This document shows positions 1-64,000 of a DNA stretch of 64,000 nt, piece by piece; position 1 is the stretch's first letter; each line of letters opens with the position of its first letter. The stretch is taken from contig JACPFR010000024.1 in NCBI GenBank assembly GCA_016182905.1, forward strand, positions 1 to 64,000. Direction: 5' to 3'. A program made the position numbers and the translations under genes. Under the pieces are notes generated by a model. It worked only from the letters and a program-made list of their open reading frames with translations. It ran no database searches and was not told where the DNA came from. The DNA is from Elusimicrobiota bacterium. GTDB lineage: Bacteria > Elusimicrobiota > Elusimicrobia > UBA1565 > UBA9628.

Positions 1-497
1 CAAGTCACGGCGTTCTTATCCTTGGCGTCAGCGCCCAGCGCCGTTACGCGGCCCTTCGCGTCGGTGTCGGCCCACAAGGGTTTCTCGTCGTCGACGTGTG
101 ATGTTAAAGCCAGCCCGGCGGCCGCCTTCGCCGTGCGGCATCCCTTGATGAAGCGCGCGACGTCCTCGGGCCGGATCAGGGCGTCCACAGTGCTCACCAC
201 GAACTCCTCTTCCGTTTCCGCCAGCCGGAGGGACACCAGCCGGAAGGACTCGAAAGAGGAGGCGGTATCCGCCGTCACGAAATCGAAATCCACGTCGGGG
301 AAAGCCGCCGTGAGATAGGGGGCGACCTCGCCCCCGCGCGTGTTCGTCAAAACGACGATGTCTTCGCACCCGGACGAGCGCAATCCGGCGACCACCCAAT
401 AGATGAGCGGCTTCGCCGCGATCATTATCATCGGCTTGATCGCGGGCAAACGGCTCAGGCGCGAGCCCTCGCCGGCGGCGATGATCGCGGCCTTCAT
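1..497 (-). CDS. sugar-phosphate nucleotidyltransferase, 3' end cut off by window edge
   Basis: The first 165 residues are visible; the C-terminus lies outside the window. The N-terminus reads MKAAIIAAGEGSRLSRLP, the nucleotide-binding signature of the NTP-transferase fold (GxGxRL), followed by KPMIMIAAKPLIYW, which matches the KPxxPxxxKPLI stretch that holds the conserved lysine. A later VVSTVDALI segment is where the family has its metal-binding Asp. These enzymes condense an NTP with a sugar 1-phosphate (or similar alcohol phosphate) to make an activated sugar; the exact substrate cannot be told. ATG at 497 overlaps the stop of the upstream HAD gene (ATGA), so the two are co-transcribed and may act on related phosphorylated sugars. 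Confidence 0.85.
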   Translation of the reverse strand, partial: MKAAIIAAGEGSRLSRLPAIKPMIMIAAKPLIYWVVAGLRSSGCEDIVVLTNTRGGEVAPYLTAAFPDVDFDFVTADTASSFESFRLVSLRLAETEEEFVVSTVDALIRPEDVARFIKGCRTAKAAAGLALTSHVDDEKPLWADTDAKGRVTALGADAKDKNAVT

Positions 498-1159
498 CCG
501 AGGACGGCCTCGAGGTCGGCGACCGAGCGGATGGTCCAGTCCTGGCCGGCGTCGGGCGCCGTGTCGGCGGCCGAGATGAGGGCCCGCTTCATCCCGACGC
601 CTTCGGCGCCCTTCATGTCGCGCTTGATCGAGTCGCCGACCATGACGCAGTCCGCCGGATCCGCGCCGACGGCCTTCGCGGCGTGGAGGAAGATCGCGGC
701 CTCGGGCTTGATCACCCCGAGCACCCCGGAGTCGGCCACGACCGAGAAGTAAGGACGCAGGCCCTCGGCCGCGAGCAAGCCGTCGAGGTTGCCGTAGAAA
801 TTGGACACGACGCCGAGCCGGTAGCGCGCGGAGAGGCGGGCGAGCACGGGGGTCAGGCGCTTGAACTGGCCGCGGCAGTCGGCGACGAAACGGTCCGTGA
901 TGGGATCGATGAGGCCGCCCCGCTCCGGGGCCACGGCTCTGACGACGTCCTCGACCTGCAAGCGCACGGTCTGCGCGAGGTCCAGGCCTTTGAGCGCGTG
1001 GCGGGCGTGCAGGTTGTCGTCCGAATCGTAGAAGGCGCGCTCGAGCCGTTCCTGAGGCACGTTCAAGCCGGCTTCCTTATAAAGGGGGAGGAAGCGCTCG
1101 AGCCAGGTGGTTCCATCGGCGTCGAGGGTCCCCCCATAGTCGAACAGCAGGGACTTCAT
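494..1159 (-). CDS. HAD-superfamily hydrolase (haloacid dehalogenase-like phosphatase)
   Basis: A 221-residue cytoplasmic HAD hydrolase. Motif I is LLFDYGGTLDADG (nucleophile Asp near residue 7; the usual second Asp at +2 is Gly, as in dehalogenase-like and some phosphatase branches). Motif II is VVSNF (Ser), motif III the Lys of GVIKPEAAIF, and motif IV VMVGDSIKRDMKGAEGVGM with the acidic pair around GDS...D. A helical cap domain fits between motifs I and II (about residues 15-90), the C1-cap arrangement. It probably dephosphorylates a small phosphorylated metabolite; the substrate is unknown. It is first in an operon with the nucleotidyltransferase (4-nt overlap). Its start codon follows a -10 box by exactly 6 nt, so it is probably translated from a leaderless mRNA. 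Confidence 0.85.
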   Translation of the reverse strand: MKSLLFDYGGTLDADGTTWLERFLPLYKEAGLNVPQERLERAFYDSDDNLHARHALKGLDLAQTVRLQVEDVVRAVAPERGGLIDPITDRFVADCRGQFKRLTPVLARLSARYRLGVVSNFYGNLDGLLAAEGLRPYFSVVADSGVLGVIKPEAAIFLHAAKAVGADPADCVMVGDSIKRDMKGAEGVGMKRALISAADTAPDAGQDWTIRSVADLEAVLG

Positions 1160-1165
1160 ATTCAG

Positions 1166-1171
1166 ATTGTA
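1166..1171 (-). promoter_or_regulatory. -10 box TACAAT, leaderless promoter of the HAD gene
   Basis: On the minus strand TACAAT is followed by six bases (CTGAAT) and then the ATG at 1159. Transcription would start at or within a base or two of the ATG and there is no Shine-Dalgarno sequence. Confidence 0.6.
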
Positions 1172-1224
1172 CTAAATAGCGTGAACGGGGCACGGGCGCG
1201 TCCAGGCCCTTAAAATGTCAGGCC

Positions 1225-1253
1225 TTGACAATGACTGGCAAACCTGTTATAAA
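1225..1253 (+). promoter_or_regulatory. sigma-70 promoter of the pil operon
   Basis: TTGACA (1225-1230), a 17-nt spacer, and TATAAA (1248-1253). This is the best match to the housekeeping consensus in the window and faces pilM. Transcription is expected to start near 1260, giving a leader of about 105 nt. Confidence 0.8.
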
Positions 1254-1264
1254 TCCGTGCCGCA

Positions 1265-1322
1265 CAAAAAACGCGCCGAGTCCGACCTCCCGGGGAATAC
1301 GGGGGGGCGTCGGCGCTTTTTT
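1265..1322 (+). terminator. terminator-like hairpin in the pil operon leader (possible attenuator)
   Basis: An A6 run and GCGCCGA (1273-1279) can pair with TCGGCGC (1310-1316) and the following T6 run; one bulged C interrupts an otherwise 13-bp stem, and an inner CCTCCC/GGGGGG pairing can close the loop. It has the shape of an intrinsic terminator but lies only about 5-10 nt after the predicted start of transcription and 40 nt before pilM. It therefore cannot terminate an upstream plus-strand gene (the upstream gene runs the other way). It may attenuate the pil operon. A bidirectional insulating role is an alternative. Confidence 0.6.
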
Positions 1323-1364
1323 ATCGGCCGGTTGGGCGGTTGAGCGTGATTTTTAAGGAGATAA

Positions 1365-2507
1365 ATGCCTAAAATCGAGGAGGTCAAGGAGAAGCTCGGA
1401 GCCCTCAAGGGGCTCGCCGAGATGTTCCTCGGCCCCAAGGACGTCGTCGGCATCGACGTCGGCTCCTATGCGGTCAAGATCGTCCACTTCAAGCTCGAGG
1501 CCGGCGTGTACCAGCTCAAGGCCTGGGGCCATCTGCCCCTCGGCGCGAAAGCGGACGCGGGTCCCGACGAGAAGAAGGCGGCCGTGATCAACGCGCTGCG
1601 CGCCTTCTTCATCGAGAAGGGCGTCAAGGTCAAGGAGATCGCGACCTCCCTGTCCGGCAACGCCGTGATCGTGCGCTACGTCAAGTTCCCGCGCCTGACC
1701 AAGGTGGAGCTCATGTCGACCTTGGCCACCGAGGCCGAGCCGTTCATCCCTTTCGACATCAACGAAGTCCAGCTCGGCTTCCACATCCTCAGCGAGATCG
1801 TCGAGGACGGCCAGAAGAAGATGGAGACCGTGCTCGTCGCGGCCAAGCGCGAGCTCGTCGTCCAGCGCCTCGAGATCCTGCAGGGCGCCGGTCTGACCCC
1901 CGCGATCATCGACGTGGACAGCTTCGCCCTCGAGAACGTCCATGAGAAGACCCGCGACGCGAAGGAAGGCCCCGGCGCGACGCTCTACCTCAATATCGGC
2001 CACATGGTGACGAACCTGTCGATCGTAGAGAACGGGGTCACGCGCGTGGTGCGCGACATGTTCATCGCCGGCAACACGATGACGAAGGCGATCATGAAGG
2101 CCTTCCAGTGCGACGCCGCCAAGGCCGAGGAGCTCAAGCACTCGCGCGGCGTGTTCGTCGATCCCGCGGAGAAGGAGAAGGCCCTCGCCGACGGCGATCG
2201 CGACGGCCTCGGCGTGTCCCAGGCCGTCGGCCAGGTCGCGCGCGACCTCGTCGCCGAGGTCCACCGCTCCGTCGACTTCTACCTTTCGCAGGGGCCGGAC
2301 CGCTCGATCGGCCGCATCATGCTCACGGGCGGCACCGCGCGCCTCAAGAACCTCGACAAGCACCTCGCGCAGGAGCTGAAGGTCCCCGTGTCCGCGCTCA
2401 ACCCCTTCACGCTCGCCAAGGGCGGAGACGCCGTACCGGAGGCCCTGGCCCCATCGTTCGGCGTCGCGGCGGGGCTCGCGCTCCGTTCGAACCGGGACTG
2501 GGAATAG
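1365..2507 (+). CDS. pilM: type IV pilus assembly protein PilM
   Basis: A 380-residue actin-like ATPase of the cytoplasmic side of the type IV pilus inner-membrane platform. The N-terminal motif VVGIDVGSYAVKIV (about residues 28-41) is the phosphate-1 loop of the FtsA/PilM fold, and VMLTGG-like IMLTGGTARLKNL (about 320-333) is the adenosine loop. PilM binds the short cytoplasmic tail of PilN (typically INLLP-like), and the next gene has IKINLVP at its N-terminus, consistent with a matched pair. About 27 residues precede the actin-like core, a little more than usual. The start is set by AAGGAG 4 nt before ATG. First gene of a pilM-N-O-P-Q operon. Confidence 0.95.
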   Translation: MPKIEEVKEKLGALKGLAEMFLGPKDVVGIDVGSYAVKIVHFKLEAGVYQLKAWGHLPLGAKADAGPDEKKAAVINALRAFFIEKGVKVKEIATSLSGNAVIVRYVKFPRLTKVELMSTLATEAEPFIPFDINEVQLGFHILSEIVEDGQKKMETVLVAAKRELVVQRLEILQGAGLTPAIIDVDSFALENVHEKTRDAKEGPGATLYLNIGHMVTNLSIVENGVTRVVRDMFIAGNTMTKAIMKAFQCDAAKAEELKHSRGVFVDPAEKEKALADGDRDGLGVSQAVGQVARDLVAEVHRSVDFYLSQGPDRSIGRIMLTGGTARLKNLDKHLAQELKVPVSALNPFTLAKGGDAVPEALAPSFGVAAGLALRSNRDWE

Positions 2508-2514
2508 CGCCGCC

Positions 2515-3057
2515 ATGATCAAGATCAACCTCGTACCCGCGGAGATCCTCGCCAAGGCCAAGCAGCGCCAGCTGCTGCTCCAGGCGTCCGTCATCGGCGG
2601 CTTGATGGCCCTGGTGCTCGTCCTCGTCTCCTTCGGGCACTGGTACGGCAAGCGTTCCCTGGAGAGGGACCTCGCCACGAACGAGGCCGAGCTCAAGCGT
2701 CTCGACCGCGTCGTCAAGCAGGTCGAGGAGCTCGAGAAGGCGGCTGCCGCCGTGCGCGCGCGTCTCGGCGTGATCGAGGACCTCCTGCTCGGGCGCGCCT
2801 TCTACCCCATCTTCATGTCCGAGTTCGCCCGCTCGGTCCCGGCGGGCATCAAGGTCAATTCGATGGGCACGGCGGCGGTGACGCCCGGCACCATCAAGCT
2901 CCTCATCAGCGGCGTCGCGAACTCCAACGAGGACATCGCGGCCTGGGTGAAGACCCTGGAGAAGAACCCCAAGTTCGGCCTGATCGAGCTCGGGGCCGTG
3001 ACCGTGTCCGGGACGTCGTACAACTTCGGGATGACGGCGACGTACACGAGCAAATAA
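2515..3057 (+). CDS. pilN: type IV pilus assembly protein PilN
   Basis: A 180-residue bitopic inner-membrane protein. It begins MIKINLVPAEIL, the conserved PilM-binding cytoplasmic motif, followed by a transmembrane segment at about residues 24-44 (VIGGLMALVLVLVSF), a coiled coil (about 50-90, Glu/Lys/Arg-rich) and a small periplasmic ferredoxin-like domain (about 95-180). PilN dimerises with PilO to form the alignment complex linking the PilM platform to the PilP/PilQ secretin. It lies 7 nt after pilM and ends 1 nt before pilO. Confidence 0.93.
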   Translation: MIKINLVPAEILAKAKQRQLLLQASVIGGLMALVLVLVSFGHWYGKRSLERDLATNEAELKRLDRVVKQVEELEKAAAAVRARLGVIEDLLLGRAFYPIFMSEFARSVPAGIKVNSMGTAAVTPGTIKLLISGVANSNEDIAAWVKTLEKNPKFGLIELGAVTVSGTSYNFGMTATYTSK

Positions 3058-3058
3058 C

Positions 3059-3604
3059 ATGGCCATGCAGCTCACGAAACAGCAGCAGCAGTACCTCGGC
3101 GCGGGCGCCGTGCTGTTCGTCGTCTTCATCGGCCTCTACGTCAAGTTCTTCTGGCTCCCGATCGCTCAGGCCAAGGCCGAGGCGGCCGCGAAGATCGAGG
3201 AGATCGAGGCCAAGATCGCGAAGGCCAAGCAGCAGGCGGCCCGTCTCGAGCGCCTGCAGGCCGAGATCGCGAGCCTCAACGAGCGGGCGGCCGAGGCCGA
3301 GAAGCGCCTGCCCAAGACGAAGTCCGTTCCCGACATCCTGCTCACGCTCTCCGCGCTCGCGCAGAAGAACCGCGTCATCATCCAGAGCTTCGCGCCCGGG
3401 CCGATGAGGAGCCAGACCTATTTCATCGAGCTGCAGTACCCGCTGGCGGTGCGCGGCTCGTATCACAACGTCGGCCGGTTCCTTGCCGCCCTTTCACTGG
3501 AGGAACGCATCTTCAACATCAGCAACGTGAGCTACCCGGCGGCGGACGGGACCGGAGACATGATCGTGACCTTCACCCTGCTCTCCTACCAGTATAAAGG
3601 ATGA
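3059..3604 (+). CDS. pilO: type IV pilus assembly protein PilO
   Basis: A 181-residue bitopic inner-membrane protein with one transmembrane segment (about residues 13-33), a long Ala/Glu/Lys coiled coil (about 36-88) and a C-terminal periplasmic domain. This is the PilO architecture: it partners PilN and contacts PilP. The segment with IELQYPLAVRGSYHNVGRFLAAL matches the PilO consensus around the V-x-G-xYH turn. Its 3' end overlaps the next gene by 4 nt (ATGA). The function follows from family and gene order; the primary sequence of this family is poorly conserved. Confidence 0.92.
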   Translation: MAMQLTKQQQQYLGAGAVLFVVFIGLYVKFFWLPIAQAKAEAAAKIEEIEAKIAKAKQQAARLERLQAEIASLNERAAEAEKRLPKTKSVPDILLTLSALAQKNRVIIQSFAPGPMRSQTYFIELQYPLAVRGSYHNVGRFLAALSLEERIFNISNVSYPAADGTGDMIVTFTLLSYQYKG

Positions 3605-4101
3605 CGACCATTTCCCTCGTTTTACTCCTTGCGACGGCCGGTCCCGCATTCGCCGCGCCGGCGGCGAACGTTTCCGTTGTAGCCGTGGCGCCTTCGACGG
3701 CGTCCGCGCATATGCCGATCGGCACCTCGACCCAGACGGTCTCGAGCATCTACACGGGCGACCGGGTGCGCGATCCCTTCCTGCCCGCCGCGATGGGAGG
3801 CTCCCGCTCCGTCCGGAGGGAGGACGCGAAGTCCGAAGGCCCCGAGGTCGTGGACATCCACGGCATGACCTTGCGCGGCATCATGAAGGACCCGAAGATC
3901 GACTACGCCCTGTTCACGGCGGAAACGGGGGGGACCTACCTCCTGCGCGGGGGCAAGCTCTACAACGAACGCAACAAGGCGGTCCCGGGCATCACCGGAG
4001 CGATCAAGCTCAAGCAGAAGACCGTGGAGCTCGTCACGCTCGACAAGGACGTCCAGGTGTTCCGTCTCGGCGAGGACGAAAAGGAAAAGGAGAAGCCGTA
4101 G
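3601..4101 (+). CDS. pilP: PilP-like type IV pilus periplasmic protein
   Basis: A 166-residue exported protein in the pilP position. It has a short hydrophobic leader (about residues 1-18, ending AFA) without a lipobox cysteine, so it is not an obvious lipoprotein, unlike classical PilP. After a low-complexity linker it carries the DPFLP motif (RDPFLPA, about 58-64) that is typical of PilP, then a small beta-rich domain (about 90-160: GIMKDPKIDYALFT...YLLRGGKLY). PilP connects PilN/PilO to the N0 domain of the secretin. It overlaps pilO by 4 nt and lies 13 nt before pilQ. Assignment rests on the motif, size and synteny. Confidence 0.8.
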   Translation: MTTISLVLLLATAGPAFAAPAANVSVVAVAPSTASAHMPIGTSTQTVSSIYTGDRVRDPFLPAAMGGSRSVRREDAKSEGPEVVDIHGMTLRGIMKDPKIDYALFTAETGGTYLLRGGKLYNERNKAVPGITGAIKLKQKTVELVTLDKDVQVFRLGEDEKEKEKP

Positions 4102-4114
4102 CCGCGGAGAATCT

Positions 4115-6199
4115 ATGATCAATCAACAGATGAAGAAGGCCCTGTCCGCGGCGCTCGCCGTCATCCTCGCGGTCCCCGGGGGCGTCGCCCCCGCGCTCGC
4201 GGCCGACGCGGCCCCGGCTCCGGCCGTCTTCCAGGGCGTCGAAGTCACCGACGACATGGTCACGATCAAGCTCAGCACCGCCGTGCTGTACAACAGCTTC
4301 CTGACGCAGACGCCTCCCCGCCTCGTGATGGAGCTCCTCGACACCAAGCACGAAGGGCCGACCCAGTCCGCCAAGGGCAAGGGCTCGTTCCTCTCCGGCG
4401 TGCGCTCGAGCCAGTTCGAGAAGTCGCCGCGCCTGATCACCCGCGTCGTGATGGATCTCGTCAAGATGGCCGGCTATAAGGTCGCCACGACCAAGTACGG
4501 CCTGTCCGTGCAGATCGTCGGCTCGGTCGGCGACGGGCCCGAGGCGGCCGCCGCCCCGAAGGCTCCCGCCGCCGCGCCCGCTCCCAAGCTTCCCGCCGTC
4601 AAGCCCGTCGTCGCCAAGCGCGCGGCAGCCGCCGCGGCTCCGGCTCCGGCGCCCGCGTCCGCCGCGCCGGCGGCGAACGTCCCCGTTACGGCCGCGTCCG
4701 CGCCGGCGCCCGAACCCGCGCCCAAGGCGAAGCCTCTCGGCAACATCTCCGCCGCGCAGGCCATGCGCCGAGCGGGCCTCGACAAGACGATGACCACCGA
4801 ACTCGCGGCTTCCGCGCAGTCTTCCGACATCACGAAGACCAAGTCCGAGGACCCCGTCGACGAGGACGAGGACGTCGCGCGGCGCGCGCCCGGAGGGCGC
4901 ATCTTCCGGGACATCATGAGCCGCCTGCCGCGCGACATCGTCACGCTCGATTTCGACAACACCGACATCCGCGACGTCATCCGCCTCCTCGCGGCCAAGG
5001 CCAAGATCAACATCGTCTTCGGACCCGACGTCTCCGGCTCGTTGACCCTGCATCTGACGGACGTCCCCTTCAACGAGGCGTTCCGGACCGCCCTGTCGAT
5101 GATGAAGCTGACGACCGACCAGGTCGGCGACAACATCCTGCGCGTGATCACCCCGGCCGAGCTCACCAAGCAGCGCACGACCTCGACGGCGATCACGAAG
5201 GTCTACGTCCTGAACTACGCGAAGGCCGCCGAGGTCAAGGCGACGATCGACTCGGTGCGCTCCGCCGAGGGCCGCGGCGGCAGCTCGACCGCGGACATCA
5301 AGACGAACACCTTGATCGTGACCGACTCCCTCGAGGGCCAGCTGTCCACGGAGAACCTCATCTCGCAGATGGACCAGCGCCCGCGCCAGGTCCTCATCGA
5401 GACGAAGATCGTCGAGATCAACGCCAACTCCGGCCTCAACTACGGCGTGCAGTGGGACTACCAGGGCGTCCAGCGCGGCAAGATCGCCGGCCAGATGGGG
5501 ACCAGCCTGATCGGCACGACCGTCAGCCCGGTCAAGTCGGCGAGCCCCACCTTGCCTCCTCTCGACGCGAACGCGACCATCGCCGAGGGCCTCGGCGCGT
5601 CCGGCCGCGGCACCGGCGTGGCGCTCGCCGCCGACCGCGTGTTCGGCGCCCTGACCCTGGGCCGCATCACGAACAACTTCATCCTCAACGCGACTTTGAC
5701 CGCGGCGGCATCCGAGGGCAAGGCGAAGATCCTGTCCGAGCCGAAGATCGCCACGCTCAACAACCAGCCCGCCAACATCAACGTCACGACGCAGATCCCC
5801 TACGTGACCTCGAACGTGGCCTCGACCGGCGTGCAGACTCAGACGGTGAGCTACGTGACCACCGGCATCCAGCTGACGGTCACGCCGAGCATCAACGCCG
5901 ACGGCCGCATCACGCTCCAGGTCAACCCGAACGTGAGCCAGCCCTCGGCGACGGCCGCCGCGAGCAGCACGGGCGCGCCCGCCGTCGACGCGCGCACGGC
6001 CAACACGACCGTGCTCGTGCGCGACGGCGAGACGATCGTGATCGGCGGCCTCATCACCGACACGCTTCAGGACACGATCTCCAAGGTCCCCCTGCTCGGC
6101 GACATCCCGATCCTGGGCTGGCTGTTCAAGAAGAAGACCAAGACCCGCGTCCGCGCGGAGCTCCTGATCTTCGTGACGACGAGAATCCTGCCCGACTAG
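4115..6199 (+). CDS. pilQ: type IV pilus secretin PilQ
   Basis: A 694-residue outer-membrane secretin through which the pilus leaves the cell. In order: signal peptide (about 1-30, ending ALAA); one AMIN peptidoglycan-binding domain (about 40-140); an Ala/Pro-rich linker (about 145-210); an STN/N0 domain (about 275-345, LDFDNTDIRDVIRLL); an N1/NolW domain (VYVLNYAKAAEVKATI, about 362-430); and the secretin core, with VPLLGDIPILGWLFKKK and LLIFVTTRIL at the C-terminal end (about 655-692). GGAG lies 7 nt before the ATG. Only one AMIN domain is visible, whereas many PilQ proteins have two. Last gene of the pil operon. Confidence 0.95.
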   Translation: MINQQMKKALSAALAVILAVPGGVAPALAADAAPAPAVFQGVEVTDDMVTIKLSTAVLYNSFLTQTPPRLVMELLDTKHEGPTQSAKGKGSFLSGVRSSQFEKSPRLITRVVMDLVKMAGYKVATTKYGLSVQIVGSVGDGPEAAAAPKAPAAAPAPKLPAVKPVVAKRAAAAAAPAPAPASAAPAANVPVTAASAPAPEPAPKAKPLGNISAAQAMRRAGLDKTMTTELAASAQSSDITKTKSEDPVDEDEDVARRAPGGRIFRDIMSRLPRDIVTLDFDNTDIRDVIRLLAAKAKINIVFGPDVSGSLTLHLTDVPFNEAFRTALSMMKLTTDQVGDNILRVITPAELTKQRTTSTAITKVYVLNYAKAAEVKATIDSVRSAEGRGGSSTADIKTNTLIVTDSLEGQLSTENLISQMDQRPRQVLIETKIVEINANSGLNYGVQWDYQGVQRGKIAGQMGTSLIGTTVSPVKSASPTLPPLDANATIAEGLGASGRGTGVALAADRVFGALTLGRITNNFILNATLTAAASEGKAKILSEPKIATLNNQPANINVTTQIPYVTSNVASTGVQTQTVSYVTTGIQLTVTPSINADGRITLQVNPNVSQPSATAAASSTGAPAVDARTANTTVLVRDGETIVIGGLITDTLQDTISKVPLLGDIPILGWLFKKKTKTRVRAELLIFVTTRILPD

Positions 6200-6205
6200 G
6201 CTTAA

Positions 6206-7579
6206 GTGCTCGCCGGCCTGGTCGGTTCCGTCGTCGCCTCGGGGCTTCTCCTGCGAGGGGCGTGGGACCTCTGGGCCCAGTCCCTGGTCCTCCTCGGCCT
6301 CCTGGCGGCCGGCGCGGCCTGGCTGTGCGCCCGCCTCGCCTCGGGCTGGCTTCCCCGTCCCGATCCGCGCACCCTCTCCTGGGCCGCCGCGCTGGCCGCG
6401 CTCTCCGGCTTGTCCGCGTGGGCGAGCCCGGTTCCCGCTTACTCCCGCCCGGCCTGGGCCGCGGCGGCCGCGGGGCTCGCGCTGTTTCCGCTCATCTCCG
6501 TGCTCGATGCCGAGGGACGCGAGCGCGTCGAGCGCTTCCTGCGGGCCGCGGGCTGGGTCCTGGTCCTGCTCGCCTTCTATCAGCGGCTGCAAGGCGAGAC
6601 CCGCCCGGCCGCGTCCTTCCTCAATCAGAACGCGTTCGCCGGGGCGATCCTCCTGCTGCTTCCCGTCACCGCGCGCGCGGGGGACTGGGCGCTGGCCGCG
6701 GGGCTGCTCGCGTGCCTGTGGTGGACGCGGTCGGTCGGAGCGTGGCTCGGCCTGTCGGTCGCGCTGATCCTGCACCGGCGGGCGGTGGGCGCGGTCGCCT
6801 TCTGGCTCGGCTCCAGCGCGGGCTTCGTCGGCCTCGTCGCGGCCTACGCCAAGATCCAGTCGCCGGAGACTTTGCACCGCGTCGAGTGGTGGAAGGCGGC
6901 GTGGCGCATGGCCGCGTCGGCGCGCTGGCTCGGCCTCGGACCCGGCTCGTACGCCTACGCGCTGCCGGCGCACGCCCCGGTCCGCCCCGACCTGTCGACC
7001 TTGTTCGCCCACCAGCATTTTCTCGAGACGGCGGCGGAGCGGGGCTGGCCGTATCTACTCCTGTGGATCGTCGGGCTCGTCTTGCTCCTCAAGCCCGCTC
7101 CCGCGGGGCGGCGTTTCGGCCCGGCGGCGGCGCTGATCCACGGCCTCGTCGATTACGCGCTCTCCGTGCCGGGGGTGTTCTGGCTTTTCTGCGCGTCGAC
7201 GGCGCTCGCGACGCCGGACTCGGGACGCTCCGTCAACGTCCCGCTGCGTTGGCGGCCCGTCCTGTGCGCCGTCGTCCTCGCCGCCGCCTCCGTGTCGGGA
7301 GTCTTCGTCTGGCGCGGCTGGTCGGCCGACCGCCTGCGGGCGCGGGCGGTCTTCGCGATCCGCGAAGGTCGCCTCGACGACGCGGCCGATATGCTCGCGG
7401 CCTCCGAGACGCTGTCGCCTCATCCCGAGGCCGCGCGCTACCGGGCCGAGCTCGCGCTGATCCGCGGCGGGCGGACCGAGGAGGCCGCCGCGCACCTGGC
7501 GCGCGCGATCGCCCTCGACCCCTACCGCGCCTCGAACCGGGCCATGCTGGCGACCTTGAAGGAGCCGCATGAACGCTGA
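6206..7579 (+). CDS. O-antigen ligase/polymerase-like membrane protein with C-terminal TPR-like tail
   Basis: A 457-residue polytopic inner-membrane protein. Roughly ten hydrophobic segments are seen in the first 370 residues, with the larger periplasmic loop expected of the Wzy/WaaL fold holding PxSxxR-like ASARWLGLGPGSYAYALP and the later AHQHFLETAAERGW (the H-N/H-x-E-type motif of Wzy_C). The C-terminal 80 residues (FAIREGRLDDAADMLAASETL... ) look like two or three TPR helices. It would polymerise repeat units or join a glycan to its acceptor on the periplasmic face. GTG start at 6206, 6 nt after pilQ, so possibly read through from the pil operon; it overlaps the next gene by 11 nt. Confidence 0.75.
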   Translation: MLAGLVGSVVASGLLLRGAWDLWAQSLVLLGLLAAGAAWLCARLASGWLPRPDPRTLSWAAALAALSGLSAWASPVPAYSRPAWAAAAAGLALFPLISVLDAEGRERVERFLRAAGWVLVLLAFYQRLQGETRPAASFLNQNAFAGAILLLLPVTARAGDWALAAGLLACLWWTRSVGAWLGLSVALILHRRAVGAVAFWLGSSAGFVGLVAAYAKIQSPETLHRVEWWKAAWRMAASARWLGLGPGSYAYALPAHAPVRPDLSTLFAHQHFLETAAERGWPYLLLWIVGLVLLLKPAPAGRRFGPAAALIHGLVDYALSVPGVFWLFCASTALATPDSGRSVNVPLRWRPVLCAVVLAAASVSGVFVWRGWSADRLRARAVFAIREGRLDDAADMLAASETLSPHPEAARYRAELALIRGGRTEEAAAHLARAIALDPYRASNRAMLATLKEPHER

Positions 7580-9524
7580 TCGAGCGCGCGTCGGCTCGGA
7601 GGCCGTCGTCGCCGCGGTGCTCGCGGCGGCGGTCGTCGTGCTCCTCGGAGGCGCCTGGGCGCGCGGCCTGACGGTGTTCTGGAGCGACCTCACCTACCTG
7701 CACCACGGCTGGCGCTCCGCGCCCGCCATGCTCGTCGCGGCCGGACGAGCGCCGCTCTGGGAGCCCTCGCTCTATTTCGGCATGCCGATGGCGGCCTCCA
7801 TGCAGGGCGGCTTGTTCTATCCGGGAACGGTCTTCTACTACCTGTTCGGCTTCGCGACCGCGACCGCGCTGTTCCAAGCCGTTCATCTGTTCACGGCCGG
7901 CTGGCTGTGCGCGCTGTGGCTGCGCTCCTGCCGCCTGACCTGGGGAGCGAGCCTCGGCGGAGCCGTTTTATTCGCGTTCGGCGGAGTGATGATCGCCCGC
8001 CTCCCTTTCTTGAATCATCTTGCCGTGTTGACGTGGGCGCCCGCTCTCGCCCTTTTCTTCCGCCGGCCGGTCCCGCTGGCGCTCGCTCTGACGATGATGG
8101 TCCTCGCCGGCTACCCGACCTTCATCCCCGGCTGCGCCGCCGCCGCGTGGGCCGTCGCTTACGCCGCGCGCGGCAAGGGCTGGTCGTGGAGCGGCGGGGC
8201 GCGCGACTGGGGGGCCGCGGCCCTCTTGTCGGGGATCCTGGCCGCTCCGCAACTCCTCCCGGGTCTGGAGCTCGCCGCGAACTCCCGGCGCTCGACCGGC
8301 GTCGGCCTCGAGGAGGCTCTCACCTGGGGCTTCTCGCCCGCCGACCTGCTCCAGTGGGTCGGCCCCCTCGCGATCGGCATGAAGGATTTTCATCCCGCGG
8401 TCGACTGGGTCCTGTGCGTGTATCTCGGGCTCGCGGGCGCGGCGGCCGCGGCGTACGGCGCCCTCGTCCTGCCGCGGCGCCGCGCGCTCGTCCTCGGCGC
8501 CGCCGTGATCGCCGTCGTCGTGCTCACGCTCGGCGCGTCGACCCCGCTTTCCGCGGCGATGTGGCGCGGATTCCCGCCGCTCCGCTTCGTGCGTTATCCG
8601 GGCAACCTCGCCTACATCGCGCTCCTTCCGCTGGCCGCGCTGGCCGCGGCCGGGTTCTCGGGCCGGCGGTTCGGTCCGGCGCTCGTGCTCGCCTCGGCCC
8701 TCGAGCTCCTGGTCCTCGGCCGGGGCGCCACGCCGCTGGCGACGCGCGGCCTGTTCGTCCAGCCGGGGCCCCTCGTGTGGAACCTGCAGCAGAATCTGGG
8801 GGATGCGCGCTACCTGATCTCCCCGAAGGCCCTGCAGGCCGCGAAAGGCGCCGATATTTTCGACTGGAAGCAGCGTCTGTACGGTCTGACCAACGCGCCC
8901 TATCGCCTGCGCGCCGCCGCCAACTTCGGCGAGCCCCTGGTCCCCGCGGCGTCGTACGCCGCGATGGACGCCTTGCTGAGCCTGCCCAGCGCCGACGCGG
9001 CCGCGGCCTGGATGCCGTGGATCGGAGCCTCGCGCCTCCTGACCCCGGAGCCGCCGTCCTCTCCGCGCCTGGCGCCCGCGGCGCGGGCCCTCTGGAGCAT
9101 CTCCGGGCTCCGCTCGACCCCCGTGTCTCTGGCGTACCGCCTGACGGCGAAGGAGGGCGCGGCGCTCCCCGCCGCTTGGCCGGCGGCGCCTCCGGACGCG
9201 ACGCGCTCGCCGCTCGCCGTGCGCCGCGAACGCGAGGACCGCTTCGAGGTGTCCGGCGAAGGCGAGGGCTGGGCTTTCGTCGCCGAGCCGCGCTTCCCGG
9301 GCTGGACGACCGTGCTCTCCGTCCCCGGCGGCGAGCGGCGCGTGATCCCGCTCCCGGCGCTCGGCGCCTTCCAGAAGGTCGAGACGCCCCCGGGGCCGTG
9401 GACTTTGCGCTGGAGCTACGAGCCCGGGCCGTGGCGCCTCGGCCTCCTGCTCGCGGCCTTCGCGTGGATTATGCTCTCCCGGTCTTGGTATCATCGAGCC
9501 GTCGCCACTGGAGAGACTCGATGA
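7569..9524 (+). CDS. YfhO-like polytopic membrane protein (GT-C type), first of a tandem pair
   Basis: A 651-residue protein with many transmembrane helices through about residue 380, a soluble periplasmic-type C-terminal domain (about 390-610), and a final hydrophobic helix. The segment around residues 55-90 (APLWEPSLYFGMPMAASMQGGLFYPG) is the recognisable YfhO/GT-C motif: W-x-P...G.P....G.FYP. YfhO-family proteins transfer sugars from lipid-linked donors (in Bacillus, onto lipoteichoic acid, working with a GT2 that makes the donor). Several GT2 dolichol-phosphate-type enzymes in the window could supply such donors. The donor and acceptor here are unknown. Its stop overlaps the start of a paralogue. 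Confidence 0.7.
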   Translation: MNADRARVGSEAVVAAVLAAAVVVLLGGAWARGLTVFWSDLTYLHHGWRSAPAMLVAAGRAPLWEPSLYFGMPMAASMQGGLFYPGTVFYYLFGFATATALFQAVHLFTAGWLCALWLRSCRLTWGASLGGAVLFAFGGVMIARLPFLNHLAVLTWAPALALFFRRPVPLALALTMMVLAGYPTFIPGCAAAAWAVAYAARGKGWSWSGGARDWGAAALLSGILAAPQLLPGLELAANSRRSTGVGLEEALTWGFSPADLLQWVGPLAIGMKDFHPAVDWVLCVYLGLAGAAAAAYGALVLPRRRALVLGAAVIAVVVLTLGASTPLSAAMWRGFPPLRFVRYPGNLAYIALLPLAALAAAGFSGRRFGPALVLASALELLVLGRGATPLATRGLFVQPGPLVWNLQQNLGDARYLISPKALQAAKGADIFDWKQRLYGLTNAPYRLRAAANFGEPLVPAASYAAMDALLSLPSADAAAAWMPWIGASRLLTPEPPSSPRLAPAARALWSISGLRSTPVSLAYRLTAKEGAALPAAWPAAPPDATRSPLAVRREREDRFEVSGEGEGWAFVAEPRFPGWTTVLSVPGGERRVIPLPALGAFQKVETPPGPWTLRWSYEPGPWRLGLLLAAFAWIMLSRSWYHRAVATGETR

Positions 9525-11362
9525 CCCGCCGGGACCTCATCGTCGTCGGAGGCCTCGCGGCCGCCGTGCTCGCGCTGACCGCGTGCGTCTGGGCGCGCCC
9601 CGGGCGGGCGTTCTTCAACCACGGCGACCTGTACGCCTACCATTGGCCGCTGCGTCATCACACCGCCGCGACCCTGATCGAGGGCCGCCTTCCGTTCTGG
9701 GACCCCTACATCATGCTCGGCGTGCCGCACGCGGCCAACCCGCAGACCGCCTTGTTCTATCCCGCGTCCGTGCTGGGCTTCCTGCTCCCCGCCGTGACGG
9801 CTCTGGTCTGGGACCAGGTCCTGCACCTGCTGTGGGCCGGGCTCGGCGCGTATCTCCTGGCCCGCTCCGCGCGCGCGCCCCGCGCCGCGTCCGCCGCGCT
9901 GGCGGCGGCCTACGCGCTCTCGCCCTTCCTGATCTACCGCGTGACCGCGGGCATACCGACCTTGATCGCCGCGCTGTCCTGGGCGCCCTGGGCCTGGCTC
10001 GCGTGGCTCTCGGGCCCGGCGCCTCTTCTGGCCGCCGTCTTCGCGCTCCAGTTCCTGTCCGGCCATCCGCAGTTCCTCGTCGTCAACGCGGCCGCCATGG
10101 GCCTCTGGTCCCTGGCGAAGCCCGCGCGGCTGGCGCTGTGGGCGCGCCTGGCCGCCGGCGCGGCGGGGGCGCTGGCGCTGGCCGCCGTGCAGTGGATGCC
10201 GACGCTCGAGCTGCTGCGCGGGTCCAACCGCTCCGGCTGGCCGGAACAGTTCCGGGCCGCCTACTCCCTTCGCCCGCGGGACCTGCTGCTGTGGCTGTCG
10301 CCCGGCGCCTTCGGCACGCCGCTCAACGGGGGCTGGGACGACGCGATCAGCGTGTTCTATGAGAGCGGGGGCGTGTGGCTGGGGTGCGCGGTCTTGGCGC
10401 TCGCGGCCGGAGGGCTGCTGCGGGGCCGCGCGCGGCTCGGACCGGTCCTGCTCGTCGTCTCCGGCGCCGTCCTCGCTCTCGGCGCCAACGGCCCGCTCGC
10501 GCCGGTGCTGAACGCGCCCGGCTTCTCCTTCATGCGCACGCCGTCGCGCTGGTCGTTCCTCGCCCTGTGGGGCCTCTGGCTGCTCGCGGGCGCGGGCGGG
10601 CGCGCGCTGGCCTCGTCGCGGAAGACGGCGGCGGCGCTGGCCGTCCTGCCGCTCGTCGTCGCCGCCGAGCTGCTGGTCTGGGACTCGGGCTTCGTCCGGT
10701 CCGCCGCCGCGAGCGCGTTCACGAAGGCGAGCCCCGCCGTGGCCGCGGCTTTGGCCGGGCGGAACGCGCGGATGCTCACCGATCCCGCGCTCGCCAATCC
10801 GAACAAGGCGGCCGCCTATCGGATGCGCAACGCCAACGGCTACGAGGCGTTTTACCCGGCGAGCGCCGCCGTCTGGGCCGCGGAGGCCGAAGGCGAGCCG
10901 GCCGCGGACCCGAGCTGGGTGCTGGTGTCCCGCTGGAAGTCCGAGGCCGCGACGCGGGCGGGCGTGGCCGCGCGGCTGACCGTGCGCGGCATCGAGACGC
11001 GCGGCGACGCCTGGCCGCTGGCCGCTTTCCTCGACGCGCGGGGCGCCCGCGTGACCCCCGACCCGGTCCTCGAGATCCCGCGCCCCGAGCGTTGGCGCGT
11101 CACCGGCGCCGTCCCCGCGGGCGCCGTCGCCGTGGCTCTCGCCGAGACCCGCTGGCCCGGCTGGCGCGCGTCGGTGGACGGCCGCGCGGCGCCGCTGGCG
11201 CCCTGGGGGCCGGCGTTCCAGTCCGTGGCGCTGACCGGAGACGCCGACCTCGACCTGCGCTTCGATTTCGCGCCGTCGATGTGGTTCTGGTGGGCGGCCG
11301 TGTCGGCCGCGGCCTGGGGCTTCTGGTTCGCGGCGCTGCTGCGCCGCGCGGAGGCCGCGTGA
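9521..11362 (+). CDS. YfhO-like polytopic membrane protein (GT-C type), second of a tandem pair
   Basis: A 613-residue paralogue of the preceding gene, started by the ATG that overlaps its stop codon (ATGA at 9521-9524). The same N-terminal motif is present: GRLPFWDPYIMLGVPHAAN followed by ALFYPASVLGF. Multiple transmembrane helices fill residues 1-400, then comes a soluble domain ending in a Trp-rich segment (RWPGWRASVDGRAAPL..., about 530-560) that recurs in the first copy (FPGWTTVLSV), and a last membrane helix. The pair probably arose by tandem duplication and diverged, which suggests two different sugar transfers in the same pathway. Confidence 0.7.
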   Translation: MTRRDLIVVGGLAAAVLALTACVWARPGRAFFNHGDLYAYHWPLRHHTAATLIEGRLPFWDPYIMLGVPHAANPQTALFYPASVLGFLLPAVTALVWDQVLHLLWAGLGAYLLARSARAPRAASAALAAAYALSPFLIYRVTAGIPTLIAALSWAPWAWLAWLSGPAPLLAAVFALQFLSGHPQFLVVNAAAMGLWSLAKPARLALWARLAAGAAGALALAAVQWMPTLELLRGSNRSGWPEQFRAAYSLRPRDLLLWLSPGAFGTPLNGGWDDAISVFYESGGVWLGCAVLALAAGGLLRGRARLGPVLLVVSGAVLALGANGPLAPVLNAPGFSFMRTPSRWSFLALWGLWLLAGAGGRALASSRKTAAALAVLPLVVAAELLVWDSGFVRSAAASAFTKASPAVAAALAGRNARMLTDPALANPNKAAAYRMRNANGYEAFYPASAAVWAAEAEGEPAADPSWVLVSRWKSEAATRAGVAARLTVRGIETRGDAWPLAAFLDARGARVTPDPVLEIPRPERWRVTGAVPAGAVAVALAETRWPGWRASVDGRAAPLAPWGPAFQSVALTGDADLDLRFDFAPSMWFWWAAVSAAAWGFWFAALLRRAEAA

Positions 11363-12351
11363 GCCGGAAGAAAGTCCTGTCGGGCGTCGTCGCCTTCACG
11401 ATCACGGGTCTCTTCCTGTGGCTGGCCCTGCGCAAGGTCGAGTTCGCGGCGCTCGCCGAGGCGCTCAAGTCGGCGCGCGTCGGCTGGCTGATCCCGATGA
11501 TCGCCATCGTCTATCTCGACCTCCTCGTGCGCGCCGCGCGCTGGCGGGTGCTGCTCTCCCGCGCGCGCGAGCGGCCCGCGCCGGTGTGGGACCTGTTCAA
11601 GCTCGAGGCCATCGGCCTCGCCGTCAACAACGTCCTGCTGCTGCGCCTCGGCGAGCTGGCGCGAGCCGGCCTGGCGGCCCGCCGCCTCGGGATCCCGGCC
11701 GCCGCCGCCCTGGCGAGCGTGGCCATCGAGCGGGCGCTCGACGTGGCCGCCCTCCTGACCATCTTCGTGCTCGCCACCCGGTTGGCGCCCGGCATCGCCC
11801 CGGCGCAGGTCGTGCAGGGGGCGCTGCTGCTGCTCGCCGGCGCGATCGCGGCCCTGATCGTCCTGGCGGCGGCGGAGAGCTCGCTGGCGCCCGACGGCTT
11901 CGCGGAGAAGCGTCTTCGCCCCTGGCCGAAGCTCCACCGCTTCGTCGAGCAGCTGGCCTTGGGCGCCGCGGTGCTGCGCTCTCCCGCCGCGGCCGCCTGG
12001 GCGTCCGTGCTGAGCCTCGCGCTGTGGACCGTGGACGCGGCGCTGTACTGGACGGCGGCGTACGCGCTCGGCCTGGGCGGGATCATGGACTACCCGCGCG
12101 CGGTGCTGACTCTGTCGTGGGCCGGCGCGAGCTCGGCGATCCCGGCCGCCCCCGGCGCGATCGGCACCTTCGAGGCCGTCGTCGCTTCGATCCTGGAGAA
12201 GTTCGGCGCCGCGCCGGAGCTCGCCCTGGCCTACGCGCTGATGACCCATATGATCATGTATCTTCTGGTGACCGTCACCGGTCTCGTGTTCCTGTCGCGC
12301 GAGGGCGTGTCCCTCGCGACGCTGAGCGAGGAGGTCGAGCGCGGCAAATGA
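11359..12351 (+). CDS. lysylphosphatidylglycerol synthase TM-type / UPF0104 family membrane protein
   Basis: A 330-residue polytopic protein. The GTG start at 11359 overlaps the upstream stop (GTGA); reading from it gives MSRKKVLSGVVAFTITGLFL and a first transmembrane helix. The conserved family features are visible: RAARWRVLL (about 54-62), NNVLLLRLGELARAGLAARRLGI (about 93-115) and ERALDVAALL (about 126-135), followed by a Gly/Ala-rich AAPGAIGTFEAVV (about 265-277). The family includes the flippase part of MprF and glycan-associated membrane proteins such as AglD. It may flip or assist a lipid-linked intermediate in this polysaccharide locus; that role is inferred from context. Confidence 0.75.
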   Translation: MSRKKVLSGVVAFTITGLFLWLALRKVEFAALAEALKSARVGWLIPMIAIVYLDLLVRAARWRVLLSRARERPAPVWDLFKLEAIGLAVNNVLLLRLGELARAGLAARRLGIPAAAALASVAIERALDVAALLTIFVLATRLAPGIAPAQVVQGALLLLAGAIAALIVLAAAESSLAPDGFAEKRLRPWPKLHRFVEQLALGAAVLRSPAAAAWASVLSLALWTVDAALYWTAAYALGLGGIMDYPRAVLTLSWAGASSAIPAAPGAIGTFEAVVASILEKFGAAPELALAYALMTHMIMYLLVTVTGLVFLSREGVSLATLSEEVERGK

Positions 12352-13370
12352 AGCTGAGCCTTCTCGGCGTACTGGCGTGCCCCGTCTGCGGCGGCGACCT
12401 CAAGTTCTCCGTCCTCGAGTCCTATCCGCGCCACGACACCGAGGTCGAGGAGGCCGCGCTCGCCTGCAAGCTGTGCGCCCGGGAATACCCGGTGACCGGC
12501 GGCGTGCCGCGCCTGCGTCCTCCGGACCCGGTCGCGCGCGCGACGGCCAAGACGCGCGACGCGTTCGGCTGGGAATGGCTGCGCTATCCCGGCTCGCTGC
12601 CCGGCGACAAGGAGACCTTCCTCGAGGAGACGATGATCCCGCCGCACGAGTTCGCGGGCAAGCTCGTCCTCGACGCGGGCTGCGGCATGGGCCGCTACAG
12701 CGCGGTCGCGCTCGAGCTCGGCGCCGACGTCGTCGCAATCGACATGTCCGAGAGCCTGATCCGCGTGGCGGAGCGCGCGCGCTCCCAGCCGAAGCTCCAC
12801 CCCGTCGAGGGCGACCTGCTCCACCCGCCGTTCAAGAAAGGGATATTCGACGTCGTCTACAGCCAGGGCGTCCTGCACCACACGGCCGACACGCGCGCCG
12901 CGTTCAAGGCCGTGGCCGCCCTCGTCAAGCCGCGCGGCCTCCTCTCGGTCTGGCTGTACGGCAAAGCCGGGCGCTTCTCCGATTTCGCGACGAACCCCCT
13001 CAAGCCCGGCCGCGACTGGATCGCGAAGCACCGGCGCCTCGCCTGGTGGATCGTGCTCCTGCGCCACGTCGTCAGCGACTTCGTCCGCGTGTTCACGACC
13101 CGCCTGCCGGTGTCGCTCGTCTACGCGCTGTGCCGTCCGCTGACCTGGCTCGGCGCGGTGCCCGGCCTGAAGTGGTTCACCTACTCGGTGGACCCGCGCT
13201 ATCAGGTGCGCCTCATCGAGAACTTCGACTGGATCTCGCCGCCCTATCAGTGGCACCACACGAAGGAGGAGCTGCTGCGCTGGTACGCCGAGGCGGGTTT
13301 CTCCGTCGTCAACGTCCTGCCGCACGGGCTCGTGCCCAAGCCCGGCGCGCTCGGCCGCAGGAATCGATGA
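12348..13370 (+). CDS. SAM-dependent methyltransferase with N-terminal Trm112-like zinc ribbon
   Basis: A 340-residue protein. Residues 1-60 form a Trm112-like zinc ribbon with CPVCGG and CKLC pairs. The class I methyltransferase core follows, with motif I VLDAGCGMGRYS (about 105-116), the acidic end of strand beta2 at VVAIDMSES and motif IV DVVYSQGVLHHT (about 166-178). The C-terminal 120 residues are not obviously part of the core and have two moderately hydrophobic stretches, perhaps a membrane-associated helix. It likely methylates a sugar or lipid-linked intermediate of the polysaccharide; the substrate is unknown. ATG overlaps the upstream stop. Confidence 0.8.
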   Translation: MKLSLLGVLACPVCGGDLKFSVLESYPRHDTEVEEAALACKLCAREYPVTGGVPRLRPPDPVARATAKTRDAFGWEWLRYPGSLPGDKETFLEETMIPPHEFAGKLVLDAGCGMGRYSAVALELGADVVAIDMSESLIRVAERARSQPKLHPVEGDLLHPPFKKGIFDVVYSQGVLHHTADTRAAFKAVAALVKPRGLLSVWLYGKAGRFSDFATNPLKPGRDWIAKHRRLAWWIVLLRHVVSDFVRVFTTRLPVSLVYALCRPLTWLGAVPGLKWFTYSVDPRYQVRLIENFDWISPPYQWHHTKEELLRWYAEAGFSVVNVLPHGLVPKPGALGRRNR

Positions 13371-14482
13371 AGCCCGCGCCGACGAAGGTCGTCATGGTCA
13401 GCGCCGGCTTCTGGCCCGCCGTGGGCGGCGCGGAGCGGCAGGCCCTCGAGCTCTCCCGCGCCCTGCGCGCCCGCGGCGTCGAAGCGAGCGTCCTCACGCG
13501 CCGCGTCGGCGGCGCCGCCCCGCGCGAGGAGGTCCACGGCGTGCCGGTGCGGCGCCTGCGCGTGTACGGGACCGGCGCGCTCGACTCGCTGTGCTTCCTC
13601 TTCGGCGCCCTCGGCTGGCTGCTCAAGCACGGGGGGGAGTACGACGCGATCCACGCCCACCTCGCCGGCTCGCCCGCGCTGGCGGCCGCCCTGGCCGGAC
13701 GCTGGCTGGGCAAGCCCGTGCTGGTCAAGCTCGGCGGCGGCCGCGGCATCGGCGAGCTCGCCGCCTCCTCGCGCACCGCCCTCGGCCGGGCGAAGCTGCG
13801 CCTGCTGACCTTGCTCAGGCCTCGCTTCCTCGCCGTGGTGCCGGACCTCGCCGCCGAGGCGCGGGAGCATCTCGGCGGCGCCGATATCGAGGTCCTGCCC
13901 AACGGCGTGGATGCGGACCGGTTCAAAGCGGTCTCTCCGGAGGAGAAACGGGCCCTGCGCGCCCGCCTGGGCTGGAGCGGGACGGTCTTCCTCTACACCG
14001 GGCGCCTGTCGTGGGAGAAGCGGCTGCCGTGGTTCGCGAAGGTCTGGGAGGAGGCGACGAAGGGCCGCGAGGCGACCCTGGTCCTCGTCGGAGACGGACC
14101 CGAGGTCATCGCGCGGAGCGAACGCGTCCGCGTCCTGCCGTCCGTCGACGACGCCGCGGGCCTCTACGCCGCGGCGGACGCCTTCGTGCTCCCGTCCGTC
14201 TCCGAGGGGCTGTCGAACTCTTTGCTCGAGGCGATGGCCTCCGGGCTGCCCGTCGTCGCGAGCGCAGTGGGGGGGACGGCGCAGATATTGGAGGACGGTA
14301 AGACGGGCCTGTTGTTCGGCAAGGACGATGAAAAGAAAGCGATCCAACAAATAGAACGGATTTTGAACGACAACGAATCGAGGACTCGTATAGGTGCCGC
14401 GGCGAGGCTCGAGGTCGAGCGACGGTACGCGATGCCCATCGTCGTGGAACGGCTATTGGACCTTTACCGGGAAAATCCATGA
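13367..14482 (+). CDS. glycosyltransferase family 4 (GT-B fold)
   Basis: A 371-residue cytoplasmic or membrane-associated glycosyltransferase. The N-terminal acceptor domain has FWPAVGGAERQALELSRAL (Gly-rich loop typical of GT4). The C-terminal nucleotide-sugar domain has LPNGVDADRF (about 176-185), YTGRLSWEKRL (about 205-215), LVLVGDGPE and the retaining-transferase signature EGLSNSLLEAMASGLPVVAS with the two conserved Glu residues. It adds a sugar to the growing lipid-linked oligosaccharide with retention of configuration. The last 190 bases or so are visibly more A/T-rich than the rest of the gene. ATGA overlaps join it to both neighbours. Confidence 0.9.
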   Translation: MKPAPTKVVMVSAGFWPAVGGAERQALELSRALRARGVEASVLTRRVGGAAPREEVHGVPVRRLRVYGTGALDSLCFLFGALGWLLKHGGEYDAIHAHLAGSPALAAALAGRWLGKPVLVKLGGGRGIGELAASSRTALGRAKLRLLTLLRPRFLAVVPDLAAEAREHLGGADIEVLPNGVDADRFKAVSPEEKRALRARLGWSGTVFLYTGRLSWEKRLPWFAKVWEEATKGREATLVLVGDGPEVIARSERVRVLPSVDDAAGLYAAADAFVLPSVSEGLSNSLLEAMASGLPVVASAVGGTAQILEDGKTGLLFGKDDEKKAIQQIERILNDNESRTRIGAAARLEVERRYAMPIVVERLLDLYRENP

Positions 14483-15969
14483 GTCGGGGCGATCGCTTCG
14501 CGAATAGCGTGGCATGGGGCCTCGCCGGCCAGGGGGCGGTCGCGGCGATCAACCTCCTCGTCATCCCGCGTCTCGTCCACGGCTTCGGCGTCGAGGCGTA
14601 CGGCCTGTACCTCCTGATGCAGTCGGCCGCGGGCTGGGCCGCCGCGGTGCACTTCGGCGCGGGGGCGGGGCTCGTGCGCTTCGCGGCTCAGGCCCACGCC
14701 GAGGGCAAGCGCGGGATGCTCGACGACTCCCTGCGCCACGGGGCGCTCCTCATCATCGGAGGCGCGGCGCTGGGCGCCCTCGTCCTCTGGACCGCCGCGC
14801 CCGCCCTCGTCGGCGGCATCTTCGCCGTCCCGGACTACTACCGCGCGCACGGCGCCTGGATGATCCGCGCGGCCGCACTCGGCGCCGTCTTCGCCTCGGT
14901 GACGGCGTGGGCCGCCGCCGCCTTCCAGGGCCTGCACCATTTCCAGTGGCAGTCCGCCGCGGCGGTCCTGCAGGGCCTGCTGATCCCCGTCGGCGTCCTC
15001 GCCGCGCTGTCCGTCGGCCGCGGCCTCGGCGCGGCGGCGGCCTCCTTCGTCGCGGCGCACGCGTTAGTCGCCCTGTTCGCGGTCTTCGGCCTGACGCGCG
15101 TCCGCCGCGCGATCCCCGACCACGGCGGGCGCCTGACCTTCGCCGCCTTCGTCCGCTATTCGATCGGTTTCTGGCCGGTGTCGCTGGCGCAGCTCGTCAG
15201 CGGCCAGCTCGACCGCGCCTTCGTCGCCGGGCTGCGCTCCATGTCCGAGTTCACCTTGTACGCCGTGCCCGCCAGCGTGCTCTCCCGCGTGCAGTCCCTG
15301 CCGGTGACCGCGGCCGCCGCGCTCGTGCCCGTCATGGGCGGCCTCGCGGCGCACGAGGGGCCGGAGGCCGCCGCGCGCCCGTACCTGCGCGCCTCGCGGA
15401 CGCTGATCGGACTGATCGCCCCGGCCTACGCCCTGCTGTTCTGCCTGATGCCGCAGTTCCTCTCCCTCTGGCTCGGCGGCAGCTTCGGCGACACGAGCGT
15501 GTGGCCCGCCCGCCTGCTCGTCGCCACGCAGGCGGTCGCGCTGTTCTCCTATCTGCCCAACTCCGTCGCGGCGGGGCGCAAGGACGGCTGGTGGTCCTCG
15601 ACGGCGGCCTGGGCTCAGGCCCTGGTCTGCCTCGCGCTATGGCCGTGGACGATCCCGCGCTGGGGCCTGCTCGGCGCGGCGTTCGGCGGCCTCGTCGCGC
15701 AGGCGCTCGCCGCCGTCGTGTTCGTCTCGTTCGTGCACGCGCGCCTGCTCGGCCTGACCTGGGTCCGCTTCGCGCGGGAGACCTTGGTCCCGGCCTCAGC
15801 CGCCTCGGCCGTCCTGATCGCGATCGTCTGGCCCCTGAGAACGCGCGTGACGGGCTGGGTCTCCTTCTTCGCCTTGTGCGCGGCGGCGGGGGCCTGTTAC
15901 ACTATCGTCTTCTGGCGCCTGCTCCCCAAGGAAGACCGTCATTTCCTGCGGTCGCGGCTTCCCTTCTAA
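14479..15969 (+). CDS. Wzx-like polysaccharide flippase (MOP superfamily)
   Basis: A 496-residue polytopic membrane protein with about twelve to fourteen hydrophobic helices. The N-terminus (RFANSVAWGLAGQGAVAAINLLVIPRLVHGFGVEAYGLYLLMQS) is typical of polysaccharide exporters: a polar start, helix 1, then the G-x-x-x-Y-G-x-Y/L turn. The QLDRAFVAGLRSMSEFTLYAVP segment matches the conserved D-x-x-x-x-G...G.Y motif of the second half. It would flip undecaprenyl-linked repeat units to the periplasm for the Wzy-like protein. ATG overlaps the GT4 stop; the asparagine synthase follows by 2 nt. Confidence 0.88.
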   Translation: MSRGDRFANSVAWGLAGQGAVAAINLLVIPRLVHGFGVEAYGLYLLMQSAAGWAAAVHFGAGAGLVRFAAQAHAEGKRGMLDDSLRHGALLIIGGAALGALVLWTAAPALVGGIFAVPDYYRAHGAWMIRAAALGAVFASVTAWAAAAFQGLHHFQWQSAAAVLQGLLIPVGVLAALSVGRGLGAAAASFVAAHALVALFAVFGLTRVRRAIPDHGGRLTFAAFVRYSIGFWPVSLAQLVSGQLDRAFVAGLRSMSEFTLYAVPASVLSRVQSLPVTAAAALVPVMGGLAAHEGPEAAARPYLRASRTLIGLIAPAYALLFCLMPQFLSLWLGGSFGDTSVWPARLLVATQAVALFSYLPNSVAAGRKDGWWSSTAAWAQALVCLALWPWTIPRWGLLGAAFGGLVAQALAAVVFVSFVHARLLGLTWVRFARETLVPASAASAVLIAIVWPLRTRVTGWVSFFALCAAAGACYTIVFWRLLPKEDRHFLRSRLPF

Positions 15970-15971
15970 AA

Positions 15972-17900
15972 ATGTGCGGCATCTGCGGCGTCGTTTACGG
16001 CGATGGACGGACTCCCGATAAGGGGGTCTTGAAGCGCGCCAACGACGCCATCGCCCACCGCGGCCCCGACGACGAGGGCTACCATCTCGACGGTCCCGCC
16101 GGCCTGGCGATGCGCCGTCTGGCCATCATCGACCTGAACACCGGCCATCAGCCGATCTCCTACGCGGACGAGTCGCTGTGGGTCGTGCTCAACGGCGAGA
16201 TCTACAACTACCTCGAGCTGCGCGCCGAGCTCGAGTCCAAGGGCCACCGCTTCCAGACCAAATCCGACACCGAGGTGGTCCTCGCGCTGTACAAGGATCT
16301 CGGGCCGAGATGCGTGGACAAGCTGCGCGGCATGTTCGCCTTCGCGGTATGGGACAGGGCGAAACGCAAGCTCTTCATCGCCCGCGACCGCATCGGCAAG
16401 AAGCCGCTGTGCTACGCGGTCCGCCCCGATGGGACTTTGCTGTTCGGCTCCGAGCTGCGCTGCCTGTTCGCGCTCGACCCGTCCCTGTCGCGCGAGATCG
16501 ACCCCGTCGCCGTCGACATGTTCCTCACGCTCCAGTACATCCCGTCGCCGCGCACGATCTACGCCTCGGCGCGCAAGCTCCCGCCGGCGCATACGCTCAC
16601 GTGGGAGAACGGCAAAACGACGGTGGACCGTTATTGGGACCTTCCTCTCGGTCAAAAGCCCATCACGGACGACTTCGAAGAGGCCAAGAGGCTTCTTCGC
16701 GAAACCCTGACGGATGCTACACGCCTGCGCATGATCGCCGACGTGCCGCTCGGCGCGTTCCTCTCCGGAGGCGTGGACTCCTCGATCATCGTGGCGCTGA
16801 TGGCGGGGCTCTCCTCCAAGCCCGTGAAGACATTCTCGATCGGCTTCGACGAGGAGAAGTTCTCCGAGCTCAAGTACGCCAAGCTCGTCGCCGACCGGTA
16901 CAAGACCGACCACACCGAGTTCATCGTCAAGACCGAGATGGCCGACGTCCTGCCCAAGCTCGCCTGGCATTACGGCGAGCCCTACGCCGACGCCTCGGCC
17001 CTGCCCAGCTATTACGTCGCGCGCGAGACCCGCAGGTTCGTGACCGTCGCGCTCAACGGCGACGGCGGCGACGAGAACTTCGCGGGCTACATCCGCTACT
17101 TCGCGATGAAGGCCGCGCGCCTGACCGACGCGCTCCCCGGTCCCGTGCTGTCGGCCCTGCGCGCCGGAGCGGAGCTGCTGCCCGAGCACGACGCGCCGCT
17201 CGGCAACGTCTGGCGCGCGAAGCGCTTCCTGCGCTCGATCCTGTCGGCCGACCTGCCGGGGCGCCACCTCAAGATGGTCGGCTTCTTCTCCGAGGACGAC
17301 AAGCCCGCTTTGTACAGCGAGGCCTTCAAGAAGCGCCTCGGCTCCTCGCTCGGCGAGGCCCTGCGCTACATCCGCGCGGCGTTCGCCGCCTGCGAGGGAG
17401 AGGACTTCGTCAACCGCATGCTCGCCGTGGACTTCAAGACCTACCTTCCCGAGTGCCTGATGGCCAAGGTGGACGTCGCCACGATGGCCTGCTCGCTCGA
17501 GGGCCGCTCGCCGCTGCTCGACCACGTCTTCGTCGAGACCGCCTTCCGCATGCCCGGCGACTGGAAGCTCAAGGGCCTGCGCGGCCACAAGTTCATCATG
17601 AAGGAGGCCTTCAAGGACCTCCTCCCCGAGGAGATCCTGGGCCGCCCGAAGATGGGCTTCGGTATACCGCTCGGCGCGTGGTTCCGCGGCGGCCTCAAGG
17701 GTTTCTGGGAGGAGAACGTGCTCTCGCCGAAGGCCCTGTCGCGCGGCTACTTCAACGAGGCGACCTTGCGCGGTCTCTGGGACGAGCATCAGGGCGGCAA
17801 GCGCGACCACGGCTACCGCCTGTGGGCGCTGCTGATGCTCGAGCTGTTCCATCGCCACGCCGACGAGGCGCTCCCCGCGCCCCAGACCGTCTCGCGTTGA
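15972..17900 (+). CDS. asnB: glutamine-hydrolysing asparagine synthase AsnB-type amidotransferase
   Basis: A 642-residue two-domain enzyme. The class II glutamine amidotransferase domain begins MCGICGVVYGDG with Cys2 as nucleophile and includes IAHRGPDDEGYH and LNGEIYNYLELRAEL (about 2-200). The synthase domain has the ATP-pyrophosphatase P-loop FLSGGVDSSI (about 257-266) and the GRSPLLDHVFVE region (about 512). It moves ammonia from glutamine to an aspartyl-AMP or similar acyl-adenylate. Genes of this type often sit in exopolysaccharide clusters, where they may amidate a sugar uronic acid rather than aspartate. The start was chosen because Cys must follow Met directly. Confidence 0.9.
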   Translation: MCGICGVVYGDGRTPDKGVLKRANDAIAHRGPDDEGYHLDGPAGLAMRRLAIIDLNTGHQPISYADESLWVVLNGEIYNYLELRAELESKGHRFQTKSDTEVVLALYKDLGPRCVDKLRGMFAFAVWDRAKRKLFIARDRIGKKPLCYAVRPDGTLLFGSELRCLFALDPSLSREIDPVAVDMFLTLQYIPSPRTIYASARKLPPAHTLTWENGKTTVDRYWDLPLGQKPITDDFEEAKRLLRETLTDATRLRMIADVPLGAFLSGGVDSSIIVALMAGLSSKPVKTFSIGFDEEKFSELKYAKLVADRYKTDHTEFIVKTEMADVLPKLAWHYGEPYADASALPSYYVARETRRFVTVALNGDGGDENFAGYIRYFAMKAARLTDALPGPVLSALRAGAELLPEHDAPLGNVWRAKRFLRSILSADLPGRHLKMVGFFSEDDKPALYSEAFKKRLGSSLGEALRYIRAAFAACEGEDFVNRMLAVDFKTYLPECLMAKVDVATMACSLEGRSPLLDHVFVETAFRMPGDWKLKGLRGHKFIMKEAFKDLLPEEILGRPKMGFGIPLGAWFRGGLKGFWEENVLSPKALSRGYFNEATLRGLWDEHQGGKRDHGYRLWALLMLELFHRHADEALPAPQTVSR

Positions 17901-17916
17901 CGGGAGCGGACCCGGG

Positions 17917-18528
17917 CTAGCCGAGCTTGAGGGCGGACAGGATCAACTGCACGCCGATCGCCGCGAGCAGCAGACCCATCAAACGCGTGATGATGTTGAG
18001 GATGGTGGGGGACAGCTTCTTGGCGCTGTCGGCGGCGACGGTCAGCACCCAGTAGCTGATGAGGGCGACCAAGGCGATCGAGAGGAAGACGAGCGCCTTT
18101 TGGGGCACGCTCGTCGCGCGGCCGACCTGGACGATCGAGGTGGTGATGGCGCCGGGGCCGGCGAGGAGGGGGACCGCCAGCGGGGTGATCGCAATGTCGT
18201 CCTTGTTCATGCCCTCGGCGAACTCCTCGGGGGTCTCGCGCATCGGCGACTTCTGGGCGCGGATCATGTCGAGCGAGGACAGCAGCAGCACGAGGCCGCC
18301 GGCGATCTGGAAGGCGGCCAAGGTGATGCCGAACAGCTTGAAGATCGCCGGTCCGAGCAGGCCGAAGGCGCACATGACGCCGGCGCAGGTGATGCAGGCG
18401 GTGCGCGCCATGCGCCGGCGCTGCTCGGCGGTGTCGCGGGCGGTCAACGCGAGGAAGGTCGGGACCGCCGCGAAGGGGTCCACGATCGCGAAGAGCGAGC
18501 CGAACGTCAGGAACGCGTATTCGAGCAC
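17917..18528 (-). CDS. MarC family integral membrane protein
   Basis: A 203-residue inner-membrane protein with about six transmembrane helices. It begins MLEYAFLTFGSLFAIVDPFAAVPTFLALT, the NPxG/DPF-type first helix of the MarC/UPF0056 family, and includes PLAVPLLAGPGAITTSIV (about 111-128), the second conserved P-L-x-x-P-x-x-x-GPG motif. The physiological role of the family is unclear; a link to multiple antibiotic resistance was once proposed and later doubted. It converges on asnB and has a GTG start with a -10 box TAAAAT exactly 6 nt upstream, pointing to a leaderless mRNA. Confidence 0.9.
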   Translation of the reverse strand: MLEYAFLTFGSLFAIVDPFAAVPTFLALTARDTAEQRRRMARTACITCAGVMCAFGLLGPAIFKLFGITLAAFQIAGGLVLLLSSLDMIRAQKSPMRETPEEFAEGMNKDDIAITPLAVPLLAGPGAITTSIVQVGRATSVPQKALVFLSIALVALISYWVLTVAADSAKKLSPTILNIITRLMGLLLAAIGVQLILSALKLG

Positions 18529-18534
18529 CCCGTC

Positions 18535-18540
18535 ATTTTA
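18535..18540 (-). promoter_or_regulatory. -10 box TAAAAT, leaderless promoter of the MarC gene
   Basis: TAAAAT, six bases (GACGGG), then the GTG at 18528 on the minus strand. No separate Shine-Dalgarno sequence is present. Confidence 0.55.
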
Positions 18541-18591
18541 GCCTTTCCGCCCGGCCGGGTTCTTTGCTCCCGGTCAAATTCCGTGAAAACC

Positions 18592-18606
18592 GGGAGGCCT
18601 GGCACC
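18592..18606 (+). repeat. 15-nt copy of the GGAGGCCTGGCACC repeat
   Basis: GGGAGGCCTGGCACC here is identical to the outer half of each arm of the perfect inverted repeat at 42448-42529. It stands alone in the divergent region between marC and the DegT-fold gene, 35 nt before the latter's start. It may be a relic of the same element family. Confidence 0.5.
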
Positions 18607-18627
18607 AAGAAATACCCATAAATTTCC

Positions 18628-18633
18628 TACAAT
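18628..18633 (+). promoter_or_regulatory. -10 box TACAAT of the second polysaccharide operon
   Basis: TACAAT lies 8 nt before the ATG at 18642. No clear -35 or Shine-Dalgarno sequence is visible, so the mRNA is probably leaderless or has a 1-3-nt leader. Confidence 0.45.
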
Positions 18634-18641
18634 TGACGGCA

Positions 18642-19823
18642 ATGGACCGTGAAATAGGGGTCGGCGGCTTCGCCGTCAGCCCTCTCGCCCGCCGCTACGT
18701 CAACGAGGTGCTGGACTCGAACCGGCTGTCCTACGGACCGTTCCATCGCCGCTTCGAGGCCGCCTTCGCGGCCGAGCACGACTCCAAGCACTCGGTGTTC
18801 TGCAACTCGGGCACGAGCGCGCTCCAGATCGCCCTGCAGGCCCTCAAGGAGAAGCACGGCTGGGCCGACGGCGACGAGGTCATCGTCCCGTCCGTCACCT
18901 TCATCGCGACCTCGAACGTCGTCCTGCACAACCGCATGGTCCCGGTGTTCGCCGACGTGGACCCGCGCACCTACACGCTCGATCCCGCCAAGTTCGAGGC
19001 CGCGATCACGTCCAAGACGCGGGCGGTCATCCCGGTCCACCTGCTCGGCCTGCCCGCCGACATGGACCCTATCTCCGCCGTGGCCCGAAAAGCGGGTCTT
19101 TCCATTATCGAGGACTCCGCCGAGACCATGTTCGCCAGGTACAAGGGCCGCAAGGTGGGCTCGCTCGGCGACATCGGCTGCTTCTCGACCTACATCGCCC
19201 ACTACATCGTGACCGGCGTGGGCGGCCTCGCCACGACGAGCGACCCGGACCTGGCGGTGCGCCTGCGCAGCCTGATGAACCACGGCCGCGACTCGATCTA
19301 CCTCTCCATCGACGACGACCAGGGCGCGACCGGGGCGAGGCTGCACGAGATCGTCGCCAAGCGCTTCCAGTTCGTCTCCGTCGGCCACAGCTACCGCGCC
19401 ACCGAGCTCGAGGCGGCCCTGGGCCTGGCCCAGCTCGAGGAGAAGGACGGCATCGTCGCCGCGCGCACCGGTATGGCCGCGCGCCTTAGCGCCGGCCTCA
19501 AGGAGTTCGAGGGCAGGCTGCAATTGCCCTTCAGCCCCCCGGACCGGGACCACACCTTCATGCTCTACGGCCTCGTGCTGAAGAACGAGGACAAGGCTTC
19601 CCTCGTGAACTTCCTCGAGGACCGCGGGGTGGAGACAAGAGATCTGCTGCCGTTGTTGAACCAGCCCGTGTACAAGAAGATGTTCGGCGATCTCGAGTCG
19701 AAGCACCCGGTCGCCAAGCATCTCAACCGCTCCGGCTTCTACATCGGCTGCCATCAGTACATGACCGCGAACGACGCCGATTACGTGATCGCGCAGTTCC
19801 GTGAATTCTTCCGGTCACGCTAA
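18642..19823 (+). CDS. DegT/DnrJ/EryC1/StrS-fold sugar enzyme with His replacing the PLP lysine
   Basis: A 393-residue fold-type I PLP enzyme of the sugar aminotransferase family: FCNSGTSALQIALQAL (about 52-67, phosphate-binding), VIVPSVTFIATSNVV, PVHLLGLPADMD and IIEDSAE (Asp that contacts the pyridine nitrogen). At the place of the catalytic lysine (consensus FSxxxxKxxTTGEGG) the sequence is FSTYIAHYIVTGVGG, so the Schiff-base lysine is His. In ColD and the E1 dehydrase, His at this position marks a 3-dehydratase that removes a hydroxyl with PLP or PMP bound non-covalently. It may therefore make a 3-deoxy sugar rather than an amino sugar. ATG at 18642 lies 8 nt after TACAAT with no Shine-Dalgarno sequence. 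Confidence 0.85.
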   Translation: MDREIGVGGFAVSPLARRYVNEVLDSNRLSYGPFHRRFEAAFAAEHDSKHSVFCNSGTSALQIALQALKEKHGWADGDEVIVPSVTFIATSNVVLHNRMVPVFADVDPRTYTLDPAKFEAAITSKTRAVIPVHLLGLPADMDPISAVARKAGLSIIEDSAETMFARYKGRKVGSLGDIGCFSTYIAHYIVTGVGGLATTSDPDLAVRLRSLMNHGRDSIYLSIDDDQGATGARLHEIVAKRFQFVSVGHSYRATELEAALGLAQLEEKDGIVAARTGMAARLSAGLKEFEGRLQLPFSPPDRDHTFMLYGLVLKNEDKASLVNFLEDRGVETRDLLPLLNQPVYKKMFGDLESKHPVAKHLNRSGFYIGCHQYMTANDADYVIAQFREFFRSR

Positions 19824-19824
19824 G

Positions 19825-20778
19825 ATGACCAAAGTCTCGGTCGTCATCGATAACCACAACTACGGGCGCTTTCTCAGAGAGACGCTCGACTCGGTCCTCA
19901 CTCAAGTCCTCGACGACGTGGACGTTGAAATCGTCGTCGTTGATGATGGGTCCACGGACGATTCCCGAGAGATCCTGTCTTCGTACGCCCCGCGCATTAA
20001 GTCGTTGCTTCAGGCGCGGCAGGGACAGGCCTCCGCTTTCAACGCCGGCTTCGCCTCCGCGACGGGCGATATCGTTTGCCTCCTCGACTCCGACGACGTT
20101 TTTCTTCCCGGGAAGTTGGCCGCCGTTCTCAAGGCGTTCGAGGACCCGAAAGTCGTCTGCGTCCAACATTTCTTGCATGACACCGATGCGCACCTCAAGC
20201 CCCTCCCCCGCCGCTTCCCCGCCTGGCCCGCCCGGTACACCCTCGATGACTACGCCGCCGGCCGCGCCGAGTTCACCGCCACCTCGGGCCTGGCCTTCCG
20301 GCGCGAGACCTTGCTCAAGCTCCTGCCCATCCCGAAGGACCTCTTCTACTACCTCGACGATTTTCTGACCGCCCACGCCCTGTTCTTCGGCGAGATCGCC
20401 AACGTCCCGGAGGTCCTCGGCCTGCACCGCATGCACGGCGCGAACTGGTGCGCGGGCGGGCTCGAGGACCCGAACAAGATCGAGCGCGACTTCGTCGACC
20501 GCGCTAATTATTCCGCCCACCGCGACCGCTGGCTCGCGGAGGCGGGCCGCTCGCGGACGCCCGAGGCCGTCGAGGCCGAGGCCCTGGAGCTGTGGCGCCG
20601 GCGCGTCCTGGTCGAGGCGCTGCGCGCCCGGCCCGTTGAGGCGGCGCGGGCCTGGGCCGAGGGCCTGCGGGCGCTGCCCAAGACCCGGCACGCGCGCTTT
20701 CGCGCCGCGACGACGGGGCTGGCGGTCCTGTCGCCGACCCTCTACCTCGCGCTGTACGACCTCTACTCCCGGCCATGA
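19825..20778 (+). CDS. glycosyltransferase family 2
   Basis: A 317-residue GT-A-fold glycosyltransferase beginning MTKVSVVIDNHNYGRFLRETL. The nucleotide-binding strand is followed by VEIVVVDDGSTDDSREIL (about 40-57), and the metal-binding DxD-like site by IVCLLDSDDVFLPGKL (about 89-104). The C-terminal 100 residues are helical and Arg/Ala-rich. It inverts configuration when adding a sugar from a nucleotide donor. An earlier GTG at 19801 in the same frame would overlap the previous gene by 23 nt, so the ATG 1 nt after that gene's stop was preferred. The first third is less GC-rich than the remainder. Confidence 0.85.
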   Translation: MTKVSVVIDNHNYGRFLRETLDSVLTQVLDDVDVEIVVVDDGSTDDSREILSSYAPRIKSLLQARQGQASAFNAGFASATGDIVCLLDSDDVFLPGKLAAVLKAFEDPKVVCVQHFLHDTDAHLKPLPRRFPAWPARYTLDDYAAGRAEFTATSGLAFRRETLLKLLPIPKDLFYYLDDFLTAHALFFGEIANVPEVLGLHRMHGANWCAGGLEDPNKIERDFVDRANYSAHRDRWLAEAGRSRTPEAVEAEALELWRRRVLVEALRARPVEAARAWAEGLRALPKTRHARFRAATTGLAVLSPTLYLALYDLYSRP

Positions 20779-21473
20779 GCGAGACCTTCGACCTGACGGT
20801 GGTGGTGCCCACGCTCAACGAGGAGGGCTCCTTGCGCCAGGTGCTGCCGCGCCTGAAGGAGACCTTCAAGCGCCTGGGCGTGCGCGGCGAGATCCTCGTC
20901 GTCGACGGCCGCTCCAAGGACGCGACCGTCGCCGTCGCCGAGTCCCTCGGCGCGCGCGTGCTCGTGCAGACCGCGCGCGGCCTGGGCGGGGCCCTGCGCG
21001 AGGGCCTGCTGGCGGCGAACTCCCCCTGGGCCGCGGTCGTCGACGCCGACGGCTCGCACCCGCCCGAGGTGCTGGCGCAGATGTGGGCCAAGCGGGACGA
21101 GGCCGATCTCGTCATCGCTTCCCGCTACGTCCCCGGCGGCTCGGCCGTGATGGACCCCTTGCGCCAGGTGCTCAGCCGTTCGCTGAACATCGTCGCCCGC
21201 CTCGTGCTCGACCTGCCCGCCCGGGATTCCTCGGGCGGCTTCCGGCTCTACCGCGCCGAGGTCGTCCGCCCCGTCGCCGACGCCGCGGTCGCGACCGACT
21301 TCACCATCCAGCAGGAGCTCCTCGTGGGCATACTGTCGCGCGGCGGCCGCGTGCTCGAGGTCCCGTTCCGCTACGAGCCGCGCATCGACGGCGCCTCCAA
21401 GGCCTCGGCCCTGCGCCTGGCCCCGGCCTACGTGCGCATGCTGCTCCGGCTGCGCGGACGGAGCCGCCGATGA
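20775..21473 (+). CDS. glycosyltransferase family 2, dolichol-phosphate-mannose-synthase type
   Basis: A 232-residue compact GT2: LTVVVPTLNEEGSLRQVL (about 7-24), EILVVDGRSKDATVAVAE (about 37-54), and VVDADGSHPPEVL with the DAD metal site (about 88-100). The size, lack of transmembrane helices and the later SSGGFRLYRAEVV segment match polyprenyl-phosphate sugar synthases of the DPM1 type, which make lipid-linked monosaccharides for GT-C enzymes such as the YfhO-like pair. ATGA overlaps connect it to both neighbours. Confidence 0.85.
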   Translation: MSETFDLTVVVPTLNEEGSLRQVLPRLKETFKRLGVRGEILVVDGRSKDATVAVAESLGARVLVQTARGLGGALREGLLAANSPWAAVVDADGSHPPEVLAQMWAKRDEADLVIASRYVPGGSAVMDPLRQVLSRSLNIVARLVLDLPARDSSGGFRLYRAEVVRPVADAAVATDFTIQQELLVGILSRGGRVLEVPFRYEPRIDGASKASALRLAPAYVRMLLRLRGRSRR

Positions 21474-22165
21474 CGACCTTGACGCGCCTGGAGACGCTCT
21501 CGACGGCCGACCGCTTCAACGACGAGGTCTGGAGCCGGGTCCAGTCCTTCATCGGGAGCGACATCCTCGAGGTCGGCATGGGCATCGGCATCTTCACCGA
21601 GAAGCTCTTGGCCCGCGGCAAGGTCTTTGGCGTCGAGATCGTGCCCGAGTTCGTCGCGGAGGCCCGCCGCCGCCTCGGCGACCGGCCGGGGCTCGAGTAT
21701 CTCGTCGCCGACATCGGCGGGCCGGCCCTGCCCGATTCCCTGCGCGGGCGCGCCTTTGATACCATCGTGTGCATGAACGTGCTCGAGCACATCGAAGACG
21801 ACCGCGGGACCCTCGCGCGCTTCCTCGGCCTTCTCAAGCCCGGGGGGAATCTCGTCCTGGTCGTGCCGGCGCACCGCTGGCTGTTCAACCCGCTCGACTC
21901 CCACGACGGCCATTTCCGGCGCTATGAGCGCGCGGAACTCGCCGGGAAGCTCGAGGCGGCCGGCTTCCGCGTCGTTCACGAATCCACGTTCAACCTGTTC
22001 GGCATCGCCGGCTGGTTCCTGAACGGGACCATCCTGCGCCGCAAGGATCTGCCCGCGGGGCAGATGGGGCTGTTCAACAAGGTCGCCCCGCTCCTGTTCT
22101 GGCTCGAGAACCTCGTCGGGCCGCCCGTCGGGCTGTCTTTGCTGGCGGTGGGGGCCAAGCCGTGA
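21470..22165 (+). CDS. class I SAM-dependent methyltransferase
   Basis: A 231-residue methyltransferase. Motif I is ILEVGMGIGIFTEKLL (about 31-46), the acidic ribose contact GVEIVPEFV follows, and FDTIVCMNVLEHIEDD (about 97-112) is motif IV with the LEHI signature of the Methyltransf_11/UbiE branch. The C-terminal region (NLFGIAGWFLNGTILRR) is moderately hydrophobic and may touch the membrane, consistent with a lipid-linked substrate. The ATG at 21470 overlaps the upstream stop. Its substrate is unknown. Confidence 0.85.
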   Translation: MTTLTRLETLSTADRFNDEVWSRVQSFIGSDILEVGMGIGIFTEKLLARGKVFGVEIVPEFVAEARRRLGDRPGLEYLVADIGGPALPDSLRGRAFDTIVCMNVLEHIEDDRGTLARFLGLLKPGGNLVLVVPAHRWLFNPLDSHDGHFRRYERAELAGKLEAAGFRVVHESTFNLFGIAGWFLNGTILRRKDLPAGQMGLFNKVAPLLFWLENLVGPPVGLSLLAVGAKP

Positions 22166-23319
22166 ACGAGAAATTGTCGATCGTCATCCCGGCGTACAAC
22201 GAGGAAGACGCCGTCGACGACATCCTCCGCCGCTGCCTCGACGCGCGCGCCGTGCTGATGCGCGACGCCGGTCTTTCCGCCGTCGAGGTGATCCTCGTGG
22301 ATGACGGTTCCCGCGACGCGACTTTGGAGAAGGCCCGCCGCTGGACCGACGCCAAGGTCGTCGTGCACGAGAAGAACAAGGGCTACGGCGCCGCGCTGAT
22401 GACGGGCTTCCGCGCCTCCTCGGGCGACCTGCTCTCCTTCCTCGACGCGGACGGCACGTGCGACCCGCTCGCCTTTGCCGACCTGGTCCAGGCCCTCCGG
22501 CGCGCGAACGCTGATATGGCCGTCGGGGCGCGCCTGCACGCCGGCTCCGAGATGCCCTTCGTGCGCACCGTGGGCAACCGTCTCTACGCGCTCCTGATCC
22601 GCGCGCTGACCGGCGTGAACCTGACCGACACCGCCAGCGGCATGCGCGTGTTCAAGCGCGCGCTGCTGCCGCGCCTGGCGCCGCTGCCCACCGGCCTCCA
22701 CTTCACGCCCGCGATGACCGCGCGCGTCGCCTGCATGGGCGGCGTCTTCGTCGAGCACCCGATCCCCTACTCGGAGCGCGTCGGCCAGTCCAAGCTGTCC
22801 GTGGTCAGCGACGGGGTGCGCTTCCTGCGCGTGATCCTCGGCACCGTCTTCGCCTACTTCCCGCTGCGCGTGTTCGGTCCGTTGGCCGCCGTGTGCCTCG
22901 CGCTGGCCGCCGGCCTGGGTCTCCTGCCGGCGCGGACCTACCTCGGCGGCTCCGGGATCGAGGAGTGGATGATCTACCGCCTCCTCACCGTGCTGACCTT
23001 GTCCGTGTGCGGCGCGATCTTCTTGGCGATCGGCCTGCTCGCGCAGAAGGCCTCGAACGCCGCGCTCGGCCGGCCCGTGTCCTGGGTGGACCGGCCCGCG
23101 ATCCGCGAGACCGCGGCGGCCTGCGGCGCGGCTCTGTGGCTGTGCGGCGCCGGCGTCAACTGGCCGACGGTGATCGAGTACGCGACGACCGGGCACATCA
23201 CCCGCCACTGGGCCTGGGTGCTGCTCGGCGCGCTGGCGGTCATCTGCGGCACCGTGCTCGTCTCCCTTTCCATCGCGCTCGGCGCCTTCGCGCATCTTCC
23301 CCGCGAGGACGCCTCGTGA
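22162..23319 (+). CDS. membrane-anchored glycosyltransferase family 2 (polyisoprenyl-phosphate type)
   Basis: A 385-residue protein: GT2 domain at about 1-225 (KLSIVIPAYNEEDAVDDIL; VEVILVDDGSRDATLEKA; LSFLDADGTCDPLAF), then a membrane domain (about 230-380) with four predicted helices. The linker GQSKLSVVSDGVRFLRVIL is typical of ArnC/DPM-like enzymes that attach a sugar to undecaprenyl phosphate and carry C-terminal membrane helices. It probably makes a lipid-linked sugar donor on the cytoplasmic face. It overlaps the methyltransferase by 4 nt and the epimerase by 4 nt (GTGA). Confidence 0.85.
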   Translation: MNEKLSIVIPAYNEEDAVDDILRRCLDARAVLMRDAGLSAVEVILVDDGSRDATLEKARRWTDAKVVVHEKNKGYGAALMTGFRASSGDLLSFLDADGTCDPLAFADLVQALRRANADMAVGARLHAGSEMPFVRTVGNRLYALLIRALTGVNLTDTASGMRVFKRALLPRLAPLPTGLHFTPAMTARVACMGGVFVEHPIPYSERVGQSKLSVVSDGVRFLRVILGTVFAYFPLRVFGPLAAVCLALAAGLGLLPARTYLGGSGIEEWMIYRLLTVLTLSVCGAIFLAIGLLAQKASNAALGRPVSWVDRPAIRETAAACGAALWLCGAGVNWPTVIEYATTGHITRHWAWVLLGALAVICGTVLVSLSIALGAFAHLPREDAS

Positions 23320-24302
23320 GCTTCTGGGACGGGAAGAGGGTCCTCGTCACCGGCGGCGGCGGCTTCATCGGCAGCCACGTCGTGGAGCGTCTGCTCCGGG
23401 TCCACCGCGAGGTCCGCGTCACCGTCGCCGGACGCATGAGCAAGGAGAACAATCGCAACCTTTCCGAGGTCCTGCGGGACCCCTGGCTGCGCGTCATCAA
23501 GGGCGACCTGCGCGACTCCCGCTTTTGTCGCCGAGCCTGCAAGGGCCAGGACGTCGTGCTCAACCTCGCCGGCGTCGTCGGCGGCGTGGGCTACAACAGC
23601 AGGCACCACGCCAGCCTGTTCCGCGACAACATGACGCTCCAGTTGAACGTGCTCGAGGCGGCGCGGCTCGAGGGGGTCAAGCGCTACCTCGTCGTCAGCA
23701 CGGCCTGCGTCTATCCGCGCGACTGCCGGATCCCGACGCCCGAGAGCGAGGGCTTCCGCGACGAGCCCGAGCTCACGAACCGCGGCTACGGCTGGGCCAA
23801 GCGGATGGGGGAATACGCCGGGCGCGCCTACGCCGAGGAATTCGGCATGAGCATCGCCATCGTCCGACCCTACAACGCCTACGGCCCGCGCGACCACTAC
23901 GACCTCGATAAATCGCACGTCATCGCCGCTCTGGTGCGCCGCGTCTGCGAGGGGGAGAGCCCGCTCAAGGTCTGGGGCGACGGCAAGTCCACGCGCGCGT
24001 TCCTGTACGTCGAGGATTTCGCGCGGGGGCTGCTCGAGGTGGCCGAGAAATATCCGAACGCCGATCCCGTGAACATCGGCTCGGCCAAAGAGATCACGAT
24101 CAGGGACCTGGCCAAGGCCATCTTGAAAGCGGCCGGGGCCGAGAAGACCGAGCTCATATTCGACCCCTCGAAGCCCTCCGGGCAGCCCCGAAGGGCCTGC
24201 GACACGACGAAGTCCCGCAAGGTGCTCGGCTTCAAGGCCGAGATCGGCCTGGACGAGGGCCTGCGCCGCACCATCGCCTGGTACCGGGAGAACCTGCAGT
24301 GA
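23316..24302 (+). CDS. NAD-dependent nucleotide-sugar epimerase/dehydratase (extended SDR)
   Basis: A 328-residue extended SDR. From the GTG at 23316 the protein reads MSFWDGKRVLVTGGGGFIGSHVVERLL, with the Rossmann GGxGFIG loop at about 12-19. The catalytic YxxxK is GYGWAKRMGE (about 157-166), and RPYNAYGPRDHYD and WGDGKSTRAFLYVEDFARG are typical substrate-binding elements of GDP-fucose synthase/GDP-mannose epimerase-like members. It likely epimerises, dehydrates or reduces a nucleotide sugar for this locus; the exact reaction cannot be told. It overlaps the next gene by 4 nt. Confidence 0.88.
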   Translation: MSFWDGKRVLVTGGGGFIGSHVVERLLRVHREVRVTVAGRMSKENNRNLSEVLRDPWLRVIKGDLRDSRFCRRACKGQDVVLNLAGVVGGVGYNSRHHASLFRDNMTLQLNVLEAARLEGVKRYLVVSTACVYPRDCRIPTPESEGFRDEPELTNRGYGWAKRMGEYAGRAYAEEFGMSIAIVRPYNAYGPRDHYDLDKSHVIAALVRRVCEGESPLKVWGDGKSTRAFLYVEDFARGLLEVAEKYPNADPVNIGSAKEITIRDLAKAILKAAGAEKTELIFDPSKPSGQPRRACDTTKSRKVLGFKAEIGLDEGLRRTIAWYRENLQ

Positions 24303-25039
24303 GAGGCAAGCGGCTCCTGGTCCTGCTGACCTTCAACGAGTCCGAGGCCCTGCCCAAGCTCTTCGACCGCCTCCCGCTCTCCGCCGCCGACGAGGTCATG
24401 GCCGTCGACGGCGGCTCCAAGGACGGCACCGTCGAGTTCCTCCAGTCCAAGGGCCTGAAGGTCGTCACCCAGCCGCGCCGCGGCCGCGGCGTCGCCTTCC
24501 GCCTCGCCCTCGAGCTGACCGACGCGGAGACGATCTGCTACTACAGCCCCGACGGCAACGAGGACCCCGACGACATCCCGCGCATCTATGAGAAAATCGA
24601 GGCCGAAGGCCTCGATCTCGTCGTCGCCTCGCGCATGATGAAGGGCGCCTACAACGAGGAGGACGTCCACTGGTGGCGCCCGCGCAAGTGGGTCAACCAG
24701 CTCTTCACCTTGGCCGCCAACTTGATCTGGAACCGCGGCCCCTACGTCGAGGACACGATCAACGGCTTCCGCGCGGTCCGCGCGGACTCCCTGCGCCGCT
24801 GCGCCTGCGACGCCGACGGCTTTCCCATCGAATACCAGATGTCCATCCGCATGATGAAGCTCGGGATGGCGATCGGGGAGATGCCGACGCACGAGTATCC
24901 GCGCCTCGGCGGCCAGAGCACCGCCGAGTCCTGGCCCACCGGCGTGGCCTTCGTGAAGACCCTCCTACGCGAGATGTCGATGGGCCGCGGCGTCAACGCG
25001 GCGAACGCCGAAAAGGTAGAATTGCCGATCAATGGCTGA
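24299..25039 (+). CDS. glycosyltransferase family 2, DPM-like
   Basis: A 246-residue GT2 starting at GTG 24299 (GTGA overlap with the epimerase). It has LLVLLTFNESEALPKLF, DEVMAVDGGSKDGTVEFL (about 31-48) and a CYYSPDGNEDPDDI stretch (about 80-93) where most relatives have a DADxQ/H metal site; here SPDGNEDP replaces it, keeping one Asp. The NGFRAVRADSLRR segment agrees with the NGFRLY-type motif of DPM-like enzymes. Acts on the cytoplasmic face on a polyprenyl-phosphate or nucleotide donor. It overlaps the next gene by 8 nt. Confidence 0.82.
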   Translation: MRGKRLLVLLTFNESEALPKLFDRLPLSAADEVMAVDGGSKDGTVEFLQSKGLKVVTQPRRGRGVAFRLALELTDAETICYYSPDGNEDPDDIPRIYEKIEAEGLDLVVASRMMKGAYNEEDVHWWRPRKWVNQLFTLAANLIWNRGPYVEDTINGFRAVRADSLRRCACDADGFPIEYQMSIRMMKLGMAIGEMPTHEYPRLGGQSTAESWPTGVAFVKTLLREMSMGRGVNAANAEKVELPING

Positions 25040-27626
25040 CCAACGCCGCGACCTGCGCGCCGACGCGGAGACCTACGCCCATCGGGCGATCATCACCTGG
25101 CTGCCGCTCCTCTACCTGCTGATCTCCTCCCTGTTCTTCCTGCGCACGTACGACTCCGCGCAGGTGAAGATCTCGATGATGCAGATGGGCGGCCTCGGCC
25201 TGCTGACGATGTGGCTGGTGCGCCTGGCCGTTGCCGGCCGCCACGCCCTCAACCGGGAGGACCTGGTCTGCCTGTCGCCGTTCCTCGCCTACCTCGTCTG
25301 GGGCGTGTTCTCCTACTTGAAGGCGCCGTACCACATGTCGAGCACGGACTTCTTCCTGCGCCACATGTTCTACATGATCGTCTCGCTGATCACGATCTAT
25401 GAGTTCGACGAGGCCGCCATCGGCCGCCTCTTCAAGATACTGATCTGGACCGCCTGGGTCGCGATCGGCTACGGGACTTTGCAGTTCGTGGACACCGCGA
25501 TGTTCCCGCCCGGCGTGGGCAAGGGCATCGATCCGTTCGTCTGGCGCGGCGCGTTCAGCGACCGCGTGTTCTCGACCTACGGCAACCCGAACTTCTACGG
25601 CGATTTCCTTGTCATCATGTTCCCGATCCTCGTCACGCAGTGGTTCAAGACGCGCAGATGGAGCCTGATCGTCCTGATCGCGATGCTGCTGCTCAATCTC
25701 GTCAAGACGGGCACCAAGGGCGCGTGGCTCGGCTTCGCGATGGTCTGCTTCATCTTCGGCGTGATCGCCCTCGTGTTCTTCCCCGAGCAGAGCAAGCCCT
25801 ACCGCAAGCGCCTGCTGGGCCTCGTCGGCGCCCTGGTGCTGGGCTTCGTGGGCTACACGGCCAAGGACCTCAGCGGCCGCGTCGTCTCGATCAACTTCCG
25901 CCTCTTCACCTGGGAGGCGACCTGGGAGATGATCCGCACCAACCCGTGGACGGGCACGGGCATCGGCTCCTTCCCGCCGATCTACCCCGCCTTCCGCCGC
26001 CCCGCGATCTTCCACATCGAGGGCAAGCACAACACCGAGACCGACCACGCCGAGAACGAGTACCTGGAGCAGTTCTTCGACAACGGGATCATAGGCTTCG
26101 GCATCTTCCTCTGGCTCGTCTACAGCACCCTCGTCGTCGGCTTCCGCTCGCTGGGGCAGTTGACCACCACGGCCATGCTCAAGGACGGCCGCCCGCCGCC
26201 CCGGGCGCTGGACCTGATCGGCGTGATCGTCTCGTTCATGGGCATGCTCGGGCACAATTGCTTCGACGTCAGCCTGCGCTTCGTGTCCTCGGGCGTCTAC
26301 CTGGGCCTGCTGTCGGGCCTCATCGTCAACCTCGCGCGCGGCAAGGCCCTCTACGAGCTCCACGCGCGGGAAGCCGGCGCTCCCGCCCTCCCCGGCGAGG
26401 GGGCTTCCTCTTGGGCCACGCTGTCCGAGATGCTGATCTGGCCGCTGCGCCTCGCCGCGGCCGGCGGCGTGGTCTATCTCGCCTTCATCAAGGGCTGGGG
26501 CACGCTGCGTCAGGCCCCGTTCGGCGGCATGTTCGGGGAGTTCGCCATGCTCCAGGGCCCGCTCGCGCGCGTCCCCGGCGGCGGCGAGCTGCTGCAGTGG
26601 TGGATCGCCTGGGGCGTCTTCGCCGGCTGCATGCTCTGGCTCGGCTGGAAGATGATCCGCCTGTGCCTGCTCTCGGAGAATCCCGTCGTGCCGATGCTCG
26701 TGCTCGCGATGCTCGCGCCGCTGTATCAGTTCTGGGGCTACTTCAAGGCCGACATCCACCACAACGTGGCCATCTACTTCTCCAAGGAACGCCAGTGGGA
26801 GCCCGCCGTCGGCAACTACCTGATCGTCAACAGGCTCAACCCCGATTTCGTGATGTCGAAGTACTTCCTCGGCAACGTCTTCAACGACCGCTTCAACATG
26901 ACGAAGGCCTATCTCCCCAACTGGGGCGACACCGACAACCTCCCGCGCGACGACTACGAGCGCGCGATGTACTGGTACGAGGAGGTCCGCAAGCTCGCCC
27001 CGAACTACGTCCAGATGCACCACCAGATCGGCAACCTGCATCTGCGCCGCGCCGAGTGGGCGACCAACAACGGCCGCCCCCAGGAAGCCGAGAAGTACCT
27101 GGACATGGCGATGGTCCGCTTCAAGCTCTACTACCAGATCGACCCGGTCTTCGCGCCGAACTACTACCGCATGGCGCAGATTCATATGATCCGCAAGCAG
27201 TTCGACCTCGCGGTGAAGGCCTACCAGGCCTACATCGACGCGGAGCGCTGCTCCGTGGACTCCTCTTTGCTCGAGAAGCCCTTCCTGCGCACCACCATCC
27301 TCTCCTACCAGAACTACGAGCAGCTCGAGGGCAAGTGGACGCACCGCCACGTCGGCGCGGTCAACCGCATGCGCGAGTCGGCCGAGGCCTACACGAGCAT
27401 GGCGAACGCCCTGTTCATGGACAACCGCTTCCCCGAGGCCGAGCAGGCCTACCGCGTCGCGCTGTCCTACGACACGAACTTCGACATGGCCAAGAAGAAC
27501 CTCGAGGTCACCTACCGGCGCGCGCAGGCCGAGGGGCGGCTGAAGCAGGCCCAGGTGGCGCCCGGGACGAAGATCGTCCCCGGCCAGCCGGTCCCGACGG
27601 GCTGGATCGTCGTCCCGAAGAAGTAG
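25032..27626 (+). CDS. O-antigen ligase/Wzy-like membrane protein fused to TPR repeats
   Basis: An 864-residue protein. Residues 1-400 hold about ten transmembrane helices and the Wzy_C region (WTGTGIGSFPPIYPAFRRP, then HAENEYLEQFFDNGIIGFG at about 338-360, the H-N-x-x-L/E motif of O-antigen ligases). Two or three more helices lie at about 470-570, and the C-terminal 260 residues are periplasmic TPR-like repeats (QWEPAVGNYL..., AQIHMIRKQFDLAVKAYQAYI, FMDNRFPEAEQAYRVAL). It would ligate or polymerise the product of the upstream enzymes. TAGAAT lies 9 nt before its ATG. It is the second Wzy-TPR protein in the window and ends the second plus-strand block. Confidence 0.82.
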   Translation: MADQRRDLRADAETYAHRAIITWLPLLYLLISSLFFLRTYDSAQVKISMMQMGGLGLLTMWLVRLAVAGRHALNREDLVCLSPFLAYLVWGVFSYLKAPYHMSSTDFFLRHMFYMIVSLITIYEFDEAAIGRLFKILIWTAWVAIGYGTLQFVDTAMFPPGVGKGIDPFVWRGAFSDRVFSTYGNPNFYGDFLVIMFPILVTQWFKTRRWSLIVLIAMLLLNLVKTGTKGAWLGFAMVCFIFGVIALVFFPEQSKPYRKRLLGLVGALVLGFVGYTAKDLSGRVVSINFRLFTWEATWEMIRTNPWTGTGIGSFPPIYPAFRRPAIFHIEGKHNTETDHAENEYLEQFFDNGIIGFGIFLWLVYSTLVVGFRSLGQLTTTAMLKDGRPPPRALDLIGVIVSFMGMLGHNCFDVSLRFVSSGVYLGLLSGLIVNLARGKALYELHAREAGAPALPGEGASSWATLSEMLIWPLRLAAAGGVVYLAFIKGWGTLRQAPFGGMFGEFAMLQGPLARVPGGGELLQWWIAWGVFAGCMLWLGWKMIRLCLLSENPVVPMLVLAMLAPLYQFWGYFKADIHHNVAIYFSKERQWEPAVGNYLIVNRLNPDFVMSKYFLGNVFNDRFNMTKAYLPNWGDTDNLPRDDYERAMYWYEEVRKLAPNYVQMHHQIGNLHLRRAEWATNNGRPQEAEKYLDMAMVRFKLYYQIDPVFAPNYYRMAQIHMIRKQFDLAVKAYQAYIDAERCSVDSSLLEKPFLRTTILSYQNYEQLEGKWTHRHVGAVNRMRESAEAYTSMANALFMDNRFPEAEQAYRVALSYDTNFDMAKKNLEVTYRRAQAEGRLKQAQVAPGTKIVPGQPVPTGWIVVPKK

Positions 27627-27642
27627 CTAGCGGCGCGTTTCG

Positions 27643-27664
27643 AACTGTTTCCGGAAACAGTCCG
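27643..27664. repeat. palindromic repeat ACTGTTTCCGGAAACAGT, copy 1
   Basis: AACTGTTTCCGGAAACAGTCCG contains a perfect 18-nt palindrome (27644-27661). The identical 22-nt sequence occurs at 48724-48745. Both copies lie between the 3' ends of convergent genes, so a bidirectional terminator or REP-like role is plausible; neither copy has a clear T-tract. Confidence 0.7.
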
Positions 27665-27675
27665 ATCCTGTTCGC

Positions 27676-28698
27676 TTAGGCGGCTTTCTTCGCGCGCAGG
27701 CGCGCGTTCTCGGCGTCGATCAGGGGGTCGATCAGCGCGTACACCGCGCGCTCCTCCGCGGTCGCCAGCGCGCGGTTGTGGCGCGCCATCAGCCAGGCCT
27801 TGCGCGCCTCCTTCGCCAGCGACAGCAGCGGCGCGGGGACCATCGTCGCCCGGTAGACGGGCATCGTCTTGGCCTCGTCGCCGAGCTCCTTGAGCATGAA
27901 CTCGCGGGCCTTCTCGGGCTGCAGGTTCTTGACCAGGTAGGAGGCGATCTCGCGGACGATCTTGCGCTTCTCGGCCTCGAGTATGTCGGACGGGGTGCCG
28001 CCGGCGACGAGCGCGGCCATGCCCTCGGGGTACTCCTCGAGCCACTTGTGCGTGACCTGGCCCTCGTGGATGCGGCGTATGGCCAGGCGCTCGTAGATCA
28101 CGCCCACCTCGACGCCGTCGGCGAGCATGCGCGCGTAGAGCTCGTTGTCGAGGATGATCATGTCGGAGCGATAATGGCCGTATTTCTTGTACAGCGCGCG
28201 CGGGATGGCCAGGTTCGTCGTGAGGTAGGGCAGGAACTCCTCGCCGACCGCGTAGTGGCCAGGGACCTTTCCTTCTTCGATCTTCATCCCGGCAGGGAAA
28301 GCCGTGCCGATCAGGCGGTCGTACCGGTGCAGCCAGCCGTCGGAGAAGACGAACCCCGCCTTCGGTCGAGCTTTAAAAAAGTCGGCGAATTTCTGAAGCC
28401 GGTCGAGAGTCCAAAAGTCATCGGAGTCGATGTTCGTGATCCACGTCCCCGTCGCCATCTCGAGCGCCATGTTTCGGCAGGCCATGTTGCCGATGTTCTT
28501 GGGGACGCGGGTGTACTTGAAGCGCGGATCCTTCGTCCACTGCTTGATCATCTCCGGCGTCTCGTCGACCGACCCGTCGTCGACGATCAGGACCTCGTAG
28601 TCGCCGAAGGTCTGGCCGACCACGGTGGCCAGAGCCCCGGGCAGCATGTGCGCCCGGTTGTAGGTGGGCAGGACGATGGAGAAAAGAGGCTCGCTCAC
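27676..28698 (-). CDS. glycosyltransferase family 2
   Basis: A 340-residue GT2: FSIVLPTYNRAHMLPGAL (about 5-22), YEVLIVDDGSVDETPEMI (about 33-50) and TWITNIDSDDFWTLDRL (about 87-103) supply the nucleotide- and metal-binding residues (DSDD). The C-terminal half is helical. It is on the opposite strand from the main polysaccharide block and may belong to the same pathway or add a branch. Its ATG at 28698 overlaps the stop of the glutathione peroxidase gene, so the two form an operon although their functions differ. Confidence 0.88.
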   Translation of the reverse strand: MSEPLFSIVLPTYNRAHMLPGALATVVGQTFGDYEVLIVDDGSVDETPEMIKQWTKDPRFKYTRVPKNIGNMACRNMALEMATGTWITNIDSDDFWTLDRLQKFADFFKARPKAGFVFSDGWLHRYDRLIGTAFPAGMKIEEGKVPGHYAVGEEFLPYLTTNLAIPRALYKKYGHYRSDMIILDNELYARMLADGVEVGVIYERLAIRRIHEGQVTHKWLEEYPEGMAALVAGGTPSDILEAEKRKIVREIASYLVKNLQPEKAREFMLKELGDEAKTMPVYRATMVPAPLLSLAKEARKAWLMARHNRALATAEERAVYALIDPLIDAENARLRAKKAA

Positions 28699-29285
28699 GC
28701 CAGGAGGGCCTCGATCTTGGCCGTGATCTCCTTGCCGACGGGGTTGGCGTCGGGGCCGAAGCGCGCGACGACCGCCCCGTCCTTATCGACGAGGAATTTG
28801 GAGAAGTTCCACGGGATGTCGCCGTTGAAGCCGCTTTCCGTGGTGAGGTACTTGTACAGCGGGTGGATGGACGGCCCCTTCACGGAGATCTTCGAGTACA
28901 GGTCGAAGGAGAGGGCGAACTTGGTCAGGCAGAAACTCTTGATGTCGGCGTCGGTGCCGGGCTCCTGGGCGCCGAACTCGTTGGCGGGAAAGGCGGCGAT
29001 GCGCAGGCCCTTGCCCTTGTACTTCTCGTACAGCGCCTCGAGATCCGAGTATTGAGGGGTAAAGCCGCACAGCGACGCGGTGTTGACGATGAGCAGCGGG
29101 TGGCCCTTGTACTTCGAGAGCTTCGCCGGCTTGCCGTCGATGGTGTTCATCTCGAACTCGTAGACGCGGCCCTTGGTCTTGTCGGCTTGCATCGGGTTCA
29201 CCTCGTTCTTCTTGGACAAGGCGGCGGCCGCGGCGAACGCCGCCTCGGTCAGCCCCAGCTTGGCCTTTCGAAGGATATCCTTCAT
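28695..29285 (-). CDS. glutathione peroxidase family (thiol peroxidase)
   Basis: A 196-residue GPx-fold peroxidase. The peroxidatic Cys is in NTASLCGFTPQY (about residue 74). The second motif, FPANEFGAQEPG (about 99-110), has Glu where the classical catalytic Gln (NQF) stands; the Trp/Asn pair is IPWNFSKFLVD. A Cys in DIKSFC could resolve the intermediate with thioredoxin. The N-terminal 35 residues (Ala-rich, hydrophobic) precede the conserved fold and could be a signal or anchor. It reduces hydrogen peroxide or lipid peroxides. The start is leaderless: TAGAAT lies 6 nt before the ATG. Confidence 0.9.
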   Translation of the reverse strand: MKDILRKAKLGLTEAAFAAAAALSKKNEVNPMQADKTKGRVYEFEMNTIDGKPAKLSKYKGHPLLIVNTASLCGFTPQYSDLEALYEKYKGKGLRIAAFPANEFGAQEPGTDADIKSFCLTKFALSFDLYSKISVKGPSIHPLYKYLTTESGFNGDIPWNFSKFLVDKDGAVVARFGPDANPVGKEITAKIEALLA

Positions 29286-29291
29286 CGCCTG

Positions 29292-29297
29292 ATTCTA
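29292..29297 (-). promoter_or_regulatory. -10 box TAGAAT, leaderless promoter of the glutathione peroxidase gene
   Basis: TAGAAT, six bases (CAGGCG), then the ATG at 29285 on the minus strand. No Shine-Dalgarno sequence. Confidence 0.6.
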
Positions 29298-29945
29298 CCT
29301 TTCGTGCCGCTCTTCAAGCCACGGATCGGCGCGGTTGTGATAGCCGCGCGTCTCCCAGAAGCCGGGCTTGTCGACGGCGGAGAACTCGAGACCGCGCAGG
29401 AACTTCCCCGACTTCCACGCGTACAAGGTCGGGATCACCATGCGCATCGGCCCGCCGTGCTCGAGCGGCAGCGGCGCGCCGTCGAGCTCGTCGGCGAGGA
29501 TCGCGTCGGGAGAGGACGCCTCGAGCAAAGAGGTGTTGGTGGTGTACTCCTCGGCGCAGTGCTGGATCACGAAGGCGGCCTCGGGTTTCGGGCGGACGAG
29601 CGCGAGCAGGTCGGTCATCCGCACGCCGCCCCAGCGGGCGTCCATCTTCGACCACGTGGTGACGCAGTGGAAGTCGCTGACCGTGTTAGTCCGGGGCAGC
29701 GCGCGGAACTCCTTCCAACTCAAGGTCAGCGGGTTCTCGACCTCGCCCCAGACCTTGAAGCTCCAGGTCGCCTCGTCGAAAGGCGGATGCACCCCGAGGT
29801 CGAGCACGGGAAACCCCTTGCTCCAGACCTGCCCCGGCGGCAGCCGGTTCGTCGACCGGTTCTTCTCCCGGACGGCCATGTCCTTCCTGAACCGCTCCAG
29901 CATCCTCGCCTTCGCGGCGATCATCTTCTCGTTGTACCCGGACAC
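29295..29945 (-). CDS. sulfite-oxidase-like molybdopterin oxidoreductase
   Basis: A protein of up to 216 residues that consists of the oxidoreductase molybdopterin-binding domain only. The molybdenum ligand is the Cys of SDFHCVTTWSKMDARWGGV (about residue 97). EHGGPMRMVIPTLYAWKSGKFLRGL is the typical downstream motif, and RGYHNRADPWLEERH closes the domain. No dimerisation or haem domain and no signal peptide are seen, so it resembles the short YedY/MsrP-like cytoplasmic type. The start is unsure: GTG at 29945 lies at the edge of a 31-nt repeat and lacks a ribosome site; ATG at 29924 is an alternative. Substrate unknown. Confidence 0.85.
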   Translation of the reverse strand: MSGYNEKMIAAKARMLERFRKDMAVREKNRSTNRLPPGQVWSKGFPVLDLGVHPPFDEATWSFKVWGEVENPLTLSWKEFRALPRTNTVSDFHCVTTWSKMDARWGGVRMTDLLALVRPKPEAAFVIQHCAEEYTTNTSLLEASSPDAILADELDGAPLPLEHGGPMRMVIPTLYAWKSGKFLRGLEFSAVDKPGFWETRGYHNRADPWLEERHER

Positions 29946-29975
29946 GGTGTCAGGCTCGCAAATTCGTTGAATTCT
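29945..29975. repeat. left arm of a 31-nt inverted repeat pair
   Basis: CGGTGTCAGGCTCGCAAATT followed by CGTTGAATTCT. Its exact reverse complement lies at 31201-31231, 1.2 kb away. The pair brackets the HAD phosphatase and the small exported-protein gene. The stop codon of the HAD gene lies inside this arm. The end motif GTGTCAGGC resembles the GGTGCCAGGC end of the 42448 element. Confidence 0.75.
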
Positions 29976-30510
29976 TTTCGACGATCCAGCGGGCCGCGGA
30001 CAGTATGTCCCGGCGGACCGCGGTCGGCTTGACCTTATAGGCCTTGTCCTTGCCCCCGTTGCCGGTGAGGACGAGGACCGAGGCGCAGCCGGCCCGGCGG
30101 GCGCACTCGATGTCCGAGGTCTTGTCGCCGATCATGACGGAGCCTTTCAGGTCGAGCCCGAACCGTTTCTTGGCGGCCAGGAGCATGCCCGTCCCGGGCT
30201 TGCGCCACGAGTGGCCGCTGTCGGGGCCGTGCGGCGAGTAGTAGATCGCGTCCCAGCGCGCCCCGGCCTTGGCCAGGCGGCGGCGGAGCTCGGCGTGGAT
30301 CCTCCGCACGGCCCCCTCAGTGAAGTAGCCGCGCGCCACGCCGGACTGGTTGGTGACGATGACGATCTTGAAGCCCGCCTCGCGCAGGAGCTTGAGCGCC
30401 CGGGGGGAGCCCTTGAAGACGGAGAGGCCGTCGGTCGAGGCCAGATAGTCCGCGTCGCGGATGAGGACGCCGTCGCGGTCGATGAAGACGGCCTTGGGGC
30501 GTGGCTTCAC
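29950..30510 (-). CDS. gmhB: GmhB/HisB-N-like HAD phosphatase (histidinol/heptose-bisphosphate phosphatase family) lacking zinc cysteines
   Basis: A 186-residue HAD-IIIA phosphatase. Motif I is AVFIDRDGVLIRDADYLAS (DxDxV/T with both Asp), motif II VIVTNQSGVARGYF, and motif III/IV WRKPGTGML and VMIGDKTSDIECARRAG. GmhB normally binds zinc through a loop of the form CPHxP...CxCRKP; here the loop reads SPHGPDSGHSWRKP, so all three cysteines are replaced by Ser, His and Trp. Fold and catalytic residues are intact, but the zinc site is missing or altered. It may act on heptose bisphosphate for LPS or on another sugar phosphate. GTG start, leaderless (TAGAAT 6 nt upstream). Its 3' end runs into the inverted repeat. 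Confidence 0.8.
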   Translation of the reverse strand: MKPRPKAVFIDRDGVLIRDADYLASTDGLSVFKGSPRALKLLREAGFKIVIVTNQSGVARGYFTEGAVRRIHAELRRRLAKAGARWDAIYYSPHGPDSGHSWRKPGTGMLLAAKKRFGLDLKGSVMIGDKTSDIECARRAGCASVLVLTGNGGKDKAYKVKPTAVRRDILSAARWIVEKNSTNLRA

Positions 30511-30516
30511 CCCTTG

Positions 30517-30522
30517 ATTCTA
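30517..30522 (-). promoter_or_regulatory. -10 box TAGAAT, leaderless promoter of the HAD phosphatase gene
   Basis: TAGAAT, six bases (CAAGGG), then the GTG at 30510 on the minus strand. Confidence 0.6.
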
Positions 30523-30534
30523 GCTTTTCCATCC

Positions 30535-31116
30535 TTATTTGCCGAAGGCGGCGGCCCAGTCGAGGACGCGCAGCCACAGCCGGCGCATCCGTTCCGCCGG
30601 GGACAGGCGGGCGGGACGGACGCCGAGGTGGCGAAGGACGGCGCGCTGGACGGCGGGAGTGACCGCGGCCGGGACGGAACCCGAGCCCGCGAAGACCGAC
30701 CCTCCGTCCGGCCGGAGCTGATAGGAATAACCGCCGAGCTCGGCGCGATCGCGTCCCGGGGGCACGGCGTCGCTGTGTCCGCGCACCCCCCAGGAACCGA
30801 GAGAGAACGCGTTGAGCACGCGCGCCGAGCCCGTCTCGAAGATGCCGATCACGGGGCGGCCGTCGGTCTGGCTGACGGCCTTCAGCAGCTCGGTCGCGCC
30901 GAAGGCCCGCGTGTCGATGAGGCTCGAACCCAGCTTCACGAACGGCGTGCCGGGCAGCTCGACCCAGGGTTTGAGCGGTCCCGCCCCGTCGAAGGACACC
31001 GCCGCCGCGCCGGCAGACGCGGCTCCGGCCAAAGCCGCGGGAGCGGCGCGGACGGGAGCCTCGACGACGCCCGCGGAGGCGGGTGCCGCCAGCAAGAGGA
31101 CGAGCCAGAACTTCAT
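30535..31116 (-). CDS. hypothetical exported protein
   Basis: A 193-residue protein with a signal peptide (MKFWLVLLLAAPASAG) and an Ala-rich linker. The globular part (about 45-130) includes LKPWVELPGTPFVKLGSSLIDTR and GRPVIGIFETGSARVLNAFSLGSWGVRGHSD; the C-terminus is Arg/Leu-rich and helical. I do not recognise the family. It lies alone between the HAD phosphatase and the polysaccharide deacetylase and falls inside the 1.2-kb unit bounded by the 31-nt inverted repeats. ATG at 31116 is preceded by CATACT at 6 nt (leaderless). Confidence 0.7.
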   Translation of the reverse strand: MKFWLVLLLAAPASAGVVEAPVRAAPAALAGAASAGAAAVSFDGAGPLKPWVELPGTPFVKLGSSLIDTRAFGATELLKAVSQTDGRPVIGIFETGSARVLNAFSLGSWGVRGHSDAVPPGRDRAELGGYSYQLRPDGGSVFAGSGSVPAAVTPAVQRAVLRHLGVRPARLSPAERMRRLWLRVLDWAAAFGK

Positions 31117-31122
31117 GAGTAC

Positions 31123-31128
31123 AGTATG
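31123..31128 (-). promoter_or_regulatory. -10-like box CATACT before the exported-protein gene
   Basis: CATACT, six bases (GTACTC), then the ATG at 31116 on the minus strand. The first base departs from TANNNT, so this is the weakest of the leaderless set. Confidence 0.4.
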
Positions 31129-31200
31129 AAGGGGAAAGGCGCGTTCCTGTAAGGGTCGATTGGCCCTAAATCCCGGCCGGAAGGCCCGATGGTCGGAAAG

Positions 31201-31231
31201 AGAATTCAACGAATTTGCGAGCCTGACACCG
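31201..31231. repeat. right arm of the 31-nt inverted repeat pair
   Basis: Reverse complement of 29945-29975 without mismatch. It lies in the 125-nt gap between the exported-protein gene and the deacetylase gene, 10 nt from the latter's stop codon. Confidence 0.75.
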
Positions 31232-31241
31232 CAAGGGCGGG

Positions 31242-32228
31242 TCAGGAGAGGCGGCGGCGGGCGGCTTGGAGGAGGTTGCGGCCGAGGCTGAAGGTCATGC
31301 GGAACTTCTCGAAGGAGTCGCGGTCGTCGGTGCCGAAACGGCGGATGGCGTAGGGGTCGGAGCTTGGGGTCGTGAAGCCGGCGACGGTGGTGAGGCCGCA
31401 GAGGTAGCCGGTCTCCTTGAGCAGGAGCGACGAGGCCGCGCTGAAGTCGTCGAAGTCGCCGTTGGGATAGCAGAACAGGTCGCAGGGGCGCTGGACGTTC
31501 TTCTCCACGAGGGCCTTGGACCGCTCCAACTCGGCGCGCGCCGCCTCCTCGCCGTGGAGCGTGACGATGGTGTGCGTGTGGGTGTGGCTGCCGATCTCCA
31601 TCAGGCCGGAATCCGCCATCTCCTTGGCCTGCGCCCAGGTCACGGGGCGGTAGTTCTCCGGGGCCGAGGCGTCGAGGACCAGCTTGCGGCCGAGCTCGGC
31701 CTCGACCGGGGCGATCAAGGCCTCGCGTGCGTCGGGCAGCAGGTCCTTGGCTCGGCGCTGAAGGGCCTTGAGGCGCTCGCGGCGCGCGGCGGCGTCTCCG
31801 GGGGCGCCCGCGAAGGCGTGCTCGAGGCGGTCGGGCCACAGCGGGACGCGCTCGTCGACGAACTCGGTGGCGAGGAACAAGGTCGAAGGGACGCCGGCCG
31901 CGCGCAGGACGGGGAAGCCCAATGTGTAGACCGACTCGTAGCCGTCGTCGATGGTCAGGGCGACCGCGTAGTCGGGAAGGGCGGGCCCTCCGGACAAGGA
32001 GACCGCGACCTGGCGCAAGGTCACTAGGCTGCAGTTGTCCTTGAGAAAGGAGAGCTGACGGCGGAAGGTCTCCTGCTGGAGGCGGTTTCCCTGATAGTTG
32101 ACGATCCCGTCCGAGGGACGGTCGGTGAACCCGTGATACATCAGGACCACGGCGCTCTTGCGCCGGAGCCAACGGAGGGGTCGGTCGAGGCCGAGCGTCA
32201 AGGCGGCCGAGAGCGCGGCCGTTTTCAT
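31242..32228 (-). CDS. polysaccharide deacetylase (NodB/CE4 family)
   Basis: A 328-residue CE4 enzyme. After an N-terminal hydrophobic segment (about 5-20, possible anchor) and SAVVLMYHGFTDRPSDG, the NodB core gives motif 1 ALTIDDGYESVYTLGFPVL (Asp-Asp, about 92-110) and motif 2 EIGSHTHTHTIVTLHG (HxxxH metal ligands, about 205-220). Later CDLFCYPNGDFDDFS corresponds to motif 3. It removes acetyl groups from an N-acetylated glycan, perhaps the polymer made by the neighbouring loci. ATG overlaps the stop of the GNAT gene (ATGA). It is the last gene of a long minus-strand operon. Confidence 0.87.
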   Translation of the reverse strand: MKTAALSAALTLGLDRPLRWLRRKSAVVLMYHGFTDRPSDGIVNYQGNRLQQETFRRQLSFLKDNCSLVTLRQVAVSLSGGPALPDYAVALTIDDGYESVYTLGFPVLRAAGVPSTLFLATEFVDERVPLWPDRLEHAFAGAPGDAAARRERLKALQRRAKDLLPDAREALIAPVEAELGRKLVLDASAPENYRPVTWAQAKEMADSGLMEIGSHTHTHTIVTLHGEEAARAELERSKALVEKNVQRPCDLFCYPNGDFDDFSAASSLLLKETGYLCGLTTVAGFTTPSSDPYAIRRFGTDDRDSFEKFRMTFSLGRNLLQAARRRLS

Positions 32229-33229
32229 GGGAACATGAGGTCGTGGTCGCTGTCGATGCCCTGCGTGGGCAGGGGCCCGGCCAACGCGGCGGAGACCGCG
32301 GCGTCGTCGCTGTGCCAGGCGAAGCGAAGGGGGCGGCGGCGCTTGAAGAAGGGGGCGCAGGCGGCGAGCAGGTCGGGGTCGCTCGTCGCGGCCCAGGCGT
32401 CGTCGGCCTTCTGGTCGAGGGCCCAGCGCGCGAAGGCCGCGGTCATGGCGGCGCGGGCGGGCGCGGGCCCGGGGCCGACGTGGAGCAGGTGCGCGCGGCG
32501 CCGGCCGCGGCTGGTGAAGAGGCGGAACACGGCGTCGACGCCGCCCGCCGAGGCGAGGACGTGCTCGTCGCGCCGGGGATTCTCGAGCAGGCGCCACTTG
32601 AACCACTCCGCGTCGCGCACGATGCGCGCGCCGGGGGCGGAGGGATCGTCGAGCCGCTCCGCGAGGCCGCCCGCGTCGAGCGGCAGCGGCTTCGTCTCGA
32701 GCGCGGGCGCGCCGGAGGAGCGCGCGCGCAGCCAGGCGAGCCAGGCGGGGTTGAGGAGCCGGCCCGCCGCGCTGCCGAGGGCGCCGAAGCGCCCCAGCGG
32801 CACGGAGAGCTCGAGCGGCTGGGTCAGGACGCACGCGTCGGAGCGCTCCTTCCAGCCGAACTTGCGGAAGACCTGGATCGAGCGCTCGTTGCAGAAGGTC
32901 ACCCGGTCGGGGCACATCGCCATCCAGGCCTCGGTCAGCGCCTTGCCGTGGCCTTGGCCCTGGTATGCCGGCAGGAGGGAGAAGTCGACGAACCACATCG
33001 CGGCGGCCTCGCGTCCCAGGCGCGAGATGGTGAGCGGGATGACGCCGGCGTGGCCGACGACGCGCTCCTCGTCGACGAGGACGAGAGGCTCGATGCCCGG
33101 GAAGCGCCCGAGCCGGTACAGCCAGCGCCAATGCTCGGAGAGGAGGGCGGCCCGCTCCGGGAAGGCGTCGCCGTAGAAGCGGCTCATCACGGAGCCCTCT
33201 ATGGTCGACGCCTTCCGGATCTCGGGCAT
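32225..33229 (-). CDS. GNAT-fold acetyltransferase-like protein
   Basis: A 334-residue protein. The first 150 residues are a GNAT domain: LVLVDEERVVGHAGVIPLTI (beta strands 2-4), then VDFSLLPAYQGQGHGKALTEA, the acetyl-CoA Q/R-x-x-G-x-G/A loop (about 92-112), and FCNERSIQVFRKFGWKE (about 132-148). The C-terminal 180 residues may be a second, degenerate GNAT-like half. These enzymes acetylate amines on sugars, peptides or small molecules; linkage to the polysaccharide deacetylase suggests envelope glycan modification. Its start abuts the POT transporter stop. Confidence 0.75.
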   Translation of the reverse strand: MPEIRKASTIEGSVMSRFYGDAFPERAALLSEHWRWLYRLGRFPGIEPLVLVDEERVVGHAGVIPLTISRLGREAAAMWFVDFSLLPAYQGQGHGKALTEAWMAMCPDRVTFCNERSIQVFRKFGWKERSDACVLTQPLELSVPLGRFGALGSAAGRLLNPAWLAWLRARSSGAPALETKPLPLDAGGLAERLDDPSAPGARIVRDAEWFKWRLLENPRRDEHVLASAGGVDAVFRLFTSRGRRRAHLLHVGPGPAPARAAMTAAFARWALDQKADDAWAATSDPDLLAACAPFFKRRRPLRFAWHSDDAAVSAALAGPLPTQGIDSDHDLMFP

Positions 33230-34639
33230 CTAGTGGCCGACGGGAGCCGAGCCGTCCTCGAGGTATTCCCGGACCTTGTAGCGCGACGCGCTCCAGATGA
33301 AGACGCCCGAGAAGCCGAGCATCAGGACCGCGAAGAACCAGAAGAACGCCGCGCCCTGGAACTTGTTGATCTCCGAGACGTAGGCGGTCAGCATGTTGCC
33401 GGCGAACACGGTCAGGAGCCAGAAGCTCATGATAGTGCTCTTCATCGCGCGCGGCGCCTGCGTATAGGCGAACTCGAGGCCGGTGATCGAGACCATGATC
33501 TCGGCGACCGTGATCAGGAGGTACGGGATGAACTGCCAGCCGATGGAGGGCACCCCGCCCGCGTCGATCGCCGACTGGATCATGGCCGCCGCGGCGAACG
33601 AGCTCGCCGCGATGACCATGCCGCCCGACATGCGCCGCAGGGGCGTCATCGTCCATCCGAAGGCCCTCTCGATCGAAGGGTAGACGCCCTTCGAGAAGAT
33701 CGGGATCAGCACCATGACCATGATCGGGTTCAGGGCCGAGATCTGCGCGGCCTCGAACTTGATCCCGAGGAAGTCCAGGTTCATCTGCTGGGCCTGGAGC
33801 ACCCACGACGAGCCGTGCTGGTCGAACAGCGCCCAGAACACGGAGACCGTCGCGAACACCTTGAAGATGCCCATCGCCGCGCGCGCGCCCTCGACCTCGT
33901 CGGGGGCGTAGCGGCCCTCGGCGGCGCTGAGGAAGTCGCCGCCCTCCTTGCGCTTGCCGGACAGCGCGGCCCACGCGATCGGAACGAAGCCGGCCTTGCC
34001 GGTCTTGCCCGTCGGGGGGACGTTGACGAACTGCTTGCGCCCCGCCCAGAACACGACGGTCGCGACCGCCATCAGGATGCCGGGGATGCCGAACGCCCAG
34101 GAGGGGCCGTACTTGACGAGCACCCAGGGCGTCAGCAAAGTCGAGAAGAACGAGCCGAAGTTGATCGCGAAATAAAAGACGTCGAAGATCTTCGGGACGA
34201 GCTCCTTGTTCTTGTCGGTGAACTGGTCGCCTACGTGGGCTGAAACACACGGCTTGATGCCGCCGGAGCCGAGCGCGATCAGGCCCAGGCCGAAGTAGAT
34301 CCCGGTCTTCGTCTCGAACAGCGCGAGCACCAGGTGGCCCAGGCAGTACACGATGGAGAGCGTCATGATCGTCCGGTACTTCCCCCAGTAGCGGTCGGAG
34401 AGCCACGCGCCGAGCAGCGGCGTGAAGTAACAGGCCGAGACGAAGTAGTGGTAGACCGCCGTCGCCTCGTTCTTGGGCATCGCGAGATGCGAGACCATGA
34501 ACACGGTGAGGATGGCGCGCATCCCGTAGTAGCTGAAGCGCTCGCACAGCTCGTTGCCGACGATGTATTTGATCTGAGGCGGGAACGACGCGGTCTTGGC
34601 GGCGGGGACGGGGAAGGCGGCGGCGTCGGCGGTGGTCAT
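33230..34639 (-). CDS. POT/PTR family peptide transporter
   Basis: A 469-residue MFS transporter with about 12-14 helices. FIVGNELCERFSYYGMRAIL (about 26-44) contains the ExxER-type ELCERFSYYG PTR2 signature, and the second signature lies near YFAINFGSFFSTLLTPWVL (about 151-170). Proton-coupled uptake of di- and tripeptides is the family role. It lies in the operon between dapA (4-nt overlap) and the GNAT gene. The N-terminal 25 residues are Ala/Pro-rich. Confidence 0.92.
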   Translation of the reverse strand: MTTADAAAFPVPAAKTASFPPQIKYIVGNELCERFSYYGMRAILTVFMVSHLAMPKNEATAVYHYFVSACYFTPLLGAWLSDRYWGKYRTIMTLSIVYCLGHLVLALFETKTGIYFGLGLIALGSGGIKPCVSAHVGDQFTDKNKELVPKIFDVFYFAINFGSFFSTLLTPWVLVKYGPSWAFGIPGILMAVATVVFWAGRKQFVNVPPTGKTGKAGFVPIAWAALSGKRKEGGDFLSAAEGRYAPDEVEGARAAMGIFKVFATVSVFWALFDQHGSSWVLQAQQMNLDFLGIKFEAAQISALNPIMVMVLIPIFSKGVYPSIERAFGWTMTPLRRMSGGMVIAASSFAAAAMIQSAIDAGGVPSIGWQFIPYLLITVAEIMVSITGLEFAYTQAPRAMKSTIMSFWLLTVFAGNMLTAYVSEINKFQGAAFFWFFAVLMLGFSGVFIWSASRYKVREYLEDGSAPVGH

Positions 34640-35517
34640 ATGAGGTTGAACTCCTTGAGCGCCTTTCTCAGCGCGGGTCGATTTTCAGCGGTCAGAACGG
34701 TGAGCGGCAGGCGCGGCTCGGGGCGGCAGAGGCCCATCATCGCCAGCGCGGCCTTCACGGGGATCGGGTTGGTCTCGACGAACAGGGACTTGATCAGGGG
34801 GAAGAGCTTGAGGTGGATGGAGGCGGCGCGCTTGCGGTCGCCCTTGAGGGCGGCCGCGCACAGGGCCTGCGTTTCCTTGGGCGCGACGTTGGCGACGACC
34901 GAAACGACGCCGCGCGCGCCTATGGACATCATAGGCAGCGTCAGCGAGTCGTCGCCGGAGAGCACGGTGAAGCCGGGCTTGGTGAGAGTCAGTATTTCGG
35001 AAACCTGGTCGAGGGAGCCCGCCGCTTCCTTGACCGCCACGATCGTGGGCAGGTCCTTGGCCATGCGCGCCAGCGTCTTGGGCAGGATGTTCACGCCCGT
35101 GCGGCCGGGGATGTTGTACACGACGATGGGCAGGCGCGACTCGCGCGCGACGGCGCGGAAGTGCTGGTAGATGCCCTCCTGGGTCGGCTTGTTGTAGTAG
35201 GGGGCGAGCACGAGCAGGGCGTCGGCGCCCAGGCTCTCGGCCTCGCGCGCGGACTCGACGGCCTTCCAGGTCGCGTTCGTGCCGACGCCGGCGATGACCG
35301 GCACCTCGCCTCGGGACTCGTCGCAGGCGATCTCGATGGCGCGGCGGTACTCCTCGTGCATCAAGGTCGCCGCCTCGCCCGTGGACCCGCAGGGCACGAG
35401 GCCGCGCGTTCCGCCCTTGAGCTGGCGGCGGATCAGGTGTCGGTAAGCGTCCTCGTCCAGACGCCCTTGGGAATCGAACGGGGTGACCAGCGCGACATAT
35501 GATCCCTCAAGCTTCAT
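34636..35517 (-). CDS. dapA: 4-hydroxy-tetrahydrodipicolinate synthase
   Basis: A 293-residue (beta/alpha)8 aldolase of normal family length. It has the GSTGEAATL pyruvate-binding loop (about 42-50), the catalytic Tyr in VVYNIPGRTGVNI (about 133) and the Schiff-base lysine in IVAVKEAAGSLDQV (about 162). It condenses pyruvate with aspartate semialdehyde in the lysine and diaminopimelate pathway. The two adjacent genes dapF and dapA overlap by 4 nt, making a small DAP module. Confidence 0.96.
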   Translation of the reverse strand: MKLEGSYVALVTPFDSQGRLDEDAYRHLIRRQLKGGTRGLVPCGSTGEAATLMHEEYRRAIEIACDESRGEVPVIAGVGTNATWKAVESAREAESLGADALLVLAPYYNKPTQEGIYQHFRAVARESRLPIVVYNIPGRTGVNILPKTLARMAKDLPTIVAVKEAAGSLDQVSEILTLTKPGFTVLSGDDSLTLPMMSIGARGVVSVVANVAPKETQALCAAALKGDRKRAASIHLKLFPLIKSLFVETNPIPVKAALAMMGLCRPEPRLPLTVLTAENRPALRKALKEFNLI

Positions 35518-36293
35518 ATCGTGACCTCTCCCGAGAAAACGATCTTGCCCGGGCCTTCCAGGCGGGGGCCGTTATCGAAGGAAACGGATAGGGCGTCTCC
35601 CCCACGGACCACGACGCGAACGGGGGAACGGTCGAAGCCGAGGACGCGGGAAACAAACGCCGATGCGACGACCCCGGTTCCGCAGGCGAGCGTTTCGGCC
35701 TCGACGCCTCGTTCGTAAGTACGAACGAATAGAATATTTTTTCTTATCTCCACAAAATCGACATTCGCCCCCGCACGGCCGAACGCCTTGTGGAAACGGA
35801 GGGCCCGCCCGATCTTCGCGACCTCGACTTTGTCTATGTCGGGGACGAAGACGACCGCGTGAGGGACCCCCGTATCGACGTAATGGGCCTGGAGCGAGTG
35901 ACCTTCCGTTTTGACGTTGAGGCCGAGGCGGAGGTTCTTCGGGGCCGGCATCACGACCTCCGCCCGCCCCTTGCCCGTCAGCCTCGCCGTCAGCGGCCCG
36001 CGGTTGGAGTCCAGCGTGAACTCGGCGGTCTTGAGCCACCCCATCGACGCGGCCCACACGGCCGCGCAGCGCGAGCCGTTCCCGCAGAAGGCCGCGGAGC
36101 CGTCGGCGTTCCAGTAGTCGAGCCGGACCTTCCCGCCCCGCCGCGTCATCACGATCAGGCCGTCCGCTCCGACGCCGAAGCGCCGGTCGCACAAGGTCCG
36201 CGCCAGGCCGGGGCCGGAGCGGCCCCGCGGCAGCCCGGCGAGCAGGACGAAGTCGTTGCCGGCGCCCGTGAGCTTCCAGAAAGGGACCCTCAT
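35514..36293 (-). CDS. dapF: diaminopimelate epimerase
   Basis: A 259-residue racemase of normal length. From the ATG at 36293 the protein begins MRVPFWKLTGAGNDFVLLAG. The two catalytic cysteines are in FCGNGSRCAAVWA (about residue 72) and ETLACGTGVVASA (about 201). It converts LL-DAP to meso-DAP, the precursor of peptidoglycan cross-links and lysine. It lies between the TPR protein (stop overlap) and dapA. Confidence 0.96.
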   Translation of the reverse strand: MRVPFWKLTGAGNDFVLLAGLPRGRSGPGLARTLCDRRFGVGADGLIVMTRRGGKVRLDYWNADGSAAFCGNGSRCAAVWAASMGWLKTAEFTLDSNRGPLTARLTGKGRAEVVMPAPKNLRLGLNVKTEGHSLQAHYVDTGVPHAVVFVPDIDKVEVAKIGRALRFHKAFGRAGANVDFVEIRKNILFVRTYERGVEAETLACGTGVVASAFVSRVLGFDRSPVRVVVRGGDALSVSFDNGPRLEGPGKIVFSGEVTI

Positions 36294-37252
36294 CGCGTCT
36301 CCGCCGGCGCGGCGAGGGCGTCGCGCAGGCCGCGGGCCGCGCGGGCCGCGAAATCGGCGCGCGCGGGGGCGGCCAAAGGGGCCAGGCCGCGCAGCGCCTC
36401 GCCGCCGCGTCCGAGCAGGAGCTGGGCGCGGGCACGGGCCCACAGCGCGGCCCCGTCGCCGGGGACGTCCTTGAGCAGGGCGTCGGCTTGGACGAGGGCT
36501 TCCGCGGGGCGTCCCGCCTCGACGAGCCACAGGGCCTTGGCCCGGCGCGCGCCGTCGCCGGCGCCCAGCGCCAAGGCGTCGTCGAGCGCGGCGATCGCTC
36601 CCGCCAGATCGTCCTGGGCGCGGCGGGCGAAGGCGGTCAGGACGCGGCCCTCGGCGTTGTTCGGGTCGAGCTGGATGGCGCGCGCGATGGCGAGGTCCCC
36701 GGTCGTCCAGTCGCGCTGCGCCAGCAAGGTCTCGGCGTAGGCGCGCCACACGTCGGCGCGGCCGTCGAGCGTCTCGAGGGCGGTCTCGTAATGCGTGGCG
36801 GAGCGGTCGAGGAAGCCGGAGCGCCGGTCGATCTCCGCCAGTCCCAGGTGGGCGCCGAAGTGCTTGGGCTCGTAGGCGATCGCCTTCACGTACAGGGCCC
36901 GGGCCTGCTCGTCGAGGCCGGTGCGGTGGAGCAGGTCGCCCTGGCGCGTGAGCAGGTCCACGTTCTTGGGGAACAGCTTCACGCCGAGCTGGTAGACGCC
37001 CAGCGCCTCGTCGACGCGGCCGAGAACGTCGAGGCTGTCGCCTTTCAGGACGTACGCCTGGCGCAGGTCGGTGCCGCGCAGGGTCTGCACGAAGTCGGGG
37101 GTCAGGGCCGCGAGGACCTCGGCGGGCTTTCGCTCGTCGGAGAGAGCCTGGACCGGGCGGATCTTCTTGTCCGAGGGCTCGCCCCACAGGCGCCAGGCCC
37201 GGGCCGGGCCGGCGAGGAGGAGCAGCGTCAGCGGGAGGGCGAGCCTTCTCAT
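36290..37252 (-). CDS. TPR-repeat exported protein
   Basis: A 320-residue protein starting at the ATG at 37252: MRRLALPLTLLLLAGPARAWRLWG is a signal peptide. The mature part is built of TPR-like helical repeats (LKGDSLDVLGRVDEALGVYQLGVKLFP; LYVKAIAYEPKHFGAHLGLAEIDRR; IARAIQLDPNNAEGRVLTAFARRA), about six to seven units. It is periplasmic and probably a protein-protein scaffold. It shares 4-nt overlaps with dapF and the patatin gene, and context (TolC, patatin, DapF) suggests a cell-envelope role. Confidence 0.85.
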   Translation of the reverse strand: MRRLALPLTLLLLAGPARAWRLWGEPSDKKIRPVQALSDERKPAEVLAALTPDFVQTLRGTDLRQAYVLKGDSLDVLGRVDEALGVYQLGVKLFPKNVDLLTRQGDLLHRTGLDEQARALYVKAIAYEPKHFGAHLGLAEIDRRSGFLDRSATHYETALETLDGRADVWRAYAETLLAQRDWTTGDLAIARAIQLDPNNAEGRVLTAFARRAQDDLAGAIAALDDALALGAGDGARRAKALWLVEAGRPAEALVQADALLKDVPGDGAALWARARAQLLLGRGGEALRGLAPLAAPARADFAARAARGLRDALAAPAETR

Positions 37253-38223
37253 TCGGTCTTGGCCGCCTTGACGCCCCAGCCGGCCGTCAGCCGGGAGAGC
37301 GACGCGAGGATCAGGCTTTCCTTCGCGGCCTCGAGGCGGGACGCCGCGGTGACGGCGCCCTTGTCGATGGCCTCGACGATGCGGTGGTCCTCGAACATCC
37401 CGATGTCTCCGACGGGCGGCTCGACGAGGAAGTCCGCCTGCTTGCGCTGCTCGCGGGAGAGGTAGGAGCCGCGGATGTCGATGACCTGAAGCAGGGACTC
37501 GAGCACGTTCTCCGGCCGCGACGTCGTGTAGTCCGTCTCGGTGACGCTCGCGATCGTCCACTCGGCGCCGAGAAGCCGCGCCGCGTCGACGGGGATGTAG
37601 TCCACGACGCCGCCGTCGACGAGGAAGCGGTGCCGGTACTCGAGGGGGCGGAAGATGCCGGGCAGGTTCATGCTCGCGCGCACCGCCTTGGCCACGTCGC
37701 CGTCGCGGAAGATGATGGCCTCGCCGGTGTAGACGTCCATCGACACGCAGGCGAAAGGCTTCAGCGTCTGGTCGAAGCGCGCTCCGCCGATCTGCTTGCG
37801 CAGCATGAGCTCGGTGTTCTCGGAGGAGAGGAGCTTGTCGAAGAGCAGCAGGGAGATCAGGCGCGCCGACGACAGGTCGTTGCCGCTGCCGACTTTGATC
37901 GTGGAGGCGAAATCGTGGAGCTGCTTCGGCGACTTGCCCGACGCGTACATCGCGCCCACGACCGCGCCCATCGAGGTCCCCGCGACCACGTCGATCGGGA
38001 AGCCCGCGTCCTCGAGCGCCTGGATGACGCCGACGTGGGCGATGCCGCGCAGGGAGCCGGCGGACAGCACGAGGCCCACCTTCGGACGGCGGCCGGCCGG
38101 GGCCTGGCGTACCTCGCGCCACAGATGGTCGCGCAGCAGGGCGTCGGCGCTCAGGTCCGGGCTCGCCGCGGCCGGGACCGCGAGAAGGACCGCGAGAAAG
38201 GCCGCGGCCGCGCGGCGGCTCAT
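37249..38223 (-). CDS. patatin-like phospholipase, exported
   Basis: A 324-residue protein with signal peptide MSRRAAAAFLAVLLAVPAAAS. The patatin core has the oxyanion loop VLSAGSLRGIAHVGVIQAL (about 50-68; GSLRG in place of the usual GGGxRG), the nucleophile elbow VVAGTSMGAVVGA (GxSxG, Ser about 81), and the catalytic Asp in FLVDGGVVDYIP (about 202). It hydrolyses acyl esters, probably of membrane lipids, and acts in the periplasm. It sits between tolC-like and TPR genes with 4-nt overlaps to both. Confidence 0.9.
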   Translation of the reverse strand: MSRRAAAAFLAVLLAVPAAASPDLSADALLRDHLWREVRQAPAGRRPKVGLVLSAGSLRGIAHVGVIQALEDAGFPIDVVAGTSMGAVVGAMYASGKSPKQLHDFASTIKVGSGNDLSSARLISLLLFDKLLSSENTELMLRKQIGGARFDQTLKPFACVSMDVYTGEAIIFRDGDVAKAVRASMNLPGIFRPLEYRHRFLVDGGVVDYIPVDAARLLGAEWTIASVTETDYTTSRPENVLESLLQVIDIRGSYLSREQRKQADFLVEPPVGDIGMFEDHRIVEAIDKGAVTAASRLEAAKESLILASLSRLTAGWGVKAAKTE

Positions 38224-39515
38224 TGAGGGAGCTCCCGGCCGACGGCGCGCTCGAAGCGCGCGCGGGCCAGGATGTGCTCCGTGACGGCGGAGAGATGAGC
38301 GAGCCGGAGCTCGAGGACGCCGTCGCGGGCGCGAAGGCGCGAGAGCGTCGCGCCCGCGCGTCCGGCCGCGTCGTCGTACAGGGCCTGGACGCGCTTCCAC
38401 TGGCTCTCGCGGCGGGGCCACTCGGACTGCCACCAGGCCAGGGTCTCGGCGGCCTGGCGGACCTCGAGGCGCACGCGGTCCTGGAGCTCGGCGCGGGTCA
38501 GCTCGCCCTGGCGCTGCTCGGCGCGCTTCTGCTTGATCTGGCTCCAGAAGTCGTAGGCGAAGGGGATCTTGATGCCGAGGGTCACGTCCCAGTTGTTGTT
38601 CTTGAGGGGGAAGCGCTGGGCGGTCAGCTCGTAGTCGCCGGCGAGGAAGACGGTCGGGTTGCGGCGGCCGATCGCGAGGTTCACGCCGATGGCGTCCATC
38701 TGCACGCGGTAGGTCTGCGACTGGAGCTCGGGGCGCAGCTCCATCGCCCAGATCACGGCCTTCTCCACCTCGGCCTTGACGGGGCGCGTCGCCAGCTCGC
38801 CCCGCACGCGGAAAGGGGTGTCGAGCTCGAGACTCAAGGTGTTGAGGAACTGCAGGCGCGCCTGGTCGAGCGCGTGCTTGGCCTCGGAGGCGCGCGCGCG
38901 GGCGACGCCGAGGGAGGCCTCGGCCTCGACGCGCTCCCACGGCCCCAACTCGCCCGCGGCGGCGGCCGCCTCGACGCTGTCGAGATGCCGGGTGAAGGCG
39001 CTCTCGCGCTCCTGCGCGAGCAGGAGGCGGTAGAAGGCCTCCTTCGCGCGCAGGTTCACGTCGAGGCGTACCGAGTCGCGGTCGGACAGGGCCTGCTTCT
39101 GGGAGGCCTGGGCGAGGCGCAGGGTGTTCAGCGTGCGCCGGCCCTCATAGAGGGGCATGTTGAAGTAGGCGCGGCCGGAGTAGATGTTCTCGCTCGCAGC
39201 GCCCGGGAACAGCAGCAGGCTGCGGAACTCGGGGGACAGCGCGAACGGGTAGCGCGCGTCGAACTTGGTGGCGCTCGCCTGCAGTCCGATGTCGGGGAGG
39301 AAGCGCAGGCGCGCCTCGGTGACGCGCGCCTCGGCGATGATGACGTCCTGCTCCGCGCTCTGGAGCTTGGGGTCGTTGCGCATGAGGCGCAGGGTCTCGT
39401 CGAGGGAGTACACGCGCTCGACCGGCGCGGGGCGCGCCGCGTCCAAGGCCCGCGCCGGAGACGTCGTCCCGGCGAGAGCGAGGCACAGCGTGGCGGCGAG
39501 AAGTCGGTTGAGCAT
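38220..39515 (-). CDS. TolC-family outer-membrane efflux protein
   Basis: A 431-residue protein with a signal peptide (MLNRLLAATLCLALAGTTSPARA). It shows the two-fold structure of TolC: long amphipathic helices (SLDETLRLMRNDPKLQSAEQDVIIAEARV; LRLAQASQKQALSDRDSVRLDV; second half ELTRAELQDRVRLEVRQAAETLAWW) with strand-forming loops such as NIYSGRAYFNMPLYEG between them. It would form a trimeric outer-membrane channel for an efflux or type I system; no adaptor or pump gene is adjacent. First gene of the 39515-31242 run of overlapping genes. Confidence 0.88.
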   Translation of the reverse strand: MLNRLLAATLCLALAGTTSPARALDAARPAPVERVYSLDETLRLMRNDPKLQSAEQDVIIAEARVTEARLRFLPDIGLQASATKFDARYPFALSPEFRSLLLFPGAASENIYSGRAYFNMPLYEGRRTLNTLRLAQASQKQALSDRDSVRLDVNLRAKEAFYRLLLAQERESAFTRHLDSVEAAAAAGELGPWERVEAEASLGVARARASEAKHALDQARLQFLNTLSLELDTPFRVRGELATRPVKAEVEKAVIWAMELRPELQSQTYRVQMDAIGVNLAIGRRNPTVFLAGDYELTAQRFPLKNNNWDVTLGIKIPFAYDFWSQIKQKRAEQRQGELTRAELQDRVRLEVRQAAETLAWWQSEWPRRESQWKRVQALYDDAAGRAGATLSRLRARDGVLELRLAHLSAVTEHILARARFERAVGRELPQ

Positions 39516-39533
39516 GGGGGACGGTCGGAGCGG

Positions 39534-40097
39534 TCAGATCTTGAAAGACTTGGTCAGATGGTCGAGCTCGAGCTTGAACGCCTTGAGGTCGTCGCGGGCG
39601 CCGCCGGCGCCCTCGGGCAGGCGCTTGGCGATGTCCTCGATCCGCTCGGACAGGCGCTGGACGAGGTTGCGGTCCTTCTGAAGCAGGGCCTGGAGCGCGG
39701 CGGCCATGTCGTTGAACTCCTCCTGGAGTTCCATCAGCTCGTCGCCGGTGCGCAGGGAGACGCGGTGCGTCAGGTCGCCGGAGCTCAAGGACTGGCAGGA
39801 CTTCTCGAAGCGATAGATGGGTCCCGCGAACCGGTGCGAGACGTACAGCGAGATCAGCAGCATCAAGCCGAGATACAGCGCTATCTTCACGAGCAGGACC
39901 GTGTTGAACTGCACCACCCGGTCCGTGACCGACGGGCACTCGGTCAGCATGACCCTCATCAGGGAATAGTACACGTCGCCGCCGACGATCATCGACGCGA
40001 CGAGCACGCTCAGGAACACCATGCCGATGTACTTGAGCTGCAGCGCGCGCTTGACGAGGACGGTCTTACGCTGGAACCGCTGGTCTTCCTGCGGCAT
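39534..40097 (-). CDS. HAMP-domain membrane protein
   Basis: A 187-residue protein with two transmembrane helices (about 24-42 and 70-90) separated by a short periplasmic loop, then a HAMP domain (SHRFAGPIYRFEKSCQSLSSGDLTHRVSLRTGDELMELQEEFNDMAAAL, about 91-140) and a C-terminal coiled coil. No kinase, cyclase or methyl-accepting output module follows, so it may pass a signal to a separate partner. GGAG lies 6 nt before the ATG. The single-domain response regulator at 41976 and the histidine kinase elsewhere in the window are possible but unproven partners. Confidence 0.85.
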   Translation of the reverse strand: MPQEDQRFQRKTVLVKRALQLKYIGMVFLSVLVASMIVGGDVYYSLMRVMLTECPSVTDRVVQFNTVLLVKIALYLGLMLLISLYVSHRFAGPIYRFEKSCQSLSSGDLTHRVSLRTGDELMELQEEFNDMAAALQALLQKDRNLVQRLSERIEDIAKRLPEGAGGARDDLKAFKLELDHLTKSFKI

Positions 40098-40112
40098 AGT
40101 TCTCCGTTGCGG

Positions 40113-41138
40113 TCAGAGCAGGTCGTCCGAGAATTTGAGCCACTCGGGCGTCACGGTCTTGAGCTTGGCGGTCGCGGCTTCGAGGCTGACGGCGATCACG
40201 GCGTCGCCCTTGAGCGCCACCATGTTGCCGAACTTCCCTTCATGGACGAGGTCCGCGGCCTTGACGCCGACGCGCGTGCCGAGGATGCGGTCGAACATCG
40301 TGGGCGGCCCGCCGCGCTGCATGTGGCCGATGACGGCGGTGCGCGTCTCGATCTTTGTCTCGGTCTCGATGATCTTGGCCAGGCGCTCGGCGACGCCGCG
40401 GTCCTTGAGGATCATGTGCCCGAACTCGTCGAGCTGCTCCTCCTTCTTCTCGCCGGGGATGTCGACGGCCTCGGAGGCGACGACGATCGCGACCTGGCGG
40501 GCGGCGTGGGCGGCCTTCACCTTGGCGCACAGGTCCTTGATGTCGACGGGGCGCTCGGGCAGGCACAGGTAGTCGGCGCCGCCGCCGATCGCGGTGTACA
40601 GCGCGACCCAGCCGGCGTGGCGGCCCATGACCTCGAGGACCATGATGCGGCGGTGGGAGCGGCCCGTGTCGCGCAGGCGCTCGACGGCCTCCATCGCCAG
40701 CGTCGCCGCGGTGTCGAAGCCGAAGGTGTAGTCGGTCGCGTCGAGGTCGTTGTCCATCGTCTTCGGGACGCCGATGACGTTGAGCTTGTGCTCCTTGTAG
40801 AGCTTGTTGGCCACGCCGAGCGTGTCCTCGCCGCCGAGGGCGACGAGCGCGTGGAGGTCGAGCTTCTTGAAGCTGGCGAGGACGCCCTGGACGCCGCCCT
40901 CTTTCTTGTAAGGGTTCGTCCGCGAGGTGCCGAGCATCGTGCCGCCGCGGCCCACCATCTCGCGGACGTCGTCGGGGCCGATCGGCACGGCCGTGCCGTT
41001 GATCATGCCCTTCCAGCCCTCCTGGACGCCGAGGCACTCGTAGCCGAGCTTGTGCGCCTTGAGCACGACGCCGCGGATCGCGGGATTGAGCCCCGGGCAG
41101 TCTCCGCCGCCGGTGAGGATCGCGATTTTCTTAGCCAT
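40113..41138 (-). CDS. pfkA: phosphofructokinase with pyrophosphate-type active-site residues
   Basis: A 341-residue PFK. It has the N-terminal AILTGGGDCPGLNPAIRG, GGEDTLGVA (about 102-110), PKTMDNDLDATDYTFGFDTA (about 126-145), MGRHAGW (about 172-178) and GHMQRGGPPTMFDR. In ATP-dependent enzymes the positions equivalent to E. coli Gly104 and Gly124 are Gly (GGDGS, PGTIDND); here they are Asp (GGEDT) and Lys (PKTMDND), the pair that marks the pyrophosphate-dependent type. It converts fructose 6-phosphate to the 1,6-bisphosphate, in that case reversibly. GGAG precedes the ATG. Confidence 0.92.
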   Translation of the reverse strand: MAKKIAILTGGGDCPGLNPAIRGVVLKAHKLGYECLGVQEGWKGMINGTAVPIGPDDVREMVGRGGTMLGTSRTNPYKKEGGVQGVLASFKKLDLHALVALGGEDTLGVANKLYKEHKLNVIGVPKTMDNDLDATDYTFGFDTAATLAMEAVERLRDTGRSHRRIMVLEVMGRHAGWVALYTAIGGGADYLCLPERPVDIKDLCAKVKAAHAARQVAIVVASEAVDIPGEKKEEQLDEFGHMILKDRGVAERLAKIIETETKIETRTAVIGHMQRGGPPTMFDRILGTRVGVKAADLVHEGKFGNMVALKGDAVIAVSLEAATAKLKTVTPEWLKFSDDLL

Positions 41139-41160
41139 GAGGGTCTCCGTCGTCAGAAGG

Positions 41161-41958
41161 TCAGAAGCTGTTGGAATACTTGAGCTGCACGACGCGCTCC
41201 GGCCCGCGGCGCGCGCCGTCGCTGTACAGGCCGCCCGCGCCGACCGCGCGCACGGCGAAGTCCACGTTGAAATTGGGGGTCAGGTAGGCGCGCAGGCCGG
41301 CGTTGAAGCGCGAGTCGCTCCAGTTGGCGATGTTGTCCCACTCGAGCAGGATCGCGGCCTTGTCCCGGATGTTGATCGTCAGCGGGATGGAGCCGAAGAT
41401 GCTGTTCGAGTCGAAGTCGGAGACGTTGAACGACGGGTGCAGCTCGAGGCCCGGCACGCCGAGCTCCTTCGTCGCCACGACGTAGAAGCCGCGCTGGCGC
41501 TGGTTGAAGCGGCGGATGCCGGTGTTGTAGTTGTAGCCCTGCCCGTCGAAGCCGACCGCGAAGGACGGCAGCTGGCTGTCGCCCTCGTAGAAGCGGTACT
41601 TGACCTGGGCCGTCGGGGCGCGCATGCGCACGTTGCGCTCGTCGCCGATCAGGCCGTCGATCGCGGCGGAGGCGCCGAGGTTGATGCCCGGGTACACGCC
41701 GAAGGAGAGGTACTGCAGCAGGCCGCCGCGCGAGTAGAAGCGCGAGCGGGCGGAATAGCCGTAGTTGTCGAGCACCGCGGTCGTCGGGGCGTCGATGACG
41801 TCGGTGTCGGGCGTGGCGCCTCCGTCGCGGGCGGAGCGGACGGCGCGCGAGGCGGACGCCTTGGGCTTGATCTTCACCGCGGAGGAGGCGGCGTCTTCGG
41901 CGCGCAGGACGGGGGCGCAGAGGAGGAGCGCGGCGGGCAGGAAGAACGCGAGTTTCAT
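41161..41958 (-). CDS. hypothetical outer-membrane beta-barrel-like protein
   Basis: A 265-residue exported protein beginning MKLAFFLPAALLLCAPVLRA (signal peptide). The mature part is full of alternating, aromatic-rich strands with glycine turns (GGLLQYLSFGVYPGINLGASAAIDG; QVKYRFYEGDSQLPSFAVGFDGQGYNYN; INIRDKAAILLEWDNIANW; LRAYLTPNFNVDFAVRAVG) and ends in an aromatic residue (LKYSNSF), as outer-membrane barrels do. It resembles YjbH-like and related barrels. AAGGAT at a good distance supports the ATG at 41958 over an in-frame TTG at 41979. Function unknown; perhaps export of a glycan. Confidence 0.7.
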   Translation of the reverse strand: MKLAFFLPAALLLCAPVLRAEDAASSAVKIKPKASASRAVRSARDGGATPDTDVIDAPTTAVLDNYGYSARSRFYSRGGLLQYLSFGVYPGINLGASAAIDGLIGDERNVRMRAPTAQVKYRFYEGDSQLPSFAVGFDGQGYNYNTGIRRFNQRQRGFYVVATKELGVPGLELHPSFNVSDFDSNSIFGSIPLTINIRDKAAILLEWDNIANWSDSRFNAGLRAYLTPNFNVDFAVRAVGAGGLYSDGARRGPERVVQLKYSNSF

Positions 41959-41975
41959 CGATAAATCCTTATGGA

Positions 41976-42359
41976 TCAAGCGGGTTTTTCCAGGACCGCG
42001 GCGATGCGCTCGTGGAGTTTGGCCATCTCGAACGGCTTCTGGAGGACTTCGGTGGCGCCGCTCATCAGGGCGATGCCCTTCTCTTTGACCGTGTCGCGGC
42101 TGGTCATGATCATGATGCGCGGGGCCTTGGCGCCGAGCTTGTTGGTCAGTTCGTAGGCGACGTGGTAGCCGTCGATGTAGGGCATCATCACGTCGAGGAG
42201 CACGAGGTCGAGCTGCTCCTTGAGGGCGGTCTGGAGGGCGTCCTTGCCGTTCGCGGCCGAGAGGACCTCGTAACCCTGATAGGCCAGGTCCATCATGAGC
42301 AGGTCGAGCAGATCCGGATCATCGTCGGCGACGAGGATGCGCTTCTTCGTGTCGGCCAT
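41976..42359 (-). CDS. single-domain response regulator
   Basis: A 127-residue CheY-like receiver: RILVADDDPDLLDLL (acidic pocket, about 8-22), phosphorylated Asp in LVLLDVMMPYIDGYH (about 57), Thr/Ser in IMIMTSRDT (about 87) and Lys in LQKPFEMAKL (about 108). No output domain follows. It may receive phosphate from a hybrid or orphan kinase and act on motility, pilus or envelope functions. AAGGAG lies 8 nt before the ATG. Confidence 0.93.
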   Translation of the reverse strand: MADTKKRILVADDDPDLLDLLMMDLAYQGYEVLSAANGKDALQTALKEQLDLVLLDVMMPYIDGYHVAYELTNKLGAKAPRIMIMTSRDTVKEKGIALMSGATEVLQKPFEMAKLHERIAAVLEKPA

Positions 42360-42447
42360 TCCCTCTCCTTATATAAACGGCCCGAGAATTCTAACCATTT
42401 TCCCCGGTTGTCACAAGACGTTTAACGGCCGGTCAGGAGAGAAGAAA

Positions 42448-42529
42448 GGTGCCAGGCCTCCCATTATCCCATTACTTCCGCAAACAGCGGCCCATTTGAA
42501 AGTAATGGGATAATGGGAGGCCTGGCACC
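42448..42529. repeat. perfect 30-bp inverted repeat with hairpin loop (REP-like element)
   Basis: Arm 42448-42477 (GGTGCCAGGCCTCCCATTAT plus CCCATTACTT) is the exact reverse complement of arm 42500-42529. The 22-nt loop holds a smaller CCGC/GCGG stem (42478-42481 with 42487-42490). It ends 3 nt from the dnaE stop codon. As RNA it would be an extremely stable hairpin without a T-tract. The outer 15 nt recur at 18592. The GGTGCCAGGC ends resemble REP sequences mobilised by tyrosine transposases (an inference; no transposase is in the window). Confidence 0.85.
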
Positions 42530-42531
42530 CT

Positions 42532-45500
42532 TCAGGAGGGCTTGCCGCCCCATTTGCGGGGGGCGATGACGGCGGGGGCGCCGGAGGCGTCGATGTTCCA
42601 GCAGCGGGGGCCGAGGATGGCCTCGACGGCCTCGAACAGGGCCTGGTTGAGGTTGACGCGCTGGTCGACGTCGAGCATCGCGATGCCCTCCGGGGTCTCC
42701 TGCTCCAGGGCGACCGGGCAGGGGCCTTCGAAGCGCTCGAGGACGTCGCGCAGGGCCTCGAGCTTCTCGGTGCCGACGGTCGCGTCGCATTTCAGGCGCA
42801 GGCGCTTGGCGAACTTGGTCGCCGACGAGTCGAGGGGGGTCATGTCGTCGACGATGACCTCGGGGGTGCCGGCGCCGGCGTCCTCGCTCTTGAAGGACAG
42901 GCGCCCGGTCGCGGCGACGAAGCCGCCGATCTTGGCCAGGTTGTTGACGCCGGAGGCGTAGGTCTTCGGGAAGCACAGCAAGGTGATCTCCCCGGTCAGG
43001 TCCTCGAGGGTGATGATGACCCACGGCTCCCCGGTCTTCTTCGAGATCATCTTCCGCATCTTGCTGATCATGCCGGCCAGGCGCACGGGAGCGGTGATGG
43101 CGGGCGTCAGCTGGCTGATCTCGTGGGTCGCGGTGGCCTTGAGCTGGGCCTTGACCGACATCAGCGGGTGGCCGGAGAAGTAGAAGCCCAGGACCTCGCG
43201 CTCGTAGGTCAAGGTGTCGTGCTCCGACAGCGGCTTGACCGCGGCGTCGGCGTCGGAGAGCTCCTTCGGCGCCGGCGCGGGCGCCGTCCCGAAGAGGAGG
43301 CCTTGGCCCTTGTCGAGGTCGGCCTTCATCTTCTGCTGGCGGCCGACGGACTCGTCGACGGACAGCAATAGTCGTGCTCGCGCGGCGGGCGACGGCTCGT
43401 GGGGGCGCAGGCTGTCGAGCGCGCCGGCTTTGATCAAGGACTCGACCGCTTTCTTGTTGATCGCATGCAGGTCGACGCGCGAGCAGAAATCATCGAGCGA
43501 GGTGAACTTCCGTTCCGCGGCCGCGGCGACGATGGACTCGGCGGCGCCGGACCCGACGTTCTTGATCGCGAGCAGCCCGAAGCGGATGTTGTCGTCCTGG
43601 ATGTCGAACTGAGTCCTCGATTCGTTGACGTCGGGAGGCAATATCTTCATGCCCATGCGCCGGGCTTCTTCAAGATACGTGACGAGCTTGTTCTCCTTAT
43701 CCTCGGCGCCGATCGACGAGTGCCCGATCTCGCTGGTCAGCACCGCGGTCATGAACTCGATCGGGTAGTTGGCCTTGAGGTACGCGGTCTGGTAGGCGAC
43801 GAGGCCGTAGGCGACCGAGTGGGACTTGTTGAAGCCGTAGCCGCCGAACTTCACCATCTGGTCGTAGATCTTGTTGGCGACCTTGTCCTTGATCTTGTTG
43901 ACGCCGCAGCCGGCGACGAACTTGCTGCGCATCTTCTCCAGGTCCTCGTGGATCTTCTTGCCCATGGCCTTGCGCAGGCCGTCGGCCTCGCCGGGCGTGA
44001 AGCCCGCGAGCTTCTTGGAGATCTCCATGACCTGCTCCTGGAAGACCATGCAGCCGTAGGTGTCCTTCAGGATGGTCTCGAGCAGGGGCACGTCGTAGAC
44101 GACCTCCTCGCGGCCGTGCTTGCGCTCGACGAACATGTCGAGCATGCCGGACTGCATGGGGCCGGGGCGGAACAGGGCGATCAGGGAGACGATGTCGTCG
44201 AAGACCGTGGGCTTGATGCGGAACAGGAGGTCTCGTATCCCCTGGCTGTCGAGCTGGAACACGGCCAGGGATTTGGCCGTGCGCAGCATCTCGTACGTCT
44301 TCGGGTCGTCCATCGGGACCGCGTCGATGTCGAACTTCGGGTCATGGCGCTTCTTGACGAACTTGACCGCGTCGTCGATGATGGAGAGCGTGCGCAGGCC
44401 GAGGAAGTCGACCTTGAGCAGGCCGAGCTTCGGGCAGACGTCGCCGTCGTACTGCGTCGTCACCACGTCGGACTTGGCGCCCTTCGCCAGCGGCGTGTAC
44501 TTGACCACGTGCTCCTTGGTGATGAGCGTGCCCGCCGCGTGCACGCCGGTGTGGCGCTTGAGGCCCTCGAGCTTGAGCGAGAGGTCGAGCAGGCGCTTGA
44601 CCTGCGGATCCTTGGCGAGCTCGAGCAGCTCGGGGCCCTGCATCGCCTCGTGCAGGTGCACGTTGGGGCCGACGGGGATCTTCTTGGCGATCTCATCGAT
44701 GCGCGTCAGCGGCATGTCGAGCACGCGGCCCACGTCGCGGATGACGAGCTTGGCGCCCAGGGAGCCGAAGGTGATGATCTGCGCCACGCACTCCTTGCCG
44801 TACTTCTCGCGCACGTAGGCGATGACGCGGTCGCGGCCGGTGTCGGCGAAGTCGATGTCGAGGTCGGGCATCGACTTGCGGTCCGGGTTCAGGAAGCGTT
44901 CGAACAGGAGCCGGTGCTCGAGGGGGTCGGCGTTCGTGATGCGCAGCGCGTAGGCGACGATCGCGCCGGCGCCGGAGCCGCGGCCGGGTCCGACGGGCAC
45001 GCCGATCGAGCGGGCGTGCTTGATGAAGTCCCAGACGATCAGGAAGTAGCCGGAGAAGCCCATGCGCTTGATGACGCCGAGCTCGTAGGTCAGGCGCTCG
45101 GCGTATTCCGCGCGGCAGCCCGCGGGGAAGCGCTCTTTGAGGCCCTCGAGGCAGAGATGCTCGAGATAGGAGTCCTGATCGAACCCCGGGGGGACCTTGA
45201 ACTCGGGCAGGAGCATCTGGTCCATGGGGATCTTGACGTTGCACATCTCGGCGATCTTGAGCGTGTTGCTCAGCGATTCGGGCGCGAAGCCGCCGAACAG
45301 CTTGTGCATCTCGTCGGGGGACTTGATGTAGAAATCGTGCGAGTCGAATTTCAACCGCTCGGTGTCGGCCATCTTGCGGCCGGTGGCGATGCACACGCGC
45401 GCGTCGTGGGCCTCGTGGTCGTCGGGCTTCCAGTAGTGGCAGTCGTTCGTCGCGACGAGGGGGATGCCGGTGCGCTTGTTGAGCTCGAGCAGGGCCGCGG

Positions 45501-46083
45501 TGACCTGCCTCTGCTTCTCGATGCCGTGATCCATGATCTCGAGGTAATAAGAATCTTGTTCGAGATTATCGCGGAACCACGTCACCAGCTTCTCGGATTG
45601 GGTCAGGTCGCCGGACAGGATCGACTGGTTGAGCTCGGACTTCAAGCAGCCCGACAGCACGACGAGGCCCTTGGAGTGCTTGGCGAGCAGCTCCTTGTCG
45701 ATCCTCGGATCGTAATAGTAGCCCTCGGTGAACGCGATCGAGCACAGCTCCATCAGGTTCTGATAGCCCTCGAAGTTCTTGGCGAGGACGGTCAGGTGGC
45801 AGTTCTCCTTCTGCGAGTGGCCGCGGTCGAAGCGCGTGCCCTTGGAGATGTACATCTCGCAGCCGATGATCGCCTTGAGCCCGACGGCCTTCGCGTTCGA
45901 GTAGAACTCGACGGCGCCGTACATGTTCCCGTGGTCGGTGACCGCGAAGCCCTTGGCCCCGGAGTTGGCGAGGTCCTTGAGCGCCTGCGAGGGCTTGCCG
46001 TCCTTGTCCGACAGCCGGATGACCCCGTCCATCAGGGAGTATTCGGAGTGGTTGTGGAGGTGGACGAACTCGGGCTTTGACAT
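42532..46083 (-). CDS. dnaE: DNA polymerase III alpha subunit
   Basis: An 1183-residue replicative polymerase of normal length. The PHP domain starts FVHLHNHSEYSLMDG (about 5-19). The polymerase core has GPGRGSGAGAIVAYAL (about 368-383) and the catalytic acidic motif MPDLDIDFADTGRD (about 408-421). The fingers/tau-binding region includes GGYGFNKSHSVAYGLVAYQTAYLKANYP (about 773-800), and the C-terminal OB domain VRLAGMISKMRKM...VIITLEDLTGEITLLCFP (about 1017-1055). It synthesises DNA in the replisome. The first minus-strand gene of its own unit; a -10-like TATGAT lies about 20 nt upstream. Its 3' end meets the 30-bp inverted repeat. Confidence 0.97.
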   Translation of the reverse strand: MSKPEFVHLHNHSEYSLMDGVIRLSDKDGKPSQALKDLANSGAKGFAVTDHGNMYGAVEFYSNAKAVGLKAIIGCEMYISKGTRFDRGHSQKENCHLTVLAKNFEGYQNLMELCSIAFTEGYYYDPRIDKELLAKHSKGLVVLSGCLKSELNQSILSGDLTQSEKLVTWFRDNLEQDSYYLEIMDHGIEKQRQVTAALLELNKRTGIPLVATNDCHYWKPDDHEAHDARVCIATGRKMADTERLKFDSHDFYIKSPDEMHKLFGGFAPESLSNTLKIAEMCNVKIPMDQMLLPEFKVPPGFDQDSYLEHLCLEGLKERFPAGCRAEYAERLTYELGVIKRMGFSGYFLIVWDFIKHARSIGVPVGPGRGSGAGAIVAYALRITNADPLEHRLLFERFLNPDRKSMPDLDIDFADTGRDRVIAYVREKYGKECVAQIITFGSLGAKLVIRDVGRVLDMPLTRIDEIAKKIPVGPNVHLHEAMQGPELLELAKDPQVKRLLDLSLKLEGLKRHTGVHAAGTLITKEHVVKYTPLAKGAKSDVVTTQYDGDVCPKLGLLKVDFLGLRTLSIIDDAVKFVKKRHDPKFDIDAVPMDDPKTYEMLRTAKSLAVFQLDSQGIRDLLFRIKPTVFDDIVSLIALFRPGPMQSGMLDMFVERKHGREEVVYDVPLLETILKDTYGCMVFQEQVMEISKKLAGFTPGEADGLRKAMGKKIHEDLEKMRSKFVAGCGVNKIKDKVANKIYDQMVKFGGYGFNKSHSVAYGLVAYQTAYLKANYPIEFMTAVLTSEIGHSSIGAEDKENKLVTYLEEARRMGMKILPPDVNESRTQFDIQDDNIRFGLLAIKNVGSGAAESIVAAAAERKFTSLDDFCSRVDLHAINKKAVESLIKAGALDSLRPHEPSPAARARLLLSVDESVGRQQKMKADLDKGQGLLFGTAPAPAPKELSDADAAVKPLSEHDTLTYEREVLGFYFSGHPLMSVKAQLKATATHEISQLTPAITAPVRLAGMISKMRKMISKKTGEPWVIITLEDLTGEITLLCFPKTYASGVNNLAKIGGFVAATGRLSFKSEDAGAGTPEVIVDDMTPLDSSATKFAKRLRLKCDATVGTEKLEALRDVLERFEGPCPVALEQETPEGIAMLDVDQRVNLNQALFEAVEAILGPRCWNIDASGAPAVIAPRKWGGKPS

Positions 46084-46137
46084 GGAGGCGCGCGCGAGAG
46101 TACATCATACCAAATGCCGTCGACGGCGGCCCTTTGC

Positions 46138-46143
46138 TACAAT
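46138..46143 (+). promoter_or_regulatory. -10 box TACAAT before the NUDIX gene
   Basis: TACAAT lies 9 nt before the ATG at 46153, in the 69-nt divergent region shared with dnaE. There is no Shine-Dalgarno sequence, so the leader would be 0-3 nt. Confidence 0.45.
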
Positions 46144-46152
46144 GGCGCCGCG

Positions 46153-46698
46153 ATGAATAAGCGCGACACGCACCTGGTCGAGACCTTCGTCAGCAAGAAG
46201 ACCGTCTGGCGCGGCCGGGCGGTCAACTTCGACGTGGACACGGTCAAGCTCCCGAACGGGAAGCTCGCCACGCGGGAGTACATCTCCCATCCCGGCGCCG
46301 TCGGCGTCGTGCCCTTCCTCGACAAGGACACCGTCGTTCTCGTCCGCCAGTACCGCCACCCCGTCGGCGAGGTGACCCTCGAGCTGCCCGCCGGCAAGAT
46401 CGACCCGCGGGAGTCCATCCTCGCCTGCATCAAGCGCGAGCTCGCCGAGGAGACCGGCTACACCGCCGCCAAGTTCACGCCCTTGATCCGCTACTGGCCG
46501 ACGCCCGCCTTCGCCGACGAGGTCCTGCACCTCTTCGTCGCCACCGGCCTCAAGGCCGGCAAGGTCAACACCGACGACGACGAGTTTCTCGAGGTCGTGC
46601 ACATGCCGTTCAAGAAGGCCGTCGAGCTGGTCCGCCGCGGCAAGATCCGCGACTCCAAGACCGTCGTCGGTCTCCTGGCTTGCGCGGTCGACCGATGA
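46153..46698 (+). CDS. NUDIX hydrolase, ADP-ribose pyrophosphatase type
   Basis: A 181-residue NUDIX hydrolase. The NUDIX box is GKIDPRESILACIKRELAEETG (about 83-104), matching GX5EX7REUXEEXG in full. GVVPFLDKDTVVLVRQYRHPVGEVTLELPAGKID upstream is the typical ADP-ribose pyrophosphatase pattern (RQYR, ELPAG). It would cleave ADP-ribose or a nucleotide sugar to AMP and a sugar phosphate. ATG at 46153 was chosen over an in-frame ATG at 46114 because the -10 box lies between them. Its stop overlaps the next gene (ATGA). Confidence 0.92.
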   Translation: MNKRDTHLVETFVSKKTVWRGRAVNFDVDTVKLPNGKLATREYISHPGAVGVVPFLDKDTVVLVRQYRHPVGEVTLELPAGKIDPRESILACIKRELAEETGYTAAKFTPLIRYWPTPAFADEVLHLFVATGLKAGKVNTDDDEFLEVVHMPFKKAVELVRRGKIRDSKTVVGLLACAVDR

Positions 46699-48725
46699 AG
46701 CCCGAAGAGATTCAAACCTGGGATTCGTTCTTGAAGCGGACCCCGCTGTTCGCGGGCCTGTCCGTCGAGGACCTGAGCAAGCTCGCCGCCCGCCTGCAGC
46801 TGCTGTCCTTGCCCAAGGGCGCGACGATCTTCAAGCAGGGCGACGAGTCCGACGCGCTGTACTTGATCGTCTCCGGCCACGCGCGCCGCTACCGCTCCGT
46901 CGAGGGCCGGGAGACCCTCGTCGCCTACCTCGGACGCGGCGACGTCATCGGCGAGACCGGCATGCTCACCGGCGGCCCGCGCTCGGCGACCGTGCGCGTC
47001 GACGCGACGAGCGAGCTGCTCAAGCTTCCGCGCAAGGACTTCGAGGAGTGCCTGCGCGCGCACCCGCCGATCCTGCTGCACCTCTCGCGCACGCTCGCCA
47101 GCCGCCTCATCGAGGGCGGCCAGGCCTCGAAGCCGTCCTCGGAGCAGGCCCGCCTCGTCGCGTTCGACTGCGCGCTGCCGCGCCGCGACCGCGCGCTGAT
47201 CGCCTGGCGCCTCGGCGCGGAGCTGGCCGCCCAGACGCGCAAGAAGGTGCTCGTCGTGGACCTGGCCCCCGAGCCCGGCGACATCGCCCGCGCCGCGGGC
47301 CTCAAGCCCGCGCCCGCGGCCGAGACCGCGCTGCGCGCGGCCAACCTGCGCGACCCCTCGGCTCTCGCCGCGCTCGCGCAGGAGCACCCGTCGGGCGTGC
47401 GCATCCTCTCCGTGTCGCCCGCGACGCTCGGCGGCCGGCTGTTCAGCCAGCTCTACCTTTTCCTCAACGCGGTGCGCGACAGCCACGAGCTCGCCCTGCT
47501 GTGCCTGGGCGGGCCGCGCGGCGACGTCGAGCGCGCGGCCCTGACCGAGGCCGACCTCATCCTGATGGCCGGCTGCGACGTGATGCGCCCGCAGTACCGC
47601 CACATGGAGGTCGAGGTGCCGCCGCTGGCCGAGGAGGCGCGCCGCATCCTGCGCGTGTGGATCGGCGACCTCGAGCCCGAGGACGCCCCGCTGCTCATCG
47701 GCGCCGAGCGCGTCGTCGTGCCCTGGAGCGAGGCCGCCGTCGAGGCCTACGAGCGCGACGGCCGCTCCGAGTCCGCCTTCGCCGTCGAGCCCAAGGCCGC
47801 CAAGGCCCTCGGCCGCCTGGCCCGGCGCCTCGGCGGCGTCCAGGTCGGCCTCGCGCTCGGCACCGGCGCGGCGCTCGGCCACTCGACGATCGGCGTGCTC
47901 AAGGTCTTGAAGCGCGAGGGCATCCCGGTGGATATGATCGCCGGCACCTCGATGGGCTCTTTGATCGCGGGCTGCTACGCCGCCGGCTACGAGCCCGAGG
48001 AGATCGAGCAGCTCGCGATGCGCATCGACAAGGCCTGGGTGTACGAGAACCTGTTCTGGGACATCACCGTGCCGCGCTCCGGCCTGTTCGCGGGCGACAC
48101 CTTGCTGCGCTTCATCCGCTCCTACATGGGCTCGCGCGAGTTCTCCGACATGGAGCTCCCGTTCGCCTGCGTCGCCGCCGATATCGAGACCGGCGAGGAG
48201 GTCGTCCTCAAGCAGGGTCGCGTCGCCGAGGCGATCCGCGCCTCGTGCGGCCTCCCCCTGATCTTCGAGCCGACCCAGCTCTCCGGCCGCTGGCTCGTCG
48301 ACGGCGGCATCGTCAACCCGGTGCCGACGCGCGTCATCTCCGACATGGGCGCCGACATCCTGCTCGCCGTCAACCTGACCATGCCCGCGAGCGAGCGCAA
48401 GACCAAGGTGCACGAGCGCCACAGCCGGCGCCTCCTCGACCAGCCGCTCAACCTCGAGACCTTGCGCCAGGCCGCGATGCCCGTCCTGCCCAAGGCCTTC
48501 CGCGCGCCCAACTTCCCGGAGGTGTTCTTCCAGATGATCTACACGATGGAGTACGAGGTCGCCCAGTCCCGCCTCGACATCGCGGACGTGACGATGTTCC
48601 CCGACCTGAAGGGCTTCTCCTGGACCGAGCTGCACCGCGCCGGCGAGATCATCCGCGCCGGCGAGCGCGCCGCCGAAGAGGCGCTCCCGCGCCTGAAAGC
48701 CCTCATCCCCGCCTTCCGTCCGTAA
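46695..48725 (+). CDS. cyclic-nucleotide-binding patatin-like phospholipase (bacterial NTE type)
   Basis: A 676-residue protein. Residues about 10-140 form a cNMP-binding domain (FKRTPLFAGLSVEDLSKLAARL; GDVIGETGMLTGGPRSATVRV). Residues about 150-340 resemble a MinD/ParA-like Rossmann domain that has lost the Walker A lysine loop (KKVLVVDLAPEPGDIARAAG). The patatin domain (about 375-600) has LALGTGAALGHSTIGVLKVL (oxyanion loop), AGTSMGSLIAGCYAAG (GxSxG) and WLVDGGIVNPVP (catalytic Asp). This is the domain order of bacterial neuropathy-target-esterase-like lysophospholipases. It may link lipid turnover to a nucleotide signal. Its ATG overlaps the NUDIX stop. Confidence 0.9.
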   Translation: MKPEEIQTWDSFLKRTPLFAGLSVEDLSKLAARLQLLSLPKGATIFKQGDESDALYLIVSGHARRYRSVEGRETLVAYLGRGDVIGETGMLTGGPRSATVRVDATSELLKLPRKDFEECLRAHPPILLHLSRTLASRLIEGGQASKPSSEQARLVAFDCALPRRDRALIAWRLGAELAAQTRKKVLVVDLAPEPGDIARAAGLKPAPAAETALRAANLRDPSALAALAQEHPSGVRILSVSPATLGGRLFSQLYLFLNAVRDSHELALLCLGGPRGDVERAALTEADLILMAGCDVMRPQYRHMEVEVPPLAEEARRILRVWIGDLEPEDAPLLIGAERVVVPWSEAAVEAYERDGRSESAFAVEPKAAKALGRLARRLGGVQVGLALGTGAALGHSTIGVLKVLKREGIPVDMIAGTSMGSLIAGCYAAGYEPEEIEQLAMRIDKAWVYENLFWDITVPRSGLFAGDTLLRFIRSYMGSREFSDMELPFACVAADIETGEEVVLKQGRVAEAIRASCGLPLIFEPTQLSGRWLVDGGIVNPVPTRVISDMGADILLAVNLTMPASERKTKVHERHSRRLLDQPLNLETLRQAAMPVLPKAFRAPNFPEVFFQMIYTMEYEVAQSRLDIADVTMFPDLKGFSWTELHRAGEIIRAGERAAEEALPRLKALIPAFRP

Positions 48726-48745
48726 CTGTTTCCGGAAACAGTCCG
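48724..48745. repeat. palindromic repeat ACTGTTTCCGGAAACAGT, copy 2
   Basis: Identical over 22 nt to 27643-27664, again between convergent genes. The palindrome (48725-48742) begins inside the stop codon of the cNMP-patatin gene. The next bases (CACCGGTG near 48751) add a small second palindrome. Confidence 0.7.
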
Positions 48746-48768
48746 GCTCGCACCGGTGCAGGTCCCGC

Positions 48769-50358
48769 TCAGCGCCGGCCGCCTTCGGCGTTGACGAGGG
48801 AGAGGTGGGCGCCGTCGAGGTCGCCGGAGGCGATCTGGCCGAAGATGCCGAGGAAGCGCGCGAGCTTGCCGCGGCGGCCGGCGACCTCGCGGCCGTAGGA
48901 GGTGCCCTTGGCGTACTTCAGCAGCAGGTCGTCGAGGAGCTCGCGCCAGCGGGCCTGCTTGAGGACGGCCTCGCCGGCGCGGAAGGGGACCAGGCGGTAG
49001 TCGGAGATGTCGCGCGAGATGTTGCGCCGCAGGCCCTGGTTCTCGGCCATCATCTTGTCGATCTCGCCGACGCGCGAGAGCCACGCGTCGGACTGCAGGG
49101 CGTCGAGCGAGGCCTGGGCGTTGGCCTTGAGCCGCGCCAGACGGTCCTGGTAGGACCGGCCGCGGCGCTTGTACGACTCGCGGACCGGGGCGGGCGCGGG
49201 GACCGCGTCGATGGCGGCGAGCAGGTCGGCGGTGAGGAAGCCCTCCTCGGACTCGATGCGGGCCAGCTCCTCCTCGAGCGCCGCGACGGTGAGCCAGCGC
49301 GAGGCCTCGTGCTGGCGGCCGGAGAGCTCGACGAGCAGGCCCTTCGTGATCTGACCCGGATCCTTGGCCTTGTCGGCGGCGGCCTCGAAGGCGGCGAGCG
49401 CGGCGCGGGCCCGCGCGTTGGCGGCGGCGCGCGCGGCGAAGCGCTTCTTGAGCCTGTCGGCCGGGACCTTGGCGAGCAGGCGCGCCTCGAGGCCGGGGTC
49501 CTTCATGTCGCGCTCGGCGAGCTGGACGCCGCCCAAGGTCGCGAGCTCGGCGATGCGCGCGCGGCGCAGGCGCTCCTCGAGGTTGCCGAGGTCGTACTTG
49601 AGGCCGAAGGCGGGGTAGGACAAGGTCGCGTGGTCGAGCTTGCCGGTCTCGATGAGCGCCGGCGCTCCCGGCGGGCGGCGCGTGTTCAGCGCGCTCTGCA
49701 GGGCCATGAGCTGGGGGGAGTAGCCGCGGATGTTGCCGGCGGAGAGGCGGTCGTAGAAGGAGTTGGCCAGCGCCGCGCTGGCCGGCGTGTCGGAGCCGCC
49801 GGGCTTGCCCTCGGGCGCCTGGCCGGTGATGACGCGCTCGCCCTGGGAGCCCTTGCCCTCGAACAGGTTGCGCAGCGCCTCGCGCCGCTCCTCCTCGCCC
49901 GCCTGCTGGTCGCTCAAGGTCGTCAGCTTCGAGGTCTTCGCCGCGTTCTTGAGCACGCCGTACGCGCCGCGGTCGGTGTTCTTGCGCTGGAAGGTCAGCC
50001 GGAGATGCTTGACCAAGGTATTCTCGAACACGTGCGTGCCCTCGGTCTCGTCCTTGGCCAGGCCCAGGGCGATCTCGGAGGCCGAGCGCAGGTCGCTCTG
50101 CACCCAGGCGCGGACGTCGGCGCGCTTCTTGCCCTCGTCTTTTTCAGAAGTGATGGCCGCCGCGATCTTGGATTGGAGTATGCGATCGACCAAAGCTTCT
50201 TGAAGCCCCGGGTCGCCTTCCAATTGCTTGCGCATGTCCTCGACCGCCGACGACTGATCGCCCTCGACCGCCGTTCCGGCCGGCGTCGACGAGGGCTCTC
50301 CTTCGTCGGCGCCGGCCGAAGCTCCAGCCAAAAGCAAGGCCAGCAGCGCGGCCCTCAC
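48769..50358 (-). CDS. hypothetical exported helical protein
   Basis: A 529-residue protein with a signal peptide (MRAALLALLLAGASAGA) from a GTG start that overlaps the upstream stop (GTGA). The rest is almost entirely helical and rich in Ala, Leu, Arg, Glu and Lys (LRDALVDRILQSKIAAAITSEKDEGKK-like stretches, LEERLRRARIAELATL, FAARAAANARARAALAAFEAAADKA), with little predicted beta structure. No family was recognised. It is in a three-gene run (51538 to 48769) of exported proteins. A structural or peptidoglycan-associated role is only a guess. Confidence 0.7.
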   Translation of the reverse strand: MRAALLALLLAGASAGADEGEPSSTPAGTAVEGDQSSAVEDMRKQLEGDPGLQEALVDRILQSKIAAAITSEKDEGKKRADVRAWVQSDLRSASEIALGLAKDETEGTHVFENTLVKHLRLTFQRKNTDRGAYGVLKNAAKTSKLTTLSDQQAGEEERREALRNLFEGKGSQGERVITGQAPEGKPGGSDTPASAALANSFYDRLSAGNIRGYSPQLMALQSALNTRRPPGAPALIETGKLDHATLSYPAFGLKYDLGNLEERLRRARIAELATLGGVQLAERDMKDPGLEARLLAKVPADRLKKRFAARAAANARARAALAAFEAAADKAKDPGQITKGLLVELSGRQHEASRWLTVAALEEELARIESEEGFLTADLLAAIDAVPAPAPVRESYKRRGRSYQDRLARLKANAQASLDALQSDAWLSRVGEIDKMMAENQGLRRNISRDISDYRLVPFRAGEAVLKQARWRELLDDLLLKYAKGTSYGREVAGRRGKLARFLGIFGQIASGDLDGAHLSLVNAEGGRR

Positions 50359-51098
50359 TTGGCTGCCCCTTCCGTTGCCGTTGATTTCGCCGTTGAAAAA
50401 CTAAATACGTCTCTCCGTCCCGACCTGACGACCCCGTCATCCCCGATCCGCGCCAGCCCTAGCGTGAGATCCGAGGTCTCTATATCCTTCCGTGCTTTCG
50501 TCCAAAGATCGAAGAACGAATGCGTGTCGCTCTTGTCCGGCACCCCCCACCGCGCCACCGCGTAGCGTCCTCCCGGCGTCAGCGCGATGCTGACCAGGCG
50601 CGGGAACGGCCCCGCCTTGAGCGTGGTCCCACCCGCCCAGTCCCGCGCCTCCATGGACCAGGACTCGCCGAAGTGGCAGGCGAGCAGGATGACCTTGGAG
50701 TCCTCGGAGAACACGACCGGCTCGCCCTTCTCGGGCAGGTCGACGGCGTCGTCGCTCCACACGGTCTGCCCCGTCGAGCCGTGGACGCGCAGCACGCGGC
50801 GGCTCTCGAGCAGCTTGCTGCGCGCCGAGTTCCAAGTGAGCTTTCGCTCGAGCGTCCAGGCCGCGCGTCCGTCGGGCGACACGCCGCCGGTCACCTCGCG
50901 GGTGACGGAGCCGGTATCCTCGCGCAGCAGACCGATCTCGAAGGACAGCTCCCCGGCGGCGTCGTAGAGCACCAGCGACTTGCCCTGCTTGGACCAGCCC
51001 GGCGTCGAGTGCCCGACCGCCATGTCGGGCAGAACGGGGGCGTCCGCCGCGCGAGCGGGGGTCATCGCCAGCGCCGCCGCGAGCAGGGCCCAGGTCAC
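50355..51098 (-). CDS. hypothetical exported protein, beta-propeller-like
   Basis: A 247-residue protein with a signal peptide (MTWALLAAALAMTPARAA). The mature part has repeated beta blades of the kind SKQGKSLVLYDAAGELSFEIGLL; TGGVSPDGRAAWTLERKL; VFSEDSKVILLACHFGESW; ALTPGGRYAVARWG, each with a SxDG/SxDS turn, like WD40/TolB-type propellers but too short (about four blades) for a full one. GTG start overlaps the upstream gene. Function unknown. Confidence 0.7.
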   Translation of the reverse strand: MTWALLAAALAMTPARAADAPVLPDMAVGHSTPGWSKQGKSLVLYDAAGELSFEIGLLREDTGSVTREVTGGVSPDGRAAWTLERKLTWNSARSKLLESRRVLRVHGSTGQTVWSDDAVDLPEKGEPVVFSEDSKVILLACHFGESWSMEARDWAGGTTLKAGPFPRLVSIALTPGGRYAVARWGVPDKSDTHSFFDLWTKARKDIETSDLTLGLARIGDDGVVRSGRRDVFSFSTAKSTATEGAAK

Positions 51099-51538
51099 TT
51101 ATTCTTGACCTCCTTGGGGGCGGCCTCGACGAAGACCTTGCCCTTCACGCGCTCGAAGGCGCGGATCTTCCAGGGCTGGGCGATGGCCTGGGTGGCGAAG
51201 CCGGTCGGCTCCTTGACCCGGTAGCGCACGATCACGTCCATGCCCTTGGGCACGGGGTCGAGGAACTCGACGGTATAGCCGCCCGTCGGGCGCTCGCCGG
51301 CGAACACGGCGACGGCGAAATACTTCTTGAAGTCGAGCGCCGGCGCGTCCTGGCCGACCGTCAGCCACAGGCGCGTCCAGGCGCCCTCGTCGGCCGCGAC
51401 CTCGGTGCCGGGGTCGATGGGCCCGCCGTACTGTCCTTTCCACTCCATTGGCTTCTCCGATTTTCGGCCTGCGGCCGAAACTTCCATGCCGGCCGAGCCG
51501 GCCAATATCAAGGCCGCCGCCACGAGCCACCTAGTCAT
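51095..51538 (-). CDS. PrcB C-terminal-domain-like exported protein
   Basis: A 147-residue exported protein with a signal peptide (MTRWLVAAALILAGSAGMEVSA). The mature domain has AWTRLWLTVGQDAPALDFKKYFAVAVFAGERPTGGYTVEFLDPV, matching the PrcB_C pattern in which a VAVFxGxRPTGGYxVE strand pair is conserved, and ends with a YRVKEPTGFATQAIAQPWKIRAF stretch. PrcB was named as part of the dentilisin protease complex in spirochaetes; here no protease partner is adjacent except TldD. It overlaps tldD by 8 nt. Confidence 0.75.
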   Translation of the reverse strand: MTRWLVAAALILAGSAGMEVSAAGRKSEKPMEWKGQYGGPIDPGTEVAADEGAWTRLWLTVGQDAPALDFKKYFAVAVFAGERPTGGYTVEFLDPVPKGMDVIVRYRVKEPTGFATQAIAQPWKIRAFERVKGKVFVEAAPKEVKNK

Positions 51539-52907
51539 GACTTCCTCCCACGACGAGCTTGGGCATGCGGATCGTCGGCTGCCCGTCGCTGACCGCCACG
51601 TTCTGCCCTTCCTTGCCGCACACGCCGATGCCCCAGCCGATGTCCCAGCCCACGCGGTCGATCGAGCGCAGCGCCTCGGGGCCCACGCCGAGCAGGTTCG
51701 CGTCGCGCACGAGGTAAGTGACCTTGCCGTTCTCGACGCGCCAGCCCTCGTCCACCTCGAAGACGAACTCCCCGCTCGCGGTGTCCACCTGGCCGCCGCC
51801 CATGCGGGTCACGAGGAGGCCGCTCTTCAGCTCCCTGATGATCCTGGCCGGGTCGTCCTTGCCGGGGGCGATGTAGAGGTTCGACATGCGCGGGATCGGG
51901 CGCGCGGCGAAGGACTCGCGGCGGCCGTGGCCGTTGGAGGGGCGCCCCTCGCGCAGGGCCGTGGTGCGGTCGTACAGGAAATCGGCCAGCACGCCGTTCT
52001 TGACGAGCTCGGTGGGCCGGGCCTCCACTCCCTCGTCGTCGAAGACGAACGAGCCGCGCTGGAAGGGCAAGGTCGGGTCGTCGACGACGGTGATCGTCTC
52101 GGGGGCGACCGTCTTGCCGCGCATGCCGCGGTAGGCGGGCGACGAGCCCTCCTGGACGTGGTCCACCTCGAGGGAGTGGCCGATCGCCTCGTGGATGAAG
52201 GTGCCGCCCGCGGAGGCGGCGAGGATGACGGCCATCTCGCCGGCCTTGGCCTTGGGGGCGTCGAGCTTGGCCAGGGCGCGCGCGGCGGCGCGGCGCGCGG
52301 CGCGCGGGGCGGCCTCGTCGTCGAAGATCTCGCAGCCGCGCTGGGCGCCGACGACCTCGAAGCCGGTCTGCAGCATCCCGTCGCGCTCGGCGACGACGGA
52401 CACCGTCAGGTTCGTCGAGACGCGGCTCTGGGACAGGTCGGCGCCGTCGCTGTTGAGCACGCGCGTGTCCTTGCGCCGGTCGCCGTAGACGGCGGTCACC
52501 TGGCGCACGAGCGGGGACAGCTCCCGCGCGGCGCGGTCGACGGCGCGCAGCAGGGAGAGCTTGCGCTCGAGCGGCACCGTCGCCGGGTCGACGCGGCAGG
52601 AGGCGGCGGCCGCGCGCGTCTTGGAGAAGGCCGGGCCGCGCCCGGAGGCGCCGGGCGACAGCTTCTCGCGCAGGCGGGCGGCGGCGGCGGCGGAGGCGTC
52701 CTGGGCGCTGCCGAAAAGCGTTTCCACCCGACTTCCTTCTCGTCTCAATAACCTCAGGCTCAGGCCGCGCTCGGAGCTGGCGCCGATGTCGCGCACCGCG
52801 CCGTCCTCGAGGCGCGCGGTGGACCAGCGCCACTCCTCGAGGAAGACCTCGCCGTAGTCGGCCCCGGTCAAGGACGGGGCGTAGCCGGCGGCGTCGCCGC
52901 CGATCAA
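51531..52907 (-). CDS. tldD: TldD/PmbA family metalloprotease
   Basis: A 458-residue protease of about the usual length. The metal site is THEAIGHSLEVDHVQEG (HExxxH, about 219-235) with GRRESFAARPIPRMSNLYIAPG and GGGQVDTASGEFVFEV downstream, as in TldD. It begins with TTG at 52907, overlapping the histidine-kinase stop (TTGA) and preceded by AGGAAGGA, which supports that start. TldD normally works with TldE/PmbA to degrade peptides; no tldE gene is in the window. The C-terminal RSIDRVGWDIGWGIGVCGKEGQNV is typical. Confidence 0.93.
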   Translation of the reverse strand: MIGGDAAGYAPSLTGADYGEVFLEEWRWSTARLEDGAVRDIGASSERGLSLRLLRREGSRVETLFGSAQDASAAAAARLREKLSPGASGRGPAFSKTRAAAASCRVDPATVPLERKLSLLRAVDRAARELSPLVRQVTAVYGDRRKDTRVLNSDGADLSQSRVSTNLTVSVVAERDGMLQTGFEVVGAQRGCEIFDDEAAPRAARRAAARALAKLDAPKAKAGEMAVILAASAGGTFIHEAIGHSLEVDHVQEGSSPAYRGMRGKTVAPETITVVDDPTLPFQRGSFVFDDEGVEARPTELVKNGVLADFLYDRTTALREGRPSNGHGRRESFAARPIPRMSNLYIAPGKDDPARIIRELKSGLLVTRMGGGQVDTASGEFVFEVDEGWRVENGKVTYLVRDANLLGVGPEALRSIDRVGWDIGWGIGVCGKEGQNVAVSDGQPTIRMPKLVVGGSHD

Positions 52908-54439
52908 GCGTCCTTCCTGCGCGGCAAGGTCAAGGTGACCGTCGCCCCGGCCCCGAGCTTGGAACGCAGCACCGCGCTGCCGCCGTGCAGCTCGGCGACC
53001 TTGCGCACGAAGGCGAGGCCCAGGCCCATGCCGTCCTGCTGGCCGGTGAAGTCCTTCTCCACCTGGTGGAAGCGGGAGAACACCTTCTCGAGGTCCTCCG
53101 GCGGCACGCCCGGGCCGGTGTCGGCCACCGTCACCGCGGCCCAGTCGCCGGTCCCCTCGGCGCGCAGCGAGGCGAGCGGGGAGTGCTTCTGGTTGAACTT
53201 GATGGCGTTGTCGAGGAGGTTCTTGAGCGCCTCGGTGACGAGCCGCCGGTCGCCGACGATGACGAGGCCCGTCGCCGGGGCGTCCACGGTCGCCGCGCGC
53301 TCCGCGATCTTCTCCTCGAGGCCCGTCACCGCGTCCTTGACCGCCTCGTCGAGGGGGAAGGGCTCGGAGTTGAGCTGCGTGTCGGGGCTCTCGATCGTCG
53401 TGTAGCTCAGCAGCTTGTCGACGAGCTCGCTGACCTTGCCGCCCTGGGAGCGGATCGTCTTCACGGCCTTGGCCCACATCGGGTCGGTGTCGGAGTTGAC
53501 CTCGTCCATCAGGATGTCGGCGAATCCCGTCACCGCCGCCAGCGGCGTGCGCAGCTTGTGGGAGATCAGGCTCAGGAAGGTGCGCTTGAGCTTCTCCTGC
53601 CGGTGGCTCTCGGTGCGGTCGCGGAAGACGAACAGGCGCCCCTCGTTGTCGCCCAGGGACGCGCGCGTGACGCGGCCCTCGAGCACCAGCATGGTCGGCT
53701 CTTTCCTCACGGCGGCGAAATCGAGCACGGCCTTCTCGCCGGAGAGCAGCTCCGCGATCGACGGGGTCACCACCATGCCGTTGAGACCGTCGGCCAGCTC
53801 CTTGAGTTCCGTCCCGAGCAGCCTGGAGGCGGCCTCGTTGGAGAGCAGGACCGCGCCGGCGGCGTCGGTCAGCGCCGCGCCGTCGGTCATCTGGGCGAAC
53901 ACGGTGGCGAGCTTGAAGCGCTCGTCCTTGAGCGAGGTGAACAGGCGCGCGTTGTCGATGGCGACCGCGGCCTGCGAGGCGAAGGCCTCGAAGGCGAGCC
54001 GGTCGGCCTCGCTGAAATCGCCGCCGCGCTTGTTGATCGCCTCCAGCACGCCGACGAGGTGGCCCTTGATCATCATCGGCACCGCGAGGATGGAGCGGGT
54101 CACGAACCCGGACTGCGCGTCCATCGCCGGCGACCAGCGCGGGTCCTGACGCACCGCGTTGATGATCTCCGGCTTGCGGGTCTTGGCGACCGTGCCGGCG
54201 ATGCCCTGGCCGAGCTTGAGGCGGACCTTGGAGGCGTCCGGGCCGAGGCCCAAAGCCACGTCGAAATACAGCTCCTGGGATTTTTCGTCCAACAGGAGCA
54301 AGGACGCGCTCTCGGCGTCCACGACCTTCGTGGACAGCTCGAGCACGGACGTGAGGAGCTCCCCGATCTCGAGCTTGGAGGACAGCAGCCTTCCCACCTC
54401 GAGCAGAAGCTCCAACGTCTCCGCGTTCGTCGTCGGCAT
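52904..54439 (-). CDS. GAF-PAS sensor histidine kinase
   Basis: A 511-residue kinase with no transmembrane helix. Order: GAF (about 15-170, ASLLLLDEKSQELYFDVALGLG ... AVPMMIKGHLVGVLEAINK), PAS (about 180-270, MTDGAALTDAAGAVLLSNEAASRLLG), HisKA with the phospho-acceptor in LSLISHKLRTPLAAVTGFADIL (about 290), and HATPase_c with N box EALKNLLDNAIKFN, G1 VADTGPGVPPEDL, F box VFSRFHQVEKDF and G2 GMGLGLAFVRK. A cytoplasmic sensor; no response regulator is adjacent, though an orphan receiver is at 41976. The GAF may bind a small ligand. Confidence 0.93.
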   Translation of the reverse strand: MPTTNAETLELLLEVGRLLSSKLEIGELLTSVLELSTKVVDAESASLLLLDEKSQELYFDVALGLGPDASKVRLKLGQGIAGTVAKTRKPEIINAVRQDPRWSPAMDAQSGFVTRSILAVPMMIKGHLVGVLEAINKRGGDFSEADRLAFEAFASQAAVAIDNARLFTSLKDERFKLATVFAQMTDGAALTDAAGAVLLSNEAASRLLGTELKELADGLNGMVVTPSIAELLSGEKAVLDFAAVRKEPTMLVLEGRVTRASLGDNEGRLFVFRDRTESHRQEKLKRTFLSLISHKLRTPLAAVTGFADILMDEVNSDTDPMWAKAVKTIRSQGGKVSELVDKLLSYTTIESPDTQLNSEPFPLDEAVKDAVTGLEEKIAERAATVDAPATGLVIVGDRRLVTEALKNLLDNAIKFNQKHSPLASLRAEGTGDWAAVTVADTGPGVPPEDLEKVFSRFHQVEKDFTGQQDGMGLGLAFVRKVAELHGGSAVLRSKLGAGATVTLTLPRRKDA

Positions 54440-54449
54440 ATCTCTTAAC

Positions 54450-55388
54450 CTACCAAATCCAAACTCGGCGGGGCTTGGGCTCTCCGCCGGGGGGCGCGTC
54501 GAAGGTGAACTCGAACGGATTGGCGCGGGGAAGGACGAGGCTGGTGAATCTCAGGTCGCTGACGCGCACCGTGGAGCCTCCCTCGGGGCCGGGCTCCACC
54601 GTCCATACCGGCGCCTTGAAGAAGGCCGTCAGCCGCCGGCCGAACGGCGTCTCCTTGGCCGCCAGCGCCGGCCCCGTCAGGCCGTCGTCGCGCAGCACGG
54701 GCCCGGGCGCCACGGTGCGCTCCGAGACGTTCACGAGATATTGCTTCCACTGGCCGTCGGCCTTGACCACGCCGCGCCAGCGGTGGGCGCCGAGCGGCTC
54801 CGGGAAGGCGTACCGGAAGCCCCGTCCGCCGGTCTCCTGGGCGAGCAAGGCCACGGCCATCTGGCGGGCCGTGAAGGCCATCGACAGGTAGAACGCGACC
54901 GAGACGAGCGCCGCCTGGCACAAGCCGCCCAGCCGCGGCCGCCACGACTCCTTCAGACGGGCCAGGTGGGGGGCGGCCAGGAACCCCGCCAAGGCCAGGT
55001 CGATGATGAAGATCATCGCCAGCTCCGGCCGCGCCGTCGAGAACGGCCAGAACAGCTGCACGCCGAAGGAGTTGATCAGATCGAAGAACAGGTGACCGCC
55101 GCAGTTGACCGCGATGACGGCGGCCAGGTCCCGGACGTCCATGTCCTCGTACTTGCGCTTGAACAGCCAGGTCAGCGCCGCGATCCACAGCGGCAGCAGG
55201 ATCAAAGAGTGACCGAAGGACCGGCGCAGGATCACCGACCCGGGGTCGCCGGTGAGCAGGACGAAAGTGTCGATGTCGGGCAGGTTCGCCGCCCACGCCG
55301 CCACCGTGACCGCCCTGCGCCCCAGGCGCGGCCGGAAGAAGGCCTCGCCGACGGCGACGCCGAGCAAAGTGTGCGTGACGGGATCCAC
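54450..55388 (-). CDS. YdjM-like membrane-bound metal-dependent hydrolase (DUF457)
   Basis: A 312-residue protein beginning MDPVTHTLLGVAVGEAFF, the family start with the conserved H of THxxxG, followed by AANLPDIDTF (DxD, about 34-43) and RSFGHSLILLPLWI (H about 60), plus NCGGHLFFDLINSFG (about 95-110). About four transmembrane helices fill residues 50-210; the C-terminal 100 residues are soluble. Members are inner-membrane proteins of uncertain hydrolase activity. GTG start with TATACT 6 nt upstream (leaderless). Confidence 0.85.
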   Translation of the reverse strand: MDPVTHTLLGVAVGEAFFRPRLGRRAVTVAAWAANLPDIDTFVLLTGDPGSVILRRSFGHSLILLPLWIAALTWLFKRKYEDMDVRDLAAVIAVNCGGHLFFDLINSFGVQLFWPFSTARPELAMIFIIDLALAGFLAAPHLARLKESWRPRLGGLCQAALVSVAFYLSMAFTARQMAVALLAQETGGRGFRYAFPEPLGAHRWRGVVKADGQWKQYLVNVSERTVAPGPVLRDDGLTGPALAAKETPFGRRLTAFFKAPVWTVEPGPEGGSTVRVSDLRFTSLVLPRANPFEFTFDAPPGGEPKPRRVWIW

Positions 55389-55394
55389 GAGCGA

Positions 55395-55400
55395 AGTATA
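55395..55400 (-). promoter_or_regulatory. -10 box TATACT, leaderless promoter of the YdjM-like gene
   Basis: TATACT, six bases (TCGCTC), then the GTG at 55388 on the minus strand. Confidence 0.6.
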
Positions 55401-55433
55401 AGAGGAAGCCGTCCGGAGCGCAAGTCGTGAATG

Positions 55434-55850
55434 TTACGGCTTGGGGAGCATCTTGAGCGCCCCGATGCCGGCCGCCCGGTAAACCTGGAAATCGCGGTCC
55501 AAAGTCACGATGGTGTCGATGCCGTCGCGTTCGGCGACGCGGATCAAAGACGCGTCGGCCAGATCCATCGGCCGGTTCCGGTATTTCCTCATCAAGGCCG
55601 TCAGGCGCGGGACGTCCTCCGTCCCCAGTCCGGCGACCAGCAGCTCGCCGTCTCCGAGCAGGGCGAGCAGCGCCTCCTGCTGGGCCCAGCCCTTGCGCCC
55701 CAGAAGGTGCATCGCCTCCGTGAGCGCGGGCCACGTGGTCACGAGGTCCCCGGTCGCCGCGCTCAGCCCCTCGAGCGAGCGTTCATGCAGCCCGTCGTCG
55801 GCGTCGAGATAGCCGACGAGGACGTTCGCGTCAACGAGGACGGAGCGCAC
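55434..55850 (-). CDS. VapC-like PIN-domain toxin
   Basis: A 138-residue PIN-domain ribonuclease. The acidic active-site residues are visible: VLVDANVLVGYLDADD (Asp about 7), WPALTEAMHLLG (Glu about 45), MDLADASLIRVAE (Asp about 98) and VTLDRDFQVYR (Asp about 117). It would cut RNA when not bound by the antitoxin encoded just upstream. Its start lies inside the 3' end of the antitoxin gene (20-nt overlap), the usual toxin-antitoxin arrangement. It is the leftmost of four such loci in the last 9 kb. Confidence 0.9.
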   Translation of the reverse strand: MRSVLVDANVLVGYLDADDGLHERSLEGLSAATGDLVTTWPALTEAMHLLGRKGWAQQEALLALLGDGELLVAGLGTEDVPRLTALMRKYRNRPMDLADASLIRVAERDGIDTIVTLDRDFQVYRAAGIGALKMLPKP

Positions 55851-56115
55851 GGTGTTTCGCCTCCAGATCCTCGGCCCAGATCCGCGAGCTGTCGAGCGCG
55901 GACAGGTCCTTGCGGCCGCTCCCCTTGGCGGGGATGTAGCGCTTCAGGCGCTCGTGCCCGGAGAGGTTCTCCGTCCGCGCGATGCGAGCCGCCTCGCCGA
56001 GCAGGGCGGTGCGGATCGCCTCCGACCGGGTCGCCCCATGCGCGCGGGCGACCCGGTCGAGGACCTTCCGTTCATCGGCGGTCAGCCGCAAGGTGATGGT
56101 CACTGTTTTGTTCAT
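55831..56115 (-). CDS. ribbon-helix-helix antitoxin partner of the PIN toxin
   Basis: A 94-residue antitoxin. KTVTITLRLTADERKVLDRVARAHGATRSEAIRTALL (about 3-40) is a CopG/RHH DNA-binding domain: one beta strand then two helices with a GxTxSE turn. The C-terminal half (LSGHERLKRYIPAKGSGRKDLSALD) would cover the PIN active site. It binds its own promoter; a 21-nt palindrome (56117-56137) lies 2 nt before the ATG. Confidence 0.87.
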   Translation of the reverse strand: MNKTVTITLRLTADERKVLDRVARAHGATRSEAIRTALLGEAARIARTENLSGHERLKRYIPAKGSGRKDLSALDSSRIWAEDLEAKHRALRPR

Positions 56116-56116
56116 C

Positions 56117-56137
56117 CGTATTACGCAGTGTAATACG
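56117..56137. promoter_or_regulatory. operator palindrome of the VapBC-like locus
   Basis: CGTATTAC-GCAGT-GTAATACG: perfect 8-bp arms around a 5-nt centre, immediately upstream of the antitoxin ATG and overlapping a TACACT -10-like box. An RHH dimer-of-dimers site is likely. Confidence 0.7.
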
Positions 56138-56151
56138 AAAGACCCCTTTCG

Positions 56152-56313
56152 TCAAGCCCGCCCCGCGCCCTTGCCCCGCAGCCGCTCTAGGTGCCGCGCC
56201 AGCAGGATCTTCTGCGCCTCGTCGCGCGCCTCCTCCGACGCCTCCGCCTCCTCGAGCCTCTTCATCCGCGCCAGCAGGCGCCGCGTCTCCCGTCCCGTCG
56301 TCTCCTCGCGCAT
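56152..56313 (-). CDS. hypothetical 53-residue charged helical protein
   Basis: MREETTGRETRRLLARMKRL... a fully helical, Arg/Glu-rich peptide of 53 residues, a likely coiled coil. GGAGG lies 7 nt before the ATG at 56313. It lies between the VapBC-like locus and the first copy of the 30-nt repeat. In the same frame an ATG within the repeat (56379) would add an N-terminal MQLFRGVDRMRG extension; the Shine-Dalgarno sequence favours the shorter form. No family recognised. Confidence 0.5.
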   Translation of the reverse strand: MREETTGRETRRLLARMKRLEEAEASEEARDEAQKILLARHLERLRGKGAGRA

Positions 56314-56349
56314 GGTGAGCCTCCCCGGGCGCCCCGCGCCCGCACCTCT

Positions 56350-56379
56350 CATACGATCGACCCCCCGAAAAAGTTGCAT
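56350..56379 (+). repeat. 30-nt direct repeat R1 (CATACGATCGACCCCCCGAA type), copy 1
   Basis: CATACGATCGACCCCCCGAA followed by AAAGTTGCAT. It recurs in the same orientation at 61763 (one mismatch), 62586 (identical) and 63355 (3' end changed to GTTCCA). This copy lies between the 53-residue gene next to the VapBC-like locus and the HEAT-repeat gene. It has no internal hairpin. Confidence 0.85.
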
Positions 56380-56409
56380 GCTCCCCTCGACAGGACGCCG
56401 CGAACCCGG

Positions 56410-56415
56410 TATGCT
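56410..56415 (+). promoter_or_regulatory. -10 box TATGCT, leaderless promoter of the HEAT-repeat gene
   Basis: TATGCT, six bases (TCCCGG), then the GTG at 56422. Confidence 0.55.
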
Positions 56416-56421
56416 TCCCGG

Positions 56422-57471
56422 GTGAGGACCACTCTCGTCGCACTCGCCCTGCTCCTGATCGCCGCCCCCGTCCCGGCCCGCAAACCCAAGGTGAAAGACC
56501 TCATCGCCGGCTTCGAAGCCGCCAAGACCGACGAGCGCCTGCGCCTGGCGGGCACCATGGCGCGCATGAAGGACAAGAAGGCCGTCGACGCTTTGATCGC
56601 CGCCTTCGACGTCAAGAAGGGCAACCCGCGGGAATCCGCCGCCATCGTCGACGCCCTCGGGATCGCCGGCGACCCGCGCGCCGTCGACGCTCTCGCCGGC
56701 GCCTGGGACTACCTGCGCTCGATGACCTTGCAGATGGGGGAGCTCCCCGGCCATCTCCAGGTCCTGCGCTGGAAGATACTCGAGGCCTTGAGCCGCCTCG
56801 GCGGCGACCAGGCCGTGCGCACCTTGTCCGAGGCCCTCAACGAGAGCGACCCGCGCGTCGTGGAGGAAGCCGTGCGCGGCCTCGGCCGCCTCCAGGTCCG
56901 CGACGCCGTCCCCGCCTTGCAGCAGTTGGCCGGGGGGGCCTCCGGCAACCTCCTTCAGGCCGTCTTCGAGGCCTTGGGCGACATCGGCGACAAGCGCGCC
57001 GTCTCCACGCTCGACCAGGCGGTCGCCAACCCCGACAAGTTCATCGAGGTCCAGGCCTCCTACGGCCTGGCCAAGCTCGGCAAGAAGGACGCCTTCGCCC
57101 GCCTCAACGCCTTTCTCAAGGGCGACCCCGGCGAGGACAAGGTCGGCCTGCTCGCCGCCTATTACCTCGTCAAGCTCGACAAGGACGCCGGCCTGGAGCA
57201 TCTCGAGACGATGATGAAGAAGCCCGACAGCCCGCTGGCCCCGCTCGCCGCCGAGACCTTGGGCAAGACGGAGAATCCGCGCGCCGTCCTCGTCCTCGTC
57301 GAGGCCTTCAAGGCCCCCGACCCCGCCGTCCGCCAGTCCGTCGCCCGCGCCCTGGTGCGCCTGGGCGGCCCCCGCGCCGTGACCGCCCTCAAGAAGCTGC
57401 GCGCCGACTCCAACCCCGGCGTGCGCGGCGCCGCCGTCAACGGCCTCGCCGACCTCGGCGAGATCGACTAG
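56422..57471 (+). CDS. exported HEAT-repeat protein
   Basis: A 349-residue protein from a GTG start: MRTTLVALALLLIAAPVPA is a signal peptide. The mature protein is made of about eight HEAT/PBS-lyase-like repeats with the GDxRAVxxLxxA pattern (KDKKAVDALIAAFD; GDPRAVDALAGAW; LGDIGDKRAVSTLDQAV; LGGPRAVTALKKLRADSNPGVRGAAVNGLADLG). It likely forms a periplasmic superhelical scaffold for protein contacts. TATGCT 6 nt before the GTG implies a leaderless transcript. It starts just after repeat R1 copy 1. Confidence 0.88.
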   Translation: MRTTLVALALLLIAAPVPARKPKVKDLIAGFEAAKTDERLRLAGTMARMKDKKAVDALIAAFDVKKGNPRESAAIVDALGIAGDPRAVDALAGAWDYLRSMTLQMGELPGHLQVLRWKILEALSRLGGDQAVRTLSEALNESDPRVVEEAVRGLGRLQVRDAVPALQQLAGGASGNLLQAVFEALGDIGDKRAVSTLDQAVANPDKFIEVQASYGLAKLGKKDAFARLNAFLKGDPGEDKVGLLAAYYLVKLDKDAGLEHLETMMKKPDSPLAPLAAETLGKTENPRAVLVLVEAFKAPDPAVRQSVARALVRLGGPRAVTALKKLRADSNPGVRGAAVNGLADLGEID

Positions 57472-57551
57472 GCGTCAAGGTAAGTTCACCTCCCCTCACT
57501 GTGCCGCGCCCCCGCGGCGGAGCTACCCTCTCCTCGTCAGGAGGCCGCTCC

Positions 57552-57731
57552 ATGAAAAAGATCTATTACGTTTTGCTCGCCGTCGCCGGCGTCTGGGCCG
57601 TCAAAACCATCCTCGACCGCCGCGAGCGCGAGCGCTTGGTCGGCGCCCTCCCGCGTCCCCTGCCCAAGGAGTTCAACGGCGAGGTCAAGGCCGCGGTCGA
57701 CGAGCTCAAGGGCCCGCTCGCCGAGATCTGA
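57552..57731 (+). CDS. hypothetical 59-residue membrane-anchored protein
   Basis: A 59-residue protein, MKKIYYVLLAVAGVWAVKTI..., with one N-terminal transmembrane helix (about 5-20) and a charged tail (LDRRERERLVGALPRPLPKEFNGEVKAAVDELKGPLAEI). AGGAGG lies 7 nt before the ATG. An in-frame ATG 51 nt earlier gives an unlikely Ser/Gly-rich extension and lacks a ribosome site. No family recognised; it leads into the run of tiny genes that follows. Confidence 0.6.
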   Translation: MKKIYYVLLAVAGVWAVKTILDRRERERLVGALPRPLPKEFNGEVKAAVDELKGPLAEI

Positions 57732-57805
57732 GCGTCACGGAGCCCTGACTTTCCCTCCATGGGAAAATCGGGCCGTCCGTCTATCCTATGCCTGGGGAGG
57801 TCCTT

Positions 57806-58021
57806 ATGACCCTTAAACGGCGCAAGCACGCGCGGCCCTCCGCGCCGTCGATCCGCGACCCCGGGACCATCCGGCCCCTGGACTCCGAGGACCAGGCGGG
57901 CACCTACGCCCGCCCGGACTCCGGGAACGACACCGGCGAGAGCGACGAGGGCGTCTTCGCTCAGGGCCCGTTGCCGTCGAAAAAACGAAAGACCAAGCAC
58001 CGCAAGGAGGCGCTCCGATGA
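57806..58021 (+). CDS. hypothetical 71-residue protein, charged (small-gene cluster, first)
   Basis: A 71-residue, probably disordered protein: basic start (MTLKRRKHARPS), an acidic Asp/Glu/Ser middle (LDSEDQAGTYARPDSGNDTGESDEG) and a basic end (SKKRKTKHRKEALR). GGGGAGG lies 5 nt before the ATG at 57806; TATCCT at 57783 could be its -10 box. It overlaps the next small gene by 4 nt (ATGA). No family recognised. Confidence 0.6.
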   Translation: MTLKRRKHARPSAPSIRDPGTIRPLDSEDQAGTYARPDSGNDTGESDEGVFAQGPLPSKKRKTKHRKEALR

Positions 58022-58206
58022 GGCCGAAACGAAGACGGACCGGTCATGAGCAGCCCGACCTGATCAACGAGGAGATCAGCGACTCGCTCGGCGGCACCGA
58101 GGCCGCCGTGATGGGCGAGGACGAGGACTGGGGCCGTCCCGTGGCCGGCGAGACGGTCGGCTACGGCCGTCCCCAGGAGCAGGATTTGGAGGAGGCGACC
58201 CGATGA
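58018..58206 (+). CDS. hypothetical 62-residue protein, basic head and acidic tail (small-gene cluster)
   Basis: MRPKRRRTGHEQPDLINEEI...: the first 8 residues are strongly basic and the remainder strongly acidic (SDSLGGTEAAVMGEDEDW ... EQDLEEATR). No secondary structure or family is obvious. ATGA overlaps tie it to both neighbours, so it is translated as part of an operon, which supports it being a real gene despite its size. Confidence 0.55.
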   Translation: MRPKRRRTGHEQPDLINEEISDSLGGTEAAVMGEDEDWGRPVAGETVGYGRPQEQDLEEATR

Positions 58207-58352
58207 AAACCAAGAAAAAGGCGAAAACGTCGAGCCGGTTCACACGCGGCGTGAAGGTCGGCGCCAAGCGGCGCCACGGACGCAAGCCCGCCGGGGGGAT
58301 CAAAGCCGACGAGGATGTCACCCGGAAGCTGGAGACGTTGACGACGCTCTGA
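58203..58352 (+). CDS. hypothetical 49-residue basic protein (small-gene cluster)
   Basis: MKTKKKAKTSSRFTRGVKVG..., a very basic 49-residue protein with a KRRHGRKPAGG core that resembles an AT-hook (GRKP) and a short acidic/helical tail (KADEDVTRKLETLTTL). It starts with an ATGA overlap and ends 17 nt before the next gene. It could bind DNA or RNA. Too short for reliable family assignment. Confidence 0.5.
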   Translation: MKTKKKAKTSSRFTRGVKVGAKRRHGRKPAGGIKADEDVTRKLETLTTL

Positions 58353-58369
58353 AGTCGGGAGGTGCCATC

Positions 58370-58654
58370 ATGAAAGCCACACTGTCGAAGCGCAGGCATC
58401 CGGTGTCGAGCACCCGTCGCCCGAAACGCCGCGCCGCGCGGCCCGGCCGGCGCGCGCACAAGCGCCACCGGGCCGCCGCCGCCGCGACCGCCGCCGCAGC
58501 GCCCCTCGCGTCCGCCGATGAACCGGTTCCAATGGGAGGAGAGGAGACGAACGTCGTGTTCGACGCCGTCTTCACCGACTCGCCGGACAAGCGCGAGGAG
58601 GAGTTCAGTGACGAGGAGCTGCTCGACCGCGAGGAGCGCCAGGACCTGTACTAG
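58370..58654 (+). CDS. hypothetical 94-residue protein, histone-tail-like head and acidic tail (small-gene cluster)
   Basis: The first 45 residues are extremely basic (MKATLSKRRHPVSSTRRPKR..., AHKRHRAAAA) and read like a histone H1 tail; an Ala run follows, and the last 40 residues are acidic (GGEETNVVFDAVFTDSPDKREEEFSDEELLDREERQDLY). GGGAGG lies 7 nt before the ATG. It is the last member of the small-gene operon. A DNA-binding or charge-neutralising role is possible but unproven. Confidence 0.55.
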   Translation: MKATLSKRRHPVSSTRRPKRRAARPGRRAHKRHRAAAAATAAAAPLASADEPVPMGGEETNVVFDAVFTDSPDKREEEFSDEELLDREERQDLY

Positions 58655-58721
58655 CCTCGCGCCGGCGTCGCGCCCGGCCCCTCTCGGCCGGGCGCCCCGC
58701 CATGCCCGTAAATCCCGCGCC

Positions 58722-59222
58722 TCAGCCATCGCCGCCCGCCAGCCGGCGGAACTCCGCGAACAGCTCGTGGATCGCGGCCGCGTGCTCGCCCTGCTCCTTC
58801 TCGAGTCCGAGAAGGGCCTTCTCCGCCTTCTCGATGCGCGCCGCCAGGCCTTCGCCGCTCATCAGCGCGTCGCTCATCTTCACGAACGCGCGCATGATGG
58901 CGATTCTCACTTCGCGGCCGCGCGGGCTGCGCAGCACGGTCGACAGCATGGAGATTCCTTCCCGCGTGAAGGCGAGCGGCCAGTATTTGCGGTGCTTCCC
59001 GTGGCCGGCTTTGTCTAAGGTCACAATTTGTGACCTTAGATGACTGCTTTCCTCCGCGGTCAAGCGAAACATGAAATCCGCAGGAAAATCACCGCGATTT
59101 CGTTGAACCTGTTGATTGAGGTATTTCGTGGTCACGCCGTATAAGCGCGCGAGGTCTTCGTCCAGCATGACCCTTTGACCGCGAACGACATGAATCAGGG
59201 GAACGACTTTGGCGATATCCAT
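58722..59222 (-). CDS. ORF6N-domain DNA-binding protein
   Basis: A 166-residue protein from the ATG at 59222. The ORF6N domain fills residues 1-110: IPLIHVVRG-like VPLIHVVRGQRVMLDEDLARLYGVTTKYLNQQVQRN, FPADFMFRLTAEE, then LRSQIVTLDKAG and AFTREGISMLSTVL. The C-terminus is a coiled coil (LEKEQGEHAAAIHELFAEFRRL). ORF6N proteins occur in phages and mobile regions and are thought to bind DNA. An in-frame TTG at 59285 would add 21 residues but lies in a palindrome. The codons for LRSQIVTL form a perfect 27-nt palindrome (59014-59040), and five related palindromes lie upstream. Confidence 0.88.
   Translation of the reverse strand: MDIAKVVPLIHVVRGQRVMLDEDLARLYGVTTKYLNQQVQRNRGDFPADFMFRLTAEESSHLRSQIVTLDKAGHGKHRKYWPLAFTREGISMLSTVLRSPRGREVRIAIMRAFVKMSDALMSGEGLAARIEKAEKALLGLEKEQGEHAAAIHELFAEFRRLAGGDG
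59014..59040. repeat. 27-nt palindrome P1, inside the ORF6N coding region
   Basis: TCTAAGGTCACAA-T-TTGTGACCTTAGA: perfect 13-bp arms around one base. On the minus strand it encodes the ORF6N core LRSQIVTL. Confidence 0.9.
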
Positions 59223-59260
59223 ATCTTCATACGATTGAGGGGGGCGATTTGTTCCATAGC

Positions 59261-59285
59261 TTGAAGTGCCAAATTGGTACTTCAA
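59261..59285. repeat. 25-nt palindrome P2 upstream of the ORF6N gene
   Basis: TTGAAGTGCC-AAATT-GGTACTTCAA, one mismatch in ten pairs. Read like P1 it gives LKYQFGTS. Confidence 0.8.
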
Positions 59286-59287
59286 GA

Positions 59288-59316
59288 TCTTAAGGTTGCA
59301 AATTGCAACCTTAAGA
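59288..59316. repeat. 29-nt perfect palindrome P3 upstream of the ORF6N gene
   Basis: TCTTAAGGTTGCAA-A-TTGCAACCTTAAGA: perfect 14-bp arms around one base. Read like P1 it gives LRLQFATL. Confidence 0.85.
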
Positions 59317-59350
59317 ATTTGGGTAAAACATAAATATTGATTGGATTATT

Positions 59351-59375
59351 TTGAGGTCGCAATTTACGACCTCAA
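59351..59375. repeat. 25-nt palindrome P4 upstream of the ORF6N gene
   Basis: TTGAGGTCGCAA-T-TTACGACCTCAA, one mismatch in twelve pairs. Read like P1 it gives LRS-stop-IATS. Confidence 0.8.
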
Positions 59376-59376
59376 A

Positions 59377-59403
59377 CTTGAAGTCACAATTTGCAACTTC
59401 AAG
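59377..59403. repeat. 27-nt palindrome P5 upstream of the ORF6N gene
   Basis: CTTGAAGTCACAA-T-TTGCAACTTCAAG, 11 of 13 pairs. Read like P1 it gives LKLQIVTS. It starts 1 nt after P4. Confidence 0.8.
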
Positions 59404-59439
59404 TCGAAGGCGAGTTTTCACGCCTGTTTACACGCCGCG

Positions 59440-59466
59440 TCTAAGGTCACAATTTGCAACCTTAGA
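59440..59466. repeat. 27-nt palindrome P6, next to the M2 peptidase promoter
   Basis: TCTAAGGTCACAA-T-TTGCAACCTTAGA, 11 of 13 pairs. Its outer arms match P1. Read like P1 it gives LRLQIVTL. It ends 16 nt before the TATCCT -10 box of the peptidase gene and covers its -35 position. Confidence 0.8.
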
Positions 59467-59468
59467 AC

Positions 59469-59489
59469 CGCCTTAGGATTTGTATCCTA
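59469..59489 (+). promoter_or_regulatory. promoter of the M2 peptidase gene, shared 21-nt motif copy 1
   Basis: CGCCTTAGGATTTGTATCCTA, with TATCCT at 59483-59488 as the -10 box and the ATG 6 nt later (leaderless). The same 21 nt occur with two changes at 63678-63698, again 6 nt before a start codon. AGGAT and ATCCT form an inverted repeat in this copy. Confidence 0.65.
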
Positions 59490-59494
59490 CCCGC

Positions 59495-61285
59495 ATGATC
59501 CTCCTCCTCCTCTCCGTTTTCCTCGCCGTTCCGTCGCAGGCCGCGGCTGCGACCGTCAAGGACGCCCAAGCCTTCATGGACCGCGCCGAGAAGTCCCTCG
59601 ACGCCCTCGGCCGCCGCGCCGCCTTCTCCTCCTGGGCGATGCAGACCAACATCAACTACTCCACCGAGTGGCTCGCCGGCGACGCCGACAACGCCTACTC
59701 CGCCGAGGCCGCCCGCCTCGCCCGCGAGGCCCGCCGATTCGACAAGCTCGCGCTGCCCGCCGACCTCAAGCGCAAGTTCCTCCTCCTCAAGCTGACCGTG
59801 ACGGCCCCCGCCCCGCCCGACGAGAAAGACCAGAAAGAGCTCTCCGACACCAAGGTCTGGCTCGAGAGCACCTACGGCAAGGGCAAGTACTGCCCGGCTT
59901 CCACGACGACCTGCCTCACGCTCGACGACATGGAAGACGTCCTGCGCTCCTCACGCGACCCCAAGCGCCTGGCCGAGATCTGGACCGGCTGGCGGACGAT
60001 CTCCCCGGTCATGCGCCCGCGCTATCAGCGCTTCGCCGAGCTGTCCAACAAGGGCGCCCAGGACCTGGGCTTCCGCGACACCGCCGACCTCTGGCGCTCC
60101 GGCTACGACATGACCCCGGAGCAGTTCTCCGCCGAGCTCGACCGCACCTGGCTGCAGATGAAGCCGCTCTACGACGCCCTCCACGCGTACGTGCGCCGCC
60201 GTCTGCAGGATAAATATGGGCCCGAAATCATCGGCGCCGACGGCCTCATCCCCCAGCAGCTCACCGGCAACATGTGGGGCCAGTCCTGGGAGAACATCTA
60301 CGACTTGGCCGCGCCGCCGAAGACCAAGCCCGCCTTCGACCTCACCGAGCAGCTCAAGAAAAACAAGTACGACGAGCTCAAGATGGTCAAGACCGGCGAG
60401 GCCTTCTTCTCCTCCCTGGGCTTCCCTCCGCTCCCGTCCACCTTCTGGGAGCGCTCCATGCTCACCCGCCCCCGCGACCGCGAGGTCGTCTGCCACGCCT
60501 CGGCCTGGGATGTCGAAAACGGCCAAGATCTTCGTATTAAAATGTGCATCAAGATCAACGCCGAGGACTTCGTCACCATCCACCACGAGCTCGGCCACAA
60601 TTTCTATCAGCGTGCCTATGAAAAACAGCCGTACTTCTTCCGCGGCTCGGCCAACGACGGCTTCCACGAGGCCTTGGGCGACACCATCGCCCTCTCGGTC
60701 ACGCCCGAGTACCTTAAATCCGTCGGGCTCATCGACACCGTCCCCGGCCCGGAGGGGGACATCGACCTCCTCCTCACCAAGGCGCTCGAGAAGGTGGCCT
60801 TCATGCCGTTCGGCCTGCTCGTCGACAAGTGGCGCTGGGACGTCTTCACGGGCAAGACCAAGCCCGAGGACTACAACAAGGCGTGGTGGGCGCTCGTGCA
60901 GAAATATCAGGGGATGAAGCCGCCGTCTCCGCGCACCGAGAACGACTTCGACCCGGGCGCCAAGTACCACATCCCGGCCAACACCCCGTACGCGCGCTAC
61001 TTCCTGGCCAATGTCTACCAGTTCCAGTTCTACCGGTCCCTGTGCAAGGCTCACGGCCACGCGGGGCCGCTGCACCGCTGCTCGTACTACGGCGACAAGG
61101 CCGCCGGCAAGAGCCTGGGCGACATGATGGCGATGGGCTCGAGCAAGCCGTGGCCCGACGCCCTCGAGGCGGTGACGGGCACGCGTGAGCTCGACGCGAC
61201 GGCCATCCTCGAGTACTTCGCGCCGCTCAAGGCCTGGCTCGACGAGCAGAACAAGGGGCAGGCCGTGGGGTGGAAGACGGAGTGA
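59495..61285 (+). CDS. exported M2-family peptidase (angiotensin-converting-enzyme type)
   Basis: A 596-residue zinc peptidase of the usual M2 length. A signal peptide (MILLLLSVFLAVPSQAAA) precedes the helical N-terminal region (QTNINYSTEWLAGDADNAYS, the ACE-like start of the catalytic domain). The zinc site is VTIHHELGHNFYQRAY (HExxH, about 360), followed by the third ligand in SANDGFHEALGDTIALSVTPEYL (about 382-404), identical in form to ACE. It removes dipeptides from peptide C-termini in the periplasm or outside. Leaderless start 6 nt after TATCCT. Part of its 3' end is duplicated at 61811. Confidence 0.9.
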   Translation: MILLLLSVFLAVPSQAAAATVKDAQAFMDRAEKSLDALGRRAAFSSWAMQTNINYSTEWLAGDADNAYSAEAARLAREARRFDKLALPADLKRKFLLLKLTVTAPAPPDEKDQKELSDTKVWLESTYGKGKYCPASTTTCLTLDDMEDVLRSSRDPKRLAEIWTGWRTISPVMRPRYQRFAELSNKGAQDLGFRDTADLWRSGYDMTPEQFSAELDRTWLQMKPLYDALHAYVRRRLQDKYGPEIIGADGLIPQQLTGNMWGQSWENIYDLAAPPKTKPAFDLTEQLKKNKYDELKMVKTGEAFFSSLGFPPLPSTFWERSMLTRPRDREVVCHASAWDVENGQDLRIKMCIKINAEDFVTIHHELGHNFYQRAYEKQPYFFRGSANDGFHEALGDTIALSVTPEYLKSVGLIDTVPGPEGDIDLLLTKALEKVAFMPFGLLVDKWRWDVFTGKTKPEDYNKAWWALVQKYQGMKPPSPRTENDFDPGAKYHIPANTPYARYFLANVYQFQFYRSLCKAHGHAGPLHRCSYYGDKAAGKSLGDMMAMGSSKPWPDALEAVTGTRELDATAILEYFAPLKAWLDEQNKGQAVGWKTE

Positions 61286-61294
61286 ACCCGACGG

Positions 61295-61570
61295 CTATCG
61301 CGTGATGCGGCGTTGAGGGTCGAGGCGCTCCCGCAGCCACATCTTGATGATCGCCTGACGGGAGACGTTGAGCTTGTGCGCCTCCTCGTCGAGCTTTTTG
61401 ACCATCCACTCCGGGAAATCGACGTTGACGCGCTGGATCTTGGGCCGGACGACGATCATTTTCTCGAAATCGAGATAGGGGGTGATGTCTTTGCCCTCGT
61501 CGGCCAGCCGGTCGAACTCCTCGGCCGTGATCGTTTTAGGAGTCGTCTTTCTTTTGGTTTTGGTCTTCAT
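61295..61570 (-). CDS. brnA: BrnA-type ribbon-helix-helix antitoxin
   Basis: A 91-residue antitoxin from the ATG at 61570. The N-terminal half is basic and linker-like (MKTKTKRKTTPKTITAEEFDRLADEGKDITPYLDF), and the C-terminal half is the RHH DNA-binding domain: VQRVNVDFPEWMVKKLDEEAHKLNVSRQAIIKMWL-like segment (about 48-83). This order (linker then RHH) is that of BrnA. It overlaps by 35 nt a short brnT-like frame. A 15-nt palindrome upstream of that frame is the probable operator. The stop lies 10 nt from the M2 peptidase gene's stop on the other strand. Confidence 0.8.
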   Translation of the reverse strand: MKTKTKRKTTPKTITAEEFDRLADEGKDITPYLDFEKMIVVRPKIQRVNVDFPEWMVKKLDEEAHKLNVSRQAIIKMWLRERLDPQRRITR

Positions 61571-61697
61571 ACTCGGGGACGGATCTGGCCGGAAGGACGA
61601 TGTGAAACTCCGCCCAGAGCGCCTGGGCGTCCTCGAAGTCGATCCCATGCCGCTCCCAATTGAGCCGGCTTTTCTTGGGGTCGAACTCGAATCGCAC
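61536..61697 (-). pseudogene. brnT: truncated BrnT toxin
   Basis: From GTG at 61697 the frame reads MRFEFDPKKSRLNWERHGID, then FEDAQALWAEF, the unmistakable N-terminus of BrnT, but stops after 53 residues inside brnA. Intact BrnT has about 90 residues with a C-terminal half of the type RxxxIG....VVxTxRGxxIRIISARxAxxxE, which carries most catalytic residues and is missing here. The last 16 residues come from the overlapping antitoxin reading. The locus therefore appears to keep the antitoxin and operator but to have lost a working toxin by internal deletion. Confidence 0.7.
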
Positions 61698-61709
61698 CGG
61701 CCTCTTAAA

Positions 61710-61724
61710 GTATAACAGTTATAC
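61710..61724. promoter_or_regulatory. operator palindrome of the BrnTA locus
   Basis: GTATAAC-A-GTTATAC: perfect 7-bp arms around one base, 12 nt upstream of the brnT start. The minus-strand TATACT -10 box is inside it, so a bound RHH dimer would block the polymerase. Confidence 0.7.
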
Positions 61725-61762
61725 CTCCAGGTCTCCAGGGGACCGTTCGTTCCTCATCCCTT

Positions 61763-61792
61763 CATGCGATCGACCCCCCGAAAAAGTTGCAT
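61763..61792 (+). repeat. 30-nt direct repeat R1, copy 2
   Basis: One mismatch to copy 1 (CATGCG for CATACG). It lies between the BrnTA and the first HigBA-like locus. Confidence 0.85.
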
Positions 61793-61810
61793 CGCCTCGA
61801 CGAGGGGTAG

Positions 61811-61850
61811 GGGGGTGGAAGGCGGAGTAACCGCGACGGTTATCGCGAGA
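61811..61850 (+). repeat. duplicated 3' end of the M2 peptidase gene and of brnA
   Basis: About 34 of 40 bases match 61267-61305. In the plus reading both copies end a frame in GWK(T/A)E-stop; on the minus strand both hold the -(I)(T/S)R-stop end of brnA. This copy is not attached to either gene. It suggests that this junction was duplicated when a neighbouring cassette was inserted or by recombination between repeats. Confidence 0.65.
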
Positions 61851-61855
61851 TCGAT

Positions 61856-62149
61856 CTACTTCGCGGGCACGAACGCCAGGCGCGCGCCCAGGGCCTGCGC
61901 CGCGCGCAGATAGGCGCTCAGCAAATGATCCGAACCCGTCTTCTCCAAGCGAGACACATGCGTTTGTTTGAGCCCCATCTCGTCGGCCAGCTCCGCCTGC
62001 GTTAGCCCCTTCAATCGCCGCAGTAAAGCCAGCTGGACCGGCAGCGGCCGGCGCGAGAGCTCCGCGAAGTACTCCTCGGCGTACGCCGGGTCGTTCCCGA
62101 TCGCGCGCCGTATGTCTCCCGTCAACCCCGCCTGGGCGGCCTTTTTCAT
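61856..62149 (-). CDS. HigA/XRE-family antitoxin
   Basis: A 97-residue protein. The HTH_XRE domain is at about 37-92: ALLRRLKGLTQAELADEMGLKQTHVSRLEKTGSDHLLSAYLRAAQALG, with the recognition helix QTHVSRLEK. It follows the toxin gene with a 4-nt overlap (toxin first, antitoxin second, the HigBA order). It should neutralise the toxin and repress the operon. Confidence 0.9.
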   Translation of the reverse strand: MKKAAQAGLTGDIRRAIGNDPAYAEEYFAELSRRPLPVQLALLRRLKGLTQAELADEMGLKQTHVSRLEKTGSDHLLSAYLRAAQALGARLAFVPAK

Positions 62150-62502
62150 CGCACCCCTCCCAAAACCAGCCTCATGCGCCGATACGCCTTCTCGAGCTCC
62201 CTGCGCGGCGCGGCCTCCGATTTCTTCTCATAGGCGGACAGCAGCCAGAGTTCGCCTCCTCGGACACAGAAGAAAATCCGGTACGCGGTCTTGTCGCAAC
62301 GCCGCTTGAGCTCCAGCAGCGGTTCCCAGCCCTTCAATCCGCGCACCGTCACATTCAGGGTCTCCGGCCAGAATTCCTCGAGCGTCTGAAGATCGAGGTC
62401 GAGCCTGACGGCCGCTTTCAGCGTCCGCGCGTCCCGCCGCAGCGCCTGCAGATAATCCCGGACTTCTCCCGTCTCTCCCTGCGGATAGTGACATATGCGC
62501 AA
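62146..62502 (-). CDS. HigB/RelE-like toxin (phage Gp49-like)
   Basis: A 118-residue RelE-superfamily toxin: TRDYLQALRRDARTLKAAVRLDL near the N-terminus (helices 1 and 2), then LNVTVRGLKGWEPLLELKRRCDKTAYRIFFCVRGGELWLLSAYEKKSEAAPRRELEKAYRRM, the conserved ELRxxxxxxxYRIFFxxxxxxxxLLxxFxKKSxxxPxxExxxA pattern of Gp49/HigB toxins. It cleaves mRNA at the ribosome in characterised members. TTG start at 62502 with GGAGG upstream, and a TATACT -10 box at 62521-62526. Confidence 0.85.
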   Translation of the reverse strand: MRICHYPQGETGEVRDYLQALRRDARTLKAAVRLDLDLQTLEEFWPETLNVTVRGLKGWEPLLELKRRCDKTAYRIFFCVRGGELWLLSAYEKKSEAAPRRELEKAYRRMRLVLGGVR

Positions 62503-62585
62503 TAGAATTAGACCTCCAATAGTATATACCCAGGAATGTCTTTATTCCAGGGGGGAAGCTTCTCGCCGGGCGGCCCTCCACCCTT

Positions 62586-62615
62586 CATACGATCGACCCC
62601 CCGAAAAAGTTGCAT
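62586..62615 (+). repeat. 30-nt direct repeat R1, copy 3
   Basis: Identical to copy 1 over 30 nt. It lies between the two HigBA-like loci, 39 nt from the stop of the next antitoxin gene. Confidence 0.85.
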
Positions 62616-62654
62616 GCGCCCGGGCGGGCGCTTAGGCGGGAGACGGGGTGGCGG

Positions 62655-62954
62655 TCAACGCGCGCCCGGCCGGACTCCGACGGACAGCCTCAACCCGGCC
62701 GCCTGGAGAAGGTGGAGCACGCTTTGCAGATGCGGATTGCCCCGATGGGACAGCATCTTGTACAAGCTCACGCGGTTGAGCTTGGCCCGCCGGGAGATCG
62801 CGGCCATGCCCTGCGCCTCCGCGACGTCGCGCAGCGCCAGCAGAAAAGTATCCAGATCGTTCTCTCCGATCGCCGCGTTGATGTACTCGGCGGCTTCGGA
62901 GGGATCTCTGAGCGCTTTGCGCAGGCTGTCACGATAATTTTTCGCGGGCCGCAT
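62655..62954 (-). CDS. addiction-module antidote protein (HTH, COG3636 type)
   Basis: A 99-residue antitoxin: RDSLRKALRDPSEAAEYINAAIGENDLDTFLLALRDVAEAQGMAAISRRAKLNRVSLYKMLSHRGNPHLQSVLHLLQAAGLRLSV shows the family order, a helical N-terminus (DP.EAA.YL.AAL....) and an HTH with SRxAxLNRxxLYKxLSxxGNPxxxTxxxxLxALG. It overlaps the toxin gene by 26 nt. It should bind both the toxin and the operator palindrome at 63301. Confidence 0.9.
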   Translation of the reverse strand: MRPAKNYRDSLRKALRDPSEAAEYINAAIGENDLDTFLLALRDVAEAQGMAAISRRAKLNRVSLYKMLSHRGNPHLQSVLHLLQAAGLRLSVGVRPGAR

Positions 62955-63285
62955 GGTGACGCCTCCGGTAATCGGCCCAATAGTCGCGGGCCGCTTTGAT
63001 GTCCTTCGTCTGAGTGCTTTTGTCGCCGCCGCAGAGCAGAATGACGATCTCCGCTCCCTCCTCGCCGAAATACACGCGATAACCGGGCCCGAAATCGATC
63101 TTCAGTTCGAAGACGCCTCCGCCCACCGGCTCGCATCTCCCCAAATTCCCCGCGCGAACCCGGGCGATCCGCGCTCGGATCTTCGCGCGGCCCGTGCGAT
63201 CCCGCATCGACTCCAGCCACTCTTCGAACGGGCAGCGCCCGGACGGGAAACGATAGAGATACGCCTCTTTCGGGGTGACGTGCAT
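62929..63285 (-). CDS. RelE/ParE-family addiction-module killer protein (COG3657 type)
   Basis: A 118-residue toxin. FPSGRCPFEEWLESMRDRTGRAKIRARIARVRAGNLGRCEPVGGGVFELKIDFGPGYRVYFGEEGAEIVILLCGGDKSTQTKDIKAARDYW carries the complete family pattern (PFxxWLxxLxDxxxxxxIxxRixRxxxGnxGdxkxvgxGvxElRIxxGpGYRvYf...LLcGGdKsxQxxDIxxAkxy). A ribonuclease-type toxin in characterised relatives. TATCCT lies 8 nt before the ATG. Confidence 0.92.
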   Translation of the reverse strand: MHVTPKEAYLYRFPSGRCPFEEWLESMRDRTGRAKIRARIARVRAGNLGRCEPVGGGVFELKIDFGPGYRVYFGEEGAEIVILLCGGDKSTQTKDIKAARDYWADYRRRHHAAREKLS

Positions 63286-63300
63286 TTCACCCTAGGATAG

Positions 63301-63325
63301 TGTAGTCCACGGACTACATATAGTC
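63301..63325. promoter_or_regulatory. overlapping operator palindromes of the last toxin-antitoxin locus
   Basis: TGTAGTCC-AC-GGACTACA (63301-63318) has perfect 8-bp arms; GACTA-CATA-TAGTC (63312-63325) overlaps it, giving three half-sites. They lie where the -35 region of the toxin promoter should be. Confidence 0.7.
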
Positions 63326-63354
63326 AAGAGCCTGCGGGATAAGGTCATACTCAT

Positions 63355-63384
63355 CATACGATCGACCCCCCGAAAAAGTTCCAC
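63355..63384 (+). repeat. 30-nt direct repeat R1, copy 4 (diverged 3' end)
   Basis: Matches copy 1 for the first 26 nt and then reads CCAC instead of GCAT. The words GAAAAAGTTCCA (here) and GAAAAAGTTCAA (63409) follow each other, so the end of the repeat may be partly duplicated. Confidence 0.75.
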
Positions 63385-63491
63385 GAGCCTGCCCGGGCGG
63401 CGGCGGGAAAAAGTTCAAGAAGTCGTTTCACGGACCGCATGGGAAGCTTCGGTCCCCGGGGCTACACTCCTATCGAGGGAGGTGCATTCCC

Positions 63492-63653
63492 ATGCGAAAA
63501 CCGAACAAGCCGAAGCGGGGCGAGGACGTGTCGGCGCGCAAGGAGCCGGAGCGGCCGGCGCCCGAGCCGGCTCCGGACGAGGAGACCCTCGACGAGGAGC
63601 TCGACGGCGCCGGCCTCGGGAAGCGGCCGCCGGACCACGAGGACGAGCTGTAG
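63492..63653 (+). CDS. hypothetical 53-residue protein, basic head and acidic tail
   Basis: MRKPNKPKRGEDVSARKEPERP... ending LGKRPPDHEDEL: a disordered-looking protein with a basic N-terminus, a Pro/Glu repeat (PERPAPEPAPDEE) and an acidic C-terminus. It looks like the small charged proteins at 57806-58654 in composition, though not clearly in sequence. GGGAGG lies 8 nt before the ATG and TACACT at 63463-63468 is a -10 candidate, which supports it as a real gene. Confidence 0.55.
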   Translation: MRKPNKPKRGEDVSARKEPERPAPEPAPDEETLDEELDGAGLGKRPPDHEDEL

Positions 63654-63677
63654 AGGGGCTTCCTTATCGTTCCAGAG

Positions 63678-63698
63678 CGCCTAAGGATTTGTATTCTA
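63678..63698 (+). promoter_or_regulatory. shared 21-nt promoter motif, copy 2
   Basis: CGCCTAAGGATTTGTATTCTA, 19 of 21 bases identical to the M2 peptidase promoter. TATTCT (63692-63697) is the -10 box and GTG follows after exactly 6 nt. Confidence 0.65.
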
Positions 63699-63703
63699 GT
63701 CGG

Positions 63704-63760
63704 GTGAACCCCTCGCGCCCGGCTCGTCCTCTTGCCGCCCCGCCCGGGGCGGCCGCGTGA
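63704..63760 (+). CDS. leaderless 18-codon upstream frame (possible leader peptide)
   Basis: From GTG at 63704 the frame reads MNPSRPARPLAAPPGAAA and stops with TGA, whose A is also the first base of the next gene's ATG (TGATG). The start is exactly 6 nt after a -10 box. Either ribosomes translate this peptide and re-initiate on the next gene, or the next gene is simply coupled to a short leader. It is Pro/Ala/Arg-rich and matches nothing known to me. Confidence 0.4.
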   Translation: MNPSRPARPLAAPPGAAA

Positions 63761-63963
63761 TGGAACTCTCCGAGATCCGCGTCGGCGACGTCATTTGGAA
63801 CGTCGATACCGGGCATACCGGGCGCGTGTCCTCGGTCGCGGGCACGAAGATGGTGCTGCTGGACCCGACGGGCGAGGAGACGCCGTTCTATTTCGTGGCC
63901 GGGCTCTGGGAGAAGCTGCACGATCAGGCGGCGGCGGAGTTCATCGCGCTGCTGCAGAAGTAG
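63760..63963 (+). CDS. hypothetical 67-residue protein
   Basis: A 67-residue protein, MELSEIRVGDVIWNVDTGHTGRVSSVAGTKMVLLDPTGEETPFYFVAGLW..., whose first 45 residues look like a small SH3-like or KOW-like beta barrel (GDVIW...GRVSSV...MVLLDPTGEE). The C-terminus is helical (KLHDQAAAEFIALLQK). It starts where an upstream 18-codon frame stops (TGATG) and ends 12 nt before a tRNA gene. No family recognised. Confidence 0.6.
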   Translation: MELSEIRVGDVIWNVDTGHTGRVSSVAGTKMVLLDPTGEETPFYFVAGLWEKLHDQAAAEFIALLQK

Positions 63964-63975
63964 GGACCGATTTAG

Positions 63976-64000
63976 GGAGAGGTGGCCGAGCGGTTTAAGG
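63976..64000 (+). tRNA. tRNA-Ser, 5' part only
   Basis: GGAGAGGTGGCCGAGCGGTT and the following TAAGG are the acceptor stem and D-arm of a bacterial tRNA-Ser; the anticodon and the rest lie beyond the window. A tRNA gene at the edge of a region rich in toxin-antitoxin loci fits a possible integration site. Confidence 0.85.

Follow-up and report, generated by a model that had tools for sequence, protein, structure and literature searches.

A short A/T-rich region in an Elusimicrobiota genome raises the question of why a gene for an ORF6N-domain protein should hold a DNA palindrome within its own codons, and why five further palindromes of the same design should stand upstream of it. The region lies in a stretch of 64,000 nucleotides of contig JACPFR010000024.1, which was analysed as a whole and is called the window here. 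The original prediction for this locus, made from the letters alone, described six palindromes (P1 to P6) of 13-1-13 architecture and offered three possible roles for them, namely binding sites of the protein that mirror its own gene, a store of variants for gene conversion, or the ends of a mobile unit. The comparative evidence presented below argues for the first of these in the case of P1, which would probably be a self-encoded operator of its gene's protein, likely for negative autoregulation, with P2 to P6 as upstream copies.

The ORF6N gene and the palindromes of the window

All six palindromes were recovered at the positions originally given, each with 11 to 13 of 13 pairs (Table 1), and the translations that had been read from their minus strand were also correct (LRSQIVTL for P1 and LKYQFGTS, LRLQFATL, LRS*IATS, LKLQIVTS and LRLQIVTL for P2 to P6). 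As had been claimed, P1 lies within an ORF6N gene on the minus strand, the product of which matches the Pfam model PF10543 with 99.9 bits (cut-off 27.8; E about 1e-28). The domain search returned PF10543 as the sole domain of this protein, with nuclease and recombinase domains absent. The other five palindromes occupy the A/T-rich gap between the ORF6N gene and a divergent peptidase-like gene, which was used as the anchor for finding orthologous loci. The predicted local A/T-richness is evident from a G+C content of 44% at 59014-59466 versus 68.5% for the whole window. Under a Markov-1 null for the local region, the mean number of such palindromes was 0.017 and the maximum 2 in 2000 trials, versus the 6 observed. 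Elsewhere in the window, the gene pairs at 55434-56115, 61856-62502 and 62655-63285 are ones that we take, by the list of open reading frames alone, to resemble toxin-antitoxin modules (PIN-type and HigB/HigA-type).

Table 1. Features of the ORF6N locus in window coordinates; "word" denotes the letters at positions 9-10 of a palindrome half
Feature	Position	Strand	Pairs	Remarks
ORF6N-domain gene	58722..59222	-		166 aa, ATG at 59222
Predicted recognition helix codons	59100..59132	-		Residues 31-41 (TTKYLNQQVQR), from model and residue-base code
P1	59014-59040		13/13	Within the ORF6N gene; encodes residues 61-70
P2	59260-59286		12	Upstream; word GC/AC, differs from the gene's own specificity
P3	59289-59315		13	Upstream; word TG, the same in two same-genus genomes
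P4	59350-59376		12	Upstream; word CG
P5	59377-59403		11	Abuts P4 at 27-bp spacing; halves CA + TG
P6	59440-59466		11	Adjoins the divergent peptidase gene; halves CA + TG
Peptidase-like gene, 5' end	59480..59494	+		Divergent gene 59480-61285; bounds the intergenic array

The AlphaFold model of the ORF6N protein (mean pLDDT 85.6) consists of an N-terminal helix-turn-helix, followed by a flexible loop, the AFTREG helix and long C-terminal helices. Helices 21-28 and 32-41 stand in helix-turn-helix-like order, and the latter contains K33, Y34 and Q37. The loop block encoded by P1 is modelled at low confidence (mean pLDDT 66). Since solved structures gave no convincing match, with a best E of 0.9 and nothing significant or usable in a Foldseek search of the model against the PDB, the helix-turn-helix assignment is based on the predicted model together with the residue-base code described below.

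Conservation and distribution of the coding palindrome

The 13-1-13 coding palindrome is present at the same site in 200 of 211 ORF6N genes (about 95%), the 211 being the genes recognised by their helix. Its carriers are distributed over Elusimicrobiota, Bacteroidota, Proteobacteria, Planctomycetota, Bacillota, candidate phyla, phage contigs and plasmids; among viral contigs, a single-protein query gave none and an alignment query gave 40. In 116 coding palindromes, 11.8 of 13 positions are paired, compared with 5.3 expected from synonymous recoding, and for 98 of the 116 the pairing was attained in no more than 1 of 1000 synonymous recodings. Moreover, the palindrome is read in two frames at this one site, as an LRSQIVTS-type motif in most genes and as an ELVTNCDQF-type motif, shifted by one base, in some, and the conserved entity is therefore the DNA. 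The claim that the arms change together also held, with a covariation score of 0.674 versus 0.179 in shuffles for 52 palindromes chosen for pairing. Positions 8, 11 and 12 and their partners are nearly invariant, and the innermost pair (pair 1) is free, with a mismatch in 41% of cases. Symmetry also holds for the outer arms (positions 1-6), whose letters no residue clearly explains.

An mRNA hairpin, acting as an attenuator or in the control of stability or translation, could make use of the same stem-loop potential, and upstream copies could fall in a leader. However, mismatches on the coding strand in pairs 2-13 comprise 20 G·T and 19 A·C, and since the two are equally rare, so that G·U is no commoner than A·C, selection has acted on DNA rather than on an RNA hairpin. 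In addition, the symmetry extends to pair 2, inside the possible loop, and the recognition-helix code is a DNA-binding signature, which together leave the hairpin a most improbable explanation.

Three ORF6N reading frames (L195, L196 and L197) have a stop codon soon after the palindrome. Truncated ORF6N matches that stop at the motif proved to be mostly frameshifted or deleted pseudogenes.

Copies scattered over the genome without ORF6N genes, which the original prediction had named as evidence against itself, were not seen in the genome of the window. A covariance model of the palindrome located 9 in its 3.98 Mb, all at three ORF6N genes, and the 15-bp core, with up to 2 mismatches allowed, occurs at 5 places, likewise all at ORF6N genes. 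Among 16 related genomes searched, the palindrome is absent in the six that lack ORF6N. The few matches elsewhere were ORF6N remnants, some orphan sites and one Bro-N gene, in which the palindrome lies at the 'SQLVTNCHQLK' codons. The same kind of palindrome is found in most Bro-N relatives examined, and the one KilA-N gene examined (L286) has no such palindrome. The orphan palindromes at L198, L199 and L200, which stand without a recognisable ORF6N or Bro-N gene, are probably remnants; one pair among them is near a tsaE-like gene and one near a tRNA-like sequence. As a further observation, a palindrome-bearing Bro-N gene (L281) on the Arcobacter cloacae plasmid pACLO is flanked by cas4 and cas1b in a CRISPR operon of type I-B.

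This distribution bears on whether the palindrome is a mobile REP- or RPE-like repeat that chanced to insert in ORF6N genes. Such a repeat would be short and palindromic, with several copies per locus and tandem 27-bp units also inside coding sequence, as is the case here. It would, however, be expected to be dispersed, whereas essentially all copies are at ORF6N or Bro-N genes or their recognisable remnants, always in the same codon region, and with a sequence set by the helix; insertion by chance is thus hardly credible. The suggested role as ends of a mobile unit fares no better, because the copies are inside or just upstream of ORF6N and Bro-N genes and not around them.

The residue-base code

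Residues outside the palindrome-encoded loop were compared with the palindrome letters, and the best residue was the x of 'LNxAV' in the predicted recognition helix, with a partial correlation of 0.75 with positions 9-10. The relation is nearly deterministic. Across 132 genes, E is accompanied by the word CG (31/31), Q by CA (63/68), R by GC (15/17), K by TC (11/11) and L by TT (4/5), while an R three residues before the Q (R..Q) turns CA into TG; K at the first helix position goes with G at palindrome position 7 in 55 of 57 genes. Of 200 genes, 191 have their own word in both halves of the coding palindrome, and 197 have it in one half or both.

In the window, P1 carries the word CA, and G at position 7, both as predicted by K33 and Q37 (with Y34). 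A natural experiment is provided by a same-genus orthologue (G016), in which K33 is replaced by H and, in each arm of P1, G7 is replaced by A. One exception occurs in the same genome as the window, where a paralogue on contig C37 with an R..Q helix, for which TG is predicted, has CA in its coding palindrome and TG upstream. Five loci (L061, L063, L076, L104 and L168) have two or three coding palindromes each, often exactly 27 bp (9 codons) apart; usually one of these agrees with the code of its gene, and the additional palindrome carries another word, mostly CA.

The code is not explained by phylogeny, because about 40 word switches occur on a tree built without the helix, because residue and word changed jointly in 19 of 43 sister pairs (the residue alone in 0 and the word alone in 1), and because the word is barely predictable from whole-protein distance (Mantel r 0.13). 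The ORF6N code was frozen before 60 further regions from 50 genomes of other phyla were fetched, and 30 loci returned by a search made before the freeze were also scanned. The held-out genes had less than 90% identity to any earlier gene, with a median nearest identity of 78%. In this set, the frozen code was correct in 33 of 35 unseen genes, compared with a permuted mean of 11 and a maximum of 21 in 10,000 permutations. As for the two misses, L322 has two tandem palindromes, the other of which fits, and L384 has a hybrid palindrome with one fitting half. A sister code for Bro-N genes, in which YW-x-K goes with GA, YW-x-V with TA, and x=S with C at position 8, was likewise fixed beforehand and was correct in 14 of 14 genes. 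Four Bro-N genes with D or W at the code position (L409, L416, L422 and L434) have an altered palindrome core (CGAAA.. or GTAATAC), suggesting that the code may be wider.

A purely structural element, be it a cruciform, a single-stranded DNA hairpin or a product of template-switch repair, would need no sequence-specific recognition, and near-perfect pairing around a free centre, as well as paired changes between close relatives, would suit it. However, helix residues would not then predict letters, and positions 8, 11 and 12 and their partners would not be expected to be nearly invariant; the residue-base code strongly disfavours such an element, which is accordingly very unlikely. Conservation at the DNA level, the residue-base code, the held-out prediction and the exclusivity of the palindrome to these genes lead us to infer that the ORF6N protein, with very high probability, binds the palindrome in its own coding sequence. 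The proposed role of P1 as a binding site that mirrors its own gene is in this way strongly supported, since helix residues predict the palindrome, held-out genes included. The original prediction had pointed out that ORF6N proteins vary at this motif; the variation of the LRSQIVTS motif is forced by the DNA site and not the reverse.

Upstream copies, proposed mechanism and known systems

A recognised upstream copy accompanies 35 of the 211 genes (about 17%), mostly 50-280 bp ahead of the domain and often with copies abutting at 27 bp. The upstream and coding copies of a locus have their outer arms in common (permutation p<0.0005). The gene's own word is carried by 22 of 48 upstream copies (16 expected, p=0.015), and simple promoter autorepression fails for these copies because the proportion is no higher; a pattern scan found no sigma-70-like promoter. 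Since P1 and P2 to P6 differ in their words, the idea that every copy at a locus has one common specificity was rejected. Of 31 half-site words foreign to their gene, 14 match another ORF6N gene in the genome concerned (9.4 expected, p=0.037), in a test where sites are not independent and repertoires are incomplete. P2 to P4 of the window carry such foreign words. In the genome of the window, two CA-type helices and one TG-type helix are encoded, the last by the C37 paralogue, and the word TG of P3 fits the R..Q helix of this paralogue. These matches are suggestive only, and P2 to P6 may be regulatory sites that other ORF6N proteins use as well.

Between close relatives, P4, P5 and P6 switch words in both arms with their flanks unchanged. 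In two relatives, P4 has the word CA, its arms having changed as a pair; the word of P5 is CG in relatives, and that of P6 is GC or CG, with P6 decayed in one relative. P5 and P6 (59377-59466) differ from the CG-type relatives by C-to-T changes that affect each arm on the sense strand of ORF6N and yield TG/CA hybrids. At an orthologue of the window locus (L038, on G007:C113), the ORF6N gene has lost its sequence from P1 onward through a deletion whose junction is at the palindrome, P6 is decayed, and P2 to P5 are still nearly perfect. Recombination of N- and C-terminal halves at the palindrome was considered and rejected, as no chimeras were found and the only strong case, L038, is this deletion starting at P1.

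The resemblance of upstream to coding copies, the outer arms shared within a locus and the fast word changes in P2 to P6 might all be taken as signs of a silent-variant store, from which upstream copies donate to the coding motif by gene conversion. Most genes, however, have no upstream copy, and a chimera signal is absent. Conversion from differing copies would also break the code, since the coding word is the one called for by the helix of the same gene in 191 of 200 cases, whereas upstream copies often differ. This second role offered by the original prediction is therefore dropped as exceedingly improbable.

In the proposed mechanism, the ORF6N protein would bind P1 via its predicted recognition helix, presumably as a symmetric dimer, with K33, Y34 and Q37 reading positions 7 and 9-10 of each half-site. 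Their distance from the centre, 4 to 7 bp, would suit a dimer whose two recognition helices are separated by one turn. Because P1 sits in codons of a flexible loop, its letters can probably change without damage as the helix changes, and because it is embedded in the coding sequence, the operator is inseparable from the gene in horizontal transfer. Negative autoregulation might proceed by a block of transcription about 190 bp into the gene, with promoter-near copies, where present, aiding the block. P2 to P6, with their mixed specificities, would probably be recognised in part by the protein of this gene and in part by other ORF6N proteins. We infer dimeric binding, autorepression and cross-regulation, and autoregulation is the somewhat favoured role of the coding site.

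Self-binding might instead serve the homing, replication or partition of a carrier element, or the exclusion of competing copies. Plasmids and phage contigs are among the carriers of ORF6N and Bro-N genes, the operators diversify fast, and no target other than the palindrome was found in the genome of the window, all of which would agree with such a function. It is nevertheless rather unlikely, given that the window protein has no nuclease or recombinase domain, that chimeras or junctions at the palindrome are absent except for the one deletion, and that promoter-near copies fit regulation.

Returning to the self-encoded operator, a tentative extension is that ORF6N and Bro-N genes could form a very large class of self-addressing genes, each with the address for its own protein in its codons, whatever the reading frame, and written in a code of residues and bases that the sequence reveals. 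Additional sites of foreign specificity would wire paralogues and elements residing in the same cell into cross-regulating networks. P5 and P6 would then be possible heterodimer sites, because their CA and TG halves match both word classes encoded in the genome. If true, the targets of a huge, almost uncharacterised regulator family would be readable directly from the genes themselves, in which the binding sites lie. There would then be a recognition code between protein and DNA that hundreds of natural examples illustrate, together with a ready source of orthogonal regulators, and it would be explained how mobile regulators retain their control site after horizontal transfer. Moreover, DNA-dictated variation of LRSQIVTS would give false residue-residue couplings in protein co-evolution analyses.

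Domain swapping has been described (PMC10111431) for a network of regulatory domains in phages, the Bro-N network (Bro-N, ORF6N, KilA-N, Rha and Ant), and neither a coding palindrome nor a residue-base code appears in the passages on swapping in that account. In the open-licence literature searched, which is weak evidence, no paper linking ORF6N or Bro-N genes with a coding palindrome was found, and a nearly universal self-gene operator with two frames and a residue-base code was not found described. The closest coding elements with dyad symmetry and horizontal spread are the PARCEL elements. In the part of the PARCEL account considered here, these are 25-residue repeats in tandem arrays, many in membrane-targeted proteins and with no DNA-binding protein that recognises its own gene, whereas the ORF6N unit is 27 bp, mostly single, and located in the loop of a DNA-binding protein. 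REP and Rickettsia palindromic elements are also short palindromes, the Rickettsia ones within genes, but they are mobile and dispersed over genomes, while the present palindromes are confined to ORF6N and Bro-N genes.

Helix-turn-helix autoregulators, such as phage repressors and TetR/ArsR-like repressors, have operators at their own promoter. The ORF6N system, as proposed, resembles them in its symmetric operator, in specificity residing in the predicted recognition helix and in the co-evolution of helix and operator; it differs in that the main, nearly universal operator is at a fixed codon position in the regulator's own gene, where it dictates part of the protein sequence. Intragenic operators are known as well, such as lac O2 in lacZ and the internal gal operator, and like them the proposed ORF6N operator is inside a coding region. 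Those, however, are single cases in a target gene of another regulator, whereas the ORF6N operator is in the regulator's own gene, across phyla, in two families and in two frames.
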